Source: Alphaproteobacteria bacterium (GTDB lineage: Bacteria; Pseudomonadota; Alphaproteobacteria; Micavibrionales; UBA2020). Taken from it: 64,000 nucleotides of DNA. How positions within the stretch are numbered: the first letter of the stretch is position 1; each line of letters starts with the position of its first letter. The notes below the pieces were generated by a model. It was not told the origin of the DNA. It ran no database searches and saw only the letters and a list, made by a program, of their open reading frames with translations. Below are positions 1 to 64,000 of this stretch, in pieces. The position numbers and the translations under genes were made by a program. The DNA lies in assembly GCA_025934695.1 (NCBI GenBank), contig JAICWS010000001.1:835301-899300 (forward strand), given 5' to 3'.

Positions 1-17
1 CTTAATCACAAGAAACT

Positions 18-182
18 GTCATCCCGGACAAGTGAGCGCCCTGGCGCGAACGCTGATCCGGGGTCCAGGAGTCACAACAAACCGCGAAGTGGTTTGACTA
101 TAACGAGCGCCTTGCGGCGCGGGTAATTGCTGGATCCCGGATATGCGTTCGGCCTTCGGCCTCACTTTTCCGGGATGGCAGG
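18..182. repeat. Composite palindromic repeat element
   Basis: The outer arms are inverted: GTCATCCCGG at the left and TCCGGGATGGCAG at the right, with GGGTCCAG and CTGGATCCC facing inward and short hairpins in the core (for example GTTCGGCCTTCGGCC and GAGCGCCTTGCGGCGC). The same arm type recurs at 12571, 19411, 56288 and 57755. It is noncoding and fills the first 190 bases. Confidence 0.6.
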
Positions 183-190
183 GTATGGGA

Positions 191-553
191 TTAAAGCCAA
201 TCCGGCGGCTTGAACTTCGCGAGGCCGGAGATCAGCAGCAGCACGCCGAAGATGATGAACAGGATCGGCGCCTCGTAATGGACCGAGATGCGCCCCATCT
301 GCCGCGCGATGGAAAAGCCCGCACCGATGATGAGAAAGGGCCCGATGACGGCGGTGACTTTATCGAGGCCGCCGATTGCGACGGCGAGAATGCCCATGGT
401 CGCGAGGCCGAGCGGCCAGACCCATTCGACGGAGGGCCACCAGCCCGCCGCATCCAGCAGCCAGGCGACGCCGAGCGCGATGATCGCCACGGCAAAGCCG
501 ATGACTTTCTTGCGTGCGTCCACGGCTTGCCTGTCGTTGGGTTCCCCGTTCAT
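191..553 (-). CDS. Small multi-spanning membrane protein, unknown function
   Basis: The product is 120 aa with a short charged N-terminus (MNGEPNDRQAVDARKK) followed by about four hydrophobic stretches separated by short loops. The sequence ends in a cytosolic-looking tail (FKPPDWL). The composition resembles small LiaF/DUF5668-type membrane domains, but I see no catalytic motif and do not assign a family. There is no good ribosome-binding site before the ATG at 553, so the start is uncertain. It diverges from the small gene at 733. Confidence 0.6.
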   Translation of the reverse strand: MNGEPNDRQAVDARKKVIGFAVAIIALGVAWLLDAAGWWPSVEWVWPLGLATMGILAVAIGGLDKVTAVIGPFLIIGAGFSIARQMGRISVHYEAPILFIIFGVLLLISGLAKFKPPDWL

Positions 554-636
554 AGGCGCCAGTGTAGCGGATTCGCGGAAGCCCTGCCATGCGCTGCCGT
601 CCTCGTCTATATGCGTTATGTAAATATAAATATGGT

Positions 637-676
637 TTAAAAAGAGGAGGTTAATCCTCTTTAACCCTTTTTTAAG
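637..676. promoter_or_regulatory. Hairpin with T-rich flank between divergent genes
   Basis: AAAGAGGA and TCCTCTTT form an 8-bp stem around GGTTAA, and a run of six T follows on the plus strand. It lies between two divergent genes, so it is more likely a leader or operator structure of the plus-strand gene at 733 than an end-of-gene terminator. An AT-rich stretch just upstream could hold its promoter. Confidence 0.3.
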
Positions 677-732
677 AAGGCACCGCCGACGCCAATGCTA
701 TGCTGAACAAACATCCCGATAGGAATTGGACG

Positions 733-996
733 ATGGTACGGCACGATAAACTGACACAGCAATTCTTCAACGCGGCGACGCTCCCCGCCGAGCCGGCCAT
801 TCCCGAATTCAAAGTCCGCCACAACAGCTCGATGCAGCGCCTGCAGGCCGCCTTCCAGCGCGCGGGCTTGGGCTTTCACACCGGGCGCAAGTCCATCTTC
901 ATCGCCGATCCGACCCCGGCCCAGAAGCGCCAGCTGGAGAGCGAAGGCATCGAGATGCACAGCCGCCAGCACAAGTGCAGCCCGCGCAAGGGTTGA
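733..996 (+). CDS. Hypothetical protein (87 aa)
   Basis: A small basic soluble protein with no transmembrane segment or signal peptide. I chose the ATG at 733 because AGGA at 721-724 is well spaced from it; an in-frame ATG at 700 lacks such a site. The C-terminal half is rich in Arg, His and Lys (LGFHTGRKSIFI, then MHSRQHKCSPRKG), which could suit nucleic-acid binding, but I recognise no family. It converges on the PAS gene with an 8-base gap. Confidence 0.55.
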   Translation: MVRHDKLTQQFFNAATLPAEPAIPEFKVRHNSSMQRLQAAFQRAGLGFHTGRKSIFIADPTPAQKRQLESEGIEMHSRQHKCSPRKG

Positions 997-1004
997 GCTG
1001 ACAA

Positions 1005-1361
1005 TCAGGCTTCTTCCGCTTCCGCCGTCCAATCGCTGAAATTCTGGTAGCGCTTTTCCGCGCCGATGATCTTGCCCTGCGAATTGCGGATGGGCGCGGT
1101 CGTGAGCTCGACCTGGAACAGCCGCCCGTCCTTGGTGCGGCGCACGGTCTTGATGACGCCGAGGTCGTCGCCCGCCTTCAGCTGGTCGAGGATCGCATAT
1201 TCCTGGTCCTGCCATTCAAACGGGATGATGATGCTGACATGGCGGCCGATGACTTCCACGCGCTTGTAGCCGAAGGCCTTTTCAGCCCCCAGGCTCCAGT
1301 AGGTGATGCGGCCGTCCATGGATTTGCGGACGACAATGGCCTCGTCTTCGTTTTGGTTCAT
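1005..1361 (-). CDS. Single PAS-domain protein
   Basis: This 118-aa protein is essentially one PAS/PAC fold. Its features are ITYWSLGAEKAFGYKRVEVIG (the usual N-P-A-E-x-x-x-G-Y region), HVSIIIPFEW, then GDDLGVIKTVRRTKDGRLFQVELTTAPI and a PAC-like end. There is no attached kinase, GGDEF or HTH, so it would act as a stand-alone sensor or a partner of another signalling protein; ligand and partner are unknown. The ATG at 1361 is preferred to the longer 1388 start because AGAGAAG precedes it at normal spacing. Confidence 0.75.
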   Translation of the reverse strand: MNQNEDEAIVVRKSMDGRITYWSLGAEKAFGYKRVEVIGRHVSIIIPFEWQDQEYAILDQLKAGDDLGVIKTVRRTKDGRLFQVELTTAPIRNSQGKIIGAEKRYQNFSDWTAEAEEA

Positions 1362-1513
1362 CGCGCTTCTCTGAATATCGGTGAGCAAGGGTTGTATTCA
1401 ATCCACGCGGCGATGACAAGCACTGCACGATGCAACGGCAGCCGCACGTGCATAAGCACGTGTATATCAGGGATGACTGCCCTCCCGCGCTGGGCGCCGA
1501 CGGAATGACGGAC

Positions 1514-1888
1514 TTAAAGTTTCGGATTGCGGCGCGGACCGCCACGGGTTGCGGGCGGGGGGCTGGGCGGACCCGGCGGATGGTTGCGCTCCGAGGGCGG
1601 CACGCAGCCGCCATGCAGGATGAAAGTATCCAGCTTCGGGTTGGCGAAGACGCCGGTCACATGCGGGTGCTTTTCCGCCTGGAGACGGTGCGCGAGGTTC
1701 TCCTCGACCAGCACGACGTATTCGCTGTCCTTGCCGCCATTCGGAATCGCGCCGAAATTATTGTCGAGCTCGGGCCCGCCGATATTCAGCAGCGAGCGGA
1801 TTTCCTGGAAGGCCTTCTGGCGGTCCGTTTCGGGCTTGTCCAGACGGACAGTGACCATCGCAAATTCCATCGGCTTCGGGGGTGTCAT
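1514..1888 (-). CDS. Hypothetical protein (124 aa)
   Basis: A small soluble protein of unknown function. Its centre is an alpha/beta-looking stretch (MVTVRLDKPETDRQKAFQEI, then SEYVVLVEENLAHRL). Its tail, after about residue 95, is Pro/Gly/Arg-rich and probably disordered. The start at 1888 is supported by AAGGAG seven bases upstream. A promoter at 1928-1956 drives it, back to back with mutL. Confidence 0.6.
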   Translation of the reverse strand: MTPPKPMEFAMVTVRLDKPETDRQKAFQEIRSLLNIGGPELDNNFGAIPNGGKDSEYVVLVEENLAHRLQAEKHPHVTGVFANPKLDTFILHGGCVPPSERNHPPGPPSPPPATRGGPRRNPKL

Positions 1889-1927
1889 GGCGGCGCTCCT
1901 TGTCATATAATTAAATGAATTATGGCG

Positions 1928-1956
1928 AATTTATGGGGCCGCGCCCCTTTTGTCAA
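1928..1956 (-). promoter_or_regulatory. Sigma70-type promoter of the 1888 gene
   Basis: On the minus strand TTGACA (1951-1956), a 17-base spacer and TAAATT (1928-1933). Its -35 overlaps the -35 of the opposite mutL promoter, so the two may compete for RNA polymerase. Confidence 0.5.
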
Positions 1957-1977
1957 CACGGTGAATCAGGCTATAAA
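1950..1977 (+). promoter_or_regulatory. Candidate mutL promoter
   Basis: TTGTCA (1950-1955), 16 bases, TATAAA (1972-1977). Transcription would begin near 1984, at the second in-frame ATG (1983), suggesting a leaderless or nearly leaderless mutL mRNA. Confidence 0.4.
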
Positions 1978-3791
1978 TGACCATGACCATCAGACATTTG
2001 CCAGAAACTCTTATCAACCAGATCGCGGCCGGCGAGGTGATCGAGCGACCGGCGGCGGCGGTGAAGGAGCTGGTCGAAAATTCGATCGATGCCGGATCGT
2101 CGCGCATCGAGGTCTTCATCCGCGACGGCGGCGCGTCGCTGATCGCCATTACGGATGATGGCAGCGGCATGACGGCAGACGATCTCACCATCGCGGTCGA
2201 GCGCCATGCGACGTCGAAGCTGCCCGACGACGACCTCGTCAATATCGGCTCGCTGGGTTTCCGGGGCGAAGCCCTGCCCTCCATCGGCGCGGTGAGCCGG
2301 TTGACGATCACAAGCCGCCCGAAAAAAGGCGGCGATGCGCATGCGATCACCGTCGATGCTGGAAAAAAATCGAAGCCGGCGCCTGCGGCCTTCCCCGCCG
2401 GCACCAAGGTCGAGGTGCGCGACCTCTTTTATGCTACGCCCGCGCGCCTGAAGTTCATGAAATCGCCGCGCACGGAAACGCAGAATGTGCGCGACGTGGT
2501 CGAGCGCCTGGCAATGGCCTATCCCGACATCCATTTTCGGCTCACCGTCGACGACAAGGAATCCCTCGACCTGCCCGCCGCGCCGGGCGACCTGTACGAG
2601 CGGCGCCTGGCACGCCTGCAGCAGATCATGGGCCGCGAATTCGCGGAGAACGCGCTGCGCATCGAGGCGGAGCGGGAGGGAATAAGATTATCCGGCTATG
2701 CCAGCCTGCCGACGCTGAACCGCGGCACCAACCAGCACCAGTATTTCTTCGTCAACGGCCGCCCCGTGAAGGACCGTCTGCTCATCGGCGCGGTGCGCGG
2801 GGCCTATATGGATTTCCTTGCCCACGACCGTCACCCGATGCTGTGCCTCTTCGTCGATCTGCCGCCGGAAAGCGTCGACGTGAACGTGCATCCCGCCAAG
2901 GCGGAAGTCCGATTCCAGGATTCGGCGCTGGTGCGCGGGTTGATCGTCGGCGGATTGAAACACGCAATCGCGCAGGCCGGCCATCGCGCCTCGACCAGCG
3001 TCGCCGACCAGACGCTGCAATCCTTCCAGGCGCCGCAAACTGCGCCGCGCTGGGACGGCCAATATGGCCAGCCGTCTTTCAGCGGCAGCGCCGCGCTGCG
3101 CGAGACGCCGAATGCCGCTTATTATCACGCATCGGCCGGAAACCTCGCCTTCGACACCGCGCCTTCCGCGCGCCCGCATCTGCAGGCCGTACCGGTGGAA
3201 GAACCCGTCGATTATCCGCTCGGCGCCGCCTGCGCGCAGCTACACGAAACCTATATCGTGGCACAGACGAAGGACGGGCTTGTCCTCGTCGACCAGCATG
3301 CGGCGCATGAGCGCCTTGTCTATGAAGATATGAAGAAGGCGCTCAATAGCGGCGGCATCGCACGGCAGCCCCTGTTGCTGCCCGAAGTCGTGGAAATGGA
3401 TGCGACCTCGGCCGAGCGACTGCTGTCGCGCGCGGCGCAACTGGCCGAACTCGGCCTCGTCATCGAGCCGTTCGGACCTGGCGCGGTCGTGGTGCAGGAA
3501 ACCCCGGCGCTCTTGGGCGCCATGAACATCCGGAAGATGGTGCTCGATCTCGCCGACGATATCGCCGCCTTCGGCGAAACCATGAGCCTGAAGGAAAAGC
3601 TGGAAGAGGTCTGCTCGACGATGGCCTGCCACGGCTCGGTGCGCGCGGGGCGGCGGCTGAATCTCGATGAAATGAATGCGCTGCTGCGCCAGATGGAATG
3701 CACGCCGCATTCCGGCCAGTGCAACCACGGCCGCCCGACCTATGTTGAATTGAAGCTCAGCGACATCGAAAAACTTTTCGGACGCAGATAA
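1977..3791 (+). CDS. mutL: DNA mismatch repair protein MutL (endonuclease type)
   Basis: MutL couples mismatch recognition by MutS to strand removal. The N-terminal GHKL ATPase is complete: [10 protein letters not shown] (residues 31-40), TDDGSGM (59-65) and GFRGEAL (94-100). The C-terminal half carries [12 protein letters not shown] near residue 438, matching the metal-binding endonuclease motif DQHA-x2-E-x4-E, with [10 protein letters not shown] and CNHGRPT (a variant of the usual CPHGRP) further on. So this is a nicking MutL, as expected where MutH is absent. The length (604 aa) is normal. A start at 1983 (MTIRHLPE) fits the family and the predicted promoter better than 1977. Confidence 0.97.
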
Positions 3792-3800
3792 GGAACGACC

Positions 3801-4364
3801 ATGACCGAGGCCCCAGCCCCCGCGACCGTCACTCCCGCCGACCCCAAGCTGACGCAGACCTGCACGGCGCTTTATATCGTTTATATGGCGGCCATGGTGC
3901 TGGCGCTGCTGCCCGTGCCGCTCGCGATCGGCATCAGCACGATTTTGCTGATCGGCGGCATCGTCATGGCCTATGTGAGCCGCGGCAAGGCCGGGCAAGG
4001 CGTGCTGGAGACGCATTTTCACTGGCTCATCCGCACCTTCTGGATCGGCGGCTGGGTTTATCTTCCGATCCTGACCATCCTGTCCTGTTTCGCCGTCGTC
4101 TCGGTCGTCGACATGACCGAACTGCATGACGCGATCCGCACCGCCGCGCTCGAAAGCCCGTCGGGCACCACCTCGGCGCAGGACCGGAACATCGTCATCA
4201 ATACCGTGCTCGCCACCGTCATGAAAAAGCACGGCAGCGAAATCATGGCGATCGTCGGTGTCTTCACTCTGCCCTTCTTCATCTGGTGGTTCTGGCGCTG
4301 CATCAAGGGTTTCCGCCTGCTCAAAGCCGGCAAGCCGGTCGACGGCGTGATGCGGTGGATTTGA
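3801..4364 (+). CDS. Predicted membrane protein (COG3671/DUF4870-like)
   Basis: This 187-aa protein has about four hydrophobic segments: two near residues 25-60, one near 75-100 and one near 150-165. A polar loop lies in between, and the protein ends in a short charged cytoplasmic segment. The pattern, with GKAGQGVLETHFHWLIRTFW between the second and third helix, resembles COG3671/DUF4870 membrane proteins, whose role is unknown. It follows mutL by 9 bases with AAGGA before the ATG and may be co-transcribed with it. Confidence 0.65.
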   Translation: MTEAPAPATVTPADPKLTQTCTALYIVYMAAMVLALLPVPLAIGISTILLIGGIVMAYVSRGKAGQGVLETHFHWLIRTFWIGGWVYLPILTILSCFAVVSVVDMTELHDAIRTAALESPSGTTSAQDRNIVINTVLATVMKKHGSEIMAIVGVFTLPFFIWWFWRCIKGFRLLKAGKPVDGVMRWI

Positions 4365-4617
4365 ACCGTCCATCTTAATGCCTGACAAAACAGGGGTTTC
4401 CGGATGCGACTCGGAGACTGCCACGCTTTCTCAGCGCATTCATCGCGTAAATGATATTTCAAAAATCCTGCAGCGGAAGATTTTAAAGTTGCATCGGCAG
4501 GTTTAAACATTGCCGATAATTTCATTCGGCGGCTCCATAAACGAACGTTAACCAGCGGGGATTTAAACTGGTCTGTATAGCATGAGTTCCAAAAGACTTT
4601 AAAACGAGGATTCAGCT

Positions 4618-4845
4618 GTGACAGGCACAGAAGAAAACATCGCCCCGCGAAACGGGGCCGCGCGTTCATTCTTTGGCGCATTCGCCTCAAAGTTGATGAC
4701 CGATGTTCTGATCGCCGCCGTGATTGCGGCGATTTCTTTTATGGCTTTGTCGCTGCCGGTCCTCTTCCGCATCAACGCACAGGATTTGAAGGAGACAGGC
4801 CATGAAACGTTTTTTGACCAGCATGATGATCTGCGCCGCGATTGA
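4618..4845 (+). CDS. Small single-span membrane protein overlapping the next gene
   Basis: 75 aa, GTG start, with GAGGA seven bases upstream. One hydrophobic span (about residues 27-51) follows a basic N-terminus, so it should sit in the inner membrane. The last 44 bases overlap the start of the DUF4139 gene in another frame, an arrangement that can couple translation. I recognise no family. The 250 bases upstream hold no clear feature. Confidence 0.45.
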   Translation: MTGTEENIAPRNGAARSFFGAFASKLMTDVLIAAVIAAISFMALSLPVLFRINAQDLKETGHETFFDQHDDLRRD

Positions 4846-6556
4846 CGCGGCGGCGCTCCCCGCGGCGGCGGCCAACACCGCGCCCGCGAAGGACATTCCG
4901 GTGACCAGCGAAGTCCGCGACGTGACGGTCTATAGCGACTCCGCGCAGGTCACGCGCGTCGCGGAGGTCGATATCCCCGCGGGCGCCCACAATGTCGTCT
5001 TCACCGGGCTTCCCCTAACCCTGGCGCCGGATTCCCTGCGCGTCGAGGCGACGGCGGGCGCCGACCTCGCGCTGGGCGCGATCGTCAGCAAAAAGGAAAC
5101 GCCCGCCGCGCCCGTCCCCGTCGTGGACACCGCAAAGCAAAAGGAAGTAAACGCGCGCATCGCGGCGCTGGAGGACCAGGTCTCCCTGATCGAGGCGGAA
5201 AAAGAAGCCCTCGACTCGCGAAAGACGTTCCTGTCGACTCTCGGCCAGCAGGCGACGGCGCAGACAAAAGCGGCGATTGCCCAGTATGACCTGAAGCCCG
5301 ACCAATGGACGAACGCCTCGCAGGCGGTTTACACCGGCATGGCGGAGGTCCTGAAAGCTTCGGTGCAGGACGATATCAAGCTGCGCGGGCTGCAGGACCA
5401 GATCGCCGCCGCGAAGGCGGAGGTCGTCGAACGTTTGCCCGAAGCGCAACCGCCCAGCTGGACTGCCGAGGTGCCGCTCGACGCCAAAGCCGCCACGCAT
5501 GCGACCATCTCCTTGAGTTACCGCGTCTCGAACGCGGGTTGGAAGCCGCTCTATGACGCGCGGCTCGACGGCCGCGGCAAGGGGTCGCTGACGCTGACGC
5601 AATACGGCGATGTCCAGCAGACGACAGGCGAAGACTGGAACGGCGTTTCCTTGACACTGTCGACGACCCAGCCGCAGCGCCTTACCGCGCCCCAGCAGCT
5701 GGCGCCGATGTGGGTAGACGCGTTCAAGCCGAGCAGCGGTGGCATCTCGCCCGCTGCTCTCGCAATCGATTCGGTCACCACTTTCGACGGCGGCGGGACC
5801 GCCATGACTTTCCGGTCCATGTCTTCGAACATCGCCACGGCAAAGCCGCCGAGCGCGCAGGACCAGGCGGAAGCGTATAACAAGCGTGCCGCATCCTTCG
5901 TGACCGCGCAGGCGAACACGACGAAGTTCACGAGCGAATACAAGGTTCCGGGCCCGGCCAGCGTGCCCGCGGACGGTACCGACACGAAACTGATGGTCGG
6001 CAACTTCGACGCCGAGACAAGGATCGGCGTCGAGGTCGTCCCGCAGCAAAGCACCAACGCCTATATCGTCGCGCATGCGAAGCTGAAGGGCGATGCCCCG
6101 ACACTGGGTGGAAATGTCGACTTGTTCCGCGACAACGCCTTCATCGGCGAATCCACGCTGCCGATGCTGCGTCCAGGCGAGGAAACGGCGCTGTATTTCG
6201 GCATCGACGATGCGGTTTCGGTGACGCGCTCCAAGCTCAAGGACGAGCAGGATGTCGCCGGCGTCCTCAATCAGACCACGGTGCTGGAACGGCGCTTCCT
6301 TACCAAAATCCAGAATCTGCACAAGTCTCCCGTCGAGCTGACGGTGACGGAGGCCGTGCCCGCCCCGCGCGACGCGAAGGTGACGGTCGACATCTCGCCT
6401 GATACGACGGCCGGCTATGCGAAGGACGTCGACCATGATCAGGGCAAGAACCAATGGGCCTTCACGCTGCAGCCCGAGGAGGCGAAGGAGATCACGCTCG
6501 GCTGGAAAGTCAGCTGGCCGTCGGACGAGACGCTGAGCGGCGTTCCCAATATGTGA
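4802..6556 (+). CDS. DUF4139/MuiA-family exported protein
   Basis: The 584-aa product has a probable signal peptide ending near residue 24 (LPAAAANTAPA). A DUF4140-like N-terminal domain follows (VRDVTVYSDSAQVTRVAEV), then a coiled-coil stretch (about residues 115-145 and 195-215), then a large DUF4139 beta-rich domain (LSYRVSNAGWKPLYDARL and beyond). Related proteins are annotated mucoidy inhibitor MuiA, but the molecular role is not established. It should be periplasmic or surface associated. AAGGAG at 4789-4794 supports the start. Confidence 0.8.
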   Translation: MKRFLTSMMICAAIDAAALPAAAANTAPAKDIPVTSEVRDVTVYSDSAQVTRVAEVDIPAGAHNVVFTGLPLTLAPDSLRVEATAGADLALGAIVSKKETPAAPVPVVDTAKQKEVNARIAALEDQVSLIEAEKEALDSRKTFLSTLGQQATAQTKAAIAQYDLKPDQWTNASQAVYTGMAEVLKASVQDDIKLRGLQDQIAAAKAEVVERLPEAQPPSWTAEVPLDAKAATHATISLSYRVSNAGWKPLYDARLDGRGKGSLTLTQYGDVQQTTGEDWNGVSLTLSTTQPQRLTAPQQLAPMWVDAFKPSSGGISPAALAIDSVTTFDGGGTAMTFRSMSSNIATAKPPSAQDQAEAYNKRAASFVTAQANTTKFTSEYKVPGPASVPADGTDTKLMVGNFDAETRIGVEVVPQQSTNAYIVAHAKLKGDAPTLGGNVDLFRDNAFIGESTLPMLRPGEETALYFGIDDAVSVTRSKLKDEQDVAGVLNQTTVLERRFLTKIQNLHKSPVELTVTEAVPAPRDAKVTVDISPDTTAGYAKDVDHDQGKNQWAFTLQPEEAKEITLGWKVSWPSDETLSGVPNM

Positions 6557-6565
6557 GGGAGAAGA

Positions 6566-7264
6566 TCAGGCGCGCACGAGGTCGCGGAAGCGGACGATCG
6601 CCTCGAGTTCGGATTTGATGTGATCGAGCCGCTTGCGCGCCAGATTGTCTTCGCCCCATGTTTCGAGCTGGTAGATTTCGTCGACGCAGGCGGCTTCATA
6701 AGCGCCGGCCGCATCAAGATAGCCGTCCATCAGCGCGAGCGCGATGACGACGGAGCCGCAGACGGCGGTCGCGGATTGGACGACGGTGAAATCTTCGGCG
6801 CTTAAACCCGTGATAAGCCTGCTCAGCGTCTCAAGCGATTCCGGCGGCTGGTTGTGGTACCGGATACCCGAAATATGCTCGAGCCGTACGCCATGCTCGC
6901 GCTCCAGCCATTGCAGCAGCGGCAGCCAGTGTTGTTCCTGCCGCTTCACGAGGTCGGGCGGCGTCGCGGCAAAATAGCAGACGAGGTCGGAGGCGCCGTA
7001 TTTCAAAATCTCGACGTTCATCGCCGCGCGGTCGGCGCCTTTGACCTTGTCGGCCATGGTGGTAGCCAGCTGCATGAGCGGCATGGAGGATGGGACGATA
7101 TCGGTCCCCTGCGCCTGCCATTCGTTGGCGATGGCCTCGGCCAGGGGTTGCGACTGCAAGATCAGATGATGCTGCATGACGGTCTTGATGGGCTTGCCAT
7201 CGAGCCGCACGACGAAACCGCCCGGCGCGGTTCCCGCTTCCGCCGATTTGTAAAAGCGCTTCAT
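6566..7264 (-). CDS. ATP12-family F1-ATPase assembly chaperone
   Basis: This 232-aa protein matches the ATP12 family, whose mitochondrial members hold the F1 alpha subunit during ATP synthase assembly; the family is typical of alphaproteobacteria. Recognisable parts are MKRFYKSAEAG...GFVVRLDGKPIKT at the N-terminus, LAEAIANEWQAQG, then the LVCYFA and QEQHWLPLLQW region and the C-terminal ALMDGYLDAAGAYEAACVDE helix. It overlaps the AsmA-like gene by four bases (ATGA) and is the last gene of the rarA-crcB-rluC string. Confidence 0.9.
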   Translation of the reverse strand: MKRFYKSAEAGTAPGGFVVRLDGKPIKTVMQHHLILQSQPLAEAIANEWQAQGTDIVPSSMPLMQLATTMADKVKGADRAAMNVEILKYGASDLVCYFAATPPDLVKRQEQHWLPLLQWLEREHGVRLEHISGIRYHNQPPESLETLSRLITGLSAEDFTVVQSATAVCGSVVIALALMDGYLDAAGAYEAACVDEIYQLETWGEDNLARKRLDHIKSELEAIVRFRDLVRA

Positions 7265-8334
7265 TTGCCCTTATGCTCCAGGAATTTCTCGCAAGGGTTT
7301 CCTTCTTCCGACGTCAGCAGCGGCAGCAGCGCCATGGGCGGGGCGATGGCATCAAGCAGGAAGCCGCCCATCTTCTTCGCCATCCCTTCGGCCTGCGGAT
7401 GCGTCGTGATCGCGTTAAAATTCCCCGACACGACAACCGGCGTAGCGAGGCTAACGACCGCGCCAAGTCCCTTCGTGCGCGGCGTAAAGACCATGTCGAC
7501 GCGCTGGCGCATCAGATCGACAGTGCCCTTGCCGGTGATCGTCGCCTTGTTGGTGTCGATGATGACGGTGCGCGAGCGCGCGATGCCGTTCACGATATCG
7601 AAATCGGCGACCGTGCAGTTAAGGTGCGTATCGCCATTGCCGGGCAGGAACGCCGTCAACAGGCTGCCCGCCCAGAGATTGAGCGCGCGGCCCTCGAGCT
7701 TGCCTTCGCCGCCCACCAGCGTGGCGCGGCCGGACAGATGTTTCACGAGATCGCGCTGTGATTCATCGACGCCGGAAAGGCGCAAGGAGACGCGGGCCTT
7801 GCCGCCCTTCACATCCTCCGACAGCACGCTGTAGTCGAGATTGTCGGCCTGAAGGTCGGCTTTCCAGCGGTATTTCAGGTCTTCCGAGGCCTCGCCCGTC
7901 ACTTTCGCGCCGCGGAAATCGCCCTTGATCTTCGACACGGTGAAATGCATGCCCTGCGGCAGCGCCAGTTCGGCCTCGTAATCGCCATAGGGCTTGCCGC
8001 CGATCCGGATGCCCGAAACCGCCGCATAGAGCGGTTCATGCATGATATCCATGTGCGGATGGATGTTCTTGAGGAAGATGCCGAGCTCGACCTTCGACGC
8101 CTCGCCCACCGGTTTTTTTTCCTCGCCCAGCTTCACGTCCAGCGCGGCCACGGCCGGGTGCAGCGGGTCCCAGCCGGCGCGCAGGTGGCCGATGGTCACG
8201 GGCTGGCCCATCTGCCTCGACAGGGACGCTTCGAGCCGGTCCTTGATCTTGCTGTTCAGCGCGATGGAAATGCCGGCCCAGGCGATGAAGAGGAAAACCC
8301 CCACCAGCAGAAAAAATTTACCCAGGAAGCGCAT
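7261..8334 (-). CDS. AsmA-like envelope protein
   Basis: 357 aa, with an N-terminal membrane anchor (FFLLVGVFLFIAWAGISIAL) and the rest probably periplasmic. The opening (LEASLSRQMGQPVTIGHL) and the C-terminal beta region (IIDTNKATITGKGTVDLMRQ, then DMVFTPR) are typical of AsmA/DUF3971-type proteins, which are linked to outer-membrane lipid transport. In many alphaproteobacteria a HAD hydrolase sits in this position of the cluster; here it is replaced by or separated from this protein. It starts two bases before the rluC stop and overlaps the ATP12 gene by four bases. Confidence 0.65.
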   Translation of the reverse strand: MRFLGKFFLLVGVFLFIAWAGISIALNSKIKDRLEASLSRQMGQPVTIGHLRAGWDPLHPAVAALDVKLGEEKKPVGEASKVELGIFLKNIHPHMDIMHEPLYAAVSGIRIGGKPYGDYEAELALPQGMHFTVSKIKGDFRGAKVTGEASEDLKYRWKADLQADNLDYSVLSEDVKGGKARVSLRLSGVDESQRDLVKHLSGRATLVGGEGKLEGRALNLWAGSLLTAFLPGNGDTHLNCTVADFDIVNGIARSRTVIIDTNKATITGKGTVDLMRQRVDMVFTPRTKGLGAVVSLATPVVVSGNFNAITTHPQAEGMAKKMGGFLLDAIAPPMALLPLLTSEEGNPCEKFLEHKGK

Positions 8335-8336
8335 CC

Positions 8337-9314
8337 TTAGTCCTCCAGGTCCGCGAAGGGATCGCTGCGGTCGTCGGCCTCGAAGCCAAAATACTTGAAG
8401 GTCTTCTTCATCTCGGGCGAGAGCGGCGCGGTGATATCGAGCGTACTGCCCGTCACGGGATGCGGCATTATGACGCGCCGCGCGTGCAGGTGCAGCACCT
8501 GCGGCAGCATCGGGTTCTGATGCAAAAATTCCTGTTCAGGATCGTATTTGAAGTCGCCCAGCAGCGGCGCGCCCATCTGGGCCGCGTGGACGCGGATCTG
8601 GTGCTGGCGGCCGGTCCGGGGCCAGAAGGCGACCAGGGCCAGCTTCTTTTCCAGCCGTTCGATCACCGAATAGAAGGTGATGGCCGTCTTGCCCTCTTCG
8701 TCGTCGACCGCCATCATGCGCTCGCCGCCGCCCGCGTCTATTTTCGCCAGGGATGATTTGATGCGCCCTTGGTCGATCTCGGGCGCGGGCGCGCAAACGG
8801 CCCAGTAATATTTGCGGATAGTGCGGCCGCGGAACAGCTCGCCCAGTTCCCGCGCGGCCTGCGACGTGCGCGCGAGCAGGAGCACGCCGGAGGTGTCGCG
8901 GTCGAGCCGGTGGACAAGCTTGGGCTTCTCGCCGTCCTGCGCCAGCCCCTCCAGCAGCCCGTCGATGTGCCGCGAAATCTTGGATCCGCCCTGCACGGCG
9001 AGACCGGCAGGCTTGTTCAGCGCGATAACGTCCTTGTCCTGGTAGATGACGAGCGAGCGGATGAAATCGACATCCTTCGGCGGCAGCCCGCGTTCCTTCT
9101 TTTCCTGCGGCGACAGGAGCTGCGGCGGAATGCGCACGGCCTGCCCCTTGGCGAGACGCGTTTCGCCCTTGGCACGCTTGCCGTCGACGCGCACCTGGCC
9201 CGTGCGCAGGATCTTCTGCATCTGGCCGAAGGGAAGATCAGGGTAATATTTTTTCAGCCAGCGGTCGAGGCGCTGGCCGTCATCGGCGTCCGCGATGATG
9301 ACGTTTTCAGCCAT
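8337..9314 (-). CDS. rluC: RluC-type 23S rRNA pseudouridine synthase
   Basis: The protein (325 aa) has an N-terminal S4 RNA-binding domain (QRLDRWLKKYYPDLPFGQMQ and VRVDGKRAKGETRL) followed by the RluA-class catalytic domain. The motif HRLDRDTSG at residues 135-143 contains the catalytic Asp (D138), and the family's GRQHQIRVH is also present. It should convert uridines to pseudouridine in 23S rRNA. The exact target sites cannot be read from sequence; RluC is the best guess from length and context. Its start overlaps the crcB end by eight bases. Confidence 0.9.
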   Translation of the reverse strand: MAENVIIADADDGQRLDRWLKKYYPDLPFGQMQKILRTGQVRVDGKRAKGETRLAKGQAVRIPPQLLSPQEKKERGLPPKDVDFIRSLVIYQDKDVIALNKPAGLAVQGGSKISRHIDGLLEGLAQDGEKPKLVHRLDRDTSGVLLLARTSQAARELGELFRGRTIRKYYWAVCAPAPEIDQGRIKSSLAKIDAGGGERMMAVDDEEGKTAITFYSVIERLEKKLALVAFWPRTGRQHQIRVHAAQMGAPLLGDFKYDPEQEFLHQNPMLPQVLHLHARRVIMPHPVTGSTLDITAPLSPEMKKTFKYFGFEADDRSDPFADLED

Positions 9315-9699
9315 GCCACAGAATGGTTCGGAAAAGATGCGCCGCGGCGAAGACGGCGATCAGGGACAGGAAAACAGAGGCCGCGACGTACGCGGCGGCG
9401 GCCATCGCCTGGTGCGTGTCGACCAGCTTGAACACATCGAGAGAAAAGGAAGAGAACGTGGTGAAACCGCCCAGGAATCCGGTCACGAGCAGCGCCTGCA
9501 CCCGCGCCGGCTGGCTGACCTTGAGGGCGAAGATTTCCATGAGCGCCCCGATGAGAAAGCAGCCCAGCACGTTCACGAACAGCGTGCCATAGGGAAAATC
9601 GTCGCCAAACCATATCTTCGAAAGCAACAGCGAGAAATGCCGCGCCAGCGAACCCAGGCCACCGCCGAGAAAGACGCCAAGCAGGATCACCGGGTTCAT
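9307..9699 (-). CDS. crcB: Fluoride channel CrcB/Fluc
   Basis: A 130-aa protein with four hydrophobic helices. It has the Fluc hallmarks GGGLGSLARH near residue 12, GTLFVNVLGCF (38-48, with the conserved Asn) and GGFTTFSSFS (77-86), the helix-break and Phe-box region. Such proteins form dual-topology dimers that export fluoride. A four-base overlap with rarA (ATGA) indicates translational coupling. I see no fluoride riboswitch upstream. Confidence 0.95.
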   Translation of the reverse strand: MNPVILLGVFLGGGLGSLARHFSLLLSKIWFGDDFPYGTLFVNVLGCFLIGALMEIFALKVSQPARVQALLVTGFLGGFTTFSSFSLDVFKLVDTHQAMAAAAYVAASVFLSLIAVFAAAHLFRTILWHG

Positions 9700-11012
9700 T
9701 CCTTGCCTCCCTTGTCCTCGCGCAGCTTCTGCCAGTATTCGAGGCGCTTTTTGATATCGCGCTCAAAGCCGCGCTCCACGGGTTGGTAGAACTGCTCGCG
9801 CTTCATGCCGTCGGGAAAGTAATTCTGGCCCGAGAAGCCCTCTTCCGTGTCGTGGTCGTAATTATACCCTTTGCCGTAGCCGATGTCTTTCATGAGTTTC
9901 GTAGGCGCGTTCAGGATGTGCTTGGGCGGCATCAGCGAGCCGGTTTCCCTGGCCGCGGCCCGGGCCGCGCCATAGGCGGTATAGGAGGAATTGGACTTGG
10001 GCGCGGTCGCGAGATAGATCAGCGCCTGCGCAAGCGCCAGCTCGCCTTCCGGCGAGCCTAAGCGTTCATAGGTCTCCCAGGCGGCGATGGTCATGGACAG
10101 GGCCTGCGGGTCGGCCAGGCCGATATCCTCGGTCGCCATGCGCACCATGCGCCGCGCGACATAGCGCGGGTCCTCCCCGCCGTCCAGCATGCGGCAGAAC
10201 CAGTAGAGCGCGGCATCGGCGTCGGAGCCGCGCACCGACTTATGGAGCGCGCTGATGAGGTTATAGTGGCTTTCCGCCGCCTTGTCGTAAAGCGGCGCGC
10301 GCTTCTGGACGAATTTGGTCAGCGCCTCGACATCAAGCAGGCCCTTCTTCTGGCCCTGGAAGATCTGCTCGGCCAGATTCAGGATATAGCGTCCGTCGCC
10401 ATCGGCCATATTGACCAAGGCCGTGCGCGCTTCCGGCGTCAGCGGCAGCGGACGGTGCACCTGCCGTTCCGCGCGCTGCAGGAGGGTCTCCAGCGCGCCT
10501 TCGTCGAGACGGTTGAGCACCATGACCTGGCAGCGCGACAAAAGCGCGGCGTTGAGTTCGAACGACGGGTTTTCGGTGGTTGCGCCCACGAGCGTGATCG
10601 TGCCGTCCTCGACATAGGGCAGGAAGGCGTCCTGCTGCGACTTGTTGAAGCGGTGGATCTCGTCGACGAACAGCAGCGTACCCCGCCCCATACGGCGGCG
10701 GTGTAGCGCGGATTCGAACACCTTGCGCAGGTCGGCGACGCCCGAGAAGACGGCGGAGATCGCCTCGAACTGCAATTCGGTATGCTGCGCCAAGAGTTTG
10801 GCCAGCGTCGTCTTGCCGCAGCCTGGCGGGCCCCAGAAGATGAGGGAGGCGATTCTGCCCTGCTCCACCATGCGGGCCAATGGGCCTTCGCCCTTGATCA
10901 GATGGTCCTGACCGACGACGTCCGCGAGCTCTTTGGGCCGCAGCAGGTCGGCCAGCGGCCGCGGCGCTTTCCCGCTTTCATCCGGAATGGCGGCGTCGAA
11001 GAGGTTGTTCAT
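9696..11012 (-). CDS. rarA: Replication-associated recombination protein RarA (MgsA)
   Basis: A 438-aa AAA+ ATPase acting at stalled replication forks. The Walker A is GPPGCGKTT (61-69) and the Walker B DEIH (117-120); GATTENPSFELNAALLSRC is the sensor region, and the C-terminal MgsA/WHIP-like tetramerisation part follows (LISALHKSVRGSDADAALYW). I use the ATG at 11012; the longer reading would need a TTG at 11030 inside the upstream repeat. It heads the compact rarA-crcB-rluC-AsmA-ATP12 unit. Confidence 0.95.
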   Translation of the reverse strand: MNNLFDAAIPDESGKAPRPLADLLRPKELADVVGQDHLIKGEGPLARMVEQGRIASLIFWGPPGCGKTTLAKLLAQHTELQFEAISAVFSGVADLRKVFESALHRRRMGRGTLLFVDEIHRFNKSQQDAFLPYVEDGTITLVGATTENPSFELNAALLSRCQVMVLNRLDEGALETLLQRAERQVHRPLPLTPEARTALVNMADGDGRYILNLAEQIFQGQKKGLLDVEALTKFVQKRAPLYDKAAESHYNLISALHKSVRGSDADAALYWFCRMLDGGEDPRYVARRMVRMATEDIGLADPQALSMTIAAWETYERLGSPEGELALAQALIYLATAPKSNSSYTAYGAARAAARETGSLMPPKHILNAPTKLMKDIGYGKGYNYDHDTEEGFSGQNYFPDGMKREQFYQPVERGFERDIKKRLEYWQKLREDKGGKE

Positions 11013-11029
11013 ATGGATAGCAGGGGACA

Positions 11030-11155
11030 ATCCCTCTCCCTCCCGCGCTTCGCGCGGGCCCCTCCCTCTCCCGGCATGCGCCGGGCAGAGGGAAAGAAGA
11101 AATCGGCTCCCTCTCCCAGCGAATGCTGGGAGAGGGTTGGGGAGAGGGATTGTAC
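11030..11155. repeat. CCCTCTCCC-type palindromic repeat
   Basis: A noncoding stretch between the Do-like protease and rarA made of hairpins: CCCGCGCTTCGCGCGGG, CCCGGCATGCGCCGGG and CTCTCCCAGCGAATGCTGGGAGAG, flanked by GAGAGGG runs. This type of repeat is common in proteobacterial intergenic regions. It may stabilise or terminate the upstream mRNA. Confidence 0.6.
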
Positions 11156-11190
11156 TGAACTTTCCATTACTTCTATCATCAAAAACCGCT

Positions 11191-12732
11191 TCATATCGTT
11201 ATCATCAAGTTCAAGATCTGCTCGCCGCGCTGGATCTGGATGGCCCAGCGGCCCGCACCGATAGAGTCGAGCAGGTCGCGCAATTGAGCGACTGAGGTGA
11301 TTTTCTTGCCATTGACCGATATCAGCACGTCGCCCGTCTCGAGGCCGAGGCGCGCGGCATAGCCCGCGTCGGCCTTCATCACAACGACGCCGGCTTCCTG
11401 CGCGGTGCCGCCCAGTTCTTCGGAAACGGCGGGCGAGATGTTGGCCACCGTCGCGCCCGAGAAAGGGTTTTCGCCGGTGAGGGTCGTCTGGTCGCGCGGC
11501 GGGTTTTCCGGGGGCGCCTGCGCCACGAGAGTGGCGGTGCCGCTCTTGCCGTTGCGGAACAATTCGATCTTCATCGGCATGCCGAGCGGCGTGGTGGCCA
11601 TGCGGAACTTCAGCGCGTCGGCGTCGGCCACCTCGTGGCCGTTGATGGCGGTGATGACATCGCCGGTGCGGATTCCGGCCTTATACGCGGGGCCGTTGGG
11701 GTTGACGCGATTGACGAGGGCGCCCGAGGCGCGTTCGAGGCCCAGGCTGTCGACCATGTCGGGCGTGACCGCCTGCGCCGCGATGCCGGTCCAGGCCCTG
11801 ATGATCTTGCCGCCGTGATGCGAGGCCTCGATCACCGTACGCACCATGCTGGAGGGGATGGCGAAACCGATGCCGAGCGAACCGCCGTCCTTGGAATAGA
11901 TCATGCTGTTGATGCCCAGAAGCTTTCCCTGCATGTCCACAAGCGCGCCGCCCGAATTGCCGGGGTTGATGGCGGCATCGGTCTGGATAAAGAAGCTGTA
12001 TTCACCGGCTCCCTGCACGTTGGAGCGCGACAGGCCCGAAATAATGCCGTGCGTGACCGTCTGCCCCACGCCGAAGGGGTTGCCGATGGCCAGCACCAGA
12101 TCGCCCACCTGCGCCTGGTCGCTGTCGGCCAGTTCAAGATAGGGAAGCTTTTCGCCCTTGGGATGGATGCGCAGGATCGCAAGATCGGACTTCGGATCGT
12201 TGAGCACTTTCTCGGCGGCATATTCGCGCCCGTCCTGGGTGACTACGTTGATCTCGGTCGCGTTGGCGATGACGTGTGTGTTGGTTGCGATCTGCCCGTC
12301 GGGGTCGATGATGACGCCGGAGCCGAGCGAATTCTCGACGCGCTCCTGCGTCAGCCCGCCCATGCCCTGCAGCCCGAGGAACTGTGCGATCAGCGGATCG
12401 GCCAGCAGCGGGTTCGTCTGGCGCACGATGCGCTTGGCATAGATGTTGACGACCGCAGGCCCGGTCCGCTTGACCAGCGGCGCGAAGGAAAGCTGCATCT
12501 GCTGCATGGATTGCGGGACGGCGTCGGCGCGGGCAGAGGTAAAGACTGCGAGCGCAGCCAGTACAACTGCCATCCCCGCGAATGCGGGGATCCAAAAGGC
12601 CGTCGGGCCGTCATATGACTCCGCAGGTGAGTCATGTGACGCGCGGACGCGCTTTTGGACCCCCGGACAAGCCGGGGGTGGTGTTAAATTTGCAAGTTTG
12701 CAAATAAACGACAAAATGATTCCGGAAACCAT
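11191..12732 (-). CDS. Do/DegQ-like periplasmic serine protease with repeat-encoded insertion
   Basis: An HtrA-family protease (513 aa) with trypsin-like triad H153 (TNTHVI), D183 (SDLAIL) and S260 (NPGNSGGA), then two PDZ domains (about residues 305-390 and 430-505). It should act in periplasmic protein quality control. AGGAGG five bases before the ATG at 12732 strongly supports this start. Residues about 17-53 are encoded by a palindromic repeat (12571-12683; it reads WIPAFAG at the end), which separates MVSGIILSFICKLANL from the hydrophobic MAVVLAALAVFTSARADA stretch. The signal peptide is therefore abnormal unless an internal start is used. It follows rplQ, a common alphaproteobacterial order. 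Confidence 0.92.
   Translation of the reverse strand: MVSGIILSFICKLANLTPPPACPGVQKRVRASHDSPAESYDGPTAFWIPAFAGMAVVLAALAVFTSARADAVPQSMQQMQLSFAPLVKRTGPAVVNIYAKRIVRQTNPLLADPLIAQFLGLQGMGGLTQERVENSLGSGVIIDPDGQIATNTHVIANATEINVVTQDGREYAAEKVLNDPKSDLAILRIHPKGEKLPYLELADSDQAQVGDLVLAIGNPFGVGQTVTHGIISGLSRSNVQGAGEYSFFIQTDAAINPGNSGGALVDMQGKLLGINSMIYSKDGGSLGIGFAIPSSMVRTVIEASHHGGKIIRAWTGIAAQAVTPDMVDSLGLERASGALVNRVNPNGPAYKAGIRTGDVITAINGHEVADADALKFRMATTPLGMPMKIELFRNGKSGTATLVAQAPPENPPRDQTTLTGENPFSGATVANISPAVSEELGGTAQEAGVVVMKADAGYAARLGLETGDVLISVNGKKITSVAQLRDLLDSIGAGRWAIQIQRGEQILNLMITI
12571..12683. repeat. Composite palindromic element inside the protease reading frame
   Basis: It begins with CCCCGCGAATGCGGGG and ends with CCCCCGGACAAGCCGGGGG. 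The core is an almost perfect long palindrome centred near 12626: TCCAAAAG...GTCATATGACTC faces GAGTCATGTGAC...CTTTTGGA. Several arm differences keep base pairing. It has the same architecture as the elements at 18, 19411, 56288 and 57755. Confidence 0.75.
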
Positions 12733-12749
12733 ATGCTCCTCCTGTCAGA

Positions 12750-12789
12750 AAAGCAAAAGAGCGGAAACTGGTAAGAGTTTCCGCTCTTT
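12750..12789 (-). terminator. Rho-independent terminator after rplQ
   Basis: On the minus strand AAAGAGCGGAAACT pairs with AGTTTCCGCTCTTT around a six-base loop, followed by TTTTGCTTTT. It closes the alpha operon 22 bases after the rplQ stop and lies just ahead of the protease ribosome-binding site. Confidence 0.85.
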
Positions 12790-12810
12790 ATATAGCTTAT
12801 TCAACCGTGT

Positions 12811-13296
12811 TTAACCAGCGGCGGCCTTTTTCTTGGGGGCCTTCCTTTTCGCGCCGGCTTCTTCAGCGGGAGGCGTGGTGGGAGCCTCGTCCGCGGCGGC
12901 ATTCTGGTCGGGGCCGCTGTCCTGGCCCTTGGCCGAACGATCGCGGTCGACGAGCTCGATGATCGCCACAGGCGCGTTGTCGCCGTAGCGGAAACCCGCT
13001 TTCAACACGCGCGTATAGCCGCCGTTGCGGTCCTGATAGCGCTTGCCCAGGACGTCGAACAGTTTCTTGACCATCTTCTCGTCGCGCAGGCGCGACTGGG
13101 CGAGGCGACGGTTCGAGAGGCCGCCTTTCTTGCCGAGGGTGATCAGTTTTTCGACGACGCCGCGCAATTCTTTTGCTTTCGGCAGGGTGGTTTCGATTTG
13201 CTCATGCTTGATGAGCGCCGCTGCCATGTTCGCAAACATCGCATGACGGTGTTGGGTTTTGACGCCGAGTTTACGGCCGGATTTACCATGACGCAT
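12811..13296 (-). CDS. rplQ: 50S ribosomal protein L17
   Basis: 161 aa, starting [11 protein letters not shown] at 13296 with AAGGAG eight bases upstream; the longer reading from 13326 is not needed. The L17 core runs to about residue 115 and includes [19 protein letters not shown] and LAQSRLRD. The last 45 residues are a low-complexity tail ([17 protein letters not shown] at the end) absent from E. coli L17. L17 binds 23S rRNA near the exit tunnel. Last gene of the alpha operon. Confidence 0.97.
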
Positions 13297-13398
13297 GGTG
13301 CAGTCTCCTTCAAGTTGTCGCCTCAACGCATTGAGGCGGATTGCATGAACAATACCCTGTCATCAGCAGCATTGTTTTCGGGGACGATCCCCTTGGTA

Positions 13399-13477
13399 CT
13401 GTCATCCGGAGCGTAGCGAAGGATCTCTCTTTATTGCCAAGGGAGATTCTTCGGCCCTTCGGGCCTCAGAATGACAA
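13399..13477. repeat. GTCATCC...GAATGAC palindromic repeat (type B)
   Basis: It sits in the rpoA-rplQ gap. The left arm is TGTCATCCGGAGCG and the right arm CAGAATGACA, with an internal hairpin TTCGGCCCTTCGGGCC. A second copy with better arms lies at 59881-59970. It is transcribed within the alpha operon. Confidence 0.6.
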
Positions 13478-13482
13478 AGTCG

Positions 13483-14499
13483 TTAGAACGGCTCCTCGAG
13501 CTTCTTGGCCAGTTCCTCGATGTTCTCGGGCGGCCAGCCTTCGACTTTCATGCCGAGGTGCAGGCCCATGTTGGTGAGGACTTCCTTGATCTCGTTGAGC
13601 GACTTGCGGCCGAAGTTCGGCGTGCGCAGCATGTCGGCTTCGGTCTTCTGGACCAGGTCGCCGATGTAGACGATGTTGTCGTTCTTGAGGCAGTTCGCCG
13701 AGCGGACGGAGAGTTCGAGCTCTTCGACCTTGCGCAGCAGGTGGCGGCTGAACGGCAGCTCGTCTTTCGCTTCTTCCTTGGCGACCGCGGCGGGCTCCTG
13801 GAAGTTGACGAACACCTGCAGCTGGTCCTGCAGGATGCGGGCCGCGAAGGCCACTGCATCTTCAGGCTTGATGGTGCCGTTGGTTTCGACGTCGAGCGTC
13901 AGCTTGTCGTAGTCGGTGATCTGGCCGACGCGGGTGTCTTCGACCTTGTACGAGACTTTGCGGACCGGCGAGAAGATGCTGTCCACGGGGATGATGCCGA
14001 TGGGAGCGTCTTCGTGGCGGTTCTGCGCGGCGGGGCGATAGCCCTTGCCGGTGGAAACGGTCAGTTCCATCGACAGTTTCGCCTTTTCGCCGATCGTGCA
14101 GATGACGGCGTCGGGATTGATGATCTCGATGTCGGCCGTCGTCTCGATCATGCCGGCTTTCACTTCGCAGGGGCCTTCCGCGTTGAGGCGGACTTTCTTG
14201 TTGCCTTCCGCGTGCATGCGGATCGCGAGGTTCTTGATGTTCAGGATGATGTCGGTGACATCTTCGCGGACGCCGGGGATGGAGGAGAACTCATGCAGGA
14301 CGCCGTCGATCTTAACGGAGGTCACAGCCGCGCCCTGAAGCGAGGACAGCAGCACGCGGCGCAGCGCGTTGCCGAGCGTGAGGCCGTAGCCGCGCTCGAG
14401 CGGTTCGACGACGACGGTGCCATAGCGGTTGGGATCTTTGTTCGTGCTGACGTCAACCTTGTTGGGTTTAATCAGCTCTTGCCAGTTTTTCTGTATCAA
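13483..14499 (-). CDS. rpoA: RNA polymerase alpha subunit
   Basis: 338 aa, normal length. The N-terminal assembly domain has [20 protein letters not shown] and LRRVLLSSL, and the C-terminal domain (from about residue 255) ends in a helix-hairpin-helix ([18 protein letters not shown]) that binds UP elements and activators. The order rpsK-rpoA-rplQ is usual; rpsD, present here in many bacteria, is missing from the operon, as is common in alphaproteobacteria. Confidence 0.99.
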
Positions 14500-14608
14500 G
14501 ATTTTCCCCTTTTTATATTTTAAGTTTGTGCCTGTGCCTTAATCGAAAGTCCGTAAAGCGGCGCACCGTCCCCACGTATCGGCGGAAAAACGAAGCTTCC
14601 GCCTGAAA

Positions 14609-15043
14609 TTAAACGCGGCGCTTTTTGCGCGGACGGCAACCGTTATGCGGAACGGGCGTGATGTCCACGATCGAGGTGATGCTGAAGCCCACCGACTGCA
14701 GCGCGCGGAGCGCCGATTCGCGGCCCGAACCCGGCCCCTTGACGAGAACTTCCAGCGTCTTCACGCCGTGTTCTTTCGCCTTTTTGCCGGCGTCTTCCGC
14801 GGCCATCTGCGCCGCGTAGGGCGTCGACTTGCGCGAACCCTTGAAGCCGAGGTGGCCTGCGGAAGCCCAGGAAACCGTGTTCCCCTGCGCATCGGTGATC
14901 GTGACGATGGTGTTGTTGAAGGTGGAGTTCACGTGCGCGACGGCGGAAGTGATATTCTTGCGCTCTTTCTTGCGGGCCTTGCCGGGGGAGGCCTTGGTAT
15001 CCGCCGCTGCATCTGCTTTTTTCTGGGATTCTTGCTTTGCCAT
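14609..15043 (-). CDS. rpsK: 30S ribosomal protein S11
   Basis: 144 aa. The core carries [16 protein letters not shown] and the C-terminal [13 protein letters not shown], which contacts the platform of 16S rRNA. The first 28 residues are a Lys/Ala-rich extension ([20 protein letters not shown]), longer than in E. coli. It lies between rpsM and rpoA in one transcription unit. Confidence 0.99.
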
Positions 15044-15066
15044 TTTTAATTACTTCACTTTCAACA

Positions 15067-15450
15067 TTATTTCTTGGTCGGAGCCATTTTCTTGCCGGCG
15101 ATCGTCTTGCGCGGGCCCTTGCGGGTGCGGGCGTTCGTGCGCGTGCGCTGGCCGCGGACAGGAAGGCCTTTGCGATGGCGCAGGCCGCGGTAGCAACCGA
15201 GGTCCATGAGGCGTTTCACGGCCATCGCGTTATCGCGGCGCAGCTCGCCCTCGACCTTCGTGCTCGCCTTGATGGCGTCGCGAATGCGGTTGAGTTCGTC
15301 TTCGGAAAGCGCATTGACGCGCTTATGCCAAGGAACGTTCGCTGTTTCGAGCAACTTCTTGGCAGTGGTACGACCGATGCCATAGATGTACGTCAGCGCG
15401 ATGCCGACGACTTTTTCTGTTGGAATATTGACACCTTCGATACGTGCCAC
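15067..15450 (-). CDS. rpsM: 30S ribosomal protein S13
   Basis: 127 aa with a GTG start ([13 protein letters not shown]) preceded by GGGAGA. It has the helix-hairpin-helix region [14 protein letters not shown] and the basic tail [17 protein letters not shown] that reaches the P-site tRNA. First gene of the alpha operon, behind its own promoter at 15526-15553. No rpmJ is found between adk and rpsM. Confidence 0.99.
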
Positions 15451-15525
15451 GATTGGTTCTCCCGGGTTTTTGAGTCTATATATACAAAAGCGCCTCCGCC
15501 CTATGAGTAAGGGCGAAGCTCGCGC

Positions 15526-15553
15526 ATTATAAGACCTGCCATATAAAGGTCAA
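15526..15553 (-). promoter_or_regulatory. Promoter of the rpsM-rpsK-rpoA-rplQ operon
   Basis: On the minus strand TTGACC (15548-15553), 16 bases and a perfect TATAAT (15526-15531). A leader of about 70 bases follows, with a GCCCTTACTCATAGGGC hairpin, before the rpsM GTG. It shows the alpha operon can be expressed independently of secY-adk. Confidence 0.75.
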
Positions 15554-15621
15554 CTGGTTATTTGCCTTATTTAGTCCAAAATTAACGAATTTTCAGGGGG
15601 TAGGACCCATTTTTTTAAGGT

Positions 15622-16341
15622 CTAGCCGTACTTTTTTGGCGGGGCGGGCTTCTTCACCCCCTCCTTAGGGTCCAGGGCGGCTTCGATCTGCCGAGTCACA
15701 TCGTCCATGGATGCCATGCCGTCAACCACCTTCAGTACCCCTTTTGCGTCATAAAACGGCAGAATCGGGGCGGTCTGGCTGTGATAGGTCTCCAGGCGGG
15801 CGCGCACCGTCGTTGCGTTGTCGTCGGGGCGGCGCTTCCAGAGGGTGGTTTCAGGGTTGGCGGGGTCTTCGGTCGCGCCGCATTTGTCGCACTTGTGCGG
15901 GTCCTTGGGCTGGTGGAACTTGTCGTGATAGCCTTCGCCGCATTTGCCGCAAGCGAAGCGGCCCGAGATACGCTCGACCAGCTTCTCGTCGTCGACGCCG
16001 ATCTGCACCACGCCGTCGAGGCGGATGCCTTTCTCCTTCAGCATCTTGTCCAGCGACTCGGCCTGCTCCACCGAACGGGGAAAGCCGTCGAGGATGAAGC
16101 CGTTCTTGCAGTCGGGCTGATCGAGGCGCTCGGCGATCATCTTCACGGTGATCTCGTTCGGAACGAGCTTGCCTTCCTTCATGATGCGGTTGATTTCCGC
16201 GCCGAGCGGATCATTGGGGTCCTTGGTGCGCGCGCGGAACAGGTCGCCCGTGGAAATGGACGGGACGCCGTATTTCGCCGACAGGCGGCTCGCCTGGGTG
16301 CCTTTGCCGGCGCCCGGGGGGCCGATCAGGATGACTCTCAT
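15622..16341 (-). CDS. adk: Adenylate kinase with zinc-type LID
   Basis: Interconverts ATP+AMP and 2 ADP. The protein (239 aa) has GPPGAGKGT (8-16), STGDLFRA and the GFILDGFPR strand. The LID is the long form with four cysteines in two CxxC pairs (C131, C134, C151, C154), which in this family bind a structural zinc; E. coli Adk lacks them. The start at 16341 has GAGGAG upstream and overlaps secY by four bases, so the 60-residue longer reading is rejected. An extra 20-residue Lys/Pro-rich C-terminus follows the core. Confidence 0.98.
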   Translation of the reverse strand: MRVILIGPPGAGKGTQASRLSAKYGVPSISTGDLFRARTKDPNDPLGAEINRIMKEGKLVPNEITVKMIAERLDQPDCKNGFILDGFPRSVEQAESLDKMLKEKGIRLDGVVQIGVDDEKLVERISGRFACGKCGEGYHDKFHQPKDPHKCDKCGATEDPANPETTLWKRRPDDNATTVRARLETYHSQTAPILPFYDAKGVLKVVDGMASMDDVTRQIEAALDPKEGVKKPAPPKKYG

Positions 16342-17702
16342 CTGCGCGCTCCTCTCAGTTTCGCTTTCTTGATCAGGCCTTCGTACTGGTGCGCGAGCAG
16401 GTGCGAATGGATCTGCGCCACCGTGTCCATCATGACGGAAACAGTGATCAGCACGCTCGTGCCGCCGAAGTAGAAGGGAATGCCAAGCTTGGTCGTCAGG
16501 AATTCGGGCAGCAGGCACACGGCTGTCAGGTAGACCGCGCCGATGAGAGTGATGCGGGACAGGATATGGTCGAGATAGTCGCCTGTCGCCTTGCCGGGAC
16601 GGATGCCCGGAATGAAGCCGCCGTACTTGCGCAGGTTATCCGCCGTGTCGTCCGGATTGAACTGGATGGCGGTATAGAAGAAGGTGAAGAAGATGATCAG
16701 GCCGCCGTAAAGCAGCATATATACCGGCTGACCGCGCTGCAGGTAGCGCGACATGCCCTCGACGATGTCGGCCCAGATGCCCGTGCCGGTCGCGCCGCCG
16801 GTGAAGCCGGTGATCGTCATCGGCAACAGCAGCAGCGAGGAGGCGAAGATGGGCGGGATGACGCCGGAGGTGTTGAGCTTGAGCGGCATATGGCTTGAAT
16901 CGCCGCCGGTCATCTTGTTGCCGCCGACCATGCGCTTCGGGTACTGGACGACGACCCGCCGCTGCGCGCGTTCCATGTAGACGATGAAGGCGATGACGGC
17001 GGCCACGATGAAAGGAATGAGCATGATGACAGGCGCCGACATCTCTCCGTTGCGGCCCAGTTCGAGGACCTGGATGATGGCGCGCGGAATGCCCGCCACG
17101 ATGCCCGCCATGATGATGAGCGAGGTGCCGTTGCCGACGCCGCGCGCGGTGATCTGCTCGCCCAGCCACATGAGGAAGATCGTGCCGCCGACGATCGTGA
17201 TGACCGTGGTGATTTCGAAATAGAGGCCGGGGTTGATGACGGCCGAGCCGCCCTGTCCCGACGCCATGTTCTCGAGGCCTTTCGCGAGGCCCCAGGCCTG
17301 GACGGTGGCAAGGATGATCGTGCCGTAGCGCGTGTACTGGTTCAGCTTTTTCTTGCCCGCGTCGCCTTCCTTCTTCATCTGGTCGAGCTGCGGGTGCATC
17401 GAGCTCATGAGCTGCATGATGATCGAGGCGGAGATATAGGGCATGATGTTCAGCGCGAAGATCGACATGCGCGCCAGCGCGCCGCCCGAGAACATGTTGA
17501 ACATGTCAAGGACGCTGCCCTTCTTGGTTTCGAAGATGTGCTGCCACACGTGGGGATCGATGCCGGGCAGCGGCACGTGGGTGCCGATGCGGTAGATGAT
17601 CAGGGCGATCAGCGTGAACCACAGGCGCTGCTTGAGCTCCTCCGCCTTGGCGAAAACGCCGAAATTGAGGTTGGAGGCAAACTGTTCTACAGCAGATGGC
17701 AT
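16338..17702 (-). CDS. secY: Protein translocase subunit SecY
   Basis: 454 aa with ten hydrophobic helices. Family marks are LFFTLIALIIYRIGTHVPLPG-like helix 1, then GISASIIMQL-like NIMPYISASIIMQL and the basic cytosolic loop YMERAQRRVVVQYPKR, which contacts SecA and the ribosome. It forms the inner-membrane channel with SecE and SecG. It is normally directly downstream of rplO; here 3.6 kb of accessory DNA intervenes, so it needs its own promoter. A weak candidate is TTGCGC (17784-17789), 17 bases, TAAGGT (17761-17766). Confidence 0.99.
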   Translation of the reverse strand: MPSAVEQFASNLNFGVFAKAEELKQRLWFTLIALIIYRIGTHVPLPGIDPHVWQHIFETKKGSVLDMFNMFSGGALARMSIFALNIMPYISASIIMQLMSSMHPQLDQMKKEGDAGKKKLNQYTRYGTIILATVQAWGLAKGLENMASGQGGSAVINPGLYFEITTVITIVGGTIFLMWLGEQITARGVGNGTSLIIMAGIVAGIPRAIIQVLELGRNGEMSAPVIMLIPFIVAAVIAFIVYMERAQRRVVVQYPKRMVGGNKMTGGDSSHMPLKLNTSGVIPPIFASSLLLLPMTITGFTGGATGTGIWADIVEGMSRYLQRGQPVYMLLYGGLIIFFTFFYTAIQFNPDDTADNLRKYGGFIPGIRPGKATGDYLDHILSRITLIGAVYLTAVCLLPEFLTTKLGIPFYFGGTSVLITVSVMMDTVAQIHSHLLAHQYEGLIKKAKLRGARR

Positions 17703-17825
17703 TGTCTTCGATGTCCTTCGTCGGGTTCTTTGTCGCCCAGATAGTTAGGTTGCGGGTTAGACCTTACAAGAGCACCGTTTTCGGCGCAATTGGTATTCGT
17801 AATCAGGTGAATATGACATAAACGG

Positions 17826-17857
17826 CAAAAAAAATATCCCCGCCGGAGCGGGGATAT
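17826..17857 (-). terminator. Terminator after the 77-aa gene
   Basis: On the minus strand ATATCCCCGC and GCGGGGATAT form a perfect 10-bp stem with a four-base loop and are followed by eight T. It isolates the small gene from secY. Confidence 0.9.
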
Positions 17858-17880
17858 CGGATGCCGTTGCTGAAGGCCGC

Positions 17881-18114
17881 TTAGCCGGCGCTGAAAACGC
17901 GCCATTTGTCGTCGGCGCCCTGGGTCAGCGTCACGCCGACCTGGTTTGGCGGGGGCATCACGCAGGCGCCGCCGCCCTGGCCCAGCTTGTTGAAGCGCAG
18001 CGTCAGGCCGTTTTCCTTGGCGACCTTGCGCATTTCCTCTTTCACGGGGTCGTTGGCCTCGTCGGTGACGACGGCGTTGCGGAATTGGTCGAACAGGTAG
18101 GAATAGTTTTTCAT
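17881..18114 (-). CDS. Small hypothetical protein (77 aa)
   Basis: A small soluble protein with an amphipathic N-terminal helix (MKNYSYLFDQFRNAV, then DPVKEEMRKVAKENG) and a beta-looking C-terminus (TLRFNKLGQGGG, then WRVFSAG). No family recognised. The start at 18114 is chosen because GGAG lies about nine bases upstream; the ATG at 18129 has no such site. It is a complete one-gene unit, with a promoter at 18151-18178 and a terminator at 17826-17857. Confidence 0.6.
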   Translation of the reverse strand: MKNYSYLFDQFRNAVVTDEANDPVKEEMRKVAKENGLTLRFNKLGQGGGACVMPPPNQVGVTLTQGADDKWRVFSAG

Positions 18115-18150
18115 GAGGATAGGCTCCATTACCGGGTTAATCGGACGGCG

Positions 18151-18178
18151 ATGATAAAGATTCTCAGTACTATGTCAA
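18151..18178 (-). promoter_or_regulatory. TTGACATA-type promoter
   Basis: On the minus strand TTGACA (18173-18178), 16 bases, TATCAT (18151-18156). The -35 continues as TTGACATAGTA, like the other accessory-gene promoters in this window. Confidence 0.5.
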
Positions 18179-18329
18179 TATTACTTTTATGAAAATGATG
18201 CCTGAGCTTAGGCTCCCAAGCCCAGCTCAGCCCCGCTCCGCCGCGACATTCCCAATCTTTACATAAAAATCGAAAGCCGCTATAAAAGGTTTTTGCACGA
18301 AACCGCGTTTGAACCGCTGGAGAATGGCC

Positions 18330-19391
18330 ATGGCAATCGACAAGGAATTTAATGACAAGGCGTGGCGGGAAATCCCGGCCTTTATCGTCGCGGGTGCCAA
18401 GGGCGATATCCCGGCGATGCAGAAGTGCCTCGACGAAGGCATGAAGGTCGACGCGCAGGACATCAACGGCTTCACGGCGCTCATGGTCGCCGTGCGCGAA
18501 GGCAAAACGGAAGCCGTCGACTTCCTGCTCCAGAAAGGCGCCGATGTTGCCGCGCGCAACCGCTCCGGCTGGACGCCGCTCGACATCGCGGCGGCTGAGG
18601 GCCATGCGGCTCTTGTCGAAAAGCTGATCGAAGCCGGCGCGGATGCCACTTCCGCCAACGACTGCAACGCCTGCTTCATGTCGCGCCACCGACAGCCGTG
18701 GAAATTCGGGCTCAACCTCGGCGTCACGACGCTGATGGTCGCGGCCGAAGGCGGCTTTACCGGCATCGCGCAGACGCTGATCAACCACAAGGCGGATGTG
18801 AAGGCCGCGGACAAATGGGGCCGCACGGCGCTGATGCGCGCGGCCGAGAAAGGCCACATCGACACGCTGCGCCTGCTCATCGACAAGGGTGCGGATGCCG
18901 ACGCGCAGGACGGCGCGGGCTGGACCGCCCTGCGCATCGCCGCCTGGAACGGCCATGCCGATATCGCGGGCGCGCTTTTGTGCGTCACCGACCCGAAGAA
19001 AGCGGCGACCGGCAAGGAGCCGGGCTGGGCCGCCATTCCCGACGCCGCCTCACCCGCTCCCGGGCTCGATGACGTGCTGGTAAGCGCCGTCGGCGGCGCG
19101 GGCAACATGGACATTATCCGCATCCTCGTCGAGAAGGGCGCGAATGTGAACGCGCGGCACCAGGCGGGCGGCGAAAGCCTGCTCTTCATGGCGGCGTTGC
19201 GTGGCAATGCCGAAGTCACGCGCTTCCTGCTGGAGCACGGGGCGGACACTGAGGTGAGAAACAAGCACGGCGTGAGCGCATGCTGCGCCGCCCGCAGCGA
19301 CGAGGTTAAGAAACTATTCGAAGAGGCGGAAAAGAAAAAAACCCCGCCCGCCCCGCCGCAGGCCCCGGCGCCGCAGCCGCCAGCGGCGTAA
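18330..19391 (+). CDS. Ankyrin-repeat protein
   Basis: The 353-aa product has no signal peptide or membrane span. It is built of ankyrin repeats with typical G-x-T-A-L/G-x-T-P-L-x-x-A-A and G-A-D phrases: INGFTALMVAVREGKTEAVDFLLQKGAD, RSGWTPLDIAAAEGH, VTTLMVAAEGG, WGRTALMRAAEKGH, GWTALRIAAWNGH, then two more near residues 255-330. A non-repeat segment with two Cys (DCNACF) interrupts them near residue 115. The tail is Pro/Ala-rich. It probably binds proteins; its partner is unknown. The start at 18330 has GGAG seven bases upstream. Confidence 0.85.
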   Translation: MAIDKEFNDKAWREIPAFIVAGAKGDIPAMQKCLDEGMKVDAQDINGFTALMVAVREGKTEAVDFLLQKGADVAARNRSGWTPLDIAAAEGHAALVEKLIEAGADATSANDCNACFMSRHRQPWKFGLNLGVTTLMVAAEGGFTGIAQTLINHKADVKAADKWGRTALMRAAEKGHIDTLRLLIDKGADADAQDGAGWTALRIAAWNGHADIAGALLCVTDPKKAATGKEPGWAAIPDAASPAPGLDDVLVSAVGGAGNMDIIRILVEKGANVNARHQAGGESLLFMAALRGNAEVTRFLLEHGADTEVRNKHGVSACCAARSDEVKKLFEEAEKKKTPPAPPQAPAPQPPAA

Positions 19392-19410
19392 GCCAGCATC
19401 TTCACATTCC

Positions 19411-19505
19411 CACTCCGGCGAAAGCCGGAGTCCAGTTCATTTAACTTCTATCTCAAAATTCATGAGATAGAAGTTGTATAAACTGGACCCCGATTTTCAT
19501 CTGGT
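19411..19505. repeat. Composite palindromic repeat element
   Basis: The left arm is CACTCCGGCGAAAGCCGGAGTCCAG and the right arm is CTGGACCCC followed by a decayed hairpin. The core is a perfect 12-bp stem, AACTTCTATCTC and GAGATAGAAGTT (19443-19475). It sits between two convergent genes and may help end both transcripts. Confidence 0.7.
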
Positions 19506-19519
19506 GGTTCTGCCACCCT

Positions 19520-20407
19520 TTACGGCGCCGGCGGCTTGGGTGCGGGCGGCGGCTGGGCGGCCTTTTCGGCGGGAGATTTGTTCGCTGCGGCCAGCTTCGC
19601 CTTCCAGTCCTCTTGCTCGCTGAGAGCTTGGCGGACCTGTTTCAGGTTCTCGTCCAGCTTCTGCGCCATGAGCGCGATCTGCTGCCCCGCGACAACTGCG
19701 GCCTCGGCCGATCCTTCGAGCACGAGGATGCGAGCGGCGAAATCCTGGCGGCGCTGCTTGATGTCGGCGAGCCGCGGCGCGGCGTCGGGACCGGGTTGCT
19801 TCTCCGCTTCGGGAATGTATTTTTCGTCATAGCGGCGCAGCACTTCCTTTCCCGCGCCCAGGAACAAGGCGAGATGGCGCGCCGCCTCGTTGCGGGCGAG
19901 ACCCAGGATATCCGCATCGCCTAAGTCCTTTTGCAGCTCCTTGGCCGTCGCCTCGAGCTTGCGCACCAGCGCCAGGGGATCGGTGACTTTCTTCGGCAGC
20001 TTGTCTTCGACCTGGTCGAGCAGCTTCATTTCGGAGGGCGACAGGACGCGCCGGCCCGCGACCCGCATTACTTTCATGAGGTCCTGCCCGAAGCCCGCGA
20101 GGTCGATGCCAGAAATTCCTGCCTCGATGGTGCCGAAGATTTGCTTCGTCTCGGAAGCATGATTGGCAAGCTCGCCGCGCAGGCGGATCATGCCGGTGCC
20201 GATATTGCCCAGGCTCTCCGTCGCCTTACGGCCAAAGGCCGCGATATTCTCGGGATTGCGCGGGTCGCCGTCGATCGACCTCAGCGCGCGGTCCAGCTCC
20301 GCCCGGAACTCGGGCGCGGCTTCCGCGTAGCCGGGAATCGGCGCGGGCGCCACGGGCGGCGGCGCTTTCTTGTTGAACTTGCGTTTGGCGGCGTGTTTCT
20401 TTGTCAT
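19520..20407 (-). CDS. Helical protein, possibly TelA/tellurite-resistance-like
   Basis: 295 aa, predicted almost wholly helical with long coiled-coil-prone stretches (about residues 135-180 and 205-275). A Lys-rich start (MTKKHAAKRKFNKKAPPP) and a Pro/Ala-rich end flank the core. The central pattern (LEATAKELQKDLGDADILGL, YIPEAEK, QRRQDFAARILVLEGSAEAA) resembles the TelA family, whose function is unclear. The match is weak. It overlaps the upstream gene by four bases, so the two are probably one operon. Confidence 0.5.
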   Translation of the reverse strand: MTKKHAAKRKFNKKAPPPVAPAPIPGYAEAAPEFRAELDRALRSIDGDPRNPENIAAFGRKATESLGNIGTGMIRLRGELANHASETKQIFGTIEAGISGIDLAGFGQDLMKVMRVAGRRVLSPSEMKLLDQVEDKLPKKVTDPLALVRKLEATAKELQKDLGDADILGLARNEAARHLALFLGAGKEVLRRYDEKYIPEAEKQPGPDAAPRLADIKQRRQDFAARILVLEGSAEAAVVAGQQIALMAQKLDENLKQVRQALSEQEDWKAKLAAANKSPAEKAAQPPPAPKPPAP

Positions 20408-20913
20408 GGCGTGTCTCCTTTTTGTTTTGGCCCGAACAGGGGAAGTCTTTGCGGGGGCCAGAGCTGCTCGCGCGTCCGGCGGTGGATGACGGCCTCATGG
20501 GGCCGCCAACGGGAATTCACGGTGCGGCAGATAGTGCCGTCGATGACGATGCGCGAGTCCTGGTGCGTGTCCTGGTTGTAGAAGCCCTTCAGCTTCACGC
20601 GCTCCTCTTCGCCCATGTCGTAGAACTCGCGCGGCGTCAGCAGCCGCTCGCCGAAGAAGTAAGTCGGGCTGAAGTTATGCGCCCTGCGCACCAGCGCCGC
20701 GTCATCGTACTTGCGGCCCCTCTTCACGTCGCGGTCGAAGAAACAGAACGACGTGGCATGATCGGGGATGTCGAGCATTTTGATGTCCCTGCCCGTCACT
20801 TCGGCGACGCGCGGTTTTACCGCGCCGTCGAACGTGAAAAGGACGTAGGTCTTCGTCGCGGGATACCGCCAGCAGCTGGCAAGCAGGTTGAACAGGTCCT
20901 TCAGTCGCACCAT
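20404..20913 (-). CDS. Hypothetical protein preceded by the conserved leader
   Basis: 169 aa, soluble, no recognised family. The N-terminal part looks alpha/beta (KTYVLFTFDGAVKPRVAEV, then IPDHATSFCFFDR), and the C-terminus is basic and rich in Arg, Trp and Pro. It is the first gene of a two-gene unit with the helical protein. The mRNA begins near 21078 with a leader (20960-21080) shared with the genes at 45748 and 47030, so all three are probably under the same control. Confidence 0.6.
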   Translation of the reverse strand: MVRLKDLFNLLASCWRYPATKTYVLFTFDGAVKPRVAEVTGRDIKMLDIPDHATSFCFFDRDVKRGRKYDDAALVRRAHNFSPTYFFGERLLTPREFYDMGEEERVKLKGFYNQDTHQDSRIVIDGTICRTVNSRWRPHEAVIHRRTREQLWPPQRLPLFGPKQKGDTP

Positions 20914-20959
20914 GGCGCTCCATCACTGGGCGCGGCAGATGCTTTTCGAGGAAAGATCC

Positions 20960-21080
20960 TTGGGAAACGCAAAACAGCCGCGAACAAAAACTCGTCGGCC
21001 GTTTTTGCAGGTTGCGCCTGATACCGGCTCCCCGCGAAACAGGGATAAAATCGGCGAGCCGTGGTGATGCGCATTGCGTC
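20960..21080 (-). ncRNA. Conserved structured leader, copy 1
   Basis: Read on the minus strand from 21080: GACGCAATGCGCA, CACCACGGC, CCGATTT, GTTTCGCG, GAGCCGG, then CCTGCAAAAACGGCC (20996-21011) and GGCTGTTTTGCG near 20965-20979. The same blocks in the same order occur at 45562-45675 and 46862-46978. ACGGCC and GGCTGT can pair (one G-U), closing a loop of about 20 bases. Function unknown. Confidence 0.65.
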
Positions 21081-21084
21081 AGTT

Positions 21085-21113
21085 CTTGTAGCAGGGCGGT
21101 CGGGTTATGTCAA
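21085..21113 (-). promoter_or_regulatory. TTGACATAA-type promoter of leader copy 1
   Basis: On the minus strand TTGACA (21108-21113), 17 bases, TACAAG (21085-21090). Predicted transcription start is near 21078, exactly where the conserved leader begins. Confidence 0.55.
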
Positions 21114-21225
21114 CGCGAGGAAGTCATTGAAAACCGCGGCCCGGCTTGCGCCATTCTTTTGCCTGTTCAAAGGCGTCCGCCTCGTCCCTGCTTCTCGCTC
21201 CCAAACCTTAAGATTTACATCGGAA

Positions 21226-21264
21226 GAAACAAAAACGGCGGAAACATCTGTTTCCGCCGTTTTG
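21226..21264 (-). terminator. Terminator at the end of the S10-spc operon
   Basis: On the minus strand AAAACGGCGGAAAC and GTTTCCGCCGTTTT form a long perfect stem with a four-base loop, followed by TTGTTTC. It ends transcription right after rplO. This is unusual, because secY normally continues the operon. Confidence 0.85.
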
Positions 21265-21283
21265 AATTTAAAATCGCGAAAGA

Positions 21284-21787
21284 TTACTTCGCTGCTTTCT
21301 TTTTCTCTTTCAGCAGCTTGTTCACCTTGGGCGGAAGGACTTCGACCTTGCCACCGGCTTTTTCAACGGCCGCGATGGCCGTTTTGGAAGCCTTGGTGAC
21401 CGTGAAGTTGACTTTCGTCTTCAGCGGATGCGCGCCGGAGAGGAGCTTGAGGCCCTCGCCCGCGCAGTAGATCACGCCCGCTTCGACCAGCGCGGCGGCG
21501 TCGATGGTCTTCGCCGACGAGAGTTTCTTGCTGTCGAGCGCTTCCTGGATGGTGTCCAGGTTGACGGCGGCGAGGCAGCCGAAGTGGCTGGTGAAGCCGC
21601 GCTTGGGCATGCGGCGGATGAGCGGAGACTGGCCGCCCTCGAAGCCCTTGAGCGCCACGCCGGTGCGGGCCTTCTGGCCTTTCACGCCGCGTCCGCCGGT
21701 CTTGCCCTTACCGGAGCCGATACCGCGGCCGACGAGAATGCGGGTGTGCCGCGCGCCGGGATTGTCTTTAAGCTGATTGAGTTTCAT
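21284..21787 (-). CDS. rplO: 50S ribosomal protein L15
   Basis: 167 aa. The N-terminal KLNQLKDNPGARHTRILVGRG and the Gly-rich GSGKGKTGGRGVKGQKAR are diagnostic; the globular part follows. A Lys-rich end (LLKEKKKAAK) slightly exceeds E. coli L15. It is the last gene before the terminator at 21226-21264. Confidence 0.99.
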   Translation of the reverse strand: MKLNQLKDNPGARHTRILVGRGIGSGKGKTGGRGVKGQKARTGVALKGFEGGQSPLIRRMPKRGFTSHFGCLAAVNLDTIQEALDSKKLSSAKTIDAAALVEAGVIYCAGEGLKLLSGAHPLKTKVNFTVTKASKTAIAAVEKAGGKVEVLPPKVNKLLKEKKKAAK

Positions 21788-21806
21788 GGCTTTACTTCCT
21801 TAAACC

Positions 21807-22109
21807 TTAAGCCGCCTCTTCGACGGTGACGAGATGTTTCACCATCTCGATCATGCCGCGAACGGACGGGGTGTCTTCCAGCACCTTGGAACGATGGCGC
21901 TTGTTGAGGCCGAGGCCGATCAGCGTGGCTTCCTGCTTGGGAATGCGGCCGATGGGCGAGCCCGTTTGCGTCACCTTGAGTTTCTTGCCGGACTTCGCGG
22001 GTTTCGCTGCGGCTTCCTTTTTCGCGGGAGCTGCGGCTTTCGCTGCCGGTTTTGCTTCAGCCTTGGGCGCTGCGGGTTTCTTCGCGGCGGGTTTCTTTTC
22101 CTCAGCCAT
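21807..22109 (-). CDS. rpmD: 50S ribosomal protein L30 with long N-terminal extension
   Basis: 100 aa, of which only the last 60 or so form the L30 fold ([40 protein letters not shown]). Residues 1-45 are a Lys/Ala/Pro tail ([20 protein letters not shown] and more). The start at 22109 has AAGGAG seven bases upstream and overlaps the rpsE stop by eight bases. Confidence 0.96.
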
Positions 22110-22734
22110 CAGACTTCTCCTTCTCATCGCCCTTGCGGCCGAGAACTTCGTTCACGCGGCGGCCGCGGCGGCCGGCCACCATACGGGGGCTTTCCATGTG
22201 CTTGAAGGCCTCGAGGGCTGCTTTCACCATGTTATAGGGGTTGGACGAGCCGAGCGACTTCGCCACGACGTCCTGGATGCCGAGCACCTCGAACACCGCG
22301 CGGAGCGGACCGCCCGCGATGATGCCCGTACCGGGAACGGCGGTGCGCAGGCGCACGCGGCCCGCGCCGAAGCGGGCTTCGATGTCGTGGTGCAGGGTGC
22401 GGCCATCGCGCAGCGGAACGCGGATCATGCGGCGTTTCGCCTGGTCGGTCGCTTTCTTGATCGCCTCGGGCACTTCGCGCGCTTTGCCGGCGCCGGCGCC
22501 GATGCGGCCGCGGCCGTCACCGACCACGACGAGGGCGGCGAAGCCGAAACGGCGGCCGCCCTTCACGACTTTGGCGACGCGGTTGATCGCAACAAGGCGT
22601 TCGACGAGTTCGCCGCCTTCGCGTTCGCCGTCTTCGCGCTTGTCGCGGTCGCGGCGCTTGCCGCGTCCGCCGCCGTCGCGGCCTTCGCCCTTGCCGGGGC
22701 GTGACGGACGTTCTTGTCTTTCAGCGTTTGCCAT
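22102..22734 (-). CDS. rpsE: 30S ribosomal protein S5
   Basis: 210 aa. The double-stranded-RNA-binding fold begins near residue 43 ([20 protein letters not shown]) and includes [19 protein letters not shown]. Before it lies a strongly charged Arg/Asp/Glu/Gly-rich extension of about 40 residues. The C-terminus is also basic. Part of the spc gene order. Confidence 0.99.
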
Positions 22735-22753
22735 TGTGTTCTGCTTCCTTCAA

Positions 22754-23119
22754 TTAAAAAGATAAACCGGCTTCGCGGGCGGCCTCGGCCAGCGCCTTCA
22801 CGCGGCCGTGGTACGAGTAGCTGCCGCGGTCGAATGCGACCTTGTCCACGCCCGCTTTCTTGGCGCGCTCGGCGACGAGCTTGCCGACCGCGGTGGCGGC
22901 GTCCTTGTTGGACGTGCTCTTCAGCGACTTGCGGACATCGGTGTCGACCGAGGATGCCGCGGCGAGCGTCACGCCCTTCGCGTCGTCGATGACCTGCGCG
23001 TAGATATGCTGGCCGGAGCGGTGAACCGTGAGGCGCGGACGGGCGTTCTTGTTCGACGCCTTCTTCACCACCTTGCGGACCCGCCAGGAACGGCGTTGTT
23101 TTGCGTTTGAATGTGCCAT
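22754..23119 (-). CDS. rplR: 50S ribosomal protein L18
   Basis: 121 aa, normal length. Landmarks are [20 protein letters not shown] near residue 28 and the C-terminal [20 protein letters not shown]. It binds 5S rRNA in the central protuberance with L5. Confidence 0.99.
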
Positions 23120-23137
23120 GGTCGTTAATCCTTACAA

Positions 23138-23671
23138 TTACTTCTTCTTGCCTTCTTTGCGCAGGATGCGGCGTCCCTCGTAGTTGATGCCTTTGCCCTT
23201 GTACGGCTCGGGGCGCTTCATGAGGAACAGCTCGGCCGCCACCTGGCCGACTTTTTGTTTGTCGATGCCGGAGATCTCGATCTCGGTCTGCTTGGGCACT
23301 TTCACTTCGATGCCTTGCGGGACCTTGTACTTGACTTCATGGCTGAAGCCGATCTGGAGCACGAGGTCCTTGCCCTGCAGCGCGGCGCGGAAACCGACGC
23401 CTTCGATGATCAGGCGCTTGCTGTAGCCTTCGCTGACGCCCTTGATCATGCCGCGGATCAGCGAGGCGGTCGTGCCCCACATCATGGCGGCGTTGCGGTT
23501 TTCGGACAGCTTCCTCAGGTTGATGGCGCCGTCCTTCACTTCCGCGCCGATGTCGTTGGACACGGTGAGGTGAAGTTCCCCTTTTTTGCCCTTGATGCTG
23601 AGCTTCTTGCCCTGAAGCTTCGCTTCAACGCCGCTCGGCAGCTTGATGGGGTGTTTTGCGATACGAGACAT
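23138..23671 (-). CDS. rplF: 50S ribosomal protein L6
   Basis: 177 aa, two tandem L6 domains. It begins MSRIAKHPIKLPSGVEAKL and ends with the signature PEPYKGKGINYEGRRILRKE. It lies near the factor-binding site of the large subunit. Confidence 0.99.
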   Translation of the reverse strand: MSRIAKHPIKLPSGVEAKLQGKKLSIKGKKGELHLTVSNDIGAEVKDGAINLRKLSENRNAAMMWGTTASLIRGMIKGVSEGYSKRLIIEGVGFRAALQGKDLVLQIGFSHEVKYKVPQGIEVKVPKQTEIEISGIDKQKVGQVAAELFLMKRPEPYKGKGINYEGRRILRKEGKKK

Positions 23672-23689
23672 GTTAATTCACCTTCTACC

Positions 23690-24085
23690 TTAGAACACGC
23701 GGCACAGGATTTCCCCGCCCACGTTCGCTTCGCGCGCTTCCTTGTCGGAGAGCACGCCGCGCGGCGTGGAGAGGATCGAAATGCCGAGGCCGTTGTACAC
23801 CCGCGGCACGTCCTTGATCTGCGTATAAACGCGGCGGCCGGGGCGCGAGACGCGCGTGATTTCCTTGATCACGGGCTGCCCTTCCGAATATTTCAGTTCG
23901 ATGTTGAGAACCGAGCTTGCGCCGTTCTGCTTGACGCTGAAGTCGCGGATATAACCTTCGCGCTTGAGCACTTCGAGCAGCGAAGCGCGCAGTTTGGATG
24001 CCGGGCTCTGCACTTCGGTCAGGCGTGCGGCCTGGCCGTTGCGGAGGCGGGTGAGCAAATCTCCGAGGGGATCGCTTAATGACAT
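23690..24085 (-). CDS. rpsH: 30S ribosomal protein S8
   Basis: 131 aa. It has DPLGDLLTRLRNGQ at the N-terminus and the C-terminal STPRGVLSDKEAREANVGGE signature. S8 binds 16S rRNA helix 21 and in E. coli represses the spc operon through the L5 region. I did not detect that operator here. Confidence 0.99.
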   Translation of the reverse strand: MSLSDPLGDLLTRLRNGQAARLTEVQSPASKLRASLLEVLKREGYIRDFSVKQNGASSVLNIELKYSEGQPVIKEITRVSRPGRRVYTQIKDVPRVYNGLGISILSTPRGVLSDKEAREANVGGEILCRVF

Positions 24086-24103
24086 GTTTCTTCTCCTTCC
24101 CTC

Positions 24104-24409
24104 TTACCAGCTTGATTTCGTGACGCCAGGGATAAGGCCCTGGGAGGCGAGTTCGCGCATCATGAGGCGCGAAATGCCGAATTTACGGTAGTTGCCGCGC
24201 GGCCGGCCCGTGAGGGCGCAGCGGTTACGGATGCGCGTCGGATGCGAGTTGCGCGGCAGCTTCGCCATTTTCAGGCGCGCTGCGAAGCGCTCGTCGGCGG
24301 GACGCGACATGTCGCTGGCGATCGCTTTCAGTTTCGCCCATTTGGCCGCGTACTGCTTGACCATCTTTTTGCGGCGGTTGTTTTTATTGACAGAGCTCAG
24401 TTTTGCCAT
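24104..24409 (-). CDS. rpsN: 30S ribosomal protein S14 (zinc-free form)
   Basis: 101 aa, the long form. It has [19 protein letters not shown] and no CxxC pairs, so it belongs to the zinc-independent class usual in proteobacteria. It ends [11 protein letters not shown] and sits between rplE and rpsH. Confidence 0.99.
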
Positions 24410-24427
24410 TGTCCTGGTTACCTTCTC

Positions 24428-24994
24428 TTAACGGATACGGAAGGGCATGCTGAAGCCCTTCAGAAGTGATCTTGCCTCATCATCGGAATTCGCGGTCGTG
24501 CAGATGATGATGTCCATGCCGCGGATCGCATCGACCTTGTCGAAGTTGATCTCGGGGAAAATGATCTGCTCCTTCAAGCCCAGCGCGTAGTTGCCGTTGC
24601 CGTCAAAGCTGCGATCGGAAACGCCGCGGAAGTCGCGGATGCGGGGCATGGCGATCGTGATCAGGCGATCGAGGAATTCGTACATGCGGGCGCCGCGCAG
24701 GGTGACCTTGCAGCCGATCGGGATGTCCTCGCGCAGCTTGAAGGCGGCGATGGCCTTGCGCGCGCGGGTGACCTGCGGCTTCTGGCCGGTGATGGCCGTC
24801 ATGTCCGCGACAGCGCCGTTGATCTTCTTGCTGTCCTGCGCGTTTTCGCCGACGCCCATGTTCACGACGATCTTGTCGAGGCGCGGGATGGCCATGTCGT
24901 TCTTGTAGTTGTACTGCTTTTTCAGCTCAGCCCGGATCTTGTCTTCGTAGAGCTTCTTCAGGCGCGGAGCGTTTTCTTTTTTTGCGGTTGCCAT
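24428..24994 (-). CDS. rplE: 50S ribosomal protein L5
   Basis: 188 aa. It has [20 protein letters not shown] and the [19 protein letters not shown] signature. It binds 5S rRNA and contacts P-site tRNA and S13. Length is close to the family norm. Confidence 0.99.
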
Positions 24995-25004
24995 TGTATG
25001 CCTC

Positions 25005-25319
25005 TTAATCGATCACTTCGCCGGACGCTTTGGAGAAGCGCACCTTGCGGTCGCCCACCATCTTGTAGCCGATGCGGGCGGGTTTGCTGGTTTTCGGGTC
25101 GACGATCGCCACGTTCGAGATGTGCAGCGGACGCTCGACCTTGTCGAGGCCGCCGGGATGCGACTGGCTGGGCTTGCGGTGCTTCGTCTGCACGTTGACG
25201 CCCTGCACGACCACCTTGGATTCCTCGGTGATGACCTGTTTCACTTCGCCGGTGCGGCCCTTGTCCTTGCCGGTGAGGACGACGACTTTGTCGCCTTTTT
25301 TGATCTTGAGTTTCGTCAT
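25005..25319 (-). CDS. rplX: 50S ribosomal protein L24
   Basis: 104 aa starting [20 protein letters not shown] with the KOW motif [10 protein letters not shown]. The ATG at 25319 lies three bases after the rplN stop; the longer reading through rplN is a shadow. L24 starts assembly of the large subunit. Confidence 0.98.
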
Positions 25320-25321
25320 AA

Positions 25322-25690
25322 TTACAGCACCTCCGGCGCCAGCGAGATGATTTTCATGAAATTCTTGGCGCGCAGTTCGCGGGTCACGGGGCCAAAGATA
25401 CGGGTGCCGATCGGTTCGCCGGCCGCGTTGATAAGGACGGCGGCGTTGCGATCGAAGCGGATGATGGAGCCGTCGTCGCGCTTGAGCGCGGTGCGGGTGC
25501 GCACGATGACCGCCTTGTGGACGGTGCCTTTCTTGACGCGGCCGCGCGGGATTGCGTCCTTCACGGACACGACAATCACGTCGCCGATGCCGGCGGTGCG
25601 CCGCTTGGAGCCGCCCAGCACTTTCACGCACATGACCTTGCGCGCGCCGCTGTTGTCGGCAACTTCCAGATTTGATTCCATCTGTATCAT
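25322..25690 (-). CDS. rplN: 50S ribosomal protein L14
   Basis: 122 aa, ungapped family length. It begins [19 protein letters not shown] and contains the [12 protein letters not shown] loop and the [18 protein letters not shown] end. It lies at the subunit interface. Confidence 0.99.
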
Positions 25691-25735
25691 GGTCTTGACC
25701 TTTCTTTTTAACTCAAAGGGGGTTTCAAGCCCTGG

Positions 25736-26128
25736 TTATTCGTCTTTCTTGCTTTTCTTGGCCGGCTTCGCCTTGGCGTCGGCTTTCGCTTCCGCTTTGG
25801 GCTGTTCGGCTTTCGCCTCGGCGGCGAGGTCGCGCTTCACGGAGGCGCGCTTGCCTTCGGCTTCATCGACCGTGCGGGCCTGGCTTTCGCCGAGCGCCTT
25901 GCCGCCGATGACGCGCCATTTCTTCGTCTTGGAAAGCGGGCGGCATTCCTCGATCGAGACCTGGTCGCCGATCTTCCACTGGTTGGTTTCGTCGTGGGCG
26001 GCATATTTCGCGGAACGGCGCATGATCTTGCCGTAGAGCGGATCGCGGACCTGACGTTCGACCAGGACCGTCACGGTCTTGGCGGTTTTGTTGCTGACGA
26101 CTTTGCCTTCTAATACGCGGCGAGGCAT
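25736..26128 (-). CDS. rpsQ: 30S ribosomal protein S17 with C-terminal tail
   Basis: 130 aa; the OB-fold core ends near residue 78 ([20 protein letters not shown]). The remaining 50 or so residues form a Lys/Ala/Glu-rich tail ([20 protein letters not shown]) absent from E. coli S17 (84 aa). S17 is a primary 16S rRNA binder. Confidence 0.98.
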
Positions 26129-26134
26129 GATTTC

Positions 26135-26425
26135 TTACTCCTTGGCTTTCTTTTTCTTCGGCGCCTTGTCGGCGGCCTCGGTTTTCTCTGCTTTCGGCTT
26201 GGCGGCTTTCTTCGCGGCTTTCGCGGCCGGCGCCTTGCCCGTACGGATCTCGCTCAGGATCGTCTTGATGCGCGCGATGTCGCGGCGGACGATGCGGACG
26301 CGGCCGGTGTTTTCCAGCTGGCCCGTCGACTTCTGGAAGCGGAAGTTGAACTGCTCCTTGCGGAGATTCATGAGCTCGGTTTCCAGCTCGTCGGGGGTTT
26401 TTGCTCTGAGGTCTGCGGCTTTCAT
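26135..26425 (-). CDS. rpmC: 50S ribosomal protein L29 with C-terminal tail
   Basis: 96 aa; the two-helix L29 core ([40 protein letters not shown]) ends near residue 63, and a 33-residue Lys/Ala tail follows. The ATG at 26425 has AAGGTGAG six bases upstream; the ATG at 26431 would abut it. L29 lies at the exit tunnel, where SRP and trigger factor dock. Confidence 0.97.
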
Positions 26426-26437
26426 TGTCATCTCACC

Positions 26438-26851
26438 TTATGCTTGCTCGCGGCTGACGAAACGGCACTTGATCGGCAGCTTCGCGGCGGCGAGTTCGAA
26501 TGCTTCTTCGGCGAGCTGGCGCGGAACGCCGTCCAGCTCGAACAGGATGCGGCCGGGCTTCACGCGGCACACATAGAATTCCGGCGAGCCTTTACCGGAG
26601 CCCATGCGGACTTCGAGAGGCTTTTTCGACACCGGCACGTCGGGGAAGATGCGGATCCACAGACGGCCCTGGCGCTTCATGTGGCGCGTGATGGCGCGGC
26701 GCGCAGCTTCGATCTGGCGGGCGGTGAGACGGTCCGGCTGAACTGCCTTCATGCCAAAGGTGCCGTAGGACAGATAGTTGCCCGAAGTCGCCTGGCCGTG
26801 AATGCGGCCCTTGTGCGCCTTCCTGAACTTCATTTTCTTTGGGGACATCAT
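26438..26851 (-). CDS. rplP: 50S ribosomal protein L16
   Basis: 137 aa. It starts [19 protein letters not shown] with AAGGAA eight bases before the first [23 protein letters not shown] and [20 protein letters not shown] are the family signatures. It helps position A-site tRNA. Confidence 0.99.
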
Positions 26852-26879
26852 GGTCGTGGTTCCTTCTTACTCTTTCCCT

Positions 26880-27560
26880 TTATGCCCGTGCCGGCTGTTG
26901 TTCGGCCAGGCGCTTGTCGCGGGCCATCGGATCGTGGGCCAGGATCTCGCCTTTGAAGATCCAGACTTTCACGCCGATGATGCCGTAGGTCGTCAGTGCG
27001 CGGCTGGTCGCGTAGTCGACGTCGGCGCGCAGCGTGTGCAGGGGCACGCGGCCTTCGCGGTACCATTCGCGGCGGGCGATTTCGGCGCCGGCCAGGCGGC
27101 CCGAGCAGTTCACGCGGATGCCGCCGGCGCCGAGGCGCTGGGCGGACTGGACCGCGCGCTTCATCGCGCGGCGGAACGATACGCGGCGCTCGAGCTGCTG
27201 CGCGATGCCGTCGGCGACGAGCTGGGCGTCCATTTCCGGCTTGCGGATTTCGACGATGTTCAGCGTCACTTCGCCGCCCGTGAATTTCGAGAGGTCTTTG
27301 CGGAGTTTCTCGATGTCGGAGCCTTTTTTGCCGATGATGACACCGGGGCGCGCCGAATGGATCGTGACGTTGGTCTTGTTCGCCGCGCGCTCGATGATGA
27401 CGCGAGCGACGCCCGCCTGCTTCAGGTTCTCCAGCACGTAAGCGCGGAGCTTGATGTCCTGCAGCAGCTTCGTGGAATAGTCCTTGCCGGCGTACCAGCG
27501 GCTGTCCCACGTGCGGTTGATGCCCAGTCTCAGTCCAATCGGGTTAACCTTCTGACCCAT
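26880..27560 (-). CDS. rpsC: 30S ribosomal protein S3
   Basis: 226 aa. It starts [20 protein letters not shown]. The KH domain has [18 protein letters not shown] (GxxG loop) and the C-terminal domain has [20 protein letters not shown]. It lines the mRNA entry site. Confidence 0.99.
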
Positions 27561-27582
27561 TTTATACTCCTAAAACCTTTCG

Positions 27583-28059
27583 TTATTCGGCTTGGGTTGC
27601 TTCGGCTTTTGCAGCGGGTTTCGATTCTTTCTTCGAACCCTCTTTCTTGCTGCCTTTGCCTCTTTGTTTCTTCTTCGGCTCTTCGCCGGCGGCACGTTCC
27701 TCGACCGTGATGGTGATGTTCGAGAAAGGCTTTTCGATGGGCGCCGAACGGCCGCGGCCGCGCGTGTGGAAACGGCCCATGACCAGGGTCTTGCCGACGA
27801 TCGCTTCTTTCACGAACAAACGGTCGACATCCAGGTTGTGGTTGTTCTCGGCGTTGGCGATCGCCGCTTCAAGAACTTTGTAGACGTCGCGGGAAACGCG
27901 GCGCTGCGAGAACTCGAGCTCGATGAGCGCCTGTTGCGCGGGCTTGCCGCGGATCAGCTGCGCGAGGAGGTTCAGCTTGCGCTCGCCGCCCTTGATGTAG
28001 CGGGCGGAGGCGATGGCCTGGTTGTCCTTGCGGCGGGGTGCTTTTGCTTGTTTCGACAT
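27583..28059 (-). CDS. rplV: 50S ribosomal protein L22 with C-terminal tail
   Basis: 158 aa. The core (ASARYIKGGERKLNLLAQLI, the beta-hairpin FHTRGRGRSAPIEKPFSNIT) ends near residue 118, and a 40-residue Lys/Glu/Ala tail follows. The hairpin reaches the exit tunnel and is a known macrolide-resistance site; no deletion is seen. Confidence 0.98.
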   Translation of the reverse strand: MSKQAKAPRRKDNQAIASARYIKGGERKLNLLAQLIRGKPAQQALIELEFSQRRVSRDVYKVLEAAIANAENNHNLDVDRLFVKEAIVGKTLVMGRFHTRGRGRSAPIEKPFSNITITVEERAAGEEPKKKQRGKGSKKEGSKKESKPAAKAEATQAE

Positions 28060-28064
28060 TGTTC

Positions 28065-28355
28065 TTACTCGCTCTTCGTCGCCGTTTTGTCCGCGCCGGC
28101 TGCCGTGTGCTGGAAGAACTGACGGGTCGGCGCGAATTCGCCGAGCTTGTGCCCGATCATGTTGTCCGTCACGAGGACCGGAATGAACTTCTGGCCGTTA
28201 TAAACGCCAAAGGTCAGCCCGATGAACTGGGGCAGGATGGTGGAACGGCGGGACCAGGTCTTGATGACCTCGTTGCGGCCCGACGTGCGCGCCTTCTCTG
28301 CCTTCTTCAGCAGGTAACCGTCGATAAAAGGACCTTTCCTTACGGAACGTGCCAT
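28065..28355 (-). CDS. rpsS: 30S ribosomal protein S19
   Basis: 96 aa. It begins [20 protein letters not shown] and contains the signature [20 protein letters not shown]. It lies in the head of the small subunit with S13. Confidence 0.99.
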
Positions 28356-28369
28356 GTGTCGCTACTCCT

Positions 28370-29218
28370 TTACTGGCCTGCCGCGAGACGCTTGTTCTTG
28401 CGCCGGCGCAGGATGAATTTATCGGTACGTTTGTTCTTGCGGGTCTTGCCGCCTTTGGCGCACTTGCCCCAGGGCGAGACCGGATGACGGCCGCCCGAGG
28501 ATTTGCCCTCGCCGCCGCCGAGCGGGTGGTCGATCGGGTTCATCGCGACGCCGCGGTTATGGGGTTTCCAGCCCATCCAGCGCTTGCGGCCGGCCTTGCC
28601 GATGGCGACGTTCATGTGGTCGGTGTTCGACACCGCGCCCACGGTCGCCATGCAGTTGCCGTTCACGACGCGCAGTTCGCCGGAGTTCAGCTTGATCTGC
28701 GTCAGGCCGGAATCACGGCCCACGATCTGGACCGAGGTGCCGGCCGAGCGGGCGAGCTGGCCGCCGCGGCCCGGGTGCAGTTCGACGTTGTGGACCAGCG
28801 TGCCGACCGGGATGTTCTTGATCTGCATCGCGTTGCCGGGAAGGATGTCCGCGCGCTCGGAGGCGATGACCTTGTCGCCGGCGCCGAGGCGCTGGGGAGC
28901 GAGGATGTAAGCCATTTCGCCGTCGGAATATTTTACGAGCGCGATCCAGGCGGTGCGGTTCGGGTCGTATTCGAGACGCTCGACCGTGCCTTCGACGTTG
29001 AACTTGTTCCGCTTGAAGTCGATGATGCGGTAGCGGCGCTTGTGGCCGCCGCCGCGGTGCCACGAGGTGATCTCGCCGAAGTTGTTGCGGCCCGTCTTGC
29101 GATGATGGTCCTTGTCGATCAGCGACTTCTCAGGCTTGCCGGCCCAGAGTTCGCTGCGGTCCACGCGGATCATGTGGCGGATGCCGGGGGATGTCGGGCG
29201 GTACGATTTCAATGCCAT
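28370..29218 (-). CDS. rplB: 50S ribosomal protein L2
   Basis: 282 aa. It begins [16 protein letters not shown]. The C-terminal part has [20 protein letters not shown] with the conserved His needed at the peptidyl-transferase centre, then the basic tail [16 protein letters not shown]. Confidence 0.99.
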
Positions 29219-29261
29219 GTTATTTCCTCATCTCTCTTTGGGCTGTTAACCCAAATCTTCC

Positions 29262-29588
29262 TTAAATTCCGGTTGCGACGTCGATCGTCTGACCTTCAGC
29301 CAGGGTAACGATCGCCTTCTTGCGGTCGCTGCGAAAAGCCTTGCGGCCTTTGAAAATCTTGGTCTTGCCGAGCTGGATCGACGTGTTGACCTTCACGACT
29401 TTCACCTTGAACACGGCTTCGATGGCAGCGCGGATCTCGGCCTTGCGGGCGTCCAGCGGCACGCGGAAGGTGATCTGGTTGTACTGCGAGCCCATCGTCG
29501 CCTTTTCGGTGATGATCGGGGAGCGGATGGCCTGATAGAGGGCTTCCGTTACTTTCGCTTCCTTTTTCTCTTTCTTTGCGGCGGTCAT
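29262..29588 (-). CDS. rplW: 50S ribosomal protein L23
   Basis: 108 aa. The family core runs from [18 protein letters not shown] through [20 protein letters not shown] to [15 protein letters not shown]. It is the main SRP and trigger-factor docking protein at the exit tunnel. The start overlaps rplD by four bases. Confidence 0.99.
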
Positions 29589-30202
29589 TTCAATCTTGCC
29601 TCCAGTTGGGCGACCGCGTCCTTCGTCAGCACGAGGGTGTCGCGGCGCAGAATGTCATAGACGTTGATGCCTTTCTGGGGCAGCAGGTCGATGTGCTTGA
29701 TGTTGCGCACGGCGCGGGTGAAGTTCGCGTCGGGCGTTTCGTCGATGATCAGGGCGGAGGCGATGCCGAGGTCTTTGAGGACCTTCGCCATCTCTTTCGT
29801 CTTGTGCGACTTGGCTTTCGCGGCATCGAGGACGATGAGCTTGCCTTCGGCCTGTTTCGCCGAGAGCGCCGACTTCAGCGCGAGCTTGCGGACGCCTTTC
29901 GGCAGGTCATGCGCGTGGTCACGCACGATCGGTCCGAAGATGACCGCGCCCTTGCGGAACTGCGGGGAGCGCAAGGAACCCTGGCGGGCGTTGCCGGTGC
30001 CTTTTTGCGCGTAGGGCTTTTTGCCGGTGCCCGAGATATCGCCGATCTGCTTGGTCTTGTGGTTGCCCGAGCGGCGCTTGGCGAGCTGGTAGTTCACCAT
30101 GCGGTGCAGGATGTCCTTGCGCGGCAGGATGCCGAAGATGGCATCGGACAGGTCGATGTCACCCACTTTTTTGTTATCGAGGCTTTTTACGGCGACTTTC
30201 AT
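29585..30202 (-). CDS. rplD: 50S ribosomal protein L4
   Basis: 205 aa. It has the exit-tunnel loop [19 protein letters not shown] and [18 protein letters not shown]. In E. coli L4 represses the S10 operon; no such leader was recognised here, since the S10 genes lie downstream of tuf in one run. Confidence 0.99.
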
Positions 30203-30213
30203 TGTTACCTTCC

Positions 30214-30915
30214 TTAAGCCTGTGCTGCTTCAGCTTGGGCTTTTGCTTTCAGGCCCGCCGGCTTCGGCGCGTCTTTCGGCAGTTGTTTCTTGACGGCGTC
30301 GCGGACGGTGAGCCAGCTGCCTTTGAAGCCGGGTACCGCGCCTTCGACGAGAATGAGGCCCTGTTCGGGATGCACTTCCACAACGCGCAGGTTGGGGATG
30401 GTGCGGTTCGCGTCGCCCATGTGACCCGCCATCTTCTTGTTCTTGAATACGCGGCCGGGAGACTGGCGCTGACCGACGGAACCGGGAGAACGGTGCGAGA
30501 CGGACACGCCGTGCGTGGCGACGAGGCCCGCGAAGTTCCAGCGCTTCATGACGCCCTGATAGCCCTTGCCGAGGGTGACTCCGGAGACGTCGACATACTG
30601 GCCGACGACGAAATGCGCCGCGGAAAATTCCGCGCCCTGCTCGACCAGGCTGTCTTCCGACACGCGGAATTCGACGACCTTCAGCTTGGGCTCGACTTTC
30701 GCTTTCGCGAAGTGGCCGCGCTCGGGTTTCGTGCAGCTTTTCGCCTTCTTGGCGCCGGCGCCCAGCTGGAGCGCGGTGTAGCCGTTTTTCTCTTTCGTCT
30801 GCACGGAGATGACCTGGCAGCCGTCGACCTTCAGCAGGGTCACGGGAACGTGCTTGCCGTTCGCGTCGAAAACGCGCGTCATGCCAAGCTTCTGTGCAAT
30901 CAAACCGGTACGCAT
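30214..30915 (-). CDS. rplC: 50S ribosomal protein L3
   Basis: 233 aa. It begins [20 protein letters not shown] and has the loop [20 protein letters not shown] that reaches the peptidyl-transferase centre. A 20-residue Ala/Lys-rich C-terminal extension follows the core. Confidence 0.99.
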
Positions 30916-30952
30916 CTTATTCGTCCTTCTTATTAAACCTTCTCGTCAGCCC

Positions 30953-31261
30953 TTAGAGCTTGATCTCCACGTCCACGCCGGCGGCGAGGTCGAGCTTCAT
31001 CAGAGCGTCGATCGTCTGCGGCGTCGGGTCGATGATGTCCAGGAGGCGCTTGTGGGTGCGCATCTCGAACTGCTCGCGCGACTTCTTGTCCACGTGCGGG
31101 GAGCGCAGGACCGTGAATTTCTCGATCCGCGTGGGCAGCGGGATCGGACCGCGCACTTGCGCGCCCGTTCTTTTCGCTGTGCTCACGATCTCCTTCGTCG
31201 ACTGATCGAGGATCCTGTGATCATAAGCCCGGAGCCTGACCCGGATGTTTTGCGCTTCCAT
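30953..31261 (-). CDS. rpsJ: 30S ribosomal protein S10 (NusE)
   Basis: 102 aa. It has the family signatures [20 protein letters not shown] and [20 protein letters not shown]. Besides its ribosomal role it acts as NusE in antitermination. First gene of the S10 group, 73 bases after tuf. Confidence 0.99.
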
Positions 31262-31290
31262 TTTATCAATCCTTCTTTTTCTTCAGAGCC

Positions 31291-31315
31291 GGCCCCGCCG
31301 TTTCGCGGCGGGGCC
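31291..31315. other. GC-rich hairpin between tuf and rpsJ
   Basis: GGCCCCGCCG and CGGCGGGGCC form a perfect 10-bp stem with a TTTCG loop. No T-run follows on the minus strand, so it is more likely an attenuator, processing site or mRNA-stability element than a full terminator. Confidence 0.5.
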
Positions 31316-31334
31316 GTATCTCTATATCAGTTCG

Positions 31335-32525
31335 TTACTCGATGATCTGAGCAACAACGCCGGCGCCGACGGTGCGGCCACCCTCGCGGATGGCGAAACG
31401 CAGGCCCTGGTCCATGGCGATCGGAGCGATCAGCTCGATTTCCATGGTGATGTTGTCGCCCGGCATGACCATCTCGACGCCCTCGGGGAGCTTCACGACG
31501 CCCGTCACGTCAGTCGTACGGAAGTAGAACTGGGGACGGTAGTTGGTGAAGAACGGGGTGTGACGGCCGCCTTCGTCCTTCGTGAGGACGTAAGCTTCTG
31601 CCTTGAACTTCGTGTGCGGCTTGATCGAGCCGGGGGCGCAGAGAACCTGGCCACGCTCGACTTCCTCGCGCTTGGTGCCGCGCAGCAGTGCGCCGATGTT
31701 GTCGCCAGCCTCGCCCTGATCGAGCAGCTTGCGGAACATTTCGACGCCCGTGACGACGGTCTTCTGCGTGGGGCGGATGCCGACGATTTCGACTTCTTCG
31801 TTGACCTTGATGATGCCCTGCTCGACGCGGCCCGTGCAGACCGTGCCGCGGCCGGAGATCGAGAACACGTCTTCGACCGGCATCAGGAACGGCTTGTCTT
31901 TCGGACGCGCCGGGGTCGGGATGTTTTCGTCAACGGCGTTCATCAGCGCGAGGATGGCTTCTTTGCCGAAGCCGTCCGACTTGCCTTCGAGCGCGGAGAG
32001 AGCCGAGCCCTTGATGAAGGCGATCTTGTCGCCGGGGACCTTGTACTTGGTCAGGAGTTCGCGGACTTCCATCTCGACGAGGTCCAGGAGTTCCTTGTCG
32101 TCAACCATGTCGCACTTGTTGAGGAACACGACGATCGCGGGGACGCCGACCTGGCGCGCGAGCAGGATGTGTTCGCGGGTCTGGGGCATCGGGCCGTCGG
32201 CAGCCGAAACGACGAGGATCGCGCCGTCCATCTGCGCCGCGCCGGTGATCATGTTCTTCACATAATCGGCGTGGCCGGGGCAGTCGACGTGCGCGTAGTG
32301 GCGCTTCTCGGTCTCGTACTCGACGTGAGCGGTCGAGATCGTGATGCCGCGCTCGCGCTCTTCGGGCGACTTGTCGATCTGGTCATAGGCCATGAACTGG
32401 GCTTTGCCCTGCTCGGCCAGAACTTTGGTGATAGCCGCGGTCAAGCTCGTCTTGCCATGGTCGACGTGACCGATGGTGCCGATGTTGACGTGCGGCTTGT
32501 TGCGTTCAAACTTACCTTTAGCCAT
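31335..32525 (-). CDS. tuf: Elongation factor Tu
   Basis: The 396-aa GTPase delivers aminoacyl-tRNA. G1 is GHVDHGKT, G3 DCPGHADY and G4 NKCDM; the three domains are intact. It follows fusA directly, the usual str-operon order. Many alphaproteobacteria have a second tuf copy elsewhere; only one is in the window. Confidence 0.99.
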
Positions 32526-32580
32526 CTTATAGTCTTCCTTCCTTGCTATCTATTGAAGTAGTCCAGTTAACGTTGGTGGT

Positions 32581-34665
32581 TTAAGCGAGTTTTGCCTTCA
32601 CTTCATCCGCGATCGCGCTCGGCACCTGGTCGTAGTGATGGAATTCCATCGAGTACTGTGCGCGACCCTGGCTCATGGAGCGAAGGGTATTGATGTAGCC
32701 GAACATGTTGGCGAGCGGCACCATGGCGGTGATGACGCGGGCGTTGCCGCGGCTGTCCATGTTGCCGATCTGGCCGCGGCGGCTGTTCAGGTCGCCGATG
32801 ACGTCGCCCATGTAGTCTTCCGGGGTGACGACTTCGACTTTCATGATGGGCTCGAGCAGCACCGGCTTGCACTTCAGGATACCTTCGCGGAACGCGGCAC
32901 GGGCCGCGATTTCGAAGGCGAGAGCCGACGAGTCGACATCGTGGTAAGCGCCGTCGAACAGCGTGGCCTTGAAGTCGATGCAGGGGAAGCCCGCGATGAC
33001 GCCGGTGTCCTTCTGGGCCGCGAGGCCTTTTTCGACGCCGGGAATGAATTCCTTCGGCACCGAACCGCCGACGATGTCTTCCTCGAACACATAGCCCGAG
33101 CCGGGTTCGCCGGGTTCGAAGCGGATGATGACGCGGGCGTACTGACCCGAGCCGCCGGACTGCTTCTTGTGGGTGTAGTCGATTTCGCCCATCTTCGTGA
33201 TCGTCTCGCGGTACGCGACCTGCGGAGCGCCGATGTTGGCTTCCACTTTGAATTCGCGCTTCATGCGGTCGATGATGATGTCGAGGTGAAGTTCGCCCAT
33301 GCCGCGCAGGATCGTCTGGCCGGTTTCGGCGTCGGACGTCAGGCGGAGCGAGGGATCTTCAGCGGCAAGGCGGCCCAAGGCCACGCCCATTTTCTCCTGG
33401 TCGGCCTTTGATTTCGGCTCGACGGCGATGGAGATGACGGGCTCGGGGAACGTCATGCGCTCGAGAACGACCGGCTTGTCGGGATCGCAGAGCGTGTCGC
33501 CCGTGGTCGTGTCTTTCATGCCGACCAGCGCGACGATGTCGCCGGCCGAGGCTTCCTTGATCTCTTCGCGGTTGTTCGCGTGCATCAGGAGCATGCGGCC
33601 GATGCGCTCTTTGCGGTCTTTCACCGAGTTGATGACGTAAGAACCGCTTTCCAGCTTGCCGGAGTAGATGCGGCAGAAGGTGAGCGAGCCCACGAACGGA
33701 TCGTTCATGATCTTGAACGCGAGGCCGGAGAACGGCTCGGACGCGTCGGGCTTGCGGATGACGACTTCCTCGGGCTTGCCCGGGAAGGTGCCTTCGATCT
33801 GCGGCATTTCGAGCGGGTTCGGGAGGTAGTCCACCACGGCGTCCAGAAGGGGCTGAACGCCCTTGTTCTTGAAGGCCGCGCCGCAGAGGATGGGGACGAA
33901 CTTGTAGGAGATCGTGCCTTTGCGGATGCATTTTTTGAGGGTCGCGATGTCCGGCTCTTTGCCGTTCAGGTAGTCTTCCATCGCCTTGTCGTCCATTTCG
34001 ACGGCAAGTTCGACCAGCTTGGTGCGGTATTCCTTCGCCTTTTCCACGAGGTCGGCGGGGATGTCGATTTCCTGGAACTCGGCGCCCAGGGCTTCGTCTT
34101 TCCAGACGTAAGCTTTCATCTTGAGCAGGTCGACGAGGCCCACGTGCTCGGCTTCCGTGCCGATCGGGAGCTGGGTGACCAGGGGCACCGCGCCGAGGCG
34201 GTCAATGATCATGTCGACGGTGCGATAGAAGTTCGCGCCGATGCGGTCCATTTTGTTGACGAAGCAGATGCGGGGAACGCCATATTTGTCGGCTTGGCGC
34301 CAGACGGTTTCGGACTGGGGCTCGACGCCGGCGACGGAGTCGAACACGGTCACCGCGCCGTCGAGGACGCGAAGCGAGCGCTCGACTTCGATCGTGAAGT
34401 CGACGTGGCCCGGGGTGTCGATGATGTTGATGCGATGGTCCTTCCAGAAGCAGGTCGTGGCGGCGGAAGTGATCGTGATGCCGCGCTCCTGTTCCTGTTC
34501 CATCCAGTCCATCGTGGCTGCGCCATCGTGCACTTCGCCGATTTTGTGCGACTTGCCCGTGTAGTACAGGATACGCTCAGTCGTGGTCGTCTTGCCGGCA
34601 TCGATGTGCGCCATGATGCCGATGTTGCGATACCGTTCGAGCGGATATTTCTTGATGTCAGCCAT
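32581..34665 (-). CDS. fusA: Elongation factor G
   Basis: The 694-aa translocase has G1 AHIDAGKT, G3 DTPGHVDF and G4 NKMDRIGA, then domains II-V (for example [20 protein letters not shown]). It sits between rpsG and tuf with 36- and 55-base gaps. Confidence 0.99.
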
Positions 34666-34701
34666 GATACTTCGCTTCCCCTCTTTTTCCTTATTTTCTC
34701 A

Positions 34702-35172
34702 TTACCACCGGAAGTGCGCGAACGCCTTGTTGGCTTCGGCCATCTTGTGGGTGTCCTCGCGCTTCTTCACGGCGGCGCCGCGCTCGTTGTGAGCGTCGAG
34801 CAGCTCGGAGGCGAGTTTGCTTTCCATGGTCTTGTCGTTGCGGTTCGAGGCCGCTTCTTTCAGCCAGCGCATCGCGACGGCCTGCGCGCGCACGGGGCGC
34901 ACTTCGACGGGCACCTGGTAGGTGGCGCCGCCGACGCGGCGGGATTTCACTTCCACCGAGGGCTTCACTTTGTCGAGCACTTCCATGAAGAACGCGATGG
35001 GGTCCATCTTGCTCTTGGACTGGACGATCTCGAACGCGCCGTAAACGATGTTCTCGGCGACGGACTTCTTGCCCGACTCCATGATCGCGTTGACGAACTT
35101 GGCAACAACGATGTTGTTGAACTTCGGATCGGGAAGGACTTCGCGTTTTTTGGCTGAGTGACGACGTGACAT
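34702..35172 (-). CDS. rpsG: 30S ribosomal protein S7
   Basis: 156 aa. It has [36 protein letters not shown] and the QVPVEVRP loop. It is the primary binder of the 16S rRNA 3' domain and in E. coli represses the str operon. Confidence 0.99.
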
Positions 35173-35185
35173 GTTCTAAAACCTC

Positions 35186-35557
35186 TTATTTCGGACGTTT
35201 TGCGCCGTAGCGGGAACGGGCTTGCTTGCGTTTGTCGACGCCCTGGGTGTCGAGCGTGCCGCGGATGATCTTGTAACGCACGCCGGGCAGGTCTTTCACA
35301 CGGCCGCCGCGCACGAGCACGACGGAGTGTTCCTGAAGGTTGTGGCCGACGCCAGGAATGTAGCAGGTCGCTTCGCGGCCGTTCGTCATGCGCACGCGCG
35401 CGACTTTGCGCAGCGCGGAGTTCGGCTTTTTCGGGGTCGTCGTGTAGACGCGGGTGCAAACGCCGCGCTTCTGCGGGTTGCCCTGCAGGTCGGCGTTTTT
35501 CTTCTTCGCAACCTGCGGCCTGCGGCCTTTGCGTACAAGCTGGTTATAAGTTGGCAT
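35186..35557 (-). CDS. rpsL: 30S ribosomal protein S12
   Basis: 123 aa. The streptomycin-relevant regions are of susceptible type ([17 protein letters not shown] and [20 protein letters not shown], then KDLPGVRY). First gene of the str-S10-spc run, with a leader of about 200 bases and a good promoter upstream. Confidence 0.99.
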
Positions 35558-35761
35558 TAATACTAGCCCTTCTTAGGTTGTAACAACTTTAATCTTCATG
35601 TCTGGAGGATGAGAGATAACACCTGCCAGGCTTGCACTTTGAAGTGCGCGGCAGGACGCTGATCTTTAGATCAGTCGAACGTCCACTTTTCCCGTGGACG
35701 ACGGTTAAAAACCGGACTGCGTCTAGACCAAGAGTGTCTACTACCAGCCCATCCTTAGAGC
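35558..35761 (-). promoter_or_regulatory. Long structured 5' leader of the str operon
   Basis: Roughly 200 untranslated bases between the promoter and rpsL. Stems seen (plus coordinates): CCTGCC/GGCAGG (35622-35655) enclosing GCACTT/AAGTGC; CTGATC/GATCAG (35659-35674); GTCCAC/GTGGAC (35681-35699). None has a long T-run on the minus strand. It could be a ribosomal-protein-responsive leader. Confidence 0.45.
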
Positions 35762-35767
35762 GTGCGC

Positions 35768-35795
35768 AATATATCACGCGCCCCGACAACGTCAA
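35768..35795 (-). promoter_or_regulatory. Promoter of the str-S10-spc operon
   Basis: On the minus strand TTGACG (35790-35795), 16 bases, TATATT (35768-35773), with no other strong candidate nearby. The remaining 260 bases up to the plus-strand gene at 36059 hold no other clear feature. Confidence 0.7.
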
Positions 35796-36058
35796 GCATT
35801 CTGTGCATATAGCGCATGTTTTTCACCTTTCCAGTGTTTCGCAGCAAAACCACCCCCCCCGCCGCTTGGCCACCACGCAATAAAGTTACGTGACGAAGCC
35901 GTTTTTGATAATAAATGCACGAAGGTTCAAAATTGCCGTCGCGCCCCGCACCGCCACCGTCTTTAACGGAATGATTCGCCATGTCTTTTCATAATGAATT
36001 TGACGGGTAGCGGGAGGACTGATATAACTCCATCCATCAACAAGGACATATATTAAAG

Positions 36059-36460
36059 ATGCAAAGCTGGCAAAAAGGGCTTTTATGCGTGACCTTCGTG
36101 GCGGCCGCCATTACCGGGGCCTTCATGTCGGAGAACCTGCAGGTCGTGGGCGACCTGAACGGCCAGAAGGATGCCTACAGCTATAACCTGCAGCGCAACC
36201 CGCTGCTCGACAATTTTAACGGCAAGCCTTTCGTCTGGAGCGCCGACGACAAGGGCCGGCTGGAATCATTCCTCGATCGCAATGTGGGCGACGAAGCTTC
36301 GGCCATCAACAATCCCGTCGCGACAGATCCCTGGGTGCAAGTTCCCGACGGCCTCACCAATCCGCGCCTGAAATACACCGTGGCCGGAATTCCCATTAAG
36401 ACCGTGCCGATCGCGAAGGACAAGGGCACGCAAGTAGCCTGCCCGCCGAAGTGCAGCTAG
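36059..36460 (+). CDS. Small exported protein, unknown
   Basis: 133 aa with an N-terminal hydrophobic segment after a Lys (WQKGLLCVTFVAAAITGAFM), either a signal peptide or an anchor. The mature part is soluble and polar and ends with two Cys (QVACPPKCS). No family recognised. AAGGA lies 13 bases before the ATG, slightly far. Its stop lies about 55 bases before the SRP RNA. Confidence 0.6.
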   Translation: MQSWQKGLLCVTFVAAAITGAFMSENLQVVGDLNGQKDAYSYNLQRNPLLDNFNGKPFVWSADDKGRLESFLDRNVGDEASAINNPVATDPWVQVPDGLTNPRLKYTVAGIPIKTVPIAKDKGTQVACPPKCS

Positions 36461-36513
36461 GCGCCCCCCGTTAACTTTCTTGTTTTTCGGAACGAATCCG
36501 ACCATATTAAGCC

Positions 36514-36611
36514 CCGGAAGAGGCTGGGCGGGCGAATGTCTCGCTAACCCGGCCAGGGCCGAAAGGCAGCAACCGTACCGAGTTTCATCCGGGTCGTTCA
36601 GTCTCTTCCAC
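36514..36611 (+). ncRNA. ffs: Small SRP RNA (4.5S RNA)
   Basis: The conserved SRP domain IV is present: CCAGGGCCGAAAGGCAGCAA (36553-36572), with CCGTACCGAG after it. The flanks pair to form the long hairpin: GGAAGAGGCTG (36516-36526) with CAGTCTCTTCC (36599-36609), and CGGG/CCCG-type pairs inside. It binds Ffh for co-translational membrane targeting. Ends are approximate. Confidence 0.9.
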
Positions 36612-36763
36612 TCAATTTCCCCCAGTGACCCCGGACGTTTATAGTGTTCGCGCGCAAAGCGCGGCGGGTCGTTCAGTCTCTTCCACTCAATTTCCTCCAG
36701 TGACCTCGGACGTTTATAGTGTTCGCGCGCAAAGCGCGGCGGGTCGTTCAGTGTCTTCCACCC
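36591..36763 (+). repeat. 75-bp tandem repeat containing the SRP RNA 3' arm
   Basis: Units start at 36591, 36666 and 36741 with GGGTCGTTCAGTCTCTTCCA. The first two units are 75 bases and differ at two positions; the third diverges after about 22 bases. The repeat begins inside the SRP RNA stem, so its 3' arm exists in three copies. Beyond it, to the gene at 37040, lie further hairpins (CCACCC/GGGTGG near 36768; GTCCGCC/GGCGGAC near 36841-36875) and no gene. Confidence 0.85.
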
Positions 36764-37039
36764 TTCGCGCTGACGCGCTTCGGGTGGCAGGCCACTTCTC
36801 TCTCCCAATACCAGTATTCGTTCCGCATCCGGCGAAGGGTGTCCGCCGAAGCCTTGGCGCAGGCGGACGGGAATTCTCCACCAGTACCGTGTTTGACCAG
36901 CGATAAGAGCACACCTCCACAAAACCTTCGCTTTCCTTTCCTTAACAACCCGCTATCTGAGAATCTTCGCTTTTCTGTCACGCCCCATTTTCGTATTTTA
37001 GAAGATGGGGAAAGACGTCAAATCTTAAGGGGGACTTTC

Positions 37040-37690
37040 ATGAAACGTGTTTTATCCGTCTTTGGCCTGGTGCTGGCTCTTGCCTTGGCGCATCCGGCGC
37101 TGGCGTTCGACACGCCGCAGACCGACGAAGCCACCAAAACAAAGATCGGCACGATGGGCACAGCCTATCAGCGCTATGCCACGGCGCTCGGCTTTTCGGA
37201 TTTTGCCTGGGGCGACCTGAGCGCGAAGACGGGGCTGTATACCCTGAAGTACATCGGTCCCAAGGACACGCTGGCCACTGCCAGGACGATGGTCCTCATC
37301 ACTGTCTACGGTCTGAGCGGCGACAAGGATGCCGATGACGCCAAGATGGCCTCGACCGTCAAGATGCTGGGCAGCTGGTACCGGACGAAAGCGACGATGG
37401 TCGATGACAAGGTGCTCGACAATCCGCTCGATGAAAAAACCTGGTTCACGCAGTTCTACACCGGCACCGACCCGAACGTGACATACACCGCTGGCGCCTA
37501 TATCCGCACCAATACCAAGCCGTCCGAGGCCGCTTTCATCCAGCTTCAGTCGCGCGAAGCGATCGCGCCCGAGAAGGCGCTGATCCTTTACCAGCTCGTC
37601 AATCCGCAGGCGACGCTGCCGCCGAAAAAGAAGAAGGCCTTCGACCCGACCGCGCCGCTGACGCCGCAACCTGAATCGATCGCGAAATGA
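37040..37690 (+). CDS. Exported protein, unknown function
   Basis: 216 aa with a classical signal peptide (MKRVLSVFGLVLALALAHPALA, cleaved before FDTP). The mature protein is soluble, lacks Cys and ends in a Lys/Pro-rich stretch. No family recognised. The ATG at 37040 has AAGGGGG upstream; the longer reading through the repeats is rejected. Its TGA overlaps the Sel1 gene ATG by four bases, so the two probably act together in the periplasm. Confidence 0.7.
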   Translation: MKRVLSVFGLVLALALAHPALAFDTPQTDEATKTKIGTMGTAYQRYATALGFSDFAWGDLSAKTGLYTLKYIGPKDTLATARTMVLITVYGLSGDKDADDAKMASTVKMLGSWYRTKATMVDDKVLDNPLDEKTWFTQFYTGTDPNVTYTAGAYIRTNTKPSEAAFIQLQSREAIAPEKALILYQLVNPQATLPPKKKKAFDPTAPLTPQPESIAK

Positions 37691-38388
37691 CGCGGCTGCG
37701 CTGGATCGCGGCAGGCGCCGCACTGATGCTCGCCACTCCTGCCCACGCCGGCAGTTCAAAGCCCGTCGACATCGCGGCGCTGCTGCAGCAGGCGCAGCAG
37801 AACAATGCCGCGGCCGAAGTGAAACTCGGCAATCTCTATAACAGCGGCGGCAATGGCCTGGCCCGCGACTATGTGCAGGCCATGCAGTGGTACCAAAAGG
37901 CCGCCGACCAAGGCGACCTCGAGGCCAAATACCAGCTCGCGATGATGTATTTCAACGGCCATGCCGGCAGCAAGGATTTCAACAAGGCCGCCGACCTGCT
38001 GCAGGATCCGGCCAACGGCGGCATGGCGGCCGCGCAATACCGCCTCGGCGATATGGCAGCCCACGGCGAGGGCGTGCGCTTCCAGGATTTCAAGACCGCC
38101 GCCGACTGGCTAACGCGCGCTGCAAACCAGAACAATGCGGAAGCGCAGATGGAGCTGGGTGATCTCTACTTCAACGGCTCGGGCGTCGCGCAAGGCTATG
38201 AAGAAGCCTATTTCTGGTACCTTCTGGCGGGCGGCCACAAGCTCGGCAAGGGCCAGCAGAAGATCGAGACGCAAAAGCTCGCGCGCATCAAGACCGCGCT
38301 GACGCAGGCCCAGATGGACTCGGCCCAAGCCCGCGCCGCGGCTTGGAAACCGGTGATGGAGAAGCCGGCGAAAGATGGGCAGAAATAG
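37687..38388 (+). CDS. Exported Sel1/TPR-like repeat protein
   Basis: 233 aa, with a signal peptide ending near residue 21 (LMLATPAHA). Sel1-like repeats follow: AEVKLGNLYNSGGNGLARDY, LEAKYQLAMMYFNGHAG, AAAQYRLGDMAAHGEGV and AEAQMELGDLYFNGSGVAQG. Such proteins are scaffolds in the periplasm. It is translationally coupled to the preceding exported protein. Confidence 0.85.
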   Translation: MTRLRWIAAGAALMLATPAHAGSSKPVDIAALLQQAQQNNAAAEVKLGNLYNSGGNGLARDYVQAMQWYQKAADQGDLEAKYQLAMMYFNGHAGSKDFNKAADLLQDPANGGMAAAQYRLGDMAAHGEGVRFQDFKTAADWLTRAANQNNAEAQMELGDLYFNGSGVAQGYEEAYFWYLLAGGHKLGKGQQKIETQKLARIKTALTQAQMDSAQARAAAWKPVMEKPAKDGQK

Positions 38389-38441
38389 TCTTTTCTTTCA
38401 ACTGTTTGCATAGCCGATTGTTGCCGCGCAACAAAATTCCA

Positions 38442-38471
38442 TTGACAGATTCAACCCATCCATGATTTTAT
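38442..38471 (+). promoter_or_regulatory. Promoter before the SAM-II-like aptamer
   Basis: TTGACA (38442-38447), 18 bases, TTTTAT (38466-38471), or ATTTTA with a 17-base spacer. Transcription would start near 38478, just before the aptamer. Confidence 0.5.
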
Positions 38472-38478
38472 GGTGACC

Positions 38479-38540
38479 GCTCGTGGAAACGAGCCGCGGG
38501 ATTTGATGTCAGCTTGCTGCCGCGAAACCAACAGCTAAAG
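38479..38540 (+). promoter_or_regulatory. SAM-II-like riboswitch
   Basis: After a hairpin GCTCGT/ACGAGC (38479-38494), the aptamer has stem P1 CGCGG (38495-38499) with CCGCG (38520-38524). The loop contains GATTTG and AGCTTGC, and the 3' tail is AAACCAACAGCTAAAG. GATTTG, GCTTGC, GCC-CG, AAAC-A and GCTAAA in this order match the SAM-II (metA-type) consensus of alphaproteobacteria as I remember it. Downstream, CCGCAG/CTGCGG and CTGCGG/CCGCAG (38543-38571) are mutually exclusive hairpins that could be the switch. The rest of the 5' UTR to 38769 has more stems (38651-38672, 38707-38723, 38737-38754). Confidence 0.65.
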
Positions 38541-38768
38541 CGCCGCAGGTTTCACTGCGGTTACACCGCAGAAGTTAAGGATTTAAACCAGTGGCACTGA
38601 ACATCGCACATATCCTCCCCCTCTCCTCGCAGCGCACGGTCTTCGCTCAGCGAATGTGACTCTGCCTCACATTTTGCGCTTTCAACCGTAATCCGCTCTA
38701 ATCTTCGCGCCTTTAAACAGGCGCCTTCAGACATACGCATCCTTTTCGGGATGCAAGGCAGACATACA

Positions 38769-40199
38769 ATGACCGACGTTCGCAGCGACGACTTTACCCG
38801 TATCAATACCATCGAGGACGTGATCCCGCTCTACAAGGGCAACGGCCTTCCCGAAGACAGGCAGTATATCGGCTTCGAAACCGAAATCTGCGTTTACAAG
38901 AATGTGGAGGGCAAGCCGGTGGCCGCATCTTCACAGGATTGTGCGCAGCTCCTGCAGCGCCTGAAAGACCTCGGCCATGCGCCGCAGCTGGAAATGGCCT
39001 CGGCCGTCGAATATGCCAGCCCCGCTTTCCGCGTGACGGAAGTCCCGCAGCTGGTGAAGGAGATCACGCAGTCCTTTACCGATTACAATGACGCGATCCG
39101 CGCGGCCGGCTTTGTTCCCAACGACGCGGCGCTGCTTCCCTTCGTGACGCTGGAGTCGGCGGAGAGCAACCTGGTCGACCGCGACCGCGCCCGCGGCCTC
39201 GTGAAAGGCATGAAGCTGTTCAAGGAGCCGGAGTTCCTCAAAGTCACGCTACTCTGCACCAGCACGCAGGTGTCCTTAAGCTATAAAGACACTGACGACC
39301 TGCACGACCTGCTGACGACCGGCTATGCCTTGCAGGCGCCGATCTATGCGCTGTTCGGCAACTACCCCGCTTTCATCGAAGGCAAGGCGGAGAAAGTCGA
39401 CGTCAACCCGCGCGCGGCCTTCTACGAAGCTTTCGGCGCGCAGGGCGGCATTCCCGACAGCCTGCTGACGGCTAAAGACGGCGATGACTTCATCCGCAAG
39501 CACGCGCAGCAGGTGTTCGAGACGCCGCTGTTGTTCTATTACGATGAAAAGAAAAACCTCGTCTGGCCCGATCAGCCGGTGACGTTTGAGGAGCTCAAGA
39601 GCATCGGGCTGAATACGCGCTCGAACTACGATCTGGCAGAAAGCTTCATCTACACCGACCTGAAGATCTGCAACATCCGCGACGAAAGCGGCCATCCGAC
39701 CGGCAAGCGCATCGAAGTGCGCGGCTTTGACGCCGGAAAGCTGGGCGTCGAGGGCAGCGTGCCTTTTATCCATGCGACCCTGCGCGACGCGGATACGCGC
39801 CTCGCGGTCAAAGGATTGCTGGCGGAATACGGGCTCTCGCCCGACCAGGACGGCTGGCAGGAGCGCGTCAAGCAGGCGCGACACAATGCGGCCTTCCACG
39901 GCGGCAAGTTCCTCGACGTCGATTTCGGGGTGAAGACCGACGGCAAGCCTGGCAATCTCGGCGATTTCTGCCGCGAGCTGGGTAATATCCTGGAACTGCA
40001 TGCCCAGCGCAATCCCGGCGTCGCGCCGGCGCTGAAAGACGTGACGGATATCTGCCATTCCGGCCTGACCCTGGCCGAGCAGAAATCGCGGGCCACGCCT
40101 GATTACGATTTCGCCAACCGCCAGCTGGCGGCTTCGGCGTCCAACGACAACCAGTCGCAGTTTCTTCCTTCTGCGCGGTTGAAACGGCCCGCCCTCTGA
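38769..40199 (+). CDS. Glutamate-cysteine-ligase-like protein
   Basis: 476 aa, soluble. The opening YIGFETEICVY resembles the metal/ATP-binding strand of the GCS2 carboxylate-amine ligase family. Later LKVTLLCTSTQVSLSY and ARHNAAFHGGKFLDVDFGV fall where that fold has its active-site His and Arg-rich segments. If correct it would join glutamate to cysteine or another amine. The preceding SAM-II-like riboswitch fits sulfur metabolism. The identity is only moderately supported. The ATG at 38769 (MTDVRSDD) is used; 38751 is an alternative inside a hairpin. Confidence 0.55.
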   Translation: MTDVRSDDFTRINTIEDVIPLYKGNGLPEDRQYIGFETEICVYKNVEGKPVAASSQDCAQLLQRLKDLGHAPQLEMASAVEYASPAFRVTEVPQLVKEITQSFTDYNDAIRAAGFVPNDAALLPFVTLESAESNLVDRDRARGLVKGMKLFKEPEFLKVTLLCTSTQVSLSYKDTDDLHDLLTTGYALQAPIYALFGNYPAFIEGKAEKVDVNPRAAFYEAFGAQGGIPDSLLTAKDGDDFIRKHAQQVFETPLLFYYDEKKNLVWPDQPVTFEELKSIGLNTRSNYDLAESFIYTDLKICNIRDESGHPTGKRIEVRGFDAGKLGVEGSVPFIHATLRDADTRLAVKGLLAEYGLSPDQDGWQERVKQARHNAAFHGGKFLDVDFGVKTDGKPGNLGDFCRELGNILELHAQRNPGVAPALKDVTDICHSGLTLAEQKSRATPDYDFANRQLAASASNDNQSQFLPSARLKRPAL

Positions 40200-40227
40200 A
40201 CTTGGGGCGGCTTCACTTACACAGACG

Positions 40228-40266
40228 AAAGGGCGGGACCTTGCACGGCCCCGCCCTTTTTTATTT
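40228..40266 (+). terminator. Terminator after the GCL-like gene
   Basis: AAAGGGCGGG (40228-40237) and CCCGCCCTTT (40250-40259) pair, followed by TTTTATTTT. On the minus strand it also ends in three T, so it may serve the tiny transcript at 40284-40420. Confidence 0.9.
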
Positions 40267-40283
40267 TGAGAAAGCCATGTCCG

Positions 40284-40331
40284 TCAGCGCAGCGTCAGCA
40301 GCGCATATAGATAGAGAATGATAAGGCTCAT
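40284..40331 (-). CDS. Possible tiny hydrophobic peptide (15 aa)
   Basis: MSLIILYLYALLTLR, a single hydrophobic segment. Its ATG overlaps the stop of the 30-aa peptide (ATGA), suggesting coupling. It is much too short for homology; support comes from the promoter at 40436-40463 and the terminator at 40228-40266. Confidence 0.3.
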   Translation of the reverse strand: MSLIILYLYALLTLR

Positions 40332-40420
40332 CGCCCCGCCTTCTGCCGGCGGCAGCGGTTGTCGCTCAGGAATTTCATGCCCCGATGTCCCTTTAACAGC
40401 ATGGCGCAAGGCGCCGGCAT
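40328..40420 (-). CDS. Possible tiny basic peptide (30 aa)
   Basis: It reads MPAPCAMLLKGHRG then MKFLSDNRCRRQKAGR; an internal start at MKFLSD is preceded by AAGGGA nine bases upstream. The basic C-terminus is followed in frame overlap by the 15-aa hydrophobic peptide. The alternative is a small RNA with no translation. Confidence 0.3.
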   Translation of the reverse strand: MPAPCAMLLKGHRGMKFLSDNRCRRQKAGR

Positions 40421-40435
40421 TTTAGGTTTTCATAA

Positions 40436-40463
40436 ATCATAGTTATTTTGTAGGAGTTGTCAA
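40436..40463 (-). promoter_or_regulatory. Promoter of the tiny minus-strand transcript
   Basis: On the minus strand TTGACA (40458-40463), 16 bases, TATGAT (40436-40441). It faces no annotated long gene, only the two tiny frames and a terminator about 200 bases away. The remaining 300 bases to the gene at 40764 show nothing clear. Confidence 0.5.
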
Positions 40464-40763
40464 ATTAAACCGGGAAAATGCTGGTGGGATAATGGGTTGA
40501 TGCATCTATTTCGTCCGCTTCAAATCCCGAATCCACCCCGACGAAAGTCGTGGATTGGAGAGGGAATAAACGAGCGATTCAACTTGCAGACTCCATTACC
40601 AAAAAGATTCGTGCCGCCCGTCGCCTCGCCGTGCTGCCGAAAATCCCTGCAATTCCTTCGCCTTCGCCCCGATTAACCTGATATTAACCGCGAGGCGCGA
40701 TACTGACACCACTTCAACGAAAAACGGAATGAACATATCATCCAACAAAAGGGAGTCCCGACC

Positions 40764-41345
40764 ATGACGACATTCAAAATCCATACGCCCGAAACCGCTC
40801 CGGAAAAATCGCGTCCGATCCTGAAGGACCTGAACGGCAAGCTCGGTCTCGTACCGAACGTATTGGGCGCGCTCGCGGAATCTCCCGCCGCTCTCAAGGG
40901 CTGGATCGACATGAAAGCGGCTTTCGACGCCGGCACGCTCTCGGCGACCGAGCGCAAGATCGTTCACCTGTCGGTCAGCTATCTCAATGACTGCGGCTAT
41001 TGCATGGCGGTCGGCACCACGCTGGGCGAAAAAGAAGGCGTCGCGAAAGACATCATCGCGGACCTGCGCGAAGACCGCAAGCTGAAGGACGCGAAGCTCG
41101 AGCAGCTGCGCCAGTTCACCAAGGCCGTGATGAAGCGCCTCGGCCGCCCCGACCAGACCGACATCGACGCCTTCCTCAAGGCTGGCTATACGAACGCCCA
41201 AGTGCTCGAAGTCATCCTGGGCGTGTCGCTCGGCATCATGGGCAACTACGTGAACCACATCGTGCAAGTGCCGCTCGACAAGGCCTTCGAAGCCAACAAG
41301 TTCGAAGCGCGCCGCAACGACAACCGCAAATCCACCGCGGCTTAA
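40764..41345 (+). CDS. Carboxymuconolactone-decarboxylase (AhpD-like) family protein
   Basis: 193 aa. The helical CMD core includes LGLVPNVLGALAESPAALKGW and NDCGYCMAVGTTLGEKEG. The redox CxxC (C77, C80) is present, but the His that normally follows three residues later is Gly84, so peroxidase chemistry as in AhpD is doubtful. The C-terminal half is a second helical set (GYTNAQVLEVILGVSLGIMG). No peroxiredoxin lies nearby. GGGAG precedes the ATG. Confidence 0.85.
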   Translation: MTTFKIHTPETAPEKSRPILKDLNGKLGLVPNVLGALAESPAALKGWIDMKAAFDAGTLSATERKIVHLSVSYLNDCGYCMAVGTTLGEKEGVAKDIIADLREDRKLKDAKLEQLRQFTKAVMKRLGRPDQTDIDAFLKAGYTNAQVLEVILGVSLGIMGNYVNHIVQVPLDKAFEANKFEARRNDNRKSTAA

Positions 41346-41363
41346 AGCTAAAGATTGATGAAA

Positions 41364-41406
41364 GAAACCGGTCGGGGCAAAAAAACCCCGGCCGGTTTCG
41401 CTTTTT
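41364..41406 (+). terminator. Terminator after the CMD gene
   Basis: GAAACCGGTCGGGG and CCCCGGCCGGTTTC pair around an A-rich loop, followed by GCTTTTTA. Confidence 0.9.
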
Positions 41407-41424
41407 ATGCCGTGGAAATATTAT

Positions 41425-41453
41425 TTGACATAATATTAATGCTTTGATAAAGT
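41425..41453 (+). promoter_or_regulatory. TTGACATAATAT-type promoter
   Basis: TTGACA (41425-41430), 17 bases, TAAAGT (41448-41453). Same extended -35 as the promoter at 45528. Confidence 0.45.
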
Positions 41454-41463
41454 AATGTCTTAA

Positions 41464-41518
41464 AACGCAAGCGCACTCACTACGGCAGTCGGTTTTAATA
41501 GTTTCTCGCCTGTCCGGT
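41464..41518 (+). ncRNA. Conserved structured leader, partial copy
   Basis: The first half of the leader family is recognisable: ACGCAAGCGCA, CACTACGGC, AGTCGGTTTT, GTTTCTCGCC and GTCCGG. The second half (GCAAAAACGGCC ... GGCTGTT) is not. It begins at the predicted transcription start and precedes the gene at 41598. Confidence 0.45.
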
Positions 41519-41597
41519 TTTTCGCTTCGCCAAAACGACAATGACCAAACGACAATGAATGGGTGTGTTCAACCTTTGAACTGGAGGAAGAACGCGC

Positions 41598-42155
41598 ATG
41601 CCTGACGACATTCGATCACCCCGGACCTTCTTCAACAAGCTGATGGGCATCACCGTCATTCCCCTGCCCAACGGCGGCGAACAGCGGACCTATCGCGACG
41701 GCACGAAGAAATGGTTCCTCGACGGAAAGCTGCATCGCGAGGACGGCCCCGCCATCGAACAGCCGAACGGCAGCAAGGAATGGTACAAGAACGGCAAGCG
41801 CCACCGCGACGGCGGACCTGCCGTCGAATGGTTCGACGGATCGAAGGCATGGTATCGAAATGGCGTTCTGCACCGCGATGACGGCGGCCCCGCCTACGAA
41901 AGACCGGATGGCCGCAAGGAATGGCTGCGCAATGGCAAATGGGACCGCGCCGACGGCCCTGCCCTTATCTTCGGCAATGGCAGCGAGGAATGGTATAAGA
42001 ACGGGAAGCTGCACCGCACCGACGGTCCGGCGCAGATCCTCCTCGGCCAAAAGCCGGGATGGTTTATCGAAGGGCGCGAGCTTTCGGAGCGGCAGGTGGC
42101 AGCGATCAAAGCGCGCCTGGCCGCGAAGACGGCAGCGCCGCGTCCAATGGCCTAG
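41598..42155 (+). CDS. Protein with five WYKNGK-LHR-DGPA repeats
   Basis: 185 aa. Residues about 26-150 are five tandem repeats of 23-24 aa with the pattern G-x-K-x-W-Y-x-N-G-K-x-H-R-x-D-G-P-A (for example GSKEWYKNGKRHRDGGPA). Such repeats resemble the beta-hairpin repeats of YwqK/MORN-like proteins and similar repeats in phage proteins. A helical C-terminus follows. There is no signal peptide. Function unknown. GGAGG precedes the ATG, and a partial copy of the conserved leader lies upstream. Confidence 0.7.
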   Translation: MPDDIRSPRTFFNKLMGITVIPLPNGGEQRTYRDGTKKWFLDGKLHREDGPAIEQPNGSKEWYKNGKRHRDGGPAVEWFDGSKAWYRNGVLHRDDGGPAYERPDGRKEWLRNGKWDRADGPALIFGNGSEEWYKNGKLHRTDGPAQILLGQKPGWFIEGRELSERQVAAIKARLAAKTAAPRPMA

Positions 42156-42201
42156 TTCCCATCGATGGAAAGCCAGCCCTTGGCGGACCACACAATTGCA
42201 T

Positions 42202-42231
42202 TTGACATAATTATGTAAAATCTGTTATCCT
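42202..42231 (+). promoter_or_regulatory. TTGACATAATTA-type promoter of cysQ
   Basis: TTGACA (42202-42207), 18 bases, TATCCT (42226-42231). The -35 lies in a palindrome, ACATAATTATGT. Transcription would start near 42238, shortly before cysQ. Confidence 0.5.
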
Positions 42232-42259
42232 GACACACCTTTTGAAGAAGTGGCAGGAC

Positions 42260-43171
42260 ATGACGAACCCTCAGAATTCAGCGGACTGGCAACAGCGCAA
42301 CCGGCTAAAGAACGCCTTCAATGCAGCTCCGACCGACACCGCCAACCTGCTGAAACTGGCCCGGGCGCTGATCCCCCTCGTCCGCCGCGCGGGCGAGATG
42401 GAACTGGAGTTTTACCATCACGGCGTGGCGGTGATGGACAAGGCCGACGGATCGCCGGTCACCCTGGCCGACCAAAAGGCGGAGAAACTGATTTCTCGAT
42501 ATCTGCGCAAGATCGCGCCCGGCATTCCCATCGTTGGGGAGGAAAGCACGGCGGCTGGAGAGATACCCGATATTTCGAAAGGCACTTACTTCTTGGTCGA
42601 TCCGCTCGACGGCACCAAGGAATTCATCAAGCACAATGGCGATTTCACCGTGAACATCGCGCTGATGGTCGACAACAAACCGGTCATGGGCATCATCTGC
42701 GCGCCCCTGTCGGGCAAGATTTATTTCGCGGGCAGCGACGAGGCTTATGAGTTGGGCCTGGACGGAATGGAAAAGCGCCTCTCCATCCGTCCCCTGCCCG
42801 ACACCGGGCTGACCGTGCTCGAAGGCAAACGTCCGGGCGATGCGGAAAAAACCGCGGCTCTGCTCAAAGATAGCAAGGTCGAAGCCACGCTCGACCGTTC
42901 CAGTTCGCTCAAATTCTGCGCAATCGCGGCAGGCGAGGCCGATATCTATCCGCGCCTGGGCGGCACATCGGAATGGGACACCGCCGCCGGCGATGCCATT
43001 CTGCGCGCGGCGGGCGGCCGGGTCGTCACCCTCGACGGCCAGTCCCTGCGCTACGGCAAGGCGGACGAGAAGTTTCACAACCCGGATTTCATCGCGGCGG
43101 GCACGGCGGAAGCGCTTCCCCTGCCCCAACGCGCAGCAGGCCCCGGCCCGGCCGGCAGGAAACCCGCATGA
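42260..43171 (+). CDS. cysQ: 3'(2'),5'-bisphosphate nucleotidase CysQ
   Basis: 303 aa, inositol-monophosphatase fold. The metal-binding motifs are VGEESTAAG and LVDPLDGTKEFI; the C-terminal GGTSEWDTAAGDAILRAAGG supplies the last Asp ligand. It removes the 3'-phosphate of PAP from sulfate assimilation and related reactions. The start is either ATG 42260 or TTG 42242; 42260 is preferred for fit to the promoter. The stop overlaps the next gene by four bases. Confidence 0.93.
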   Translation: MTNPQNSADWQQRNRLKNAFNAAPTDTANLLKLARALIPLVRRAGEMELEFYHHGVAVMDKADGSPVTLADQKAEKLISRYLRKIAPGIPIVGEESTAAGEIPDISKGTYFLVDPLDGTKEFIKHNGDFTVNIALMVDNKPVMGIICAPLSGKIYFAGSDEAYELGLDGMEKRLSIRPLPDTGLTVLEGKRPGDAEKTAALLKDSKVEATLDRSSSLKFCAIAAGEADIYPRLGGTSEWDTAAGDAILRAAGGRVVTLDGQSLRYGKADEKFHNPDFIAAGTAEALPLPQRAAGPGPAGRKPA

Positions 43172-44250
43172 CCGAACTCTGGGAGGAATTCAATAACCTC
43201 AGCCTGCCGGAGTGCGCAGCCCGGCATCCCGCTCTTTTTGCTTACGTGAAAAAGGAAATGGCCGCGCCGGAAAAACAGTTCCTTTTCGTCGGCGACACGC
43301 AGCATTCCAGCGAGGAAAACCATAAATTCCTGTTTAGTCCCGAGCTGGCCGGCCTGTGCAGATACGTCGGCATTCCCCACGTTGCGATCGAAATGCGCCG
43401 TGAAATGCTGCCGCGGAACGACCTCGAGTCCTATTGCCGCCAGTTCAATGCTCTTACCGCGCAGGAAAGACAGGCAGGAGAACAATCGCTTTTGAAAGAT
43501 TTCAAAGCCCATTTGCGGGAGTGGGCTGGAGGTTACGAGCTTAATATTTACAGCGCCCACCTCCGCGACTGGCAGGAAAGCATCGAAAACGTCCGTGCAC
43601 AGGTCAGGAACGGGCTGCGCAGGCCGGCGGACGCGGAAAGGCTGTTTAAACAGTGGGACGAAGAGTACGAGTCCGGTGAGCAGGCTGGCTGGGCCCGGCG
43701 GGTGTTCGGATTTATCCATGCCGGACTGCGCGTCACGCCGGCGGACTCCTGGCAATGGTGGCCGTCTATCGTGCCGACCGACGGCGAAAGATTTTACCTC
43801 GGCGACAGGGAAGTGGCAGACTATATCGGGCAAAAGGCGCAAGGGGAGAAAACCCTCATCACCTACGGCGCGGGCCACATGTGGCACCGGGGCGGATTAT
43901 GCGACAGGCTGGGACGCGAAAAATGCGTGTACATCGACATACATCAGGACCGGGATGCCTATGACCAAATCAAACACTACGGATGTCGTGCTGATGTCAT
44001 GCCGGACCGCGTTTACCTGCTGAAGGAGCGCGCGCTGGAAGCACCTGATCCTGCCCTGTACCAGGCGCCGGAAAACCTCGCGCATAACCAGCTGCAGGAT
44101 TGGGAAGATGAGGTTCTGCAGAAATATGGCGCCGCGGTCGAACCCGCCGCGAAGGAGGCCGCTGTTTCTAAAATCGCGAAGCTGCCGGGGTTCGATCCCA
44201 AATATTTCACTTACACGCCATCCGTCCCGGCGGGATTGCCGGAGATTTGA
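43168..44250 (+). CDS. TraB/ChaN/erythromycin-esterase-like superfamily protein
   Basis: 360 aa, soluble. Three features fit this superfamily of metal-dependent hydrolases and haem binders: an early G-H motif (FVGDTQH, residues 40-46), a Glu on the following strand (VAIEMRRE, E75) and a late GAGHMWH (about 234-240). The match is by motif only and substrate is unknown. Translational coupling to cysQ (ATGA) suggests a related role, perhaps on a phosphorylated or nucleotide compound, which is inference. Confidence 0.5.
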   Translation: MTELWEEFNNLSLPECAARHPALFAYVKKEMAAPEKQFLFVGDTQHSSEENHKFLFSPELAGLCRYVGIPHVAIEMRREMLPRNDLESYCRQFNALTAQERQAGEQSLLKDFKAHLREWAGGYELNIYSAHLRDWQESIENVRAQVRNGLRRPADAERLFKQWDEEYESGEQAGWARRVFGFIHAGLRVTPADSWQWWPSIVPTDGERFYLGDREVADYIGQKAQGEKTLITYGAGHMWHRGGLCDRLGREKCVYIDIHQDRDAYDQIKHYGCRADVMPDRVYLLKERALEAPDPALYQAPENLAHNQLQDWEDEVLQKYGAAVEPAAKEAAVSKIAKLPGFDPKYFTYTPSVPAGLPEI

Positions 44251-44337
44251 GAAAGCCGGCGGGGCTCGGATTTCAGCCAAAGCGGGCTTTCAGTAACTTG
44301 ACGAGATTTTTTATGTCCGGCACGCTAGACTAAGGCC

Positions 44338-44952
44338 ATGGAAGAACATCCACGCAAAAGCCGCAAGAAACTGCTCTGGGGCCGCGTCCTTGCCGGGCTC
44401 GGCGCCGCGGGCATTATCGGCGCTATCGTCACGCAGGTTGGCGCAATGAGCATGCCTTGCGTCGATGTCGGCTGCATCGTCGGCGGAATTTTGAGCATGG
44501 CGGCGGCGGCCGGCGGGCTTTTGTCGCTGATTATCGGCGGCATCGGTTTCTGGCTGCTTCAAACGTCGGGATCCGGCTATGACATCAACTGGAAAAGTCT
44601 GCGGCCCTGGGGGATCCTGCTCGGCGGGACGACGGGCGTTTTGATGCTCTGGCTTTCGCCGTACCTCTTCTACACGACGGTTCCGCTGTGGATCATCCGT
44701 GCCGGCGGATTCATCGGCGCGCCATGTTTGCTCTACATCGCGGTTCGGAGCGGAGGGTCGCCGCTCCGTCGATTGAGTATCTGCCTTTGCAGCGTCGCGC
44801 TGATCTTTCTGCTGATGCAGACGGAAACGCGGGAATGTTCCCGGACTGTACTGCACACCCCGCAATACATGTGCTGGGGCACCGGTATGCGCGGCGAGCG
44901 CGAATGGCACGCCATCGTCAATCCCTACAGCATTCCTTACTACGGCCCCTGA
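44338..44952 (+). CDS. Four-helix membrane protein, unknown
   Basis: 204 aa. A basic N-terminus (EEHPRKSRKKLLWGR) is followed by hydrophobic segments near residues 17-37, 45-78, 95-115 and 145-160. The C-terminus, with several Cys and Trp, is probably on one side of the membrane. No family recognised. TTGACG at about 44305 could be part of a promoter. Confidence 0.55.
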   Translation: MEEHPRKSRKKLLWGRVLAGLGAAGIIGAIVTQVGAMSMPCVDVGCIVGGILSMAAAAGGLLSLIIGGIGFWLLQTSGSGYDINWKSLRPWGILLGGTTGVLMLWLSPYLFYTTVPLWIIRAGGFIGAPCLLYIAVRSGGSPLRRLSICLCSVALIFLLMQTETRECSRTVLHTPQYMCWGTGMRGEREWHAIVNPYSIPYYGP

Positions 44953-45006
44953 CAGCCGGATAATGCTTGAAAGGTTTGAATAAAATCAATTACCAGCTCC
45001 TGGTAT

Positions 45007-45035
45007 TTGACATATCCACACCCGCTTGCTATACC
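45007..45035 (+). promoter_or_regulatory. TTGACATA-type promoter
   Basis: TTGACA (45007-45012), 17 bases, TATACC (45030-45035), before the gene at 45067. The leader is short and lacks the conserved blocks. Confidence 0.55.
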
Positions 45036-45066
45036 TTCCCCGTCGCTTTCATTCATTGAGGATGCT

Positions 45067-45510
45067 ATGGCCGAAGAACAATCGCAGTCCAACCGTCTGG
45101 CCGACCGGACCGCCAATATCGCCGGGATTGTCACGCTGGCCGCGACTTTTATCATCCTCACCATCGGCTTTCCGGCGCTGGGTGCCTGGTACCTGGGCGG
45201 CCTTGCGCTGCATGCGGGCGGCGGCATGATCGGCGCCGGCATCGCCGGTGTGGCGGGCATGGCCGCTGGCCTCGGACCCTTCAAGCTCGTCGATTACTTC
45301 GGCAAAAAGAAAGATCCATCCTATGGCACGCTCGAGGCCATGTGCCTGCCTGCCGCCATCGTCGGCGAAACGGTCAACTGTGTCCTGTCGCCGCAGTACG
45401 GGATGAAACGGCTGAGAGCCGCTTTCTCGCGTTCGGCGAAAAAGGCGACAGCGCCGGAACCGCAGCCGGCGGCCCAAGCGCCCACCCCGGCCGCGCCGAA
45501 AACTCCCTGA
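45067..45510 (+). CDS. Small membrane protein, paralogue A
   Basis: 147 aa. Two hydrophobic segments (about residues 17-37 and 43-65) are followed by a conserved soluble segment with FGKKKDPSYGTLE, then VNCVLSPQYGMKRLRAAF and an Ala/Pro tail. The same plan and the GKKK-YGT-E and LSP-YG-L motifs occur in the protein at 47030, so they are paralogues. Function unknown. The ATG at 45067 is preceded by GAGGA. Confidence 0.65.
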   Translation: MAEEQSQSNRLADRTANIAGIVTLAATFIILTIGFPALGAWYLGGLALHAGGGMIGAGIAGVAGMAAGLGPFKLVDYFGKKKDPSYGTLEAMCLPAAIVGETVNCVLSPQYGMKRLRAAFSRSAKKATAPEPQPAAQAPTPAAPKTP

Positions 45511-45527
45511 GCGACTCCCGGCTTAAG

Positions 45528-45556
45528 TTGACATAATATGAATAAGCCGCTATAAT
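45528..45556 (+). promoter_or_regulatory. Consensus promoter of leader copy 2
   Basis: TTGACA (45528-45533), 17 bases, TATAAT (45551-45556), a perfect sigma70 match, with the extended TTGACATAATAT. Confidence 0.75.
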
Positions 45557-45561
45557 CTGCC

Positions 45562-45675
45562 CACGCAAGGCGTCACTACGGCTCGTCGATTTTCATGCTT
45601 GTTTCGCGACAGCCGCCCCTCTTACGCCTCCCGCAAAAACAGCCGAGAACTTAACAATTTCGTTCCTGGCTGTTG
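45562..45675 (+). ncRNA. Conserved structured leader, copy 2
   Basis: Blocks in order: CACGCAAGGCG, CACTACGGC, TCGTCGATTTT, GTTTCGCGAC, AGCCGC, CCGCAAAAACAGCC and CCTGGCTGTT. Helices: CGGC...TCG with CGA...GCCG, and AACAGCC with GGCTGTT. Compared with copy 3, ACAGCC becomes ACGGCC opposite the same GGCTGT, keeping a G-U pair. Confidence 0.7.
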
Positions 45676-45747
45676 CCCGCGCCCGATCTCCTTCGATCTT
45701 TCGCCTGCGCCATCCGGAACTCAACACGCGAGATGAGGAGAACGACC

Positions 45748-46155
45748 ATGCATATCGGAAGTCTGAAGAAGGTCTTTAACGCGGAAGCCAGCCTGAAAGA
45801 CCTAAACGACGGCATCGAAGGCCAGATCGACGCCCTGCGTTCGGACAAGGGCGTCCTGCGCACCATTGCATCGCTAGCGAAGTACCGCTTCAAACTACGC
45901 AAAGCCGCCTCTGACCTGGCCGAGACGCTGAATGTCCGCGTCAACCAAAAGCCGGTGTGGGAGCTGATGAACGAACTTGCCGCCAAAGCCGAAGAGCGAA
46001 AAATTCCTGGCTTCGAGCGGCTAAAAAAACTGCAGGACTGGAACGGCGCCTTCTGGCTCCAAAAGGAAGTCCTGGACGCCGAAACAGAGAAACTGCAACC
46101 GATCAGCGCCGTCCGCGCCATCAAGCAGCTCGCGCAGAAGATGCCGAAGCCCTGA
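45748..46155 (+). CDS. Hypothetical helical protein preceded by the leader
   Basis: 135 aa, no membrane segment. It is predicted helical throughout, with amphipathic stretches (SLKKVFNAEASLKDLNDGIE, LAAKAEERKIPGFERLKKLQ). No family recognised. The ATG at 45748 has GAGGAG seven bases upstream. The 185-base leader contains copy 2 of the conserved element. Confidence 0.65.
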   Translation: MHIGSLKKVFNAEASLKDLNDGIEGQIDALRSDKGVLRTIASLAKYRFKLRKAASDLAETLNVRVNQKPVWELMNELAAKAEERKIPGFERLKKLQDWNGAFWLQKEVLDAETEKLQPISAVRAIKQLAQKMPKP

Positions 46156-46218
46156 CACGATCTCCGGTGCGAAAGAAAAACCAGCGGTCGCGAAGCCGGC
46201 GGTCTTCTTTGCGTGTTT

Positions 46219-46737
46219 CTAGTGCTTCAGCTGCAGCGGCCCCTTGACGGTCAGCGGCTGCTGAAGGTTGGTGGCGTCATGGATAGCTTTTTCCTTGCGC
46301 GCCGCCACCCGCTCGATGCGTTCTTCGCGCGTAAAGCTTAAGTCCTGGGCCTCGATCTCGCCGGCATGGAAGCCCTGCGCCTTCTCGATGATGGAATCGA
46401 TATGCGGCGTGATTTTAATTCCCTTCGCCTCCAGCTGCGGCTTTAAATCACCTGCTTCCGTCAGCGGTACGACGGCGACGTCCATGTTTACATCATTGTA
46501 ATATTCGGCATAGGCGCCGGGCATCTTGACCTCGCGCCGGTTGAAGCTGCCCCGGAAGGCGAAATGCAGCTCGTGCTTGTCGAAGTCGATCCGCCAGTCG
46601 CCGGGATAGCTGATGCGGCCGTAGTAGCCGTAGGTCAGGCCAGTGCGGGCATTGAGATCGCTGCGCACATCCCGTTCGACATAGCTGGCCGCGCCGTAGA
46701 ACGAGCTTCGCGCGCTCATCGTCTTTAGCTTATCCAT
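46219..46737 (-). CDS. Hypothetical protein (172 aa)
   Basis: A soluble protein with an N-terminal Ser/Tyr-rich half (SARSSFYGAASYVERDVRSD, YGYYGRISYPGDWRIDFDKH) and a helical charged C-terminal half. No family recognised. It converges on the gene ending at 46155, and a degenerate hairpin with a T-run lies between (about 46170-46210). Its promoter is back to back with that of the gene at 47030. Confidence 0.6.
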   Translation of the reverse strand: MDKLKTMSARSSFYGAASYVERDVRSDLNARTGLTYGYYGRISYPGDWRIDFDKHELHFAFRGSFNRREVKMPGAYAEYYNDVNMDVAVVPLTEAGDLKPQLEAKGIKITPHIDSIIEKAQGFHAGEIEAQDLSFTREERIERVAARKEKAIHDATNLQQPLTVKGPLQLKH

Positions 46738-46790
46738 CCTGCCTCTTCCTCTCCTTGTGCAATCCCGTGTGCCGGTCTTAAGCCTCAGGA

Positions 46791-46820
46791 ATATTACAAG
46801 CTTTTTCAGTATTATGTCAA
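46791..46820 (-). promoter_or_regulatory. TTGACATAATAC-type promoter
   Basis: On the minus strand TTGACA (46815-46820), 18 bases, TAATAT (46791-46796). With the opposite promoter it forms TGTCAA-N6-TTGACA. Confidence 0.55.
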
Positions 46821-46826
46821 ATTAAA

Positions 46827-46856
46827 TTGACAGGCGACGTCAGAATCGGCTATAAA
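46827..46856 (+). promoter_or_regulatory. Promoter of leader copy 3
   Basis: TTGACA (46827-46832), 18 bases, TATAAA (46851-46856). Its -35 is only six bases from that of the divergent promoter. Confidence 0.6.
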
Positions 46857-46861
46857 TAATT

Positions 46862-46978
46862 CACGCAAGGCGCAGCACCACGGCAGATCGATTTACGTTC
46901 GTTTCGCGACTGCCGGTAAAAAAGGCGCCCCTGCAAAAACGGCCAAGGAAATTCATTTGCCCCTGGCTGTTTTGCGTC
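46862..46978 (+). ncRNA. Conserved structured leader, copy 3
   Basis: Blocks: CACGCAAGGCGCA, CACCACGGC, ATCGATTT, GTTTCGCGAC, TGCCGG, GGCGCCCCTGCAAAAACGGCC and CCTGGCTGTTTTGCG. It starts at the predicted transcription start and ends about 50 bases before the ATG at 47030. Same two helices as copy 2. Confidence 0.7.
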
Positions 46979-47029
46979 CCCTTTCCCTCTTCGCATGAAC
47001 AGTCTCGGGTTGTCACACGCGAGGATGTC

Positions 47030-47488
47030 ATGGCTGACGATGCAACTCCTTCAAATCCGCCCCCGCAAGGAACGACGATTCCGGAACTGATATCAAGTTT
47101 CGCTTTCCTGGGAACAATCGCGGCCCTGGCGGTGGGACTGCCGGCGGCGGGCGCGATGATCCTGGGTACGATGGCCCTGCATGCCAGCGCGGGCGCGCTC
47201 GGGATTGCCGGAGCAGGCGCCGCCGGGCTTTTGGGCGGCGCGGTTCCTTACGCCACCCTCAATCACTTCGGCAAGAAGAAAAATGAAGCCTATGGCACCA
47301 TCGAATTGATCGCCAGCCATTTCGCTCCCGTTGACGAAGCCATCAAATGCATTTTTTCGCCGAAGTATGGGCTGAACAAACTGAAGAACGCTTTCGGGCA
47401 CGCCGCGCCAAAACCGGCGGAAGCCCCTGCCCCGCAATCCGCGCCGCGAGTACCAGCCGCGGCACCCACTGAACCAAAGCCGTCCTGA
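47030..47488 (+). CDS. Small membrane protein, paralogue B
   Basis: 152 aa. Two hydrophobic segments (about residues 18-45 and 50-78) precede FGKKKNEAYGTIE, then AIKCIFSPKYGLNKLKNAF and a Pro/Ala tail, all aligned with the protein at 45067. Unlike that paralogue, it carries the conserved leader (copy 3). GAGGATGT precedes the ATG. Confidence 0.65.
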   Translation: MADDATPSNPPPQGTTIPELISSFAFLGTIAALAVGLPAAGAMILGTMALHASAGALGIAGAGAAGLLGGAVPYATLNHFGKKKNEAYGTIELIASHFAPVDEAIKCIFSPKYGLNKLKNAFGHAAPKPAEAPAPQSAPRVPAAAPTEPKPS

Positions 47489-47517
47489 TTTCTCTCGAAG
47501 CACCACCGCAAAACAAG

Positions 47518-47553
47518 AACCCCGCCGGTCGCAAAACCGGCGGGGTTTTTGTG
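47518..47553. terminator. Bidirectional terminator
   Basis: AACCCCGCCGG and CCGGCGGGGTT pair around TCGCAAAA. A T-run follows on the plus strand, and GTTCTTGTTTT follows on the minus strand. It separates paralogue B from rpoC and probably ends both. Confidence 0.85.
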
Positions 47554-47570
47554 TTTAGTCCGGTGAAGGC

Positions 47571-51824
<4,254 letters not shown>

Positions 51825-51839
51825 TCAAAACTTTCAAAG

Positions 51840-51870
51840 CGGCGGGCCGGGTTGTTTCACCGGCCCGCCA
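51840..51870. other. GC-rich hairpin in the rpoB-rpoC gap
   Basis: GGCGGGCCGG and CCGGCCCGCC form a 10-bp stem with a nine-base loop and no T-run. Likely an RNA-processing or attenuation structure. Confidence 0.5.
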
Positions 51871-51879
51871 ATTGCTGAC

Positions 51880-54800
51880 TTAATTCTGCTGGCTCTGCTT
51901 CAGGTCGACGTTCAAGCCCAGCGACCGCAATTCCTTCACGAGAACGTTGAAGGATTCGGGGATGCCGATCTCGAAGCTGTCGTCGCCGCGCACGATGGAC
52001 TCGTAAGCTTTCGTGCGGCCGGCCACGTCGTCCGACTTGACGGTGAGCATTTCCTGCAGCGTGTAGGCGGCGCCGTAAGCCTGGAGCGCCCACACCTCCA
52101 TTTCCCCGAAGCGCTGGCCGCCGAACTGGGCTTTACCGCCGAGGGGCTGCTGCGTGACAAGAGAATACGGGCCGATGGAGCGCGCGTGGATCTTGTCGTC
52201 GACGAGGTGGTGGAGTTTCAGCATGTATATGTAACCCACGGTCACCGGGCGTTCGAAGATATCGCCCGTGCGGCCGTCGGTCAGCTTCACCTGGCCGGAA
52301 CGATGCAGACCCGCATCTTCCAGCATCTTGTTGATGTCGCTCTCAACCGCGCCGTCGAAGACCGGGGTCGCGATGGGAACGCCGTTGCGGATGTTGCTGC
52401 ACATCTCGAAGAGGTCGCCGGCCTTGAGGGTCGCCACGTCTTCTTTATAAGCCTTGTCGCCGTAAGCGATCTTCAGCTTGTTGTGCAGTTCCTTCTCGAG
52501 CTTGTCGCGTTCGCCGCCGGCGGTGCGCTGGTAGCGGTCGACGACTTCGCCGATCTGCTTGCCCAGCTGCGCCGAAGCCCAGCCCAGGTGCGTCTCGAGG
52601 ATCTGGCCGACGTTCATGCGCGAAGGCACGCCCAGCGGGTTCAGCACGAGGTCGACGGGGGTGCCGTCTTCCAGGTAGGGCATGTTCTCGACCGGCATGA
52701 TCTTGGACACGACCCCTTTGTTGCCGTGGCGGCCGGCCATCTTGTCGCCGGGCTGCAGCTTGCGCTTGACCGCGATGAAGACCTTCACGGACTTCATGAC
52801 GCCGGGCAGCATTTCGTCGCCGCGCTGGAGTTTCTCGACCTTGTTCTCGAAGCGCTGGGTCAGGTCTTCGATCGCGCGATCGAAGGTTGCGCCCATGCTT
52901 TCGATGTCGGCCATCGTCTTCTCGTCGGTGACGACGATCTCGCGCCAGTCCGAACGCTTGGTGGCGTCCAGTTCGGCGGTCGTGATCTTTTCGCCCTTCT
53001 TGAGGCCTTCGATCGGCTTCGCCACCGTCTTGCCGGCGAGGATTTCGCGCATGCGGCCGTAGAAGCCGCGCTCGTAAATGCGGCGTTCGTCGTCGCGGTC
53101 CTTGGCGAGGCGTTCGATCTCGGCGCGCTCGATGGACAGGGCGCGCTGGTCTTTGTCGACGCCGCGGCGCGAGAAGACGCGGACTTCCACGATCGTGCCG
53201 GCGATGCCGGGCGGAACGCGGAGCGAGGTGTCTTTCACGTCGGAGGCTTTTTCGCCGAAGATGGCGCGCAGGAGTTTCTCTTCCGGCGTCATCGGGCTTT
53301 CGCCTTTCGGGGTGACTTTACCCACGAGGATGTCGCCCGGCTTCACTTCCGCGCCGATGTAGACGATGCCGGCCTCGTCGAGATGCTTGAGGCCTTCTTC
53401 GCCGACGTTCGGAATGTCGCGGGTGATGTCTTCCTGGCCGAGCTTGGTGTCGCGCGCCATGACCTCGAATTCCTCGATGTGGATCGAGGTGAAGACGTCG
53501 TCCTTGGCGATGCGCTCGGAGATGAGGATGGAATCCTCGAAGTTATAGCCGTTCCAGGGCATGAAGGCGACCAGGACGTTGCGGCCGAGCGCGAGTTCGC
53601 CCAGCTCCGTCGAGGGACCGTCGCCGATGATGTCGCCCGCCTCGATCCGGTCGCCCACTTTCACGAGCGGGGTCTGGGTGATGCAGGTGTTCTGGTTGGA
53701 ACGCGAGAACTTCTTGAGCTTGTAGATGTCGACCGTCGACTTGGAGGAGTCTTTTTCGTCCGTCGCATGGATAACGATGCGGTTGGCGTCGACCGAGTCC
53801 ACGATGCCCGAGCGCAGGGCCGCGATGGCCGAGCCGGAATCGCGGGCGACCGCGCCTTCCATGCCCGTGCCGACCAGCGGCGCGTCGGATTTCATCAGGG
53901 GAACAGCCTGGCGCTGCATGTTCGAGCCCATCAGCGCGCGGTTGGCGTCGTCGTTCTCGAGGAACGGGATCAGCGCTGCGGCCACCGAAACGATCTGCTT
54001 CGGCGAAACGTCGATGAGGTCGATCTGGTCGCGCGGGGACAGGATGTAGTCGCCACCGCGGCGGCAGGACACGAGGTCGTTCACGAATCCCATCTTGGCG
54101 TCGAGTTCGGCGTTGGCCTGGGCGATGGTGTATTTGCCCTCTTCCATGGCCGACATATAGACCACTTCATCCGTGACCTTGCCGTTCACGATTTTGCGGT
54201 ATGGGCTTTCGATGAAGCCATACTGGTTGATGCGGGCATAGGTCGAGAGCGAGTTGATCAGACCGATGTTCGGGCCTTCCGGCGTTTCGATCGGGCAGAT
54301 GCGGCCGTAGTGCGTGGGGTGAACGTCGCGCACTTCGAAGCCGGCGCGCTCGCGGGTCAGACCGCCGGGTCCAAGGGCCGACATGCGGCGCTTGTGGGTG
54401 ATTTCCGACAAGGGGTTGGTCTGGTCCATGAACTGCGAGAGCTGCGACGAGCCGAAGAATTCGCGGACGGCGGCGGCAGCGGGCTTCGCGTTGATGAGGT
54501 CGTGCGGCATGGCGGTGTCGATATCCACGGACGACATGCGTTCGCGGATCGCGCGTTCCATGCGCATCAGGCCGATGCGGCACTGGTTTTCCATGAGTTC
54601 GCCGACCGAGCGGACGCGGCGGTTGCCCAGGTGATCGATATCGTCGATCTCGCCACGGCCGTCTTTCAGGTCGACGAGGATTTTCAGGATCGCGAGGATG
54701 TCTTCCTTGCGCAGCACGCGAACCTGGTCGTCCGTTTTGAAGTCCAGGCGCGCGTTCATTTTCACGCGGCCGACGGGGGAGAGGTCATAGCGCTCGAAGT

Positions 54801-56103
54801 CGAAGAACAGGCCGCGGAACAGGGCGTCGGCCGATTCAAGCGTCGGCGGTTCGCCCGGGCGCATAACGCGGTAGATGTCGATCAGCGCGTCTTCGCGGTT
54901 GCGGCACTTGTCGGCGGCCAGCGTGGCGCGGATGTAGCCGCCCACGTTGATGTTGTCGATGGCCAGGATCTCGAGGGTTTTGAGGCCGAGCTTCTCGATC
55001 TTGTCGAGGCTCTTGCCGTCCAGTTCCTCGCCGGCTTCGAAAGCGACTTCGCCGGTCTTCTCGTCCATCACGGTGCGCGCGACGGCGGCGCCGATCAGCT
55101 CGTCCTTCTGGATGATGACTTCTTTCAGGCCATCTTCCTCGAGCTTGCGGGCCTGGCGGGCGGTGATCTTGGTGCCGGCGGGAACTTTGGATTTGCCGGT
55201 TTTCGCGTCGACGAGGTCGTGCTTGAGCTTCACGCCGCGATAGCGGTCGGCGTTGTAAGCGGTCTTCCAGCCGTCCTTCGTCTTTTCGTAAGAGATGATC
55301 TGGTAGAAGTAATGGAGGATGTCTTCTTTCGCCATGCCCTGGATCTTGGTCGGGTCGACGGGCTTGCCGGCCTTCATCTGGCGCGCGCGGTAAGCGGCGG
55401 ACTCATCCGAGTCCAGCGCGAGCAGGAAGGTCGTGACGGGCAGCTTGCGGCGGCGGTCGATGCGGACGTACACGAGGTCTTTCGCGTCGAATTCGAAATC
55501 CAGCCAGGAGCCGCGGTAGGGGATGACGCGCGCGGCGAAGAGGTATTTGCCCGAGGAGTGCGTCTTGCCCTGGTCGTGGTCGAAGAACACGCCGGGAGAA
55601 CGGTGCATCTGCGAGACGATGACGCGCTCGGTGCCGTTGACGACGAAGGTGCCGTTCGTGGTCATGAGCGGCATGTCGACCATGTAGACATCCTGCTCTT
55701 TGATGTCGCGGATCGTGCGCATGCCGGAGTCAGCGTCGATGTCGAAGGTCGAAAGGCGCAGGGTGACGCGCAGGGGCGCAGCATAGGTCATGCCGCGCTG
55801 CTGGCATTCTTCCACGTCATATTTGGGTTCTTCGAGTTCATAGCGCACGAAGTCGATTTCGGCGCGGCCCGAGAAGTCCTTGATCGGGAACACGGACTTG
55901 AAAACCTCCTGGAGGCCTTCGGTCACTCGGTTCTGGTGCTTGGTGTCGCGCTGGAGGAATTTTTCGTACGAATTGCGCTGGACCTCGATAAGGTTCGGCA
56001 TTTCGCATACTTCGGGAATTTTGCCGAAGCTGCGGCGGATGCGCTTGCGCCCCGTGTAGCTTTTGCTGTCAGTCAAAAAACGAATTGCCTTCTTTGCGCT
56101 CAT
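51880..56103 (-). CDS. rpoB: RNA polymerase beta subunit
   Basis: 1407 aa. The rifampicin region reads [20 protein letters not shown] then [12 protein letters not shown]; the positions usually mutated in resistance (Asp in FMDQ, His in THKR, Ser in SALGP) are wild type. Downstream [20 protein letters not shown] and the C-terminal [19 protein letters not shown] are conserved. Confidence 0.99.
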
Positions 56104-56287
56104 AACGTGTTTCCTTCGTTAAGCCGATAAAACTTTGAAATGGGAGAATGAACCCCAACCCAACCTGGAAGTACTGGAGGGACTTGATTTGGCGGAGCCC
56201 ACCACATGACTGCCGCGAAGTCCCGGTAAGAATTTCGTTTAGTGCCGTATTCCCGTTTAGTGCCGTAGCCCCTTGTCCTCGTCCGCT

Positions 56288-56392
56288 CCACACCGGCGAA
56301 AGCCGGTGTCCATTCCCCGCCGAAAGGCGGTATTTTATAAAGGCGCTTCGCGCGTCTGGATCCCGGCTGTCGCCGGGATGGGCTTTGGTAGA
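56288..56392. repeat. Composite palindromic repeat element
   Basis: Arms CACACCGGCGAAAGCCGGTG and ATCCCGGCTGTCGCCGGGAT; core CCCCGCCGAAAGGCGG, TTTTATAAAGGCGCTTCGCG. It is the reverse complement of the element at 57755 with only a few changes. It sits in the rplL-rpoB gap. Confidence 0.8.
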
Positions 56393-56452
56393 GCGCCCGC
56401 ACCTTTAGACTTAGTTCGCAGTTCGTTAGTACCGTAATCCCTTGGCAGCAGA

Positions 56453-56483
56453 AGGGGCGGCGGGATTTTTGCCCCGCCGCCTT
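56453..56483. other. Hairpin between rplL and rpoB
   Basis: GGCGGCGGG and CCCGCCGCC pair around an AT-rich loop. There is no T-run after it on the minus strand. In E. coli this gap holds a partial attenuator and an RNase III site, which may be the analogous role here. Confidence 0.5.
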
Positions 56484-56521
56484 GTCTTCATGCGGCTTGC
56501 GAGACCGAAATAATCAAGTGA

Positions 56522-56890
56522 TTACTTCAGCTCGACTTTTGCGCCGACAGCCTCGAGTTTCTTCTTGAACTCTTCAGCTTCGCCTTTCGCGACGCCCGTT
56601 TTCAGGGGCTTCGGTGCGCCTTCAACGAGGTCTTTCGCCTCTTTCAGGCCGAGACCGGTGATCGCGCGGACTTCTTTGATGACTTCGATCTTCTTGTCGC
56701 CAGCAGCGGCAAGGATCACGTCAAATTCAGTCTTCGCTTCAGCAGCCGGAGCGGCGCCGCCAACAGCCGCAACAGCGACCGGAGCAGCGGCGGAAACGCC
56801 CCACTTCTCTTCGAGCAGTTTGGACAGCTCAGCAGCTTCCAGAACCGTCAGTTTCGAGAGTTCGTCTACGATTTTTGCCAAATCAGCCAT
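56522..56890 (-). CDS. rplL: 50S ribosomal protein L7/L12
   Basis: 122 aa. An N-terminal dimerisation helix, an Ala-rich hinge ([20 protein letters not shown]) and the C-terminal factor-binding domain ([20 protein letters not shown]) are all present. It forms the flexible stalk. Confidence 0.99.
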
Positions 56891-56944
56891 TTTAGTTTCT
56901 CCTAATATGTAGTTCGTTGTTTGTGTTTAACCAGTCGTTAAGCT

Positions 56945-57454
56945 TTAGCCCTTGTTGGCGTAAGCGCTGATGACACGCGCCACCTGCGAAGCCGGCGCCT
57001 GAGCGAGCACGGCGAGTCTTTGCGCGGGCGTATTGAGCAGGCCCAGGAAAGACGCGCGGATTTCGTTCAGAGACGGCAGTTTCGACAGTGCTTCCACGGC
57101 CTTTTTGTCGAGGACTTTATCGCCCAGCGCGCCGCCGATGATAACGAGCTTTTCGTTATCCTTGGCGAACGTGGCCGCGATTTTTGCGGCGGCGACGGGG
57201 TCCTTCGATGTCGCAAGCGCGACGGGCCCTTTCAGCATGTGACCGATGCCTTCAAAGCGCGTACCCTTGAGAGCCCGGATAACGAGCCGGTTCTTGGATA
57301 CCTTGAAAGCGACGCCTTCCTTACGCATGCGGACGCGGAGTTCCGAAACCTGGCCAGCGGTCAGGCCCGTATTCTGGGCCACGATGATGGACTCGGTTTC
57401 GCTCAGCGTCTTCTGCAGGCCGGCGACGACTTCTGCTTTTTGTGCACGATCCAC
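56945..57454 (-). CDS. rplJ: 50S ribosomal protein L10
   Basis: 169 aa, GTG start at 57454 (VDRAQKAEVVAGLQ) with GGAG eight bases upstream; the longer reading runs into the leader. It has FKVSKNRLVIRALKGT and the C-terminal helix that carries L7/L12 dimers. Confidence 0.98.
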   Translation of the reverse strand: MDRAQKAEVVAGLQKTLSETESIIVAQNTGLTAGQVSELRVRMRKEGVAFKVSKNRLVIRALKGTRFEGIGHMLKGPVALATSKDPVAAAKIAATFAKDNEKLVIIGGALGDKVLDKKAVEALSKLPSLNEIRASFLGLLNTPAQRLAVLAQAPASQVARVISAYANKG

Positions 57455-57602
57455 GGGATATTCTCCGTTTCTTTTGCTATGGCGAGCTTCCTTGTTGAAG
57501 GGAAATTTGCCGGGTTGTACGAGGGTTCCGCTATTCTGGAGCCCCACTTTAGTTCCCGTCCCGAAGCGTCAAGCCATAACAAATAGTACCGTTAAAAACT
57601 CT

Positions 57603-57690
57603 TCTTCCTCGTCTGTACTGGCCCCCTTTTAGTTAAGGGATTTAGCCGCAGGCTTGCGCCTTTGTACCAGTAGTCTCGGACAGGGTTTGG
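57603..57690 (-). promoter_or_regulatory. Candidate L10 leader
   Basis: On the minus strand CCGAGACTACTGGTACAAAG, GGCGCAAGCC, CTTAACTAAAAGGGGG and CCAGTACAGACGAGG. ACTGG pairs with CCAGT, giving a long arm like the known L10 leader that binds the L10-L12 complex and represses rplJL. Confidence 0.5.
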
Positions 57691-57754
57691 GACTTGGCCC
57701 GAAGGCCGCCTCCCAAATTTCTGTTAGTTCAAGCCGCCCTTTTCCCCTTACAGA

Positions 57755-57847
57755 CCATCCCGGCGAAAGCCGGGATCCAGCGCGCGAAGCGCCTTTATAA
57801 ATGCCGCCTTGCGGCGGGGTCTGGACCCCGGCTTTCGCCGGGGTGGG
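57755..57847. repeat. Composite palindromic repeat element
   Basis: Arms CATCCCGGCGAAAGCCGGGAT and CCCCGGCTTTCGCCGGGG; core GCGCGAAGCGCC, TTTATAAATGCCGCCTTGCG. It lies in the rplA-rplJ gap, 15 bases after the rplA stop. Confidence 0.85.
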
Positions 57848-57862
57848 GCAAGCGGAGCTGCT

Positions 57863-58603
57863 TTACGCAGCCCGCTGCAGGCTCGACAGGTCCAGCTTCA
57901 CGCCGGGGCCCATCGTCGACGAGAGGGAGGCTTTCTTGATGTAGTTGCCTTTCATCGTCTGCGGCTTCGCCTTCAAGAGCGCGTCCATGAGGGCGCGGAT
58001 GTTGGCGACCAGTTTTTGCTCGTCGAAAGAGGCCTTGCCCACGCCGACGTGGACGATGCCTTCCTTCTGCGCGCGGAATTCGACCGAGCCGCCCTTGGCG
58101 TTCTTGACCGCCGTGGTGACGTCCATCGTGACCGTGCCGAGTTTCGGGTTCGGCATGAGGCCTTTCGGACCCAGCACCTGGCCGAGTTTACCGACGGTAC
58201 CCATCATGTCCGGGGTCGCGATGACGCGCTCGAAATCGATCTCGCCCTTTTGCACTTTCTGGGCGAGATCGTCGTCGCCGACGACGTCAGCACCGGCCTT
58301 CTTCGCTTCTTCGGCTTTTGCGCCTTTCGCGAAGACGGCGACGCGGACTTTCTTGCCCGTGCCGTTGGGGAGGACGACCATGCCGCGGACGTTCTGGTCC
58401 GACTGCTTGGTGTCGATGCCGAGGTTGATCGCGAGTTCGATGGTCTCATCGAATTTCGCGGTTGCGTTCGACTTGATGAACTTCACGGCTTCCTCGAGCT
58501 GCCAGATCTTGGAACGATCCATGCTCTTGCGCACGTCGCGCAGGCGCTTGCCATAGAGTTGCTTTTCTTTCTTGCCGGAAGCGGCTTCTTTTTTCTTGGC
58601 CAT
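57863..58603 (-). CDS. rplA: 50S ribosomal protein L1
   Basis: 246 aa. It has [40 protein letters not shown] and GTVTMDV. It forms the L1 stalk and in E. coli represses its own operon. Confidence 0.99.
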
Positions 58604-58607
58604 GTTC

Positions 58608-59042
58608 TTAGCCCTCCACCACTTCGATGCCCATCGAGCGCGCGGTGCCGGCGATGGATTTCATCGCGGTATCGACGTTCGCGGCGTTCATGTCCTTGAG
58701 CTTCGCTTCTGCGATCTCGCGGATCTGCTTCTTGGTCACGCGGCCGACGGGGCTGTCTTTGCCCGTGGTGCCCGAGCCCTTCTCGATCTTGGCGGCCTTT
58801 TGCAGGTAGTAGCTGGCCGGCGGGGTCTTCATGACGAAGGTGAAGGAGCGGTCCTGGTACACGGTGATCACGCAGGGGATCGGCATGCCAGGTTCCATGC
58901 CCTGGGTCTGCGCGTTGAAGCCCTTGCAGAATTCCATGATGTTCACGCCGGCCTGGCCCAGAGCGGGACCGATCGGCGGCGAGGGGTTGGCCTTACCAGC
59001 CGGAACGACCAGCTTGATATAGCCCTGTACTTTCTTTGCCAT
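58608..59042 (-). CDS. rplK: 50S ribosomal protein L11
   Basis: 144 aa, starting [20 protein letters not shown] at 59042. [20 protein letters not shown] and the C-terminal rRNA-binding domain are conserved, including the Pro-rich thiostrepton region. The usual upstream nusG and secE are absent; the operon starts here. Confidence 0.98.
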
Positions 59043-59154
59043 TATTTTTCCTTTCAAGGTCAAAGGTTTGTGGTAACGGCCCGGCTGGTCTTTGCCGAAG
59101 GCCTCCCACAGCATTGCCTGGCGATTTTTTACCGAAGAATCGTCAGGCGCGGCA

Positions 59155-59182
59155 AATATACCGCCATTTCACTGGAATGCAA
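59155..59182 (-). promoter_or_regulatory. Promoter of rplKAJL-rpoBC
   Basis: On the minus strand TTGCAT (59177-59182), 16 bases, TATATT (59155-59160), about 110 bases before the rplK start. Confidence 0.55.
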
Positions 59183-59235
59183 GAGAAAAATAGGTAGGCG
59201 TTCAAGAAAACAAGGGGCAGTTCCGGCAAAATTCG

Positions 59236-59265
59236 TTGACATAGCGAAACGAGAATTGCCATAAT
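59236..59265 (+). promoter_or_regulatory. TTGACATA-type promoter
   Basis: TTGACA (59236-59241), 18 bases, CATAAT (59260-59265), before the gene at 59320. Confidence 0.45.
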
Positions 59266-59319
59266 ATGGCAGCTTTTAAGCGGGGCTGAACCGCCCTGAA
59301 GGCGTATCGGAGATAGCAG

Positions 59320-59868
59320 ATGGTTGCCAGGTTTTTCAACAGCGGATTGTCGAACGAAGAGCTAATGAAACGCGCGTTTCGCATAAAACCGCTGGTGCCC
59401 AGCATCGACCCCGACCTTCGCATTCCCGACGATCTGCGCAAGGAATTCTCGAAAATGCTTTTCACCAGCCCGACCGACCTCGAGATCGGCACGGTGGAAG
59501 ACGGGCTGAAAATGGAAGATTGCCCTGCCGACATGCTGAAACCCGTCCGCACCCTGCCCGTTACGCTGCATGCGCGCGGCGAAGGCAAGTTGATGCCCAT
59601 TATCAGCGAACTGCTGGCCGGGGTGCCGGCCGACCTTTTATATACGGTGAGCGCCTTCAGCATCGAAAAAGATAAGGCTCAGCCCCTCGACGCCAACGGC
59701 CGCCAGCGCGCCCTCCTCACCTTTTACGAAGGCGAATTGCCGAAAAAGATCAAAGACCAGTACATCATCCACGACGGCAAGGCTTATTCCCCCGACTGGC
59801 GCCTGCTGGAAAAACTCGATCGCATTCCGGTGCTGAAGCAGATCAAGATCAAAGGGCCGGGCGCCTAA
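59320..59868 (+). CDS. Hypothetical protein (182 aa)
   Basis: A soluble protein of unknown family. An N-terminal helical part (NEELMKRAFRIKPLVPSIDP) precedes an alpha/beta C-terminus (LTFYEGELPKKIKDQYIIHD). Strong GGAG before the ATG. It is divergent from rplK. Confidence 0.6.
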   Translation: MVARFFNSGLSNEELMKRAFRIKPLVPSIDPDLRIPDDLRKEFSKMLFTSPTDLEIGTVEDGLKMEDCPADMLKPVRTLPVTLHARGEGKLMPIISELLAGVPADLLYTVSAFSIEKDKAQPLDANGRQRALLTFYEGELPKKIKDQYIIHDGKAYSPDWRLLEKLDRIPVLKQIKIKGPGA

Positions 59869-59880
59869 ATCTCTTATGGT

Positions 59881-59970
59881 CTGTCATCCCGAGCGCAGCG
59901 AGGGATCTTCCCCGCGTCAGGCATGATCGCGTCAGCCTGGAAAAATTCCTCGCTGCGCTCGGAATGACAT
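59881..59970. repeat. GTCATCC...GGAATGAC palindromic repeat (type B)
   Basis: Arms CTGTCATCCCGAGCGCAGCG and CGCTGCGCTCGGAATGACA are nearly perfect inverted repeats; GACGCGATC-type pairs fill the core. Same family as 13399-13477. It lies between two convergent genes. Confidence 0.75.
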
Positions 59971-59987
59971 TGATTTGATATTCCAGC

Positions 59988-61496
59988 TTAGAGCTGCTGT
60001 GGCTTTGGCGTGATTAGTTTCTTCAGCCCTTCCGGGAGCCTCGCCGTTCCCGCATATTCAGCCACGATATTGTCGGGCTTGTCGGCATCGGCGAACGGCA
60101 CGTCGGTCGTGACGGCAATCCCCTGTGCGCGCAGCTGCTTCGCCAGCCCCGCTTCGATGCGGCGGAAGATTTGCAGGCGCTCGTAGGTCGCGACGATTTC
60201 GCGGCCGGCTGACGGGTTGCCTTTGTCCTGCTCGGCCTTTGCAACCGGCAATGCTTCGTCGAGGCGCGCGGCCATTTGCTCCAGCGTGACAAAGCGCCCT
60301 TTCTCGTAAAAGCGCGCGCCTTCGCGGCCCTGGATCTTGCTTTCGATTTTGTCGGGCAGATTGACGGGGGTCGCATCGCCGAAGCCCGGCACCTGGATCG
60401 CGAACAGCCGCTGGGGCGCCTCGGCGGATACGGCGGGCGGCGCAGCGGCGCGAATATCGTCCGTCAGCCCTTTCAAATCCGCGATGCTGTTCACATTGCG
60501 GATATCGAACAACGGCGCGCGGTGGATTTTTTCGATGCGGTCGATGGTGCGCTTGGTGATCGCGTTGCGGTCGTACAGCTGCGGCGCGCCGATATAGGAT
60601 GCGGGCGAGGTCAGGTCGATGCCCTGCTCTTCCTTCGCCTCGCGCACGGCGGCGGTGAAACTGTCCTCAATCTTCAGCTGCCAGCCTTTTTCGATGAATT
60701 TCGCGAGCGCATAATGCTCAAGCTTATCCGTGTCATGCGTGTTCGGCACATCGGCGCCAATAATGGCGAGCGCTTTTCTGAGCGCGCTTTCCTTGGTCAG
60801 CTCGATCTCCAGCGTCTGGCCGGTGAGCGGATTGGTTGCGACCACATCTTGCGTGCCGCCGGGCGCGGAGATGACCGGTACGCCCGTCCGGTCCGTTTCA
60901 AAAAACGCATAGGCAAGCTTGAGCGGTTTTTGCGAAGCCGGATTGAAGAAGGGTTCGGGCGTGCCATCAGCCCGCACTTTTTCATCATTCACCACCGCAT
61001 AAGCGATGATGCCATTGGGACCTAGGGTTTTATGCGAGAGGATTTCGGCGGCTTCCTGCGACGCTTCTTCAAACGTGGGCGGGTCGAGCAGCAGTTTGGG
61101 CAGCGCCTTGATATCGACCGGCTGCGGAAGATTATAGATCGCCTCTTCCCCCTGCTCCGCCGCGATTTTGCGCAGGGCGGCGTTCGACTTCGAGGGACTC
61201 ACACCTTGGGCGCGGTCGAGGCTGAAGGTGATGTGGTAATATTTCCTGTCCGCGCCGGGCGCGGTTTCCTGGTGGCGGCGGCCGTCGATCTCCACGGCCA
61301 GGACCTGGATCGCGCCCGTATCGTGACAGCCCACGACCCGCACGTTCCGCGGCGGCGCGGGCACGTCTTCCGGCCCCGCCCCGTATTTATGGGTGATGTG
61401 ATGCGCGACCACCTCGGGATATTTCGGCTTGAAAATATCCTGCAGCTGCTGGCGCGAGGCCTCGTCGATCTGGTAGGCGGCGTAATAATTTACCAT
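59988..61496 (-). CDS. 2H-phosphoesterase-like / Nudix fusion protein
   Basis: 502 aa from ATG 61496. The N-terminal part has two H-x-T motifs, HITHKYG (H33) and HITFSLD (H88); the second is followed by GVSPSKSNAAL, as in small 2H phosphoesterases. Residues about 160-330 form a Nudix domain with an exact box, G271-x5-E-x7-R285-E-x2-E289-E290-x-G-I293. A helical C-terminus with no recognised domain follows. Both enzyme classes act on nucleotide or RNA-end phosphates. The combination suggests processing of ADP-ribose, cyclic phosphate or capped-RNA species; the substrate is inference. A TTG at 61502 is an alternative start. Confidence 0.7.
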   Translation of the reverse strand: MVNYYAAYQIDEASRQQLQDIFKPKYPEVVAHHITHKYGAGPEDVPAPPRNVRVVGCHDTGAIQVLAVEIDGRRHQETAPGADRKYYHITFSLDRAQGVSPSKSNAALRKIAAEQGEEAIYNLPQPVDIKALPKLLLDPPTFEEASQEAAEILSHKTLGPNGIIAYAVVNDEKVRADGTPEPFFNPASQKPLKLAYAFFETDRTGVPVISAPGGTQDVVATNPLTGQTLEIELTKESALRKALAIIGADVPNTHDTDKLEHYALAKFIEKGWQLKIEDSFTAAVREAKEEQGIDLTSPASYIGAPQLYDRNAITKRTIDRIEKIHRAPLFDIRNVNSIADLKGLTDDIRAAAPPAVSAEAPQRLFAIQVPGFGDATPVNLPDKIESKIQGREGARFYEKGRFVTLEQMAARLDEALPVAKAEQDKGNPSAGREIVATYERLQIFRRIEAGLAKQLRAQGIAVTTDVPFADADKPDNIVAEYAGTARLPEGLKKLITPKPQQL

Positions 61497-61546
61497 AGTC
61501 AAGAGTTTAGCAGCCCCGCCTTAAATTACCCTTAAAAGTTAATGTT

Positions 61547-61587
61547 TGACATAAACATTGACATAGGGCCTTGAATTCGCTATTCTT
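61547..61587 (+). promoter_or_regulatory. Double TTGACATA promoter
   Basis: Two TTGACATA boxes, 61547 and 61559, twelve bases apart. The second is spaced 17 bases from TATTCT (61582-61587). It drives the gene at 61616 and lies in the divergent gap with the 2H-Nudix gene. Confidence 0.55.
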
Positions 61588-61615
61588 CTCGGACCTTTCG
61601 TTTCAGGAGGAAACT

Positions 61616-62287
61616 ATGACCGGCGCGTTGCGGCTCTATCACCAGTTCAGTTTCGAGAACTCTGGCCTGCCGGACCATCCGACCGTCCGCAAGGCCCATG
61701 AATTGATGCTGAAGTGCGAAATCGAGGATTCCCCGATCCACTACAAGGAAGCCGGCATCCAGCGCGACATCAACCTCGCCCGCTATGTCGCGGAGAGCGG
61801 CTGGTCGTCGGATCCTGACGTTATCGCGGCCGCCCTGCTGCGCGGCGCCTATACGAATGCCGACACGCTGCGCGGCGCCTTCGGCCCCATCATGGGCGAG
61901 CGCGTCACCAACCTCGTGAGAGAGACGGAAGATTTCGAAGCCGGCGTGAACCCGCCCTACGCCCGCAAGTGGACGCCCGACGCGAAGACGATCATCTATG
62001 CGGATTGCACGCAGGCGCTGGCCCGCTGGAACGACAGCCTGTCGAAGTCTTTCCACGACGTGGCCGAGCGCGGCCAAGGGCAGATCATCGACCCGCAATA
62101 CCTGGGCGCGCACAAGGATCTCGTGAATGCCGTCGATTTCATCAAACAGGATCTGGCTGCGAATGGCGCGCCGTCGGCGCAGGCCGCGGCCGCCGTCGAC
62201 AAGGCGCTGAAAGACGCGTCGCCCGTCGCGCAATCCATCGCGGCACAGGCGGAAGCGCTGTCGAAGACGCCGAAAGTGCTCAGGTAA
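61616..62287 (+). CDS. RSH-like protein with degenerate HD motif
   Basis: 223 aa. Residues about 25-110 resemble the HD domain of RelA/SpoT enzymes: QRDINLARYVAESGWSSDPD, then VIAAALLRGAYTNADTLRGA and FGPIMGERVTNLV. The catalytic HD pair normally in AALLHD is RG (R76-G77), so (p)ppGpp hydrolysis is unlikely; no synthetase domain is present. The C-terminus is an Ala-rich helix. AGGAGG five bases before the ATG at 61616 fixes the start. Confidence 0.65.
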   Translation: MTGALRLYHQFSFENSGLPDHPTVRKAHELMLKCEIEDSPIHYKEAGIQRDINLARYVAESGWSSDPDVIAAALLRGAYTNADTLRGAFGPIMGERVTNLVRETEDFEAGVNPPYARKWTPDAKTIIYADCTQALARWNDSLSKSFHDVAERGQGQIIDPQYLGAHKDLVNAVDFIKQDLAANGAPSAQAAAAVDKALKDASPVAQSIAAQAEALSKTPKVLR

Positions 62288-62293
62288 TTCTGA

Positions 62294-62783
62294 TCAGAGT
62301 TTCGGCGCGCCGAATTTGAAAGAGTTCAGCACCTGCTCCATGTCCTTTTGCCCCTGCACCGTCACAAGATACACATAGCCATTGTGCGCGGCGTAATAAT
62401 TTGCCGATGCATCCAGAGGGCCGCCGCCAGTATTCGTGATAAAGCTCCCGTTCCATTCTTTCGTCGCTGCCTTGTTTTGTATGGGAAGGCCAAGGAATGT
62501 GCCTTTCGCGGGCGGCGAGAATTTTGCCGCCGGGATCACGTACACGACGACTTCGCAGGACAGTGTCTTGACCGGACCGGGCGTCAAGCAGACGTCGGTT
62601 ACCGAGGCCAGCCCCCTTCGTCCTGAACTCCGTATTCACATCGGCATATGCGAGCCAGGCCGCCGGATAGGAAAAAGTGATGCCGTATTTCTGACTGGCA
62701 TAGTCCGTCCACCCCGCATCGGCCGCAAATGCGCGCGTTGCCAAAAGCAGAAACAGCGAAACGAAAATGGCGGCGAGTCTCAT
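62294..62783 (-). pseudogene. Exported protein interrupted by a frameshift
   Basis: The 5' part encodes a signal peptide (MRLAAIFVSLFLLLATRAFA) and DYASQKYGITFSYPAAW, and the 3' part continues in another frame as VCLTPGPVKTLSCEVVVYVI to VLNSFKFGAPKL. The frames join at a run of five C (plus 62612-62616, five G in the mRNA); removing one base restores a single protein of about 162 aa. The restored protein resembles small periplasmic or lipoprotein domains with a YGITFSYP start and an LNSFKF end. It is a pseudogene, a slippage-controlled gene or a sequencing error. Confidence 0.7.
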
Positions 62784-62985
62784 TGAGCGGCTCCATCGTG
62801 CTCCTTTATCACTCGCAGAACGGGAGGGATTTGTAAATGAGACGCGGGGGCTGTTACCGCCGCATGGAGACGCGCATGCGGCCGTTCCACAAATGGATAT
62901 GGCAAGGGGTGCCCCCGCGCGCGCCGGTTTGCCCGCGCCTGAATGGTAATATCAACTGGATGTGGATATACATGAGACGCGCTCC

Positions 62986-63918
62986 CTATGCCGCGAGCGT
63001 CGGGAGCGCGGGTTTGACCGCGGGTGCCTTGAAGATCGCATTGAGGGGCGAAAAATCATAGCTCGAGGTGGCCTTGAGCTTTGCCATCACATCGGGGAAA
63101 TACTGGCGCAGCAGCGGCGCGACCTCTTCCGCGACCGCGCGCACGCGGGCATGGTCGTAGGGCGGCAGGCTGGGCACAGCACTGCGCGGACGGACGGCGC
63201 CCGGCGACACGGCAGACGGTTCGGCCACGAAGCCGGCGGTCTTTTCGCGGTAAAACCGGTCTTCCGCTTCGAGCAATTTGCCCAATGTCTCGGCCATGTT
63301 GCGCGGCTGGATGCCGCGGGAGATGATATCTTCGAATGCTCGCGCCATCAGCGCAATGCCTTCGTCGAGCGGGATCGGGCGCGCGCTGTCGCCGTCGACG
63401 ATGGTGATGCTGCTGCGTGCACGGCGGCCCATCTGCATCAGCACGGCCTGCAGGTATTCTTCCCCGCAACCGTTCGAATACTCCCAGCCTTTCATCATCG
63501 CCATGTTGGTGATTTTCTCGTCGATGAGCGGCACCCACATGCCCATGAAGTCGTTCGGACCCCAGTGGACGCCGGTGCCGTAGGCGCGATAGAGCGCGCC
63601 ATCGAATTCCGCGGGCGCGATGACCGCCCCGCCCTTCTGCGCCCAGGCCTCCGCGCCCTTCACGCCCCGCGCCATATTAGGCTCGATCACCTCGCGCAGG
63701 AATAGGGCGCGGTCCAGCTTCGCCTCCTCCTGCGAGCGGAAGCCGTGGCGGTCCATGAAGGCGTAGAGTTCGGGACCGCTGGTGATGGGCACGCTGACGT
63801 AAGTGATGTTCTTCGCCTTGATCGTGGCAAAGGCGGCCAGCGCGAACTGGGCCTGAAGCTTGTTCTCTTCAGGGACAGCAGCATTGCGCTCAAAAATCTC
63901 GCGGGTCTGGGTTGGCAT
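62986..63918 (-). CDS. Nucleoside deoxyribosyltransferase/SLOG-like protein
   Basis: 310 aa. Residues 38-48 (ITYVSVPITSG) and GGAVIAPAEFDG (96-107), then NDFMGMWVPLIDEKIT and GWEYSNGCGEEYLQA (144-158), follow the pattern of the nucleoside 2-deoxyribosyltransferase/SLOG fold (strand with G-P-I-T, then G-W-x-x-S-x-G-x-x-x-E). The C-terminal 130 residues are helical and unassigned. Base or nucleotide binding is inferred. No ribosome-binding site precedes the ATG, and TATAGT lies about eight bases upstream, so the mRNA may be leaderless. The 200-base gap to the frameshifted gene holds no supported gene. Confidence 0.55.
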   Translation of the reverse strand: MPTQTREIFERNAAVPEENKLQAQFALAAFATIKAKNITYVSVPITSGPELYAFMDRHGFRSQEEAKLDRALFLREVIEPNMARGVKGAEAWAQKGGAVIAPAEFDGALYRAYGTGVHWGPNDFMGMWVPLIDEKITNMAMMKGWEYSNGCGEEYLQAVLMQMGRRARSSITIVDGDSARPIPLDEGIALMARAFEDIISRGIQPRNMAETLGKLLEAEDRFYREKTAGFVAEPSAVSPGAVRPRSAVPSLPPYDHARVRAVAEEVAPLLRQYFPDVMAKLKATSSYDFSPLNAIFKAPAVKPALPTLAA

Positions 63919-64000
63919 TAATCATACTATATCAGTAGGAAATAGATTCGGGCGGAAATTCGCATGAAGCGGCGCTAGCGCTTTCTAATAGCTGAATTTT

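Follow-up and report, generated by a model that had tools for sequence, protein, structure and literature searches.

Cyclic di-GMP riboswitches can occupy many sites in a single genome, ahead of genes that are unrelated to one another. The RNA leader described here is like them in its many copies and in the unrelated genes behind these; unlike them, it matched no Rfam family in the stretches that were scanned. In the fluoride (crcB) riboswitch, as set out in PMC11077080, one pseudoknot strand serves at the same time as the foot of the terminator hairpin, the ligand prevents its displacement by the terminator, and the outer pair of the pseudoknot, variable or a wobble, matters. By comparison, the present leader is alike in that a strand of its predicted pseudoknot doubles as the base of a hairpin within a transcribed leader; it differs in its stems and loop letters, in having targets that are mostly orphan proteins and in the 37 copies curated in one genome. 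The ZTP (pfl) riboswitch is described, in PMC10085676, as a helix-junction-helix with a pseudoknot that the terminator disrupts by strand displacement, making an ON switch. Our proposed scheme likewise combines a pseudoknot with a competing hairpin, but the ZTP aptamer, as portrayed there, has a separate short 3' stem-loop, unlike our leader. The Rfam covariance models of the fluoride and ZTP riboswitches found no match in the stretches that were scanned. Dozens of copies per genome also characterize the 'mobile/repeat sequence candidates' treated in PMC11109978, from which the leader differs in its near-fixed orientation to promoter and gene and in the covariation of several of its stems. The open-access (PMC) literature was searched for a motif of this kind in the Micavibrio-like lineage, and no paper describing one was found.

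The window, that is, the whole stretch of 64,000 nucleotides that was analysed (C3:835301-899300; positions below without a contig name refer to it), belongs to a genome of 4.13 Mb in 7 contigs. The leader from which the analysis set out lies on its minus strand, at 20968-21079, and scores 108.7 bits with the first of three covariance models (R1) and, over 21079-20998, 79.6 bits with the third (R3); it is a training sequence of both. The initial annotation had described a full copy of an element recurring in the window, following a promoter and preceding an uncharacterized gene, and this is what one finds. Every motif that it named can be read, letter for letter, from the minus strand: GACGCAATGCGCA (from 21080), next CACCACGGC, CCGATTT, GTTTCGCG, GCCGG, CCTGCAAAAACGGCC (21011-20997) and GGCTGTTTTGCG. 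A TTGACATAA promoter precedes the leader, with its -35 box TTGACA at 21108-21113 and a weak -10 box, TACAAG (4/6), at 21085-21090 across a 17-nt spacer, both read from the sequence on the minus strand; a consensus scanner run on this leader called neither a promoter (including the TACAAG -10) nor a terminator. Transcription probably starts at about 21079. The gene behind it (20404-20913, minus strand; ATG at 20913, GGAG at 20921-20918) encodes 169 amino acids and has homologues in related genomes; its product has no Pfam match.

The predicted minimum free energy (MFE) of this leader is -47 kcal/mol (z -3.5), and three stems can be placed on it, all on the minus strand. The 5' strand of P1 lies at 21069-21077 and its partner at about 21017-21007 (MFE fold and P1 covariation). 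The 5' strand of P2, CGGCTC with an inner CCG, lies at 21052-21061 and pairs with about 21034-21025 (MFE fold and alignment). By alignment, UGUUU in the P2 loop, at 21037-21041, would be one strand of a pseudoknot, and AAACG, at 21000-21004 just past P1, its possible partner. The same AAACG is, by the alignment and the MFE fold, the base of the 5' arm of the P3 hairpin, AAAACGGCC...GGCTGTTTT, at 20971-21005, which is placed by the MFE fold and by arm matching across non-canonical copies.

Three further copies lie in the window, all on the plus strand. The second, at 45563-45679 (TTGACA 45528-45533, TATAAT 45551-45556), precedes a gene that starts at 45748, and the third, at 46863-46976 (TTGACA 46827-46832, TATAAA 46851-46856), precedes the gene at 47030-47488; both are placed by alignment and by R3. 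That the copy at 21 kb is a full one on the opposite strand from these two is borne out; the separation of 20 kb initially given for them is not, since they lie about 24.5-26 kb away. The three full copies score 76-80 bits with R3, all being among its 15 training sequences, and are 69-73% identical in their cores; promoter and leader align, and the sequences then diverge. Allowing three mismatches, a short P2-loop pattern matches the window once, at the 21 kb copy, against 0.01 matches expected by chance. The fourth copy, at 41465-41539, scores 27.3 bits (E 0.00018) with R3, outside whose training set it stands; it is the weakest of the four. A P3 hairpin was sought in it and not found, and its fold is no more stable than those of shuffled sequences (z +1.3). 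A TTTGACATAAT promoter (41424-41434) precedes it and a MORN-like gene (41598-42155) follows, with four repeats, spaced 69-72 nt apart at 41739-42032, that code for MORN-like units (YKNGKLHRTDGPA). A scan of the window with Rfam 15 at the gathering thresholds gave no match to a leader and a single row, the SRP RNA. The window also holds repeats of other kinds: two 75-nt tandem copies, 97% identical, at 36590-36739, starting within the 3' end of the SRP RNA gene (36517-36611), and intergenic REP-like inverted repeats with CCGGCGAAAGCCGG-like cores at 19420-19498, 56285-56384 and 57752-57849.

The initial suggestion that local duplication does not explain these copies holds up well. The flanks of the three full copies in the window look unrelated, the stems of the leader's copies differ by compensatory changes, and in the genome as a whole the leader was curated at 37 distinct places (at least 37), far more than initially described, which are spread over six of the seven contigs (C1, C2, C3, C5, C6 and C7); 24 of them are on C3 and four, as already noted, in the window. 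In this genome the R1 model, trained on six copies, yielded 47 rows at E<=10, of which 29 were kept, one (L046) was dropped as the opposite strand of L048, and 17 weak ones were left, four of these being recovered through a second model. That model (R2), from 15 type II and type III cores, gave 33 rows at E<=1, with 8 new copies kept, and R3, from 15 type I cores, gave 35 rows at E<=1. The count of 37 leaves out two weak R2 rows (C2:900 and C3:554333) and one R3 row (C3:1167591). Scanned across the genome, the short P2-loop pattern occurs at 12 places, 9 of them leaders; the other three (L009, L015 and L016) were rejected for want of promoter and stems.

By the sequence that follows P1, the copies fall into type I (GCAAAAAC), type II (GCUGAAAC) and type III (GCUAAAAC); thirteen type I copies of this genome are 59-89% identical in pairwise comparison. 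About six more divergent leaders (type IV: L127, L138, L145, L152, L154 and L155) were recognized by eye in a tally of the first 30 of 91 TTTGACATAAT sites, which comprised 3 curated copies and, among the other 27 sites, these approximately six. The type IV leaders were missed by the models; some have GGUUUU...GGUUUCACG in the P2 loop and a GCAAAACAACC-type P3. Twenty-eight loci were also searched against Rfam at E<=5 and E<=2, which gave ten rows, all outside leaders, two of them just upstream of a relative's leader (L120; E 0.22 and 0.27). At least 25 of the 37 copies lie within the stretches scanned with Rfam.

The association with a promoter is close. A perfect TTGACA stands ahead of 34 of the 37 copies, where chance would place one in 0.4% of 30-position stretches, and in 30 of the 37 the element starts 5-7 nt past the -10 box; promoter sequence is absent from all three models. 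The near-fixed distance to the -10 box puts the beginning of the element at about the start of transcription, so that it is most simply an RNA and not an operator. The extended -35 sequence TTTGACATAAT has 91 exact sites in the genome against 1 for its reversed control, and most of the 30 sites examined show no visible leader, which makes the leader look like a module joined to some members of a larger group of promoters. Two such sites are in the window: at 42201-42211 (plus strand), without a leader and with the ATG of an ORF at about 42260, and at 46811-46821 (minus strand), with no leader call, upstream of the ORF at 46737-46219. Behind several of the 30 sites, leader present or absent, are genes for ankyrin-repeat or orphan proteins.

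Folding of ten single copies by thermodynamics, with no alignment, gives nested stems like P1 and P2 in 10 of 10 and P3 in 9 of 10, with MFE values from -14 to -47.5 kcal/mol and z scores from -5.3 to +1.3 (weak in L038, -0.9, and L045, -0.3). The stated structure, pseudoknot included, was then examined on alignments of 15 type I cores (A7) and of 15 type II and III cores (A6), in which 92.3% and 85.7%, respectively, of the cells are paired; sliding the partners by 1-3 columns lowers pairing to 25-53%. Ten pairs are changed on both sides in A7 and 12 in A6. These include 6 of 8 P1 pairs and 3 of 8 P2 pairs in A7, and 6 of 7 and 5 of 8 in A6. The covariation scores, 0.264 (A7) and 0.234 (A6), were equalled in 0 of 500 shuffles of either alignment, controls that do not jointly account for relatedness and for the choice of structure on the same sequences. 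The count of further pair types was no better than in shuffled alignments for A7 (267/500 as high); for A6, 11/500 were as high. Compensatory changes thus support P1 and P2, with P1 carrying most of the evidence, as in the type II variants GCUGGGC/GCCCAGC, GUCACGC/GCGUGAC and GUCGAAC/GUUUGAC; in type III the middle of P1 is unpaired. The loop letters are more conserved than most letters of the stems.

The pseudoknot is suggested by the complementarity of xGUUU in the P2 loop to AAACy just past P1. Its core, GUUU/AAAC, hardly varies, except that in L033 both strands are changed, to GCUU with AAGC. The outer pair of type I copies is UA in 6, CG in 5 and UG in 4, and hence standard in 15 of 15; two of the five CG pairs belong to L026 and L029, in which the loop is altered and the next pair broken. 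(In these two, GCCUUU replaces GUUU in the P2 loop, and AAA(C/U)GGC could pair with it across one bulge, so that a shifted pseudoknot possibly forms there.) In type II, all six positions are paired in 9 of 9 sequences, whereas types III and IV mismatch at the outer pair. Over all subtypes, the outer pair is formed in 36 of 53 copies, where shuffling gives 31.7 (58 of 5000 shuffles do as well), a rough figure from an automatic procedure that found no loop in 5 of 58 copies and assigned a wrong GUUUC to L026 and L042. The pseudoknot probably forms in types I and II, as judged from these letters; support for it is moderate.

P3 has as the base of its 5' arm the same AAACy letters that would pair with the P2 loop. 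Its arms change together (CAGCC/GGCUG, CAUCC/GGAUG, CAACC/GGUUG, CAAUC/GAUUG, CAGCACC/GGUGCUG). The summed fit of 27 non-canonical left arms to their own downstream sequences exceeds that of all 20000 permutations of partners; taken singly, only 2 of these arms fit their own sequence best out of the 58 downstream stretches, and for several (L029, L078, L087, L090, L054 and L110) the own sequence ranks in the worse half. In the MFE folds, at least six bases of the left arm are paired downstream in 28 of the 37 copies of this genome and in 16 of 21 copies of relatives. Arm matching thus supports P3 as a predicted hairpin. What lies at its end is not uniform. In 5 of the 37 copies (L019, L026, L038, L082 and L089) the end of P3 is U-rich (at least 7 U in a 10-nt window), and in another five (L036, L044, L047, L078 and L091), by reading, its right arm overlaps the ribosome-binding site, the 5' UTR being 97-132 nt long and the start codon close behind. 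Most copies, including the one at 21 kb, with its weak U tract (6 U in a 10-nt window at the end of P3), have neither a strong U tract nor a P3 over the ribosome-binding site, and in these other copies, that at 21 kb again included, the start of the gene mostly follows 45-125 nt later. L073, L087 and L090 have no convincing P3, and their 5' UTRs are short too (100-129 nt). Regulation at mixed levels is familiar among riboswitches generally.

A plausible ORF on the same strand follows 35 of the 37 copies, with starts picked by a scoring script with no control set; L030 and L034 are not clear in this respect. Protein-family scans covered the products of 33 of the 37 leader genes (all but L030, L034, L071 and L089) and found no shared function among them: 9 Pfam, 1 PADLOC, 3 NCBIfam and 3 PHROGs families were matched, with 1-2 members each, and none of these family matches was to a folate or purine gene. 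Most leader genes are orphans; ankyrin, LRR-like or MORN-like repeats occur in some. Six of them are paralogues (L035, L043, L044, L045, L089 and L091) with repeats that read as LRR-like; single members match NCBIfam LRR models, and 3 of the 6 have no Pfam match at E<=0.01. L071 is an ankyrin protein, L087 is MORN-like below the cut-off, and the product behind the divergent leader L152 is esterase-like; more ankyrin proteins are encoded where the promoter stands without a leader. A Pfam recheck of ten chosen proteins (six from behind leaders in this genome or G001, one from behind a divergent leader and three with the promoter only) found ankyrin repeats in five and an esterase-like fold in one. 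The leader genes may constitute an accessory set, perhaps, as one step further would have it, one that is related to interactions. A shared N-terminal motif, L[KR]xxF, was considered as a regulon-wide signal and rejected: chosen post hoc, it is found in 11 of 33 products of this genome against 3.1 in shuffles and in 3 of 13 of relatives against 0.9, as is a looser N-terminal pattern, also post hoc, in 16 of 33 against 10.6, but among 27 held-out genes behind the same promoter L[KR]xxF occurs in 2, with 1.8 expected.

The distribution of the leader is narrow. Matches at E<=0.001 were found in 7 of 142 genomes of the order (this one included) and, among 385 genomes drawn from the class, in this one only, in scans with stricter filters that lose weak matches. 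Seven related genomes contributed 21 further copies, each repeated row being counted a single time; one copy is weak (L100 of G003, E 0.056). Seven other candidates there (L053, L055, L065, L099, L101, L105 and L111) had no promoter or no stems and were set aside. The 99% complete G003, a member of the same genus, gave no R1 match at E<=0.1, its one weak copy having been kept through R2. G076, a distant member of the order that belongs to another family, has one copy, L120, in which P1 (GUUACG/CGUAAC), P2 (CAGCAGA/UCUGCUG) and CGUUUC/GAAACG differ in their letters yet are all paired, and the right arm of P3 lies, by reading, over the ribosome-binding site. Four of 20 leader genes of relatives pair one-to-one with leader genes of this genome (L059/L073, L062/L027, L058/L021 and L108/L152). 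A public record, Micavibrio sp. MAG Chal_Metagen_Bin5, and G002, a member of the present genome's genus, have 700 bases around a copy in common, which makes the lineage Micavibrio-like. (NCBI places Micavibrio under Bdellovibrionota.) In G003 and G004, homologues of the gene at 20913 (35% identity) are immediately preceded by a TTGACA promoter, with no leader in between, so that the leader looks like a module that is gained or lost between promoter and gene; at seven further, weak homologue loci, no TTGACA was found at the matching place. A phage origin was considered and set aside: two pattern matches in viral contigs (L124 and L125), at 15-16 bits and with no promoter seen, are chance matches, that of L125 lying inside an ORF (5271-6590) and the stretch of L124 being nearly identical to it; the type II pattern has no matches in viral contigs, and among 11 records from a phage collection the five listed have 34 matching bases at E 0.5. 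A match in Rhizobiales (L018, 17.5 bits, promoter absent) was likewise rejected as a leader.

We take the element, on balance and with sequence as our guide, to be probably a structured leader that acts in cis as an ON switch for the gene behind it through competition between pseudoknot and P3. Its RNA would start at or near the transcription start; xGUUU of the P2 loop would pair with AAACy just after P1 to form the pseudoknot, and with AAACy also the base of P3, pseudoknot and complete P3 would compete. P3 would act as an attenuator, with its U-rich tract, in some copies and as a cover of the ribosome-binding site in others; a small molecule, or possibly a protein or an RNA, would stabilize the pseudoknotted domain, weaken P3 and allow the gene to be expressed. 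The ON direction of the switch is drawn from analogy with the fluoride and ZTP riboswitches. The overlap of pseudoknot and P3 is confined to the lowest 4-6 base pairs of P3 and, given that it is so small, the two may coexist. Two features of riboswitches are present in the sequence, a location in the 5' UTR between promoter and coding region and a covarying aptamer-like fold. That the leader is in particular a riboswitch for a small molecule is less certain than the switch between pseudoknot and P3, and the regulated genes suggest no particular ligand.

The alternative that fares best keeps the leader in cis and changes what it senses. A protein or small RNA would recognize the loop, CGAUUU...GUUUC, as a regulator site and so coordinate many genes. 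A narrow distribution combined with varied targets is what a lineage-specific trans regulator might produce, and conservation of the loop letters above most stem letters points the same way, whereas a loop-tail pairing that persists in types I and II, and the tolerance of inserts in L050 and L052, are aptamer-like; we regard this as possible, if distinctly the less likely course. It is improbable that the element is an RNA thermometer or a plain 5'-stabilizing structure with no specific signal: P3 does cover the ribosome-binding site in a few copies, but conserved unpaired loop letters and loop-tail pairing would be unexpected, and the stabilities of the ten folded copies are spread widely. 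It is rather more improbable still that these are stand-alone small RNAs of about 110 nt, each with promoter and terminator, that merely happen to lie upstream of genes. Promoter and hairpin do bracket a compact RNA, and the U tracts of L026, L038, L082 and L089 are clear; against this stand the same-strand ORFs behind 35 of 37 copies, the five P3 right arms on ribosome-binding sites, the four leader-gene pairs kept across species, and the lack of a strong terminator or of any U tract in most copies. That the copies are a transposable or REP-like DNA repeat carrying a promoter, as their high number and clustering on C3 might suggest, is very unlikely indeed, given their nearly constant spacing and orientation relative to promoter and gene (35 of 37 share the strand of the ORF that follows), their 59-89% identity with compensatory changes, and the promoter without a leader in G003 and G004, which implies that the promoter need not belong to an inserted unit.

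The best reading, then, is of a new, lineage-restricted family of cis-regulatory RNA, unrelated by model to the fluoride and ZTP riboswitches and detected in a single little-studied lineage only, the one to which Micavibrio belongs. To our knowledge, few regulatory RNA families are so abundant within one genome. As natural variants of what would be one switch, its copies show terminator-like platforms next to translational ones, and the family marks out proteins, otherwise uninterpretable, that are candidates for co-regulation. We suggest, tentatively and as something that may well turn out otherwise, that in a predator-related bacterium a hitherto undescribed riboswitch-like class, grown to perhaps 40-50 copies, controls together with the TTTGACATAAT promoter a rapidly evolving arsenal of proteins, either orphans or carriers of repeat domains (ankyrin, LRR-like, MORN-like), in response to a single signal, which might be contact with prey or host. 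The one ligand or regulator of such a family would be a direct handle on what Micavibrio-like bacteria sense.
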